From the IMG/VR virus record IMGVR_UViG_3300010354_000854, positions 1 to 20,748 of that record: DNA of 20,748 bases. One strand, given 5' to 3'. How positions within the stretch are numbered: the first letter of the stretch is position 1; each line of letters starts with the position of its first letter. This document shows positions 1 to 20,748 of the stretch, one piece after another. This stretch comes from a virus. The position numbers and the translations under genes are program-made. The notes beneath the pieces were generated by a model. The model ran no database searches. It saw nothing but the letters and a program-made list of their open reading frames with translations, and had not been told where the DNA came from.

Positions 1-51
1 ACTTCGCGTGTGCGTTGACGAGATAGGTCAAGTCTGTCAAGAGGGGCAGCC

Positions 52-83
52 TAGGCACAGGTCTGGGTAGGTGCCATAGGCAC
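52..83. repeat. Short direct and inverted repeats upstream of terS
   Basis: TAGGCAC occurs at 52-58 and again at 77-83. GTGCC at 71-75 can pair either with GGCAC at 79-83 (three-base loop) or with GGCAC at 53-57. The element lies just ahead of the strong AGGAGGAGG ribosome binding site of the small terminase gene (86-94). Many phages carry their packaging site near terS, so a cos/pac role is possible, as is control of terS translation. Both roles are inference. The rest of 1-101 shows no assignable gene. Confidence 0.3.
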
Positions 84-101
84 GCAGGAGGAGGATCAGA
101 G

Positions 102-548
102 ATGGCAAGACCGGGACCGGCGCCGAAGCCGACACACCTCAAGGTGGTCAGAGGCGAGCGCAAGGACAGAATCAACAAGAAGGAACCCAAGCCCAAGAAG
201 AGCAAGCCGACCTGCCCAACGTGGATGAGCAAGGACGCCAAGGCCGTGTGGAAGCGCACAGTCGAGCAGCTCGAAGCCATGGGCATTCTCTATGAGGCCG
301 ACCAAGACATCATCGCCTCATACGCAATCGCAGTGGTGACCTACAAGCAGGCCACGAAGTTGGTCGACGAGCAAGGCGTTCTAGTCGAGGGCCGACGTGA
401 TGGACTTGTGACCAACCCAGCAGTCAGAGTCCAGCGCGACCAAGCGACACTCATTCGAATGCTGGCTTCAGAGCTTGGGCTGACTCCTTCGTCGCGCTCA
501 CGATTGAAGACAGAGGAAGCAGAAGATGGCGACGACTTCTTCAACTAG
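102..548 (+). CDS. terS: Terminase small subunit (P27 family)
   Basis: This protein recognises the packaging site and loads the large terminase onto phage DNA. The 148 residues fit the P27 family. The N-terminus (about 1-37) is rich in Pro and Lys, opening with MARPGPAPKP, as is usual for P27 proteins. A helical middle (about 43-90) and a C-terminal helical part ending in LGLTPSSRSRL (125-135) follow, then an acidic tail. The ATG at 102 is supported by a very strong AGGAGGAGG about seven bases upstream. The gene overlaps the start of the large terminase by 23 bases, and the pair opens the virion operon. The family call rests on the N-terminal pattern, the LGLTPSSRSRL ending and the neighbour. 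Confidence 0.9.
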   Translation: MARPGPAPKPTHLKVVRGERKDRINKKEPKPKKSKPTCPTWMSKDAKAVWKRTVEQLEAMGILYEADQDIIASYAIAVVTYKQATKLVDEQGVLVEGRRDGLVTNPAVRVQRDQATLIRMLASELGLTPSSRSRLKTEEAEDGDDFFN

Positions 549-2148
549 TTGGACGAAGCCCACGCATTCCTCTGCATACATGAGTCTGCCAGAGGGTGCC
601 TACTTCGACGAGGCAGCGGCAGATCGAGCGGTCGAGTTCTTCGGCATGCTCAAACTGGTTGAGGGAAGAGGCGCCGGTGAGAAGTGGGAACTGATGCCGT
701 GGATGGAGCACGAGCTAGTGCGACCTCTCTTCGGTATGAAGCGAGCAGACGGCACTCGACTCTACCGAACCGTCTGGTGTGAGGTTCCTAGAAAAAATGC
801 AAAGACAACCTTGGCAGCAGGGCTGGCTCTCTATGGCTTGGTCGCAGACAACGAACCCGGAGCGCAGGTCTACATGGGCGCTCGAGACAGAGCACAGGCA
901 CGCATCTGCTACGAGACGGCACGCAAGATGGTCGCTGCTTCACCGGCTCTTCGCAAGAGGTGCCGTGCAGTGCGATCCTACATCGAAGTGCCCAACACCG
1001 GCAGCGTTCTGCGCACAATCTCTGGAGAAGCCCTAGGTCAGCATGGCTTCAATGCCCACATCGCAGTGCTCGACGAAGTTCACGCCCACAAGAACAGAGA
1101 CATCTGGGATGTCCTCAGCTCATCAGTAGGAGCACGCAAGCAACCAATCGTTATCGGCATCACCACAGCCGGAACATACGACCCGAACCACATCGCTTGG
1201 GAGCAGCACGACTATGCCATCCGCGTCGCCTCTGGCGAACTCGAAGACCCCTCATACCTTGCCGTCATCTACGCAGCCGAACAGGAAGATGACTGGACAG
1301 ACCCGAAGGTCTGGCAGAAAGCCAACCCAAGCCTCGGCATCACTGTGATGCCCGAGTTCTTCGAGGACGAAATACGCAAGGCCAAGGTCAGTCCAGCTCG
1401 TCAGACATCATTCGAGCAACTCTACCTGAACAAGTGGACTCGCGAAGTCCAGCGCTGGATCAACATGGACGACTGGCATGCCTGCGGCGAGCGACCAATC
1501 AATCGTGAGGACTACAAGGGCAGGGCGTGCTTCGTCGGTCTCGATCTATCGTCGACCACAGACGTCTCAGCCTTGGTGCAACTCTTCCCAGAGGATGACG
1601 GCAGCTTCACAGTCATCCCACACTTCTGGCTTCCAGGCGATGGACTAGCCGAGCGAGAGAAGAGAGACCGGTTGCCGTATGGTCAATGGGCCAACGCCGG
1701 TCATCTGACTCTCACACCGGGCAACGTCATCGACTATCGCTACATCAAGACCTTCATCGAGCAACTTGCCACAGACCACCACATTCTTGAGTTGGCGTAT
1801 GACCCATGGAACTCGACTCAACTTGTGGTCGAGCTGGCCGAGCAAGGTCTTCGAGTCGCGCCAACTCGTCAGGGCTTCGCGACGATGTCGGCGCCGACAA
1901 AGGAACTCGAGCGACTCATCGTGTCCAAGGGTATCGCCCACGGCTCGCACCCCGTCTTGAGCGCACACGCGGACGGAGCACTGGTATCAACAGACCCGGC
2001 AGGCAACTTGAAGCCCGACAAGGCCAAGAGCACGGCTCGCATCGACGGTCTGGTGGCGCTCATCATGGCGATCAACAGCGTGATGTTGGCAGGCACTGCC
2101 TTGACCGGTCGGTCAGTCTACGAGGAACGAGGAGTCGAGCTTCTATGA
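526..2148 (+). CDS. terL: Terminase large subunit, ATPase and nuclease
   Basis: This is the motor that translocates DNA into the prohead and cuts the concatemer. The 540 residues have the normal two-domain length. The ATPase domain carries a Walker A-like EVPRKNAKTT (86-95), in which Arg/Lys replace the classical glycines, as is common in HK97-type terminases. The Walker B VLDEVH is at 181-186, and GITTAGTYDP (211-220) lies in the coupling-motif region. The nuclease domain shows three acidic sites: D340 in FVGLDLSSTTD, D426 in AYDPWNS, and D507 in the ARIDGLVALIMA helix. The start at 526 is preferred because AGAGGAAG (512-519) lies six bases upstream. An in-frame ATG at 580 has no ribosome binding site. 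The stop overlaps the next start as ATGA. Confidence 0.95.
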   Translation: MATTSSTSWTKPTHSSAYMSLPEGAYFDEAAADRAVEFFGMLKLVEGRGAGEKWELMPWMEHELVRPLFGMKRADGTRLYRTVWCEVPRKNAKTTLAAGLALYGLVADNEPGAQVYMGARDRAQARICYETARKMVAASPALRKRCRAVRSYIEVPNTGSVLRTISGEALGQHGFNAHIAVLDEVHAHKNRDIWDVLSSSVGARKQPIVIGITTAGTYDPNHIAWEQHDYAIRVASGELEDPSYLAVIYAAEQEDDWTDPKVWQKANPSLGITVMPEFFEDEIRKAKVSPARQTSFEQLYLNKWTREVQRWINMDDWHACGERPINREDYKGRACFVGLDLSSTTDVSALVQLFPEDDGSFTVIPHFWLPGDGLAEREKRDRLPYGQWANAGHLTLTPGNVIDYRYIKTFIEQLATDHHILELAYDPWNSTQLVVELAEQGLRVAPTRQGFATMSAPTKELERLIVSKGIAHGSHPVLSAHADGALVSTDPAGNLKPDKAKSTARIDGLVALIMAINSVMLAGTALTGRSVYEERGVELL

Positions 2149-2426
2149 GCATCAATGCAACAGCAACAACGGTCGGAACGACCGCAACACAGATCATCTC
2201 AGTGGAGAACTTCTCAGCAGGTTCCAAGGACGGTCGTGTCACCTATGAAATCCTGAACAACGGACTCCAGACCATCTGGATTGGCGGAACTTCAGGCGTC
2301 ACATCAGCGAACGGCTCACCGCTACCAGCGGGAGGAGCACGCACGCTCGACCTGCGTCTTGGCGCGGTCGTCTATGCCATCTCAGCAGCGGCAGGCCAAG
2401 ATGTCCGCATCTTGGAGGTTCGATAG
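2145..2426 (+). CDS. Small beta-rich structural protein, possible head decoration
   Basis: This 93-residue protein begins at an ATG overlapping the terL stop, with GAGGAG at 2129-2134. The sequence alternates short beta-like segments with Gly/Ser/Thr turns: VTYEILNNG, TIWIGGTSGV, TLDLRLGAVVYAIS and VRILEV. The order of a non-gaussian-baseline-like motif, an IGG turn, LPAG and then a DVRILEV ending is typical of small beta-sandwich modules seen in phage virion proteins. It has no signal peptide or membrane segment. Its place between terminase and portal, next to a fibre-like gene, suggests a decoration or fibre-base protein. This function is inferred from composition and context, not from a recognised catalytic or binding motif. 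Confidence 0.65.
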   Translation: MSINATATTVGTTATQIISVENFSAGSKDGRVTYEILNNGLQTIWIGGTSGVTSANGSPLPAGGARTLDLRLGAVVYAISAAAGQDVRILEVR

Positions 2427-2428
2427 TC

Positions 2429-3217
2429 ATGGCACCAGATTCATCATTCTATGCACCCGGCGGCGGCGGAGCAGATGCCCTCGGTGGTCTCAACGATGTC
2501 ACACTCACAGACCCAATCAAGGGTGAGGTCGTCTACTATGACGGCACAGAGTGGGTCAACCACGATCCGCTCAATGTCGAGCACTCAACCATTCGCACAC
2601 CGGTTGCGGATCGCTACTACTTCTCAAGAAATCAGTGCACCTTCGGCAACATCGGTGGGCACAACGCATTCCTCGTGCCGATCAGATTCAATGCCTCAGT
2701 TGTCATCGACAAGTTCATCGTCGGTCTGAACTACAACCCACCAACCACACAAGGCAATGGCGGCATCAAGATCAGAGCCTACATCTACAACAGCAACGGC
2801 TCAGAGAATGCACGCCCAACCAACCTGCACAAGGACATGGGCTACTTCACTATCGCCCCAAGCAACAGCGGTGGACCGCAGGGCGGACCCCAACAGTTCA
2901 CTCTAGCTTCTACCACAACTCTCGATGCCAACACAACCTACTGGATCGGAATGGCAACCGGGCCAGTTGATCCCAATGCTGGAAACATGGGCAACTGGGT
3001 CCTCGAGATGCCGGGACTCACTGACCCTCACTACAACCACGGAGTCCCGACGAGTCTTGCTCAATACATGACAGGCATCGTCGGTCTCTACAACGGCTCA
3101 GAAGACTGGTCGACATTCGACTTCCAGAACGGCAGCCTCGACAACAACATCAACAACAGCACGGGCTACACATTCTCAGTTCCGCGCATCGGAATCAGGG
3201 TGAATGCTCTTGCCTAA
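2429..3217 (+). CDS. Fibre-like or decoration virion protein
   Basis: The 262-residue product starts two bases after the preceding stop, with GGAGG about ten bases ahead of the ATG. Residues 1-20 are low complexity, with a glycine run. LGGLNDVTLTDP followed by GEVVYYDGTEWVN (roughly 18-44) is a small module common in phage fibre and appendage proteins. The remainder is rich in Asn, Gly, Thr and aromatic residues, with segments such as TTYWIGMATG that suggest a jelly-roll or carbohydrate-binding beta-sandwich. No enzyme motif is visible. It probably decorates the capsid or forms a short appendage with the preceding small protein. A tail fibre is less likely given the distance from the tail genes. 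The fold is inferred from sequence texture. Confidence 0.6.
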   Translation: MAPDSSFYAPGGGGADALGGLNDVTLTDPIKGEVVYYDGTEWVNHDPLNVEHSTIRTPVADRYYFSRNQCTFGNIGGHNAFLVPIRFNASVVIDKFIVGLNYNPPTTQGNGGIKIRAYIYNSNGSENARPTNLHKDMGYFTIAPSNSGGPQGGPQQFTLASTTTLDANTTYWIGMATGPVDPNAGNMGNWVLEMPGLTDPHYNHGVPTSLAQYMTGIVGLYNGSEDWSTFDFQNGSLDNNINNSTGYTFSVPRIGIRVNALA

Positions 3218-3428
3218 TCCATACAAGCGCCTGACCTATGCGAAGCGGTGCTTGGTCAATCTCAAGACCGGCTCAGCGTTCCGAGGATTCATCGTCTCTG
3301 CACCGGGCAGTGTAGTTGTGCTGAAAGCAGCGCAGCTCATTGAACCGGGTGCAGAGCCGGTAGATGTCCAAGGCGAGGTTCTCATCGAGAAGGCGAACAT
3401 CGACTTCATCCAAATCACGGAGGTGTAG
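3204..3428 (+). CDS. Small Sm-like beta-barrel protein of unknown role
   Basis: This 74-residue protein overlaps the end of the previous gene by 14 bases. The segments RCLVNLKTGSAFRGFIVSAP, SVVVLKAAQLIEPG and GEVLIEKANIDFIQI have the strand order of an Sm/LSm-like barrel: a first pair of strands with a KTG-xxFRG turn, then a strand, and a final D-FIQI strand. Comparable short proteins are often found between terminase and portal in actinophages. Their function is not established to my knowledge. The ATG at 3204 has AGGG only three bases upstream. A TTG at 3210 would give better spacing, so the true start may be two codons later. It could bind RNA or be a small head assembly factor; neither is shown by the sequence. 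Confidence 0.65.
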   Translation: MLLPNPYKRLTYAKRCLVNLKTGSAFRGFIVSAPGSVVVLKAAQLIEPGAEPVDVQGEVLIEKANIDFIQITEV

Positions 3429-3429
3429 A

Positions 3430-5376
3430 ATGGCAATCGTCCAGAACGGCGACGAGATACTCAATGTCCGCCCTCAGACGCCGCTCGCCCCGACACTCGG
3501 TGGCGCGATTCGACTCTTCGACGACCGGCAGATTGACCACGCCGATCTCTACAAGACCCAGCACGAAGTTCGCACAGTTGTGGACTTCCTTGCTCGCAAC
3601 ATCGCGCAGATTCCACTGCACGCCTATCGCAGGATCGACGACAATGACCGCGAAAGGCTGACTAACACACCACTGACCAACACTATCGAGAATCCTGACA
3701 TCTACGTCACACGAACTCGCTGGATGGAAGGTCTAGTCAAGGACTTGTGCATCTTCGATGAGGCAATCCGCATCAAGGTGCGCCACGACGATGGCCGAAT
3801 CGCTCTCGTCCGCGTGCCACCAACACTGGTCAAGCCAATCGGAACCAACTGGCTTCGTCCGGATGGCTATCAGGTCATCGGTCAGGGCCGCACGGTCGAG
3901 TTCTCGCGTGACGAGGTCATTCACATGCACGGCTATGATCCGAAAGACCCAAGAAAGGGTCTCAGCCCGCTTGAGACACTTCGCCAACTTCTCGCAGAGC
4001 AGTTCGCAGCAGCAGAACACCGTGAAGGACTATGGAAGCAAGGCGCTCGAGCTTCTCTCGTGATTGAGAGACCGCTAGGAGCACCGCCTTGGTCTGACAC
4101 AGCACGCTCTCGCTTCCGCGCTGAGTGGGATGCATCATTCACCGGTGCACGCAACTCAGGCAAGACCGCAGTGCTCGAGGAGGGCATGGTTGCCAAGCCG
4201 CTCGAGACCTTCTCACCAAGAGATTCACAATACATCGAGTCCTCGCAGCTCGCCAGAGAGATCGTGGCCGGAGCCTATGGCGTCCCGGCAGGCCTGCTTG
4301 GTCTAGGCAACTCAACCTACGCATCTCTGACAGAACAGAATCGCCAACTCTACCAGAACGCACTTGCACCTTGGCTCACCCTGATTCAGGAAGAACTCGA
4401 AGCGCAACTAGTTCCAGAGTTCGAGAATGAGGGCGTGTATCTTGAGTTCCAGTTGCAGGACAAGTTGCGCGGTTCATTCGAAGAGCAGGCAGCAGTTCTT
4501 CAGGCTTCAGTCGGAGCACCATACCTCACTCGCAACGAAGCAAGAGCACGGCTCAACCTTCGCGCAATCGAGGGCGGAGACGAACTAGTCACACCTCTCA
4601 ATGTGCTCATCGGTGGTCAGGCAAGTCCACAGGACAGCGTCAGCGATGACCGCGTCGTCGGCACACTGTCGAGCAACGAGATTCAAGCCAAGAGCGCTCT
4701 CGGTCGTGACACCTATGTCAACATCCGCAACGAAGCTGCGAAGGAACTGAACGCCGTGTTCAAGTCGAACCTCAATCGGCAACGCCGGTCAGTCATCAGC
4801 AAGCTCGGAGCACAGAAGAGCCTCATCTCAGAGGTGAAGGCTGATGCACGTCGAGTCTATGACCGCAGCAGGTTCGACAAGGAACTTGCGGCAGACCTTC
4901 TGCCGGTAATGCGCAAGACAGCCAAGAAGTCTGCCGCGACGGTCGGAGAATGGGACATCGAGAATGGTGAGAACTACCTCGCAGCAGTCGCTGAGAACGC
5001 AGCCAAGCGAGTCAACCTAGCAACCCAGGAAAGAATCGCCAACCGGCTCTCTGATCTTGACGATGAGGAAGACTTCATCGATGCAATGGACGAGCTATTC
5101 GACGAGATGACAGACGGCAAGGTCATCTCTGCTGGGTATTCAATCGCAGCATCTGTCGCCAACTTCGCTCGTATTGAGAGCGCCGGTGCCAACGGTAGAC
5201 GAACCAAGACGTGGATCGTGACCAGCGGGAACCCGCGCTCTTCACACGCAGCACTTGATGGCGAGACAGTAGCAATGAGTGAGGACTTCTCAATCGGAGC
5301 ACCTTGGCCCGGACACCCGTCGCTTGATCCGGAAGAGACTGCCAACTGCCAATGCATCTGCGACTTCGGAGATTGA
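3430..5376 (+). CDS. Portal protein fused to a MuF-like C-terminal domain
   Basis: The portal forms the ring at the capsid vertex through which DNA enters. Residues 30-400 of 648 match the HK97-type portal family: VVDFLARNIAQIPLHAY (50-66), WMEGLVKDLCIFDEA (98-112), FSRDEVIHMHGYDP (158-171), the SPRDSQYIESSQLAREIVAGAYGVP region (262-286) and LTEQNRQLYQNALAPW (300-315). After a helical linker (about 415-560), residues 591-646 carry a MuF-type head morphogenesis signature: KTWIVTSGNPRSSHAALDGE (593-612), then a Pro/Gly-rich stretch and ANCQCIC (638-644). MuF proteins are internal head proteins, often encoded separately after the portal. The start at 3430 has AGGTG just upstream. An in-frame start at 3364 would lie inside the previous gene and is rejected. 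Confidence 0.93.
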   Translation: MAIVQNGDEILNVRPQTPLAPTLGGAIRLFDDRQIDHADLYKTQHEVRTVVDFLARNIAQIPLHAYRRIDDNDRERLTNTPLTNTIENPDIYVTRTRWMEGLVKDLCIFDEAIRIKVRHDDGRIALVRVPPTLVKPIGTNWLRPDGYQVIGQGRTVEFSRDEVIHMHGYDPKDPRKGLSPLETLRQLLAEQFAAAEHREGLWKQGARASLVIERPLGAPPWSDTARSRFRAEWDASFTGARNSGKTAVLEEGMVAKPLETFSPRDSQYIESSQLAREIVAGAYGVPAGLLGLGNSTYASLTEQNRQLYQNALAPWLTLIQEELEAQLVPEFENEGVYLEFQLQDKLRGSFEEQAAVLQASVGAPYLTRNEARARLNLRAIEGGDELVTPLNVLIGGQASPQDSVSDDRVVGTLSSNEIQAKSALGRDTYVNIRNEAAKELNAVFKSNLNRQRRSVISKLGAQKSLISEVKADARRVYDRSRFDKELAADLLPVMRKTAKKSAATVGEWDIENGENYLAAVAENAAKRVNLATQERIANRLSDLDDEEDFIDAMDELFDEMTDGKVISAGYSIAASVANFARIESAGANGRRTKTWIVTSGNPRSSHAALDGETVAMSEDFSIGAPWPGHPSLDPEETANCQCICDFGD

Positions 5377-5377
5377 G

Positions 5378-6898
5378 ATGCCATACTTCGTGACCAACGA
5401 GAACCCAGACTGTGAAGGATGGGCAGTGGAGAAGGAAGACGGCGAAGTCGTTGGCTGCCATAGAACAAGGCAAGAAGCAATCGACCAGATGGTGGCAATC
5501 TCTCTAGCCGAGGACATACCTGTCGGCGGCGAGAGATCGGTCAAGCAGTATCAGGCGCCAGAAGGCGCACGAGAAGAGGCCGCTCGCGGCCTCGCTTGGC
5601 GTGAAGAATACGGCAGAGGCGGAACACTTGTCGGCGTCGCTCGAGCGAGAGACATCGTCAATCGTCGCAATCTATCCGAGGACACGATTCGCCGGATGGT
5701 GAGCTACTTCGCAAGGCATGAAGTCGACAAGCAGGGAGAGGGATGGTCACCCGATGAGGATGGCTACCCGTCAGCAGGAAGAATCGCTTGGGCACTATGG
5801 GGAGGAGACCCCGGTCGCACTTGGGCCGAGCGTATCTTGTCCAGTCTTGAGCAAGAAGAGCAGAAGAGCACTGAATCTACAATGAAGGAGGCAAGAACTA
5901 TGCAGGTCAAGTCATTCCCAGTCAGCACGATTGAGGTGAAGGCAGCGGCATCTTCAGAGGCGCCGCACGGAGAGTTCACAGCACTCGTGTCTGTGTTCGG
6001 GAACACCGATCTCGTCGGTGACCGCGTAATGCCCGGAGCCTTCAACAACAGCCTCGCAGCATACAAGGCAGCAGGCAAGACTCTTCCGATTGTCTGGTCA
6101 CACGACTGGGGCAATGCGGAATCATTCATCGGCAAGGCACTCAGCGCCGAAGAGACATCAGATGGGCTTCTCATCAGAGGTGCATTCTTCGACACACCAC
6201 GTGCGCAGACAGTTCGAACACTACTCGCAGAGCGTGTGGTGAGCGAGTTCTCGTTCGCCTATGACATCATCAATGAGCAGAAGGGTGCAGACGGAGTCAA
6301 CGAACTTCTCGAGCTGAGCATCCTCGAGGCTGGACCAACCCTGAAGGGTGCCAACCCAGCCACACAACTGATTGCAGCCAAGGCTGCGAAGGTTCGCCAC
6401 GGCAAGGCTGAACCCGATGAACTGAGTGAAGGTTCTTGGGTCGTCTGGGCCGGTGGCTATGGTCGAGTCGAATACATCATGACAGAGGGAACCTTCGGAG
6501 TCGAAGGCGACCCATTGAGCCTGCAAGCAACGCCAGAAGACCCGCTTGCTATGGTCAGGCTCTATGACGAGGAAGATGAGCAGTATCTTCCCAGCGAGTT
6601 CTTCCAGGGCTTCAGATTCAGCGAGCTTGAACTGAGCACCGAGAAGATGGCGAAGAGCGCAGTCTGGACACCCCGACTTGCGAACGCCAAGGCAGGGCGC
6701 ACCCTGTCTACCAAGAACGAAAACCTCATCAAGCAGGCCAAGAGCATGCTGGACGAGGTTCTGAGTTCGCTCGAGACACCGGCTGAGCCTGCCAAGACCG
6801 AGGAGCCTACTGAGGCCAAGGTCGAGGAGCGGGGGATGGAACCGGGGATCGCAGTGGTCCTACTCGACATCGCTGATGCCGAGACAGACCTTCCCTAG
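5378..6898 (+). CDS. Multidomain prohead maturation protease (S78/HK97 type)
   Basis: This 506-residue protein is predicted to cleave the capsid delta domain during maturation. Residues 1-50 form a small module with paired cysteines (CEGWAVEKEDGEVVGCH). Residues 58-155 form a separate module, REEAARGLAWREEYGRGG through PSAGRIAWALWGGDPGRTWA, seen in various phage proteins but without a known function. The S78 protease domain spans about 178-340; candidate catalytic residues are H242 (WSHD), S292 (SEFSFAY) and E312 (ELLELSILEAGP). Residues 347-422 (SEGSWVVWAGGYGRVEYIMT onward) resemble the HVA1/Tudor-like barrel found in many phage proteases. Residues 438-465 form a helix (AGRTLSTKNENLIKQAKSML) of scaffold type, followed by an acidic tail. 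GGAG at 5368-5371 supports the start. A second start lies at 5900. Confidence 0.9.
   Translation: MPYFVTNENPDCEGWAVEKEDGEVVGCHRTRQEAIDQMVAISLAEDIPVGGERSVKQYQAPEGAREEAARGLAWREEYGRGGTLVGVARARDIVNRRNLSEDTIRRMVSYFARHEVDKQGEGWSPDEDGYPSAGRIAWALWGGDPGRTWAERILSSLEQEEQKSTESTMKEARTMQVKSFPVSTIEVKAAASSEAPHGEFTALVSVFGNTDLVGDRVMPGAFNNSLAAYKAAGKTLPIVWSHDWGNAESFIGKALSAEETSDGLLIRGAFFDTPRAQTVRTLLAERVVSEFSFAYDIINEQKGADGVNELLELSILEAGPTLKGANPATQLIAAKAAKVRHGKAEPDELSEGSWVVWAGGYGRVEYIMTEGTFGVEGDPLSLQATPEDPLAMVRLYDEEDEQYLPSEFFQGFRFSELELSTEKMAKSAVWTPRLANAKAGRTLSTKNENLIKQAKSMLDEVLSSLETPAEPAKTEEPTEAKVEERGMEPGIAVVLLDIADAETDLP
5885..5891 (+). promoter_or_regulatory. Internal ribosome binding site within the protease gene
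   Basis: AAGGAGG, a near-perfect Shine-Dalgarno sequence, stands eight bases before an in-frame ATG at 5900. That ATG falls exactly between the N-terminal accessory modules and the protease domain. The motif and spacing are as good as those of the major capsid gene, so internal initiation is likely. The site also encodes part of the KEA linker in the long product. Confidence 0.6.
5900..6898 (+). CDS. Nested short form of the prohead protease (internal start)
   Basis: Translation from the ATG at 5900, in the same frame as the long gene, would give a 332-residue protein beginning MQVKSFPVSTIEVKAA. It contains the complete S78 protease domain, the Tudor-like module and the scaffold-like helix but none of the two N-terminal modules. 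Its start coincides with the usual beginning of stand-alone HK97-type proteases. The AAGGAGG at 5885-5891 gives it a stronger initiation signal than the long form's GGAG. The phage may therefore make two products, or the long form may be a minor readthrough of what were once two genes. Internal initiation is inferred from the sequence only. Confidence 0.5.
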   Translation: MQVKSFPVSTIEVKAAASSEAPHGEFTALVSVFGNTDLVGDRVMPGAFNNSLAAYKAAGKTLPIVWSHDWGNAESFIGKALSAEETSDGLLIRGAFFDTPRAQTVRTLLAERVVSEFSFAYDIINEQKGADGVNELLELSILEAGPTLKGANPATQLIAAKAAKVRHGKAEPDELSEGSWVVWAGGYGRVEYIMTEGTFGVEGDPLSLQATPEDPLAMVRLYDEEDEQYLPSEFFQGFRFSELELSTEKMAKSAVWTPRLANAKAGRTLSTKNENLIKQAKSMLDEVLSSLETPAEPAKTEEPTEAKVEERGMEPGIAVVLLDIADAETDLP

Positions 6899-6931
6899 CA
6901 CCACAACCCAATCCAACAAGGAGACACACAC

Positions 6932-8131
6932 ATGAAGCACCTGATCGAACAGGCCAAGGCTCTTGCTGAAGCAGCAGCAGCCGAAGGCCGCGCTCTCACA
7001 GCAGAAGAGCGCGAAACTGTCGAGGCAGCCATCTCTGGCGCCAAGGCAGTGAAGGCAGATGCAGAACTTCGCAAGGCAGTCGATGCTCTCGGAGCAGAAC
7101 TCGCCGATGCCAAGGTCGACGCATCAACAACAACTGCAGCACCTCGCACCACCGGTGGGAAGATGTTCGCAGACCCAGCATTCAAGGCATGGCTCACTGA
7201 CGCTACCCGCAACGGGCAGCCAGATGTGAAGTCACTGCCGAACTCGCCGTCAGTATCTGTCGGCGGAATCAAGGCAACACTGCTCGGCTCGAGCGACACC
7301 TCTGCAGGCGCAACCATCAGCAATGATCGCTACGCCCCAATCGGTATCGCATACGGTCGCGGCGGTCTGACTGCACTTGACCTCGTCACCATCGGTTCAA
7401 CAACTTCCGATGCAGTCGAGTTCGCTCGCGCAATGCGCATCACTGGTGGACAATCCGTCAACGCCGCAGCACCTGTGGCTGAAGGAGACCCAGCAGCAGA
7501 GTCCACACTGACATTCGTGAAGGACACAGCGGTAGTCAAGGACATCCGCACATTCCTTCCGGCTTCAGTTCGTGCTCTCTCAGACAGCGCACAGCTCGAA
7601 ACTATCGCCAACAACTACCTCACCTACGCAGTGCAGGAAGAGTTGGAAGACCAGATCATCAACGGAAACGGCACCGGTGAGAACATGACCGGTATCTTCA
7701 ACACCGGCTACGTCCAAGCTCAAGCGTTCGACACTGACATCGTCACGTCGATCCGCAAGGCTATCCGCAAGGTCCAGACCGTGGGCAACAGCCGCGCATC
7801 AGCGGTTCTCGTTCACCCAGAAGACAACGAGAAGATCGACTTGCTTCTCGATGCGCAGGACACCTACCTCTTCGGAGGCCCTGCAACTGCCTCGACACCG
7901 ACCATCTGGGGCTTGCCTCGCGTCGTGTCTTCAGCAGTTCCTGTCGGAAACGCCATCGTCGGCGACTTCCGCAAGAGCATCATCTGGGAGCGTCAACCAC
8001 TGACCGTGGCGATGTATCCACAGCACTCTGACTACGCAATCAAGGGTCTCGTGGCTCTGGTTGCGAATGCACGCGCTGCCTTCGGTGTTCTACACCCAGA
8101 AGCGTTCTGCACTGTCGACCTGACAGCCTAG
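6932..8131 (+). CDS. Major capsid protein, HK97 fold, with delta domain
   Basis: This is the main shell protein. The 399 residues begin with a charged, Ala-rich helical region (about 1-62, EQAKALAEAAAAEGRALTAE), which fits the HK97 delta domain that acts as an internal scaffold and is removed by the protease encoded upstream. A flexible Thr/Ser-rich linker follows (63-76). The fold itself includes PVAEGDPAAESTLTFVKDTA in the mid-region, LTYAVQEELEDQIINGNGTG (the spine helix and loop) and a C-terminal stretch, GDFRKSIIWERQPLTVAMYP through LVALVANARAAFGVLHPEAF, characteristic of the Phage_capsid family. AAGGAG at 6918-6923 lies eight bases before the ATG. The 33-base gap before it is A/C-rich. 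A strong hairpin follows the stop. Confidence 0.95.
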   Translation: MKHLIEQAKALAEAAAAEGRALTAEERETVEAAISGAKAVKADAELRKAVDALGAELADAKVDASTTTAAPRTTGGKMFADPAFKAWLTDATRNGQPDVKSLPNSPSVSVGGIKATLLGSSDTSAGATISNDRYAPIGIAYGRGGLTALDLVTIGSTTSDAVEFARAMRITGGQSVNAAAPVAEGDPAAESTLTFVKDTAVVKDIRTFLPASVRALSDSAQLETIANNYLTYAVQEELEDQIINGNGTGENMTGIFNTGYVQAQAFDTDIVTSIRKAIRKVQTVGNSRASAVLVHPEDNEKIDLLLDAQDTYLFGGPATASTPTIWGLPRVVSSAVPVGNAIVGDFRKSIIWERQPLTVAMYPQHSDYAIKGLVALVANARAAFGVLHPEAFCTVDLTA

Positions 8132-8143
8132 TCTGACGCAGCA

Positions 8144-8186
8144 ACGGCCCGGTGAGGGGAGGCGAAGGCCACCTTCGCCGGGCCGT
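8144..8186 (+). terminator. Strong hairpin after the capsid gene
   Basis: GGCGAAGG (8161-8168) pairs perfectly with CCTTCGCC (8172-8179) across a three-base loop. ACGGCCC (8144-8150) pairs perfectly with GGGCCGT (8180-8186), giving an 8 bp inner and a 7 bp outer stem separated on one side only by a 10-base purine-rich bulge (GGTGAGGGGA). No T-run follows, so it is not a classical intrinsic terminator. It lies in the 86-base gap between the capsid stop and the next ribosome binding site. It may attenuate transcription, protect the capsid mRNA 3' end or bind a protein; none of these is proven. Confidence 0.6.
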
Positions 8187-8217
8187 CGGCGTATCACCAA
8201 TCAAGAGGAGAAAACAC

Positions 8218-8424
8218 ATGGCAATGATCATCGTAGAAACCGAGCCGGGCACACTAGTCCGCGTCCCGAAGGAAGAGGCAGAACGTCTCGGACTGAAGGA
8301 ATGGACCAAGCCGGTTGCACCACAGAACAACAAGGCAGCCAAGCCGGGCAAGACCAAGAAGGTGCAGGCACCTGCAGTGGTCGAGACTGTCGAGGAGGCG
8401 CCGTCGGAGCAATCCGATGAGTAG
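8218..8424 (+). CDS. Small hypothetical protein after the capsid gene
   Basis: The 68-residue product has a short beta-like N-terminus (MIIVETEPGTLVRVPKEEAE) that reads like a strand-turn-strand and a helix start. A Lys/Pro/Ala-rich linker (about 37-52) and an acidic tail (TVEEAPSEQSDE) follow. AGAGGAG about eight bases upstream of the ATG at 8218 supports this start over the earlier in-frame GTG at 8152, which lies inside the hairpin. Small proteins with a VPKEEAERLGL-like motif are common at this place in actinophage neck modules, but I know of no defined function. It overlaps the next gene by eight bases. Confidence 0.7.
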   Translation: MAMIIVETEPGTLVRVPKEEAERLGLKEWTKPVAPQNNKAAKPGKTKKVQAPAVVETVEEAPSEQSDE

Positions 8425-8947
8425 CCTTGCTTCGGTCGCTGAGCTTGAGTCTTGGCTAGGTCGCGAACTCGATGACGAGGTAGCGGCACAGCAAGCCCTA
8501 GACATCGCATCTGATACCGTCAGAACCTACTGCGGTCACAGCATCTCGCAGGTGCTCAATGACACAGTGGTTCTCGACGGCACAGGCACGCACACTCTGA
8601 TTCTGCCTGCGGCACCGGTGAACGGTATCGACAGCATCGAGGTTGACGGAGAGGCTCTCGAAGCCACGGACTACAAGTGGAGCAGGAAGGGCTGGGTGCG
8701 TCGCACCGACGGCCTTCTCTGGCCTACACTTCCCGGCTCGATTGAGATCGTCTACAACCACGGCTTCGCGGTCATTCCGAAGGCAATCGTGGGCGTCGTG
8801 CTATCGCTAGCCGGTCGCATTCAGGACGGCAGCAGTGGCATCAAGCAGGAGACCATCGGCTCATACTCTGTCACATACGGAGACCCGTCGCCGGTCCTTC
8901 GTGCCAACGAACAAGCAGCGCTGGATGCCTACAAGGTCACATCATGA
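8417..8947 (+). CDS. Head-tail connector (gp6-like adaptor)
   Basis: The protein is expected to form the ring directly below the portal. The 176 residues begin with a helix pair, SVAELESWLGRELDDEVAAQ and ALDIASDTVRTYCGHSIS, which is the hallmark of HK97 gp6/SPP1 gp15-type adaptors. A beta-rich insertion (LNDTVVLDGTGTHTLILPAAPVNGIDSIEVDGEAL, split here by short turns) follows. Next come GSIEIVYNHGFAVIPKAIVG, typical of the family, and a C-terminal helix. The ATG at 8417 has GGAG nine bases upstream and overlaps the previous stop. Longer starts in this frame lie inside the previous gene. The stop overlaps the next ATG by ATGA, so the neck proteins are probably coupled in translation. Confidence 0.85.
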   Translation: MSSLASVAELESWLGRELDDEVAAQQALDIASDTVRTYCGHSISQVLNDTVVLDGTGTHTLILPAAPVNGIDSIEVDGEALEATDYKWSRKGWVRRTDGLLWPTLPGSIEIVYNHGFAVIPKAIVGVVLSLAGRIQDGSSGIKQETIGSYSVTYGDPSPVLRANEQAALDAYKVTS

Positions 8948-9270
8948 GCTTCGACAGCCTTCTCAATCAGACAGCAACAGTCAGACGCCTCACAGGGACG
9001 ACTGACCGCTACGGCAATGTCGAGAAGGCCTACGAGGACGATGCTACCATTCGCGTCCGCGTAGACCAGCAGAACGCCTCAGAGATCGAGACCAATGCTG
9101 GCAGCACCACAACCACCGCCCGAATCTACACCAGACATCTTGACATCAACGCTCACGACGAGCTTGTGATTGATGGAGTCACTTGGCGCATCATCGGTGA
9201 GCCAATCATCAGGCAGACCGCCTCACAGTTCCACCATCTTGAGATCAATGCAGAGCAGGTGCAGGCATGA
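8944..9270 (+). CDS. Head closure protein (head-tail joining family)
   Basis: The 108-residue protein fits the small beta-barrel stopper that closes the connector after packaging. LLNQTATVRRLTGTTDRYGN near the N-terminus is the typical opening of head-tail joining proteins, followed by a strand containing ATIRVRVDQQNASE. The central strand ARIYTRHLDINAHDELVIDG with VTWRIIGEP matches the common D-x-V-x-x-DG-x-x-W-x-I-x-G pattern of the family. It ends with HHLEINAEQVQA. The gene starts four bases before the connector's stop and ends four bases into the next gene. Identification is by family pattern and position. Confidence 0.85.
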   Translation: MSFDSLLNQTATVRRLTGTTDRYGNVEKAYEDDATIRVRVDQQNASEIETNAGSTTTTARIYTRHLDINAHDELVIDGVTWRIIGEPIIRQTASQFHHLEINAEQVQA

Positions 9271-9860
9271 AGGAAGGCTTCGAGTTCGTCGAGTTCGACT
9301 TCGACGCAGTCTGGGCTGCTATCAGCCGCAGCACGCAACTTCGCTCATACATTGAGAACTTGGCCCAGCAGGTTGAGTCTCAGGCGACCGCACTCGGTCG
9401 TTCCGAGGCCTATGATGAGGGCTACTACGCGGACCTGTTCACCTCATCGGTCGCAGCAGCCCCTCAAGTTCGCAGAGAGTTCACTGACACATACAACAAG
9501 CGCCGCAACCGTCGTCGACGTGGCGGAGAGAACAGAATCATCGACCGTCCCACCGTTCCAGGCGAGGATGGCAAGCCAGTCAAGGTCAAGGGCGATCCTG
9601 ACGGCAGTGAGTATGGTGGCGCAGTCGGCATCGTTGCCAACACAGACTTCAAGGCGGTCTGGGTCGAGTATGGCTCAATCGCGAAAGGGCCGCGCTTCAT
9701 CATGTCACGTGCAAGCGAATCTGTCGCAGCACAGAATGACGCCGAGTGGGAGCCAATCTACGCCAAGACTCACGAGCAGAACCTCGGAGCACTAGCCGAG
9801 AAGATCAGTCAGGGAATGATTGAAAAGGGCAACGGCGGACGATTCGGAGGCAAGAAGTGA
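9267..9860 (+). CDS. HK97 gp10-like neck or tail completion protein
   Basis: The 197-residue protein has the HK97 gp10 signature near the C-terminus: ANTDFKAVWVEYGSIAKGPR followed by FIMSRASE (124-151), where the E-YG and the P-R-F motifs are conserved. The N-terminal half is helical (about 13-70). Residues 73-115 form an unusually charged insertion with an arginine-rich run (NKRRNRRRRGG, 77-87) and a Pro/Lys/Asp-rich loop. gp10-type proteins act at the head-tail junction. Translation is coupled to the genes on both sides (ATGA before, GTGA after). The C-terminal GRFGGKK is basic and probably disordered. Confidence 0.8.
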   Translation: MKEGFEFVEFDFDAVWAAISRSTQLRSYIENLAQQVESQATALGRSEAYDEGYYADLFTSSVAAAPQVRREFTDTYNKRRNRRRRGGENRIIDRPTVPGEDGKPVKVKGDPDGSEYGGAVGIVANTDFKAVWVEYGSIAKGPRFIMSRASESVAAQNDAEWEPIYAKTHEQNLGALAEKISQGMIEKGNGGRFGGKK

Positions 9861-10267
9861 CCTATCAGAAAATCCCAGACATCGAGACCATCGTCGTGCA
9901 GTTCCTCAACGACAGCTCGAGCATCACAGAGATCGCAGGGGCCGATTGTGCCTCAACCGAACTGCCACCCAACGCAACCCTGCCTCGAATCAGGGTCTCG
10001 CTTGCCGGTGGCTCGCCAGTCGTCCGAGGCTGGCTACACGCACCGAGAGTTCAGATCGAGGCATGGGCTGAAGACAAGACCACAGCCTTCGACCTGTTCA
10101 CTGAGGCAGCCTATGTCTTGGAGAATGGGCTGGACGGGGCACAGTTCCCAGAAGGGATCGTGACTTCGTTCACCCAAGAGACTGGGCTATCTTGGTCACC
10201 AGACCCAGCAACGAAGACGCCGAGGTATCTCGCCGGATTCGTTGCGCACATTCACCCGAACACATAG
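9857..10267 (+). CDS. Tail terminator protein
   Basis: The 136-residue product occupies the tail terminator position, between the gp10-like gene and the tail tube. The N-terminal helix (IPDIETIVVQFLNDSS) is followed by strands that include PRIRVSLAGGSPVVRGWLHA and APRVQIEAWAEDKTTAFDLF, then a helix (TEAAYVLENGL) and a beta hairpin ending in YLAGFVAHIHPN. The pattern of an edge strand, PRVQIEAWA and then a helix is typical of lambda gpU/DUF3168-like terminators. The start is GTG at 9857, overlapping the previous stop as GTGA. No other start in this frame fits the overlap pattern seen along the operon. Confidence 0.8.
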   Translation: MTYQKIPDIETIVVQFLNDSSSITEIAGADCASTELPPNATLPRIRVSLAGGSPVVRGWLHAPRVQIEAWAEDKTTAFDLFTEAAYVLENGLDGAQFPEGIVTSFTQETGLSWSPDPATKTPRYLAGFVAHIHPNT

Positions 10268-10278
10268 GAGACAACCAG

Positions 10279-10842
10279 ATGGCAGCAAACGCAGCAGAGG
10301 TAGTAGTCGGCTCAGGGGGCAAGGTCTACATCGCCCCGGTCGGCACACCAGAACCAAACACACCAACAGAAGCACTCAACGCCGCATTCAAGGACTTGGG
10401 CTACATCTCAGAAGATGGCGTCTCAGCATCCTTCGGTGTCACAGTTGAGGACATCAACGCATTCCAGTCGCTTCTACCAATCCGGCGAGTAGTCACAGGC
10501 CGCACAGCCGACCTGTCATTCACCTGCCGTCAGTGGAACGCAGACACCTTCTCGCTAGCTCTTGGCGGCGGCTCATTCGATGAGACCGGCGGCAACTACA
10601 TCTTCTACCCACCAGCCAACAACGACGCACTCGCAGAGTGGGCAGTCGTTATCGAATGGAACGACGGCACCAAGAACTACCGTCTCATCGTTCGTCGCGC
10701 AGTGGTCACAGATGCAGTTGAGACGCAAATCGTCCGCAACGCAGCAGCAGACCTTCCAGTCACGCTCAGCGTCCTTGGTTCAGAGGCTACCGATGCATGG
10801 TATCTCTTCACCGACGACGACGCATTCGACACAGGAGCCTAG
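10279..10842 (+). CDS. Major tail tube protein
   Basis: The 187-residue protein is expected to form the hexameric rings of the tail tube. The N-terminus has VVVGSGGKVYIAPVGTPEP and KDLGYISEDGVSASFGVTVE, the usual start of actinophage tube proteins with an early strand and a GYISEDG loop. A middle region with RRVVTGRTADLSFTCRQWNA and a C-terminal beta core (WAVVIEWNDGTKNYRLIVRR, then VTDAVETQIVRNAAADLPVT) complete the pattern. A GGAG is about eight bases before the ATG at 10279. An earlier in-frame start would sit inside the terminator gene. The gene's 3' end holds the AGGAG that serves the chaperone gene. Confidence 0.88.
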   Translation: MAANAAEVVVGSGGKVYIAPVGTPEPNTPTEALNAAFKDLGYISEDGVSASFGVTVEDINAFQSLLPIRRVVTGRTADLSFTCRQWNADTFSLALGGGSFDETGGNYIFYPPANNDALAEWAVVIEWNDGTKNYRLIVRRAVVTDAVETQIVRNAAADLPVTLSVLGSEATDAWYLFTDDDAFDTGA

Positions 10843-10845
10843 TAG

Positions 10846-11133
10846 ATGAGTCGCATCATCGATCTTGATGCGGCACGGTCAGCAAGGGCAGAAGCACTAG
10901 CCGAAGCCCCTGTGATTCGCTTCAATGGGCAGGACTACACCCTACCCGCTGAACTACCGTGGAGCATCGTTGAGGCAGCCTCTACCGGAGAGACCAAGGC
11001 AATCGTCAGCGCAGTCAAGTCACTGCTGGGTGAACAGTGGAATGACTTCGAGAAGAGCGGCGTGTCAGTCTCTGACATGACCACACTCATCGAGAACATC
11101 GCGACAGTCTACGGAACCAGCCCGGGGGAATGA
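10846..11133 (+). CDS. Tail assembly chaperone, first frame (gpG-like)
   Basis: This 95-residue protein lies between the tube and tape measure, where siphoviruses encode the chaperone that holds the tape measure during tube growth. It opens with a short charged helix (IDLDAARSARAEALAEA) and then IRFNGQDYTLPAELPWSIVE, a strand-rich pattern common to actinophage chaperones. A helical C-terminus with EQWNDFEKSGVSVSDMTTLI completes it. AGGAG at 10833-10837 supports the ATG. The last codons are AGC CCG GGG GAA TGA, and a run of five G precedes the stop. The second frame begins inside this stop, so the two probably form a short and a long product. Confidence 0.8.
   Translation: MSRIIDLDAARSARAEALAEAPVIRFNGQDYTLPAELPWSIVEAASTGETKAIVSAVKSLLGEQWNDFEKSGVSVSDMTTLIENIATVYGTSPGE
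11122..11133 (+). promoter_or_regulatory. Putative -1 ribosomal frameshift site
   Basis: The end of the first chaperone frame reads CCG GGG GAA TGA, with G at 11124-11128 and the stop immediately after. Slipping back one base on GGG would continue as GGA ATG ACC, entering the downstream frame without a break. That frame is open upstream only to a stop at 11073-11075, so a shift must happen between 11076 and 11130. The A-site pairing after slippage is imperfect, so efficiency is uncertain. Confidence 0.5.
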
Positions 11134-11546
11134 CCGGCCTCAGCCGCCTCGTCGAGGACAACTTCGGGGCGGTTGAGGCGGACTGGCGACGATTCTACGG
11201 ACGCAGTCTGAAGCAGGACTTGTGGAGCACAGACCATCTGGGTGCTCGCGAGATCATTCAGATGATGCGCTGGCTTCCACCAGAAGCAGCCCTCTGGCGT
11301 TCAGCAGGAACGAGCTGGTCAACCGAGAACGAACTGCAAGCAGCGACCGTCGAGATGCTCGACGCACTTCTGCGCACATACATTCAAGCACACAGCAAGC
11401 CGAACGCGAAAAGACCAACACCGTTGCGAATCCCAAGGCCGTGGGACAAGGCTGAAAAGCAGGCCAAGCGGCGCACAACTCTAGGGGAGATGCTCGGGAA
11501 CGGTCTGTCCGTTCGGAAGGCACCGAAGAACAAGGGTGGTGAGTAG
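11130..11546 (+). CDS. Tail assembly chaperone, second frame (gpT-like)
   Basis: The 138-residue frame is -1 relative to the upstream chaperone. Its content fits the T part of G-GT chaperones: a helical region with WLPPEAALWRSAGTSWSTEN, then a helix (VEMLDALLRTYIQ) and a basic Pro/Arg-rich C-terminus (RIPRPWDKAEKQAKRR). The ATG at 11130 overlaps the first frame's stop. The only upstream purine tract, GGGGGA, lies almost against the ATG and cannot serve as a normal ribosome binding site. Expression as a frameshift fusion (about 233 residues) is therefore favoured, though coupled re-initiation at the ATGA is possible. It may interact with the tape measure encoded directly after it. Confidence 0.75.
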   Translation: MTGLSRLVEDNFGAVEADWRRFYGRSLKQDLWSTDHLGAREIIQMMRWLPPEAALWRSAGTSWSTENELQAATVEMLDALLRTYIQAHSKPNAKRPTPLRIPRPWDKAEKQAKRRTTLGEMLGNGLSVRKAPKNKGGE

Positions 11547-11548
11547 CG

Positions 11549-14260
11549 ATGGCCGGTATTGAAGCAGGTCTGATCAATGTCCTCATCGCGCCCAAGCTCG
11601 TTCAGGACTTCGCAGGCAAGTTGGGATTCGATCTCGACAAGGGCGTCGGAGATGCCGGTGAGAAGGCTGGAGAGAGCCTAGGCAAGCGCCTCGGCGAAGG
11701 CTTCACCAAGACAGGCAAGAACCTCACCAAGACCGTCACAGCCCCAATCGTGGCCGGATTCGGCGCACTAGTCGCCAACGCTCTCAACGTCGACAACGCA
11801 TTCGACACACTTCGAGCCAAGACCGGACTCGTCGGAGAAGAGGCAGAAGCCCTTCAGCAATCATTCAAGAATGTCGCAGCCAATGTGCCAGCATCGCTGG
11901 ATGAGGTTGCCGCATCAGTATCGTCACTCACCGTTGAGCTAGGCTTGAGCGGAAAGCCCCTGGAAGAACTCTCGACCGCATTCCTACAACTCGGGGAAGT
12001 CACCGGCGAGGCTCTTGATCCGAAGGCCTTCTCTGATGTCGCCAAGAGGTTCCAGATTCCATCCGACCAACTTGTCGGAAGTCTCGACCAACTGCTACGC
12101 GCCTCACAGAAGACAGGCGTCAGCATCGGCACACTCACATCAGCACTCGAGACCAACGCCGCAACACTCACCGAGCTTGGCTTCTCATACACAGAGAGCA
12201 TCGCATTCATCGGCGGTCTGGAGAAGGCTGGCTTCAACGCCGCTCAGGTTCTTGGCGGCCTTCGCAAGGCATACCTCACCGCAATCGGCGGAGACAAGGA
12301 TGCAGAGAAGGCGTCTGAGGACATAGCCAAGGCGACCGACGCACGCACCAAGGCAGAACAAGACCTCGCCGTCGCGCAGTTGAAGTTGCAGGAGTTGCAG
12401 GCCAAGGGCGGCCCCGGATCGAAGGAAGCGGCCAAGGATCAAGAACGTCTATCGAAGCTCACTCAGCAACTCACCCAGAAGCGAGATGCACTCGCGGTCG
12501 CAGAACTCAAACTCACAGAACTCTACAAGGGCAAGGGACCGGCGAATGCTGGAGCCGCGCAGCTCAAGTTGCAGGAGAAGATACGAGTCAAGACCGGTGA
12601 ACTGACGGTCGCTCAGCAGAAACTCAACGAGACTCTCGCCAACCCGAAAGCGGCGCAATCAGCAGTCACTGCTGCTCAGAACGCAGTGCAGAAGGTGACC
12701 AACGAGATTGCCACACTGAAAGCCGAAGCAGCCAAGCCGGTCGAGCTGAAACTAGCACCAGACTCAGCAATCGCTGCTGCGCAACTAGCGGTCAACAAGT
12801 TGTCAGATGACATCAAGAAACTCGAGGCCGATGCCGCCAAGAGTCCAAGTGGCGGGGCAACGGCAGCGGGCAGCGAGATTCTGAAAGCGCAGAACGAGAT
12901 TGCTCGCTTGCAGAAAGAGATCGCGGACAACAACACCACCATCGAGAGTGCACAGAGCGCTCTTGCTCAATCCGCACAGAATAGCGGCAAGAGCATCGGT
13001 GAGTTCACCCTTGAAGCCATCGCCAACATCAAGCGTCTCAGCGATGCCGGTGATGAGGCCGCTGCTAACGCCAAGGCCAAGGAACTCTTCGGCCGTTCAG
13101 CAATCGAAACCCTGCAAGCGGTCGAGGCTGGAGCATTCGACTTCACGGCTCTTGCCAAGGAGATTGAGTTCGGAACCGAATCGGTTCAGACCGCATTCCT
13201 AGCGGTGGTCGACTTCCCACAGCAGCTCGAGATCTTCCGCAACCGTCTTGGTCTAGCACTGCAACCAGTAGGTGCTCAACTCTTCCCAGTCATCGAGAAG
13301 GCAATCGCCACAGTTCTACCACTCATCGAGAGACTCATCAACCTATTCGTCAGTCTTCCTGAAGGAGTGCAGACCGGCATCTTGGTCCTTGCTGGTCTAG
13401 CGGCAGCAGTTGGACCGGTTCTAGTCGGCCTTGGTCAGCTCGTCACAGCATTCACAGCGGTCGCAGGATCACAAGCAGCGGCAGCCATCGGAGCCAACCT
13501 TCTTCGTGTAGCCCTAGCCGGTCTCGGCATCGGCTTGCTCATAGCAGCCATCGTCCTTCTGATTCAGAACTGGGACACCGTCAAGCGCGTCTCGCTTGCC
13601 TTCTTCGAGGCCCTCAAGGATGCGGTCGGCGGGGCAATCAACTTCATCAAGAGCAACTGGCAGAACCTACTCATCATCCTCACAGGCCCATTCGCACCAG
13701 CAGTTCTACTCATCAAGAAGAACTGGGACAGCATCAAGTCAGGGGCAGTGGCGGCAGTCAACGCTATCAAGTCGGTTCTCAGCGGGATTGGGAACGCTAT
13801 CGCATCGCCATTCAAGAGTGGCTATGAGAATGTCGTCAAGTTCCTCAGCAACCTGCGAACACAGACAACCAATGTGATCAACGCTATCATCGCACTCTTC
13901 AGGAATCTACAGACAAGCGTGTCCAACGCTATTGGCAACATCCTCAGACTTCCCGGCTTCGCGCAGATCGCAAAAGTCTTCGGCGCAGTCACCGGCGTGT
14001 TCTCACTAGGAAAGAGAGCAGAGGGCGGTCCAGTGACAGCCGGAGAGCCATACCTAGTCGGCGAGCAAGGTCCAGAGATTGTCGTTCCGAACAAGAACGG
14101 CTACGTGCTACCCAACAACATCCTCTCAGGAATGCTCGGCTCATCCGCAAGCGGCAACGCTTCCTACACAGTCAATGTCTACAACCCGGTCGCCGAGCCG
14201 ACCTCATCGTCAATCCCGGCAGCTCTGCGTAGGGCGAACCTCTTGAGGAGCAGCTCATGA
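11549..14260 (+). CDS. Tape measure protein with coiled-coil insertion
   Basis: The tape measure fixes tail length and is injected with DNA. The 903 residues would give a tail of very roughly 135 nm by the usual 0.15 nm per residue. Residues 80-245 match the first half of the TP901-type core, including FIGGLEKAGFNAAQVLGGLR (220-239). The second half resumes at about 481-530 (GKSIGEFTLEAIANIKRLSD, then AKELFGRSAIETL). Residues 255-478 between them are a Lys/Ala/Gln-rich coiled coil with three similar units (LAVAQLKLQEL 273-283, LAVAELKLTEL 315-325, LTVAQQKLNET 352-362). Hydrophobic segments lie at about 610-672 and 705-723. The C-terminus has EGGPVTAGEPYLVGEQGPEI (825-844), typical of siphovirus tape measures. 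Confidence 0.93.
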   Translation: MAGIEAGLINVLIAPKLVQDFAGKLGFDLDKGVGDAGEKAGESLGKRLGEGFTKTGKNLTKTVTAPIVAGFGALVANALNVDNAFDTLRAKTGLVGEEAEALQQSFKNVAANVPASLDEVAASVSSLTVELGLSGKPLEELSTAFLQLGEVTGEALDPKAFSDVAKRFQIPSDQLVGSLDQLLRASQKTGVSIGTLTSALETNAATLTELGFSYTESIAFIGGLEKAGFNAAQVLGGLRKAYLTAIGGDKDAEKASEDIAKATDARTKAEQDLAVAQLKLQELQAKGGPGSKEAAKDQERLSKLTQQLTQKRDALAVAELKLTELYKGKGPANAGAAQLKLQEKIRVKTGELTVAQQKLNETLANPKAAQSAVTAAQNAVQKVTNEIATLKAEAAKPVELKLAPDSAIAAAQLAVNKLSDDIKKLEADAAKSPSGGATAAGSEILKAQNEIARLQKEIADNNTTIESAQSALAQSAQNSGKSIGEFTLEAIANIKRLSDAGDEAAANAKAKELFGRSAIETLQAVEAGAFDFTALAKEIEFGTESVQTAFLAVVDFPQQLEIFRNRLGLALQPVGAQLFPVIEKAIATVLPLIERLINLFVSLPEGVQTGILVLAGLAAAVGPVLVGLGQLVTAFTAVAGSQAAAAIGANLLRVALAGLGIGLLIAAIVLLIQNWDTVKRVSLAFFEALKDAVGGAINFIKSNWQNLLIILTGPFAPAVLLIKKNWDSIKSGAVAAVNAIKSVLSGIGNAIASPFKSGYENVVKFLSNLRTQTTNVINAIIALFRNLQTSVSNAIGNILRLPGFAQIAKVFGAVTGVFSLGKRAEGGPVTAGEPYLVGEQGPEIVVPNKNGYVLPNNILSGMLGSSASGNASYTVNVYNPVAEPTSSSIPAALRRANLLRSSS

Positions 14261-15075
14261 CCTACCTCGTGACAGCGACAGAATACATCGCAATCGACGG
14301 CGTGCCACTATCGACACCAGCATGGGTCACAACTGACCTCACCGAGCTGCTTGACGGGCCAGAGAACCGAGGCAGCAACCTCATCATCCCGCGTCGCCCA
14401 GGCGCGGTCTTCCGAGCCAAGGTCCGCGACTCGAAAACCGTGAACATACCCATCGTCATCTTCGGTGACCGCGATCCCGAGAACAACGTCCATGCAGACC
14501 CAAGACAAGGTCTAGTCGACAACATCAACGCACTCAAGAAGGCACTCTTCCTTCCATCCTACACATCAGCACGGACCCTGACCTACTATCGAGCATCAGG
14601 CAATGTCGAGACATCTTGCCAGACCACGCCGAAGCTCGACATCACACCAATCGGCCCAACCAGCGCTCGAGGAGTTCTCACCATTGAGATTCCGTCAGGC
14701 GTGCTTCGTAGCACAACCAACACGGTCATCAATCAATGGGTCGATGATGACACCACCTTCAGTATCGGAGTTCCCGGAGCCGGTGAGGTCATCGGCATCA
14801 CCTACAACATCCCGGGAGCGGCCAACAGCCTGACATTCACCAACAACACAACCCAGCAATCACTCTCGTTCGCAGCGCCTATCACCACAGGTCTCGTCAT
14901 CAACACGGTTCAATACACAGCATTCGACGGCGCGACTAATGTCTCAGGAGGAATCCAGACAGGGAACACACCGTTCTGGTTGCCACTTCTTCCAGGCACC
15001 AATGAGTTGCGTGTGCAGCGGCCGGGAGGCGCTAGCGTCGCAATGAGCATCACCTTCAAGGCGGTCTGGTTGTGA
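14257..15075 (+). CDS. Distal tail (Dit-like) protein
   Basis: This gene follows the tape measure, the usual place for the Dit hub that links tube and tip. The 272-residue sequence has an N-terminal beta domain with RGSNLIIPRRPGAVFRAKVR and TVNIPIVIFGD, a common feature of actinophage Dit proteins. A helix (LVDNINALKKALFLP) follows, then a strand region, and then a C-terminal galectin-like beta domain (about 160-272) ending LPGTNELRVQRPGGASVAMS and FKAVWL. The ATG overlaps the tape measure stop, with GAGGAG at 14245-14250. Its own stop overlaps the GTG of the tip gene. The Dit name rests on domain order and position. Confidence 0.8.
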   Translation: MTYLVTATEYIAIDGVPLSTPAWVTTDLTELLDGPENRGSNLIIPRRPGAVFRAKVRDSKTVNIPIVIFGDRDPENNVHADPRQGLVDNINALKKALFLPSYTSARTLTYYRASGNVETSCQTTPKLDITPIGPTSARGVLTIEIPSGVLRSTTNTVINQWVDDDTTFSIGVPGAGEVIGITYNIPGAANSLTFTNNTTQQSLSFAAPITTGLVINTVQYTAFDGATNVSGGIQTGNTPFWLPLLPGTNELRVQRPGGASVAMSITFKAVWL

Positions 15076-17510
15076 CCGCATTCCTGTCGGCATCACTATT
15101 CGACCGCACCGGTCAGACGCGGCTCTATCAGCTCTCGTTCTCATTCGACAAGCAGTTCGTCGATGAGTTGCGTGGAGATGGCTCATTCAGCCTGAGCATC
15201 CCTCTCGAGGAATCAGCCAGCGTTGAGATAGGGCGCATCGTCAAGTTCTCCTACGGGGAATCCTCTGAAGACTACGTCTTCGCCGGAGTCATCGAGCAGA
15301 TTCGCCGAGTCCACACCGACCAGTCAGACATCGTCCGAATCAGCGGTCGTGGCGTCCGAGCACTTCTTGAGGGCGCAATCGTAGACATCTCAGACCGTTC
15401 CTACACAAGCAAGACGGTCGGCTACATCATGAAGGAACTCTTCGACGAGGCAGTGGCTAGAAACGCCCTCGACGGCCTCAGCATTACATTCAACAACACC
15501 ACAGACAGCGACGGCGCCGCCTTCACCAGCGAGCACACGGTCACCATCGAGGAGAAGCTAGGAACCAACCTCAATGAGATTGCAGGACGACATCAGGAAC
15601 TTGCGGTCGATGTCTGGGTCAAGCCAGACATGACGGTCAACTACTACCTCGAGAGAGGCACAGATCGCACCACCGGCAACAACCCACTGGTCTTGCGAGT
15701 TGGCGAATCCGTTGTCAACTACGAGCGAACCGAAGAGGGACCGATTCGCAACTACCTTCTCGCAGTCTACTCATCAGACAGCATCATACGAGATGACGAG
15801 CGAGCCGGTAGCATCGCTGCCAACGGTCGTCAGGAGTCATTCCTCTCGCTGACCAACATCCAAGACAGCCTCACCGCCGACAAGTCAATCGCACGAACTC
15901 TTGACAACCTCGAGACCACAACCGTCGGTGCAACACTTGAGCTGGCAGAAGCCGGGCCTCAGCCATACATCGACTTCGAGATCGGCGACTGGGTGGTGGT
16001 AGCGGACGAAGACGGCAATCGCGAGAACTTCAGAGTGCGTGCCGTGACCATGTCTGAGCAAGAGGTCGGCGCAGTCCGAATCATTCCAGAACTTGGCAAT
16101 GCGAAGGCAGCGCTCGAAGAGCGCCTACGTCGTCTCATCGCTCGTCAAGAGGCCAAGACAGCCAGCGGTGCAGCAGACGCAACAGCGGCTTCAGTTGACC
16201 TCAACGGCGTCGGAGTCCTTGCTGGTGGTGGAACACTTGAGGACGCCATCATTCTCACATACGACCCAGCGACCGGAACAGGAACAGCCGATGCACCCGC
16301 AATCGACCCAATCGACCCAATCACATTCACCAACGCCACCGGTCAGTATCTCTTCACAGATGATGAAGTCCTGATCGCTACAGTAGACCACGACAACAAC
16401 CCAGCCACACCAGACATCTTCGTGGCTCTCGGTATCACAGAACGAGCTGGAACCATCGTGCCGGTTCAGAACCCGAGTGGAGTGATTCCACCAGACTTCC
16501 CATTCCGATCTGACACAGGCTTCACCTACCCAATCAACGGCGGCGGAAACAACTCAAGCGTCGAGCAAGTCAACGACATGGCAGGCCTTCTGGGATTCGG
16601 CACCGACCTGATAGTCGGACCTGCCACCTCATCTGCTGGTGTGACAAACGCGCTCAATCGCGGAACGACCAACTCATACCAACTCTCAGGATCAGTCGGA
16701 GCCTTGCGCTACTACCTACTCTCAGACGGCAAACTCATCACAACCAACGGAAGCTCGACTGCCCTGTGGAGAAACCCGTCAACCGGTGTCTGGACAACGA
16801 TGTTCACAACCACAAGCACCGGACACCGCCATGTCTTCGATCATTCAACCGGCATCTTCTGGAGCTTCGCTCACAGCAACACCGGCGGTCCATTCTTCAA
16901 GTTCGGTCCCGGAGATGCAGCACCAGTCGCGCTAGGGTCTCTCGGCACCGGCATCCCTAACACTGCCACACAAGCATTCCTGACAGCAGACAACGGCTGG
17001 CTCGTGCTGAGACCCGGAGTGACCAGCCCCTTCACAATCTGGCGCAAGTCATCCTCAGACACATCCAACTTCACCAGCACAGGAACCACAACAAACGCTA
17101 TCGATAGAAACTGGCACGTCGGACCAGATGGAAGAGTCCACAACGTCAGCATCGTGTCTGGGAGCTTCTGGATCAGTTCATACGACCCAAGCAACGGTTC
17201 ATCAAGCAGCGTGAACACAGGCATCTCTACAGCCACTAGACCCAGCGCACAATGGGTAAAGGCAATCAGTCCCACTGTCTTCGCCATCTTCTGCAACGAG
17301 TTCTTCACCCCCGCATACAACAGCCAAGTCTGGACATTCAACGGCACAACGAATGCGCTGATCTGGCAGAGTCCATTCACAAATGCGCAACTCGGCGCTG
17401 CTGCTCAGACATCGATGCCAGTCAGAACATCAGGCACAACTTGGAGATGGTCACAATACCAAGACACAAGCCCAGCAAGAACATGGCAGATGGAGTTGAC
17501 ATTCGTATGA
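15072..17510 (+). CDS. Tail tip hub protein with propeller-like C-terminal domain
   Basis: This 812-residue protein is the only large tail-tip gene here and the likely receptor-binding component. Residues 1-345 resemble the Gp37/Tal-like baseplate hub: DELRGDGSFSLSIPLEESAS (31-50), YVFAGVIEQI (68-77), a helical middle and IDFEIGDWVVVADEDGNREN (300-319). A short helix (NAKAALEERLRRLIARQE, 343-360) is followed by a low-complexity linker with an IDPIDP repeat (411-416). From about 515 to 812, short strands rich in Trp, Phe, Gly, Ser and Thr recur (ALWRNPSTGVWTT, IFWSFA, WHVGPDGRVHN, SQVWTFNGTT), as in beta-propeller or lectin-like domains. The start is GTG at 15072, overlapping the previous stop. 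The propeller assignment is inferred. Confidence 0.82.
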   Translation: MTAFLSASLFDRTGQTRLYQLSFSFDKQFVDELRGDGSFSLSIPLEESASVEIGRIVKFSYGESSEDYVFAGVIEQIRRVHTDQSDIVRISGRGVRALLEGAIVDISDRSYTSKTVGYIMKELFDEAVARNALDGLSITFNNTTDSDGAAFTSEHTVTIEEKLGTNLNEIAGRHQELAVDVWVKPDMTVNYYLERGTDRTTGNNPLVLRVGESVVNYERTEEGPIRNYLLAVYSSDSIIRDDERAGSIAANGRQESFLSLTNIQDSLTADKSIARTLDNLETTTVGATLELAEAGPQPYIDFEIGDWVVVADEDGNRENFRVRAVTMSEQEVGAVRIIPELGNAKAALEERLRRLIARQEAKTASGAADATAASVDLNGVGVLAGGGTLEDAIILTYDPATGTGTADAPAIDPIDPITFTNATGQYLFTDDEVLIATVDHDNNPATPDIFVALGITERAGTIVPVQNPSGVIPPDFPFRSDTGFTYPINGGGNNSSVEQVNDMAGLLGFGTDLIVGPATSSAGVTNALNRGTTNSYQLSGSVGALRYYLLSDGKLITTNGSSTALWRNPSTGVWTTMFTTTSTGHRHVFDHSTGIFWSFAHSNTGGPFFKFGPGDAAPVALGSLGTGIPNTATQAFLTADNGWLVLRPGVTSPFTIWRKSSSDTSNFTSTGTTTNAIDRNWHVGPDGRVHNVSIVSGSFWISSYDPSNGSSSSVNTGISTATRPSAQWVKAISPTVFAIFCNEFFTPAYNSQVWTFNGTTNALIWQSPFTNAQLGAAAQTSMPVRTSGTTWRWSQYQDTSPARTWQMELTFV
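16301..16322 (+). repeat. Tandem 9-base repeat in the tip gene linker
   Basis: AATCGACCC is repeated directly twice, followed by a partial third AATC. It encodes IDPIDPI within the linker between the hub and the propeller-like part of the tip protein. The unit is a multiple of three, so gain or loss of a copy would change linker length without a frameshift. Confidence 0.8.
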
Positions 17511-17812
17511 CCGAGCACCTGACCGAGATTCTGATCGCCCTGATAGGAGCGACACCACCGACCATCATGGCTGCTGCTGCGTGGAGAAAAGCCGCCAAGC
17601 TCAGCAAGCCGCTTGATGCGGTGAACAACGCCGTCAACCACCGGCAAGGCAGCCAGAAGCGTCTCATCGAAGTCATCGACGAGATGGCTCAGTCTATGAG
17701 CACGGTCAGCCATAGCGTCCGCCGAGTCGAGGAGGACATTCAAGCCCACAGAGCGTGGCACCAGCAGCAAGAGGAGTCCGACAGTGATCCGTGGGCGGAA
17801 GAAGAGCGCTGA
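17507..17812 (+). CDS. Holin-like membrane protein (DUF2746-like)
   Basis: The 101-residue protein has one clear hydrophobic segment near the N-terminus (about 6-26, TEILIALIGATPPTIMAAAAW). A basic stretch and a helical region (VNNAVNHRQGSQKRLIEVID, then MAQSMSTVSHSVRRVEEDIQ) lead to an acidic tail. The arrangement of one transmembrane helix with an N/H-rich turn followed by a coiled coil is characteristic of DUF2746-type proteins encoded beside actinophage lysins. These are generally taken as holins, which open the membrane at lysis. The ATG overlaps the tip gene's stop. No second holin is seen. The role is supported by topology and the lysin neighbour, not by a specific motif. Confidence 0.72.
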   Translation: MTEHLTEILIALIGATPPTIMAAAAWRKAAKLSKPLDAVNNAVNHRQGSQKRLIEVIDEMAQSMSTVSHSVRRVEEDIQAHRAWHQQQEESDSDPWAEEER

Positions 17813-17936
17813 GGAGCTTCGTCGGCTTCTTGAGTTGCGTAGGAGCGCTGCTTCGGGTGCCGTCCCCAGCAAGCGCCACTACTCAAGAGCGAGACGAAAG
17901 CAGGAGGAGAGAAAAGATGACCAAGACCGCGCCTAG
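17784..17936 (+). CDS. Possible small Arg/Lys-rich protein across the holin-lysin junction
   Basis: A GTG at 17784 opens a 50-residue frame ending at TAG 17934-17936. The peptide begins MIRGRKKSAEELRRLLELRR, contains VPSKRHYSRARRKQEE and ends with an acidic DDQDRA. GAGGAG at 17771-17776 is seven bases upstream, a good ribosome binding site. The frame overlaps the holin end by 29 bases and the endolysin start by 20 and fills the otherwise unused gap between them. The helical, highly basic character resembles small nucleic-acid-binding phage proteins, but function is unknown. The alternative reading is that this stretch is an upstream part of the endolysin frame. Confidence 0.5.
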   Translation: MIRGRKKSAEELRRLLELRRSAASGAVPSKRHYSRARRKQEERKDDQDRA

Positions 17937-18480
17937 GCTATGCGCCGCCGGTGTGAAGTTGCGCACCCAGATCAACAAGTTCTACCCCAAGAGAGACAAG
18001 GCTAGCGATGGCTGGATTGGGGACCAGAGGCACCAGAAGACCAAGAGCGACCACAACCCCGACAAGAAGACCGGGATCGTGCGTGCCCTAGACATAGACT
18101 CAGACCTCGGCAAGGGTATCGACAGCGCCGAACTCTCAGAGTCCCTCAGGCTGCTCGCCAAGGGTGGAGAGAAGCGCATCGCCTACGTCATCCACAACAA
18201 GAGAATCGCCTCACCACTGCTCAAGTGGGCGTGGAGGCCGTATCTCGGATCGAACCCGCACACGTCGCACATACATGTGAGCTTCACGCCGCTCGGGGAC
18301 ACAGACGGTTCAGCCTTCGGCGTCAAGCCAATCGAGAAGAAGCCAACGCCCCCAGCACGCAAGAGTGCAGAGAAGGTCGTGGCAGACTCAATCATCGCCG
18401 AGATCGCAGCGGTCAGAAAGACTCAAGCCGAGCTAGAGGCACGCATCAAGGCCATCGAAGCCAAGGTCAAGCGAGCCTAG
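17917..18480 (+). CDS. Endolysin, M15-type zinc peptidase
   Basis: The enzyme is predicted to cut peptide bonds in the peptidoglycan stem or cross-bridge at lysis. The 187 residues hold an M15/VanY-like domain. KSDHNPDKKTGIVRALDIDS (43-62) provides the candidate zinc ligands H46 and D59. The C-terminal motif PHTSHIHVSF (114-123) supplies H118/H120. WAWRPYLGSNPH (105-115) precedes it, a typical lysin segment. The C-terminus is a Pro/Lys linker and a charged helix (about 150-187, AEIAAVRKTQAELEARIKAI), likely a coiled coil rather than a known wall-binding domain. The ATG at 17917 has AGGAGG nine bases upstream. A longer frame from GTG 17791 would add a signal-peptide-like segment but has poorly spaced initiation. 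Confidence 0.85.
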   Translation: MTKTAPRLCAAGVKLRTQINKFYPKRDKASDGWIGDQRHQKTKSDHNPDKKTGIVRALDIDSDLGKGIDSAELSESLRLLAKGGEKRIAYVIHNKRIASPLLKWAWRPYLGSNPHTSHIHVSFTPLGDTDGSAFGVKPIEKKPTPPARKSAEKVVADSIIAEIAAVRKTQAELEARIKAIEAKVKRA

Positions 18481-18507
18481 TCCCCAATCCGGGGCACTGC
18501 TCTGGGT

Positions 18508-18732
18508 ATGGGATGGAAGGAAGAGGCCGCGTGCCGAGGTCAGGGCATTGCCACGTTCTTCAACCGGCGCACACAAGCCGAGAAGGACACAGCAGAAGCC
18601 CTCTGTGGCTCTTGTCCAGTCCGCCTGGAATGCCTCGAGTATGCAATCAGCCACGAGAGGTCAGAGAACCTGCGAATCGGCATCTGGGGAGGAATGAACC
18701 CCAACGAACGGGCAGAGTGGGCGAGTGAGTGA
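18508..18732 (+). CDS. WhiB-like iron-sulfur transcription regulator
   Basis: WhiB-like proteins are restricted to actinobacteria and their phages, bind a [4Fe-4S] cluster and work with the host sigma factor. The 74 residues show the four cysteines C9, C33, C36 and C42 in the order C-x23-C-x2-C-x5-C (LCGSCPVRLEC), and GIWGG at 58-62. The protein ends soon after NPNERAEW and lacks the long basic DNA-binding tail of many host members. A phage WhiB protein (TM4) is known to interfere with host WhiB2, so a dominant-negative role is plausible. The ribosome binding site is weak. The gene starts 27 bases after the endolysin and marks the change from structural to regulatory genes. Confidence 0.93.
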   Translation: MGWKEEAACRGQGIATFFNRRTQAEKDTAEALCGSCPVRLECLEYAISHERSENLRIGIWGGMNPNERAEWASE

Positions 18733-19319
18733 TGTTCAACATACCAATCGCCAGCGTCTTGACTCAGTATGCAGGCTCATTCCCAATCAGTGATGACGGC
18801 CTCTTCAACCTTCTTGAAGCACTCGAAGAATGTCAGGCGCTGCCAGCAAGCATGGCACCCAATGCCGTCCGCTACCCAATCCGAGTGGTCAACGCAATCC
18901 TCATCGAGCTGGACAAGGCCGAGCCTAGGGATGCCGCCATCATCTGCGGTCAGCCGCACCTAGCCGAGACCGGTCTAGCCGAACAGGTCATCCGGGCAGA
19001 AGGCCCTTGGGCCGGAGAAGCCACCCCTCAGATGATTCGGCCCTTCCTGATAGACATCACCCTCGGGAGCCACCCAGAGGACGCAGCCGCCAGACACCGG
19101 CTCAGCCCAGACGATCTGATGCACCTTGAGTTCCTACTACAACTCGAACAACACTGGCACGACGAGATACTCAACCGGGTCATCATGGCTCGCTCTTCAG
19201 GCTGGGGCCTGCGTGGAGTAGCACGAGAACTGGGCACGTGGCGCCCCTCGGTCATCTGGTCTTGGGTCAAGGAAGCCCGCCGGGTCGAGGCAGAACTGCG
19301 CCGGGCGTGTGCCAACTGA
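18732..19319 (+). CDS. Hypothetical protein with C-terminal helix-turn-helix
   Basis: I do not recognise the full-length family. The 195-residue sequence is helical, with an N-terminal half of unknown type (SDDGLFNLLEALEECQALPA, then YPIRVVNAILIELDKAEPRD). The C-terminal region reads as a helix-turn-helix: RSSGWGLRGVARELGTWRPS followed by VIWSWVKEARRVEAELRR (about 154-190), with the ARELGTWRPSVIWSWV turn-recognition pattern. LSPDDLMHLEFLLQLEQHWH is a further helix. The ATG at 18732 shares its A with the WhiB stop (TGATG). A GTG at 18729 is an alternative giving one more residue. It could be a transcription regulator paired with the WhiB protein; no target can be named. Confidence 0.75.
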   Translation: MFNIPIASVLTQYAGSFPISDDGLFNLLEALEECQALPASMAPNAVRYPIRVVNAILIELDKAEPRDAAIICGQPHLAETGLAEQVIRAEGPWAGEATPQMIRPFLIDITLGSHPEDAAARHRLSPDDLMHLEFLLQLEQHWHDEILNRVIMARSSGWGLRGVARELGTWRPSVIWSWVKEARRVEAELRRACAN

Positions 19320-19343
19320 GGGGGACCAGACACCTTCTATGGC

Positions 19344-20045
19344 ATGTCCTCATACAACGCAAACCGCCCTGCCCAGTCATCGAGCTGGGGAGAGGGCTAC
19401 ATCGATGTGGCAACTCGCATCGTCGAGTTCCGCACACGCTATCCCGAGGGATCACTTCGCCCCTACAACCCAGACCGTCCGGTCGAAATCGTCACTATCG
19501 AAGGCAAGACATACCTGCAGTATGTTGCCTGCGCCTACCGCGATCCTCACGACGCCGCACCCGGCATAGGAGTCGCATGGGAACCATTCCCAGGGAAGAC
19601 ACCATTCACAAGAGACTCAGAAGCAATGGTCGCAGAGACCTCTGCGTGGGGACGCGCTATCGTAGCCGCCCTTGCCGCAGACACCAAGAAGGGCATCGCA
19701 AGCGCCGACGAGGTTCGTGTCGCCAAGTCCCGACAACAAGCGAAACCAGAACGAGCTGAAGCACCAGCGCCGGTCGCTACACCGAAACCGGCAGAGGCAG
19801 CATCAAGTGACGAAGAACTTGGCTGGCAATCAGGCGACGAGGAACAACCGCGTCGAGCCACACCCAAGCAAGTCCAGCGCATTCAGATCATGCGTCAATC
19901 GCTGCCGAACCTTGTCGATGACGAGGTCTATCACGCCAAGTTGCTGCAATCCTACGGAGTCATCTCGACCAAGGACTTGACGCAGGCACAGGCTAACAAC
20001 CTCATTGATCGGCTTCAGAAAGCCATTGAGGGGAGTGCAGCATGA
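19344..20045 (+). CDS. Putative single-strand annealing or recombination protein
   Basis: The 233-residue protein has two parts. Residues 18-122 (GYIDVATRIVEFRTRYPEGS through SEAMVAETSAWGRAIVAALA, then DTKKGIASADEVR) match a widespread actinophage protein in which the AETSAWGRAIVAALAAD stretch recalls Erf-type annealing proteins. A disordered Ala/Pro/Glu linker (about 130-170) leads to a C-terminal domain (171-230, ATPKQVQRIQIMRQSLPNLV through STKDLTQAQANNLIDRLQ) that is common at the end of phage annealing and recombination proteins. The nearby RusA-like gene fits a recombination role. No good ribosome binding site is seen near the ATG: the closest, GAGGGGGA, is about 19 bases away. The precise family is uncertain. 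Confidence 0.65.
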   Translation: MSSYNANRPAQSSSWGEGYIDVATRIVEFRTRYPEGSLRPYNPDRPVEIVTIEGKTYLQYVACAYRDPHDAAPGIGVAWEPFPGKTPFTRDSEAMVAETSAWGRAIVAALAADTKKGIASADEVRVAKSRQQAKPERAEAPAPVATPKPAEAASSDEELGWQSGDEEQPRRATPKQVQRIQIMRQSLPNLVDDEVYHAKLLQSYGVISTKDLTQAQANNLIDRLQKAIEGSAA

Positions 20046-20260
20046 CCGAAGAGTTCTCATACGAAGAAATCGTCCGCCGCAAGGTGGCTCGCATCCAGAC
20101 CATCATCAATCACCGCACAGAGTATGGCAACTTCGAAGATGAAGAAAGCGACCTCTTGCAGTGGCTAGTCGACGAAAGGCAGAGACTGGCTGATCGCCTT
20201 GCTGAGGCAGAGAATCAGATCAAGACCCTTCAGAACGCCGTGTTCTACATGAGGGGCTGA
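20042..20260 (+). CDS. Small hypothetical coiled-coil protein
   Basis: The 72-residue product begins at an ATG overlapping the preceding stop as ATGA. Its sequence is highly charged and helical, with a likely coiled coil over residues 40-68 (LVDERQRLADRLAEAENQIK). There are no cysteines, membrane segments or known motifs. It is co-transcribed with the annealing-type protein and the small helix-turn-helix gene, and its C-terminal coding end carries the GAGGGG that serves the next start. No function can be assigned. Confidence 0.7.
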   Translation: MTEEFSYEEIVRRKVARIQTIINHRTEYGNFEDEESDLLQWLVDERQRLADRLAEAENQIKTLQNAVFYMRG

Positions 20261-20261
20261 A

Positions 20262-20480
20262 ATGAGCCTACCACTACAACCACTCGTCGAAGCATACGGA
20301 AAGCCATGGCGCGAGTTCCGCACAGCAGTCGGAGCGCGACACACCGTCCTCAACCGGCTGAAGGTCGAGGGCTTGAACTATTCAACAGCAGACCGATTCG
20401 CGGTCAAGTGCAACCTGCACCCAATCGAGGTGTGGGGCCTTGACGCGTGGATTCGAGCTGCAGAAGTGAGGCCAACCTGA
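20262..20480 (+). CDS. Small helix-turn-helix-like protein
   Basis: The 72-residue sequence has the form of a short DNA-binding protein common in actinophages: PLVEAYGKPWREFRTAVGAR, then VLNRLKVEGLNYSTADRFAV and KCNLHPIEVWGLDAW. A helix, a turn and a recognition-like helix are followed by a second helix ending in the HP-x-x-VWG motif. GAGGGG at 20251-20256 lies five bases before the ATG at 20262. Its stop overlaps the ATG of the RusA-like gene (TGATG), suggesting joint expression. DNA binding is inferred. Confidence 0.7.
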   Translation: MSLPLQPLVEAYGKPWREFRTAVGARHTVLNRLKVEGLNYSTADRFAVKCNLHPIEVWGLDAWIRAAEVRPT

Positions 20481-20748
20481 TGGTCTTCTTCACGTTCCCC
20501 GCACCGAACCGCCCTCTGAGTGAGAACGAAAGTCGAAGACTACACTGGGCCGCTCGTCATCGCCGTCTGAAGGATTGGGGCATCTTGGCTCAGGTCGGCT
20601 ACAAGCACGCAGATGACAAGCAACTTCTCGCCGGTCAGCGCATCGGCGTCAGGGTGTTCATACCATTCTCGCGAAAAGCTCGAAGAGACCCACACAACTA
20701 TGTTGGCACGGTCGTCAAGACCATCATCGACGGCTTGATTCGCGCAGG
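20480..20748 (+). CDS. RusA-like Holliday junction resolvase, 5' part only
   Basis: The ATG at 20480 opens a frame that runs without a stop to the end of the window, giving 89 complete codons. It starts MVFFTFPAPNRPLSENESRR, a typical RusA opening in which a beta strand and P-x-N/P turn lead to a helix. It continues with RIGVRVFIPFSRKARRDPHN followed by YVGTVVKTIIDGLI. The RRDPHNY and K-x-IIDGL motifs match the metal-binding D/D core of RusA nucleases, here in RRDPHN and IIDGL. RusA resolves four-way junctions during phage recombination and packaging. It belongs to the same operon as the annealing-type protein. The missing C-terminus prevents checking the remaining conserved residues. Confidence 0.8.
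   Translation, partial: MVFFTFPAPNRPLSENESRRLHWAARHRRLKDWGILAQVGYKHADDKQLLAGQRIGVRVFIPFSRKARRDPHNYVGTVVKTIIDGLIRA

Follow-up and report, generated by a model that had tools for sequence, protein, structure and literature searches.

A conserved internal start in a phage S78 prohead protease gene predicts a long and a bare form of the enzyme

Two predicted starts in one head protease gene

The window analysed here, a stretch of viral DNA 20,748 nt long, carries on its plus strand a protease gene between the portal and major capsid genes, the position typical of Peptidase_S78 prohead proteases. Two ATGs, at 5378 and 5900, open the same frame and run to a common stop that ends at 6898, giving products of 506 and 332 residues. 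The second is preceded by AAGGAGG (5885-5891, plus strand) and a spacer of 8 nt (5892-5899), so that a ribosome-binding site and start codon lie inside the gene, in frame, at a domain boundary and ahead of a stop common to both forms. The original prediction had named this motif, its eight-base spacing and the two product lengths, and the sequence bears out each exactly. The features of the locus are as follows.

3430..5376, plus strand: portal gene (Pfam Phage_portal, E 1.1e-77), whose ATG at 3430 has the strongest Shine-Dalgarno (SD) sequence of the window
5368..5371, plus strand: GGAG, the weaker SD of the long form, 6 nt before its ATG and overlapping the portal's last codons
5378..6898, plus strand: long form, 506 residues, predicted order N1-N2-linker-S78-TUDOR-like-helical tail (open reading frame; open in all fused relatives)
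5378..5533, plus strand: N1 module, DUF2188-like, beta-beta-beta-alpha (Pfam DUF2188, 19.7 bits; AF2 model with high pLDDT)
5546..5857, plus strand: N2 module, all-helical, with a GGDPG..WAE motif (phrog_2859; several gene contexts)
5858..5899, plus strand: poorly conserved linker that carries the internal SD (amino acid identity, dN/dS, pLDDT<50 at residues 166-183)
5882..5884, plus strand: second in-frame ATG with a weak SD (anti-SD energy -2.1), not generally conserved in relatives
5885..5891, plus strand: internal SD, AAGGAGG (sequence, conservation, anti-SD energy)
5900..5902, plus strand: internal start codon ATG, Met175 of the long form (ATG in 37/42 fused lineages; GTG in lineage L085)
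5900..6898, plus strand: predicted short form, 332 residues, the bare S78 protease with its C-terminal parts (start homologous to those of stand-alone S78 genes)
5933..6391, plus strand: S78 protease core (Pfam PF04586, E 1.7e-14; invariant columns)
6413..6637, plus strand: TUDOR/KOW-like beta block (missing from L002/L089; in other relatives it follows N2 and precedes S78, or lies on the portal)
6932..8131, plus strand: major capsid protein, HK97 fold, the next gene (Pfam Phage_capsid, E 1.8e-38)

Profile match, conserved His and Ser residues and gene order together identify the product as a Peptidase_S78 prohead protease, with scaffold cleavage as its putative activity. The Peptidase_S78 profile (PF04586) scores 54.7 bits against a curated cut-off of 21 (E 1.7e-14) over residues 186-338, and the protein also matches phrog_80 and phrog_3244, both head maturation protease. 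His242 (W-S-H-D) and Ser292 (F-S-F), which we take to be the conserved catalytic residues of the S78 active site, are invariant in 42 relatives. ATG 5900 had been predicted to coincide with the start of this domain. It does not do so exactly, since Met175 lies 11 residues ahead of the Pfam match, but it does fall within the interdomain linker, in a segment that AlphaFold predicts to be disordered (residues 166-183, pLDDT<50). The short form holds the whole S78 domain.

The two N-terminal modules postulated from the sequence are real. N1 resembles DUF2188 (PF09954), scoring below the gathering cut-off of that family (19.7 bits against 22). N2 lies inside phrog_2859, a group of unknown function; it has no PDB fold match below E 0.001 and no sequence match in the PDB, and its many viral matches in a structure search are informative on distribution only. 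On the C-terminal side, the TUDOR/KOW-like block is missing from the close relatives L002 and L089 and stands between N2 and S78 in polyproteins, and the portal ends of L037 and L051 resemble it (loci concerned: L076, L327, L330, L332, L037, L051). Judged by where it occurs, this block is a second mobile module.

The two starts differ in strength. A single base separates the portal TGA (5374-5376) from ATG 5378, and the anti-SD energy is -6.6 at the long-form start versus -10.1 at the internal site. In three relatives (L092, L094, L098) the long-form start lacks a recognisable SD, and the internal one has GGAGG. Together, these observations predict that the bare protease would be at least as abundant as the long form. 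The in-frame ATG at 5882 is an unlikely start, as its SD is weak and the codon is not conserved in general. The portal itself probably begins at ATG 3430, which has the best SD of the window and lies inside a frame that opens at 3364, rather than at the first ATG, 3364.

Within the window, the internal site is strong without being exceptional. ATG 5900 ranks 4th in anti-SD energy among 263 plus-strand ATGs, behind the likely starts of portal (3430), TerS (102) and gp2429. AAGGAGG-N4-10-ATG occurs once against 0.23 expected, and at least once in 22% of shuffles. Synonymous recoding of the linker produces an equally strong SD in 55% of draws (p=0.55), because Lys-Glu is easily written AAG GAG. 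Combined over 42 lineages, which are not independent of one another, the same recoding test gives p 7e-4. The local fold predicted for the RNA pairs part of the internal SD (mean unpaired probability 0.39), and local RNA structure offers no explanation, being unremarkable (z +1.1). Rarity in the window alone is weak evidence, and the case rests on conservation across relatives.

A mobile N-terminal module among head genes

We searched viral and genome collections with the protease half of the gene and read the layouts of the relatives from N1, N2 and S78 profiles. Portal, S78 and major capsid genes without the modules make up 55 loci, N1-N2-S78 takes the protease position in 51 and N2-S78 in 38. 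N1-N2 forms a separate gene downstream of the protease, before the capsid gene, in seven loci plus L007, and N2 sits at the protease C-terminus in eight. Elsewhere the portal carries N2, internally or at its end (L050, L060, L066, L075; probably also L030 and L070), and N1-N2 precedes a ClpP-type head protease in L034 and a protease-capsid polyprotein in L015. Outside fusions of this kind, then, the halves of the window gene exist as separate units (55 stand-alone S78 loci; 7-8 loci with an N1-N2 gene of its own), and the module is mobile. In none of the loci surveyed does N1-N2 form a gene of its own immediately ahead of the protease, and every fused lineage reads from N1-N2 into S78 in one open frame.

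The contexts of N2 thus comprise portal, protease N- and C-terminus, capsid polyprotein, ClpP-type protease and a gene of its own (examples in L013, L034, L050, L105 and L015). Further carriers of the module are phages of Roseobacter, Synechococcus and Vibrio, Pseudomonas phage PaBG, and tailed viruses of haloarchaea. Roseobacter phage CRP-811 (L225) has an 816-residue gene at 3423-5873, annotated only as major capsid protein, with an N2-like module near its N-terminus. By sequence motifs, enzyme-like domains stand between N2 and S78 in four lineages, HAD-like in L138 and L143 and P-loop kinase-like in L142 and L149.

The internal start is conserved beyond the protein sequence

We dereplicated the relatives with N2 fused in frame to an S78 protease to 42 lineages. 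The junction ATG was defined as the last ATG before the S78 core, picked blind to any SD, and 777 other internal ATGs of the same loci served as control. A junction ATG stands just before the core in 37 of the 42. Anti-SD energies of -6 or lower are found at 81% of junction ATGs versus 9% of the controls, at p 2e-18, a value that overstates the contrast as the lineages are not fully independent, while the positional peak described next is unaffected. At -8 or lower the fractions are 35% and 2%. Complementarity to the anti-SD forms a sharp peak 5-9 nt upstream of the ATG and stays at background level in the rest of these linkers, so that a general purine richness of the linkers does not account for it.

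The SD is kept while the peptide that it encodes changes. GGAG occurs in three codon registers (13/9/2) and is encoded as K-E, R-R, G-E, E-E or R-S. Near the window, the linker peptides KEARTM, KHDRRAM, KEGTRQM, EKGEYRM, QEEHKM, TEEYKM, KESHSM and KEHANM, together with SKGGSKV before a GTG start, each write the SD differently. In L085 the Met is replaced by a GTG-coded Val with AAAGGGGG in front. Linker identity at the amino acid level is 21-43% against L002, L089, L092 and L099 (21-29% against L002 and L089). Linker dN/dS is 0.60-0.64 against L002 and L089, compared with 0.03-0.07 for N1 and N2 and 0.06 for S78 against L082/L083, with synonymous sites near saturation in the more distant pairs. 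Conservation acts at the RNA level, on a linker whose peptide is nearly unconstrained while N1, N2 and S78 are strongly constrained. The strong purifying selection on the modules, in a fusion kept in frame, argues that the long form matters too.

A second fused clade (L004, L035, L037, L063 and kin) mostly writes the SD as AGG AGC. The rare codon AGG accounts for 12 of 17 Arg codons at the site versus 4.6% in the surrounding genes (p 4e-13). L143, whose HAD-like domain separates N2 from S78, still has GAGGAG-N8-ATG directly before S78. Every lineage found at 66% or higher protease-domain identity to the window keeps the internal site. Positional peak, codon registers, linker dN/dS and AGG bias all support the expectation that the conservation of SD and start codon exceeds what the protein sequence would impose.

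A probable old gene start, and where the pattern ends

Stand-alone S78 genes show where the internal start comes from. Most of them begin 10-14 codons ahead of the S78 profile, 11 being the commonest distance, and their starts have strong SDs; the internal ATGs of the window clade likewise lie 10-14 codons before it, and the first residues of the stand-alone proteins in L105 and L106 align with the internal start. By this homology the predicted short form is the canonical protease and the long form an extension of it.

In a protease-domain tree built by a quick method with SH-aLRT support, the window clade and the second SD-bearing clade are separated by stand-alone proteases. Six SD-less lineages of the window clade (L132, L134, L136, L140, L142, L145) form one branch, among them L142, whose P-loop kinase-like insert is followed by no internal SD-ATG. 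The most parsimonious history would have the site arrive with two or more fusions and disappear once, in a sister clade. Lack of conservation had been named as the finding that would speak against an internal start: the site is conserved within the window's own clade, but the sister clade has lost it.

The pattern has further boundaries. Cultured Pontimonas phage phiPsal1, which has a similar long protease, carries no junction ATG. Most module-protease-capsid polyproteins lack an internal site, and an ATG with anti-SD energy of -6 or lower is present in 27 of 42 lineages with a separate capsid gene versus 6 of 18 polyproteins. When a later scan added 37 fused lineages, most of them truncated or polyproteins with long linkers, the excess was weak at most (6/24 ATGs at -6 or lower versus 11%, p 0.04). 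We limit the claim mainly to fusions with a separate capsid gene, as these comparisons suggest.

A proposal for two protease species in the prohead

We conclude that the internal start is very probably real and under selection, and that the gene is strongly predicted to yield two products. Ribosomes ending the portal gene would restart one base later at 5378, at a modest SD, by what we infer to be termination-reinitiation, and make the 506-residue N1-N2-S78 protein. Others would load independently at AAGGAGG and ATG 5900 and make the 332-residue bare protease, the counterpart of the stand-alone S78 enzymes of other phages. The internal start would be the protease's old gene start, selected to stay after the mobile N1-N2 module fused in front. 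Both proteins would be made, the bare form at least as abundantly.

What two forms would be good for is a more tentative matter. The original prediction had proposed, as a candidate function, that they tune scaffold, localisation or substrate choice. Perhaps N1-N2 is a mobile module of the head interior that spreads through the tailed phages by fusion to head-interior proteins, and its S78 fusions keep the old start to set the dose of protease with cargo against protease without. As the protease is packaged inside the prohead, the long molecules, a minority, would bring N1-N2 in with them, and the bare form would supply most of the cleavage. The positions of N2 on portal, protease and capsid polyprotein agree with a role inside the head, where from portal and capsid topology the N2-bearing ends of the fusion partners should presumably lie. 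Dosing is our best guess at the purpose, one we hold with less than even confidence.

The strongest rival concerns purpose and is likewise held at less than even confidence: N1-N2 could direct the long protease to the scaffold or the portal, or regulate its activation, with the bare form as the effector. Portal proteins carry N2 too, internally or at their end, as do ClpP-type head proteases unrelated to S78, and this points to such a role; the occurrence of N2 as a gene of its own beside the capsid gene suits cargo at least as well. Within the error of our analysis, this rival and dosing are equally likely.

The other rivals concern the internal start itself. Prohead proteases of the S78 kind cut themselves as well as scaffold, and a cut in the linker, predicted to be disordered, could release a bare protease to which internal initiation adds little. 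We consider this unlikely, as the linker sequence is not conserved in the way expected of a cleavage site and the conservation of the SD would be left unexplained. Distinctly unlikely, too, is that SD and ATG are a relic of the former protease start in a gene that now makes only the long protein. Homology to stand-alone starts fits a relic, and one sister clade has dispensed with the site; yet every lineage at 66% identity or above has kept it through linker turnover and near-saturated synonymous change, and a separate clade has retained a rare AGG codon there. Very improbable is coding coincidence, by which a linker favouring charged residues (KE, EE, EG, RS) would bring SD-like codons with it: the recoding result for the window alone allows it, but the confinement of complementarity to 5-9 nt before the ATG largely refutes it, the three codon registers and the AGG bias count against it, and N1-N2 fusions to ClpP-type proteases have no strong SD-ATG at the boundary despite their charged linkers. 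Just as improbable is an SD-like string that slows ribosomes between two domains for folding, without initiation; its location exactly in the interdomain linker would suit a pause, but a pause needs no start codon, and one is co-conserved at canonical spacing (37/42, GTG in L085).

Relation to known systems

The closest precedents for internal initiation, translated from in-frame starts within a single gene, come from endolysins, for which full-length and shortened enzymes are established (PMC9430671, PMC12203907). As in two-polypeptide endolysins with a Type I iTSS (PMC9430671, PMC12203907), the window gene has one open reading frame, a start in an interdomain linker and a common stop, and would pair a full-length enzyme with an N-terminally truncated one that retains a catalytic domain. 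Unlike them, it encodes a protease of capsid maturation, not of lysis, and the part removed is a mobile head module without a recognised catalytic domain. Endolysin products have been detected, whereas for the window gene comparison shows the conservation of the site and the two products are predicted.

Phage lambda has nested head genes, C and Nu3, in which the protease gene contains an internal start for the scaffold. The roles of C and Nu3 are described in PMC3224144. The window gene shares with this pair the nested in-frame products and a head-protease gene between portal and capsid genes. The short lambda product is a scaffold without the protease, whereas the short product here would be the protease itself. 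We rejected a nested scaffold of the Nu3 type, as the short form contains the whole S78 domain, the wrong content for it; the scaffold of the window phage is expected on its capsid protein, in the HK97 style and unlike lambda.

The protease domain (PF04586) and the order portal-protease-capsid are those of the HK97 and D3 S78 prohead proteases (PMC12749128), from which the window gene differs in its N-terminal N1-N2 extension, TUDOR-like block and second start. Proteases of this type act inside the prohead, at about 60 copies in HK97 and about 90 in D3 (PMC12749128). Nested in-frame starts are known; an internal start in an S78 protease is apparently new, with no report of one found in the literature searched, which took in few subscription papers.

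If the proposal is right, many phage genes annotated 'prohead protease' are described by the longer of their two proteins alone, and prohead stoichiometry in these phages has to be modelled with two protease species. The comparisons used here (anti-SD peak, codon registers and rare AGG codons) also provide a test for selected internal starts in modular phage genes. N2 (phrog_2859) is a widespread, unstudied head module, and its natural fusions hint at a means of getting proteins into capsids. Should the dosing of a mobile module prove true, the nested starts would be a conserved device, acting at translation, by which a protein module is loaded into the capsid.
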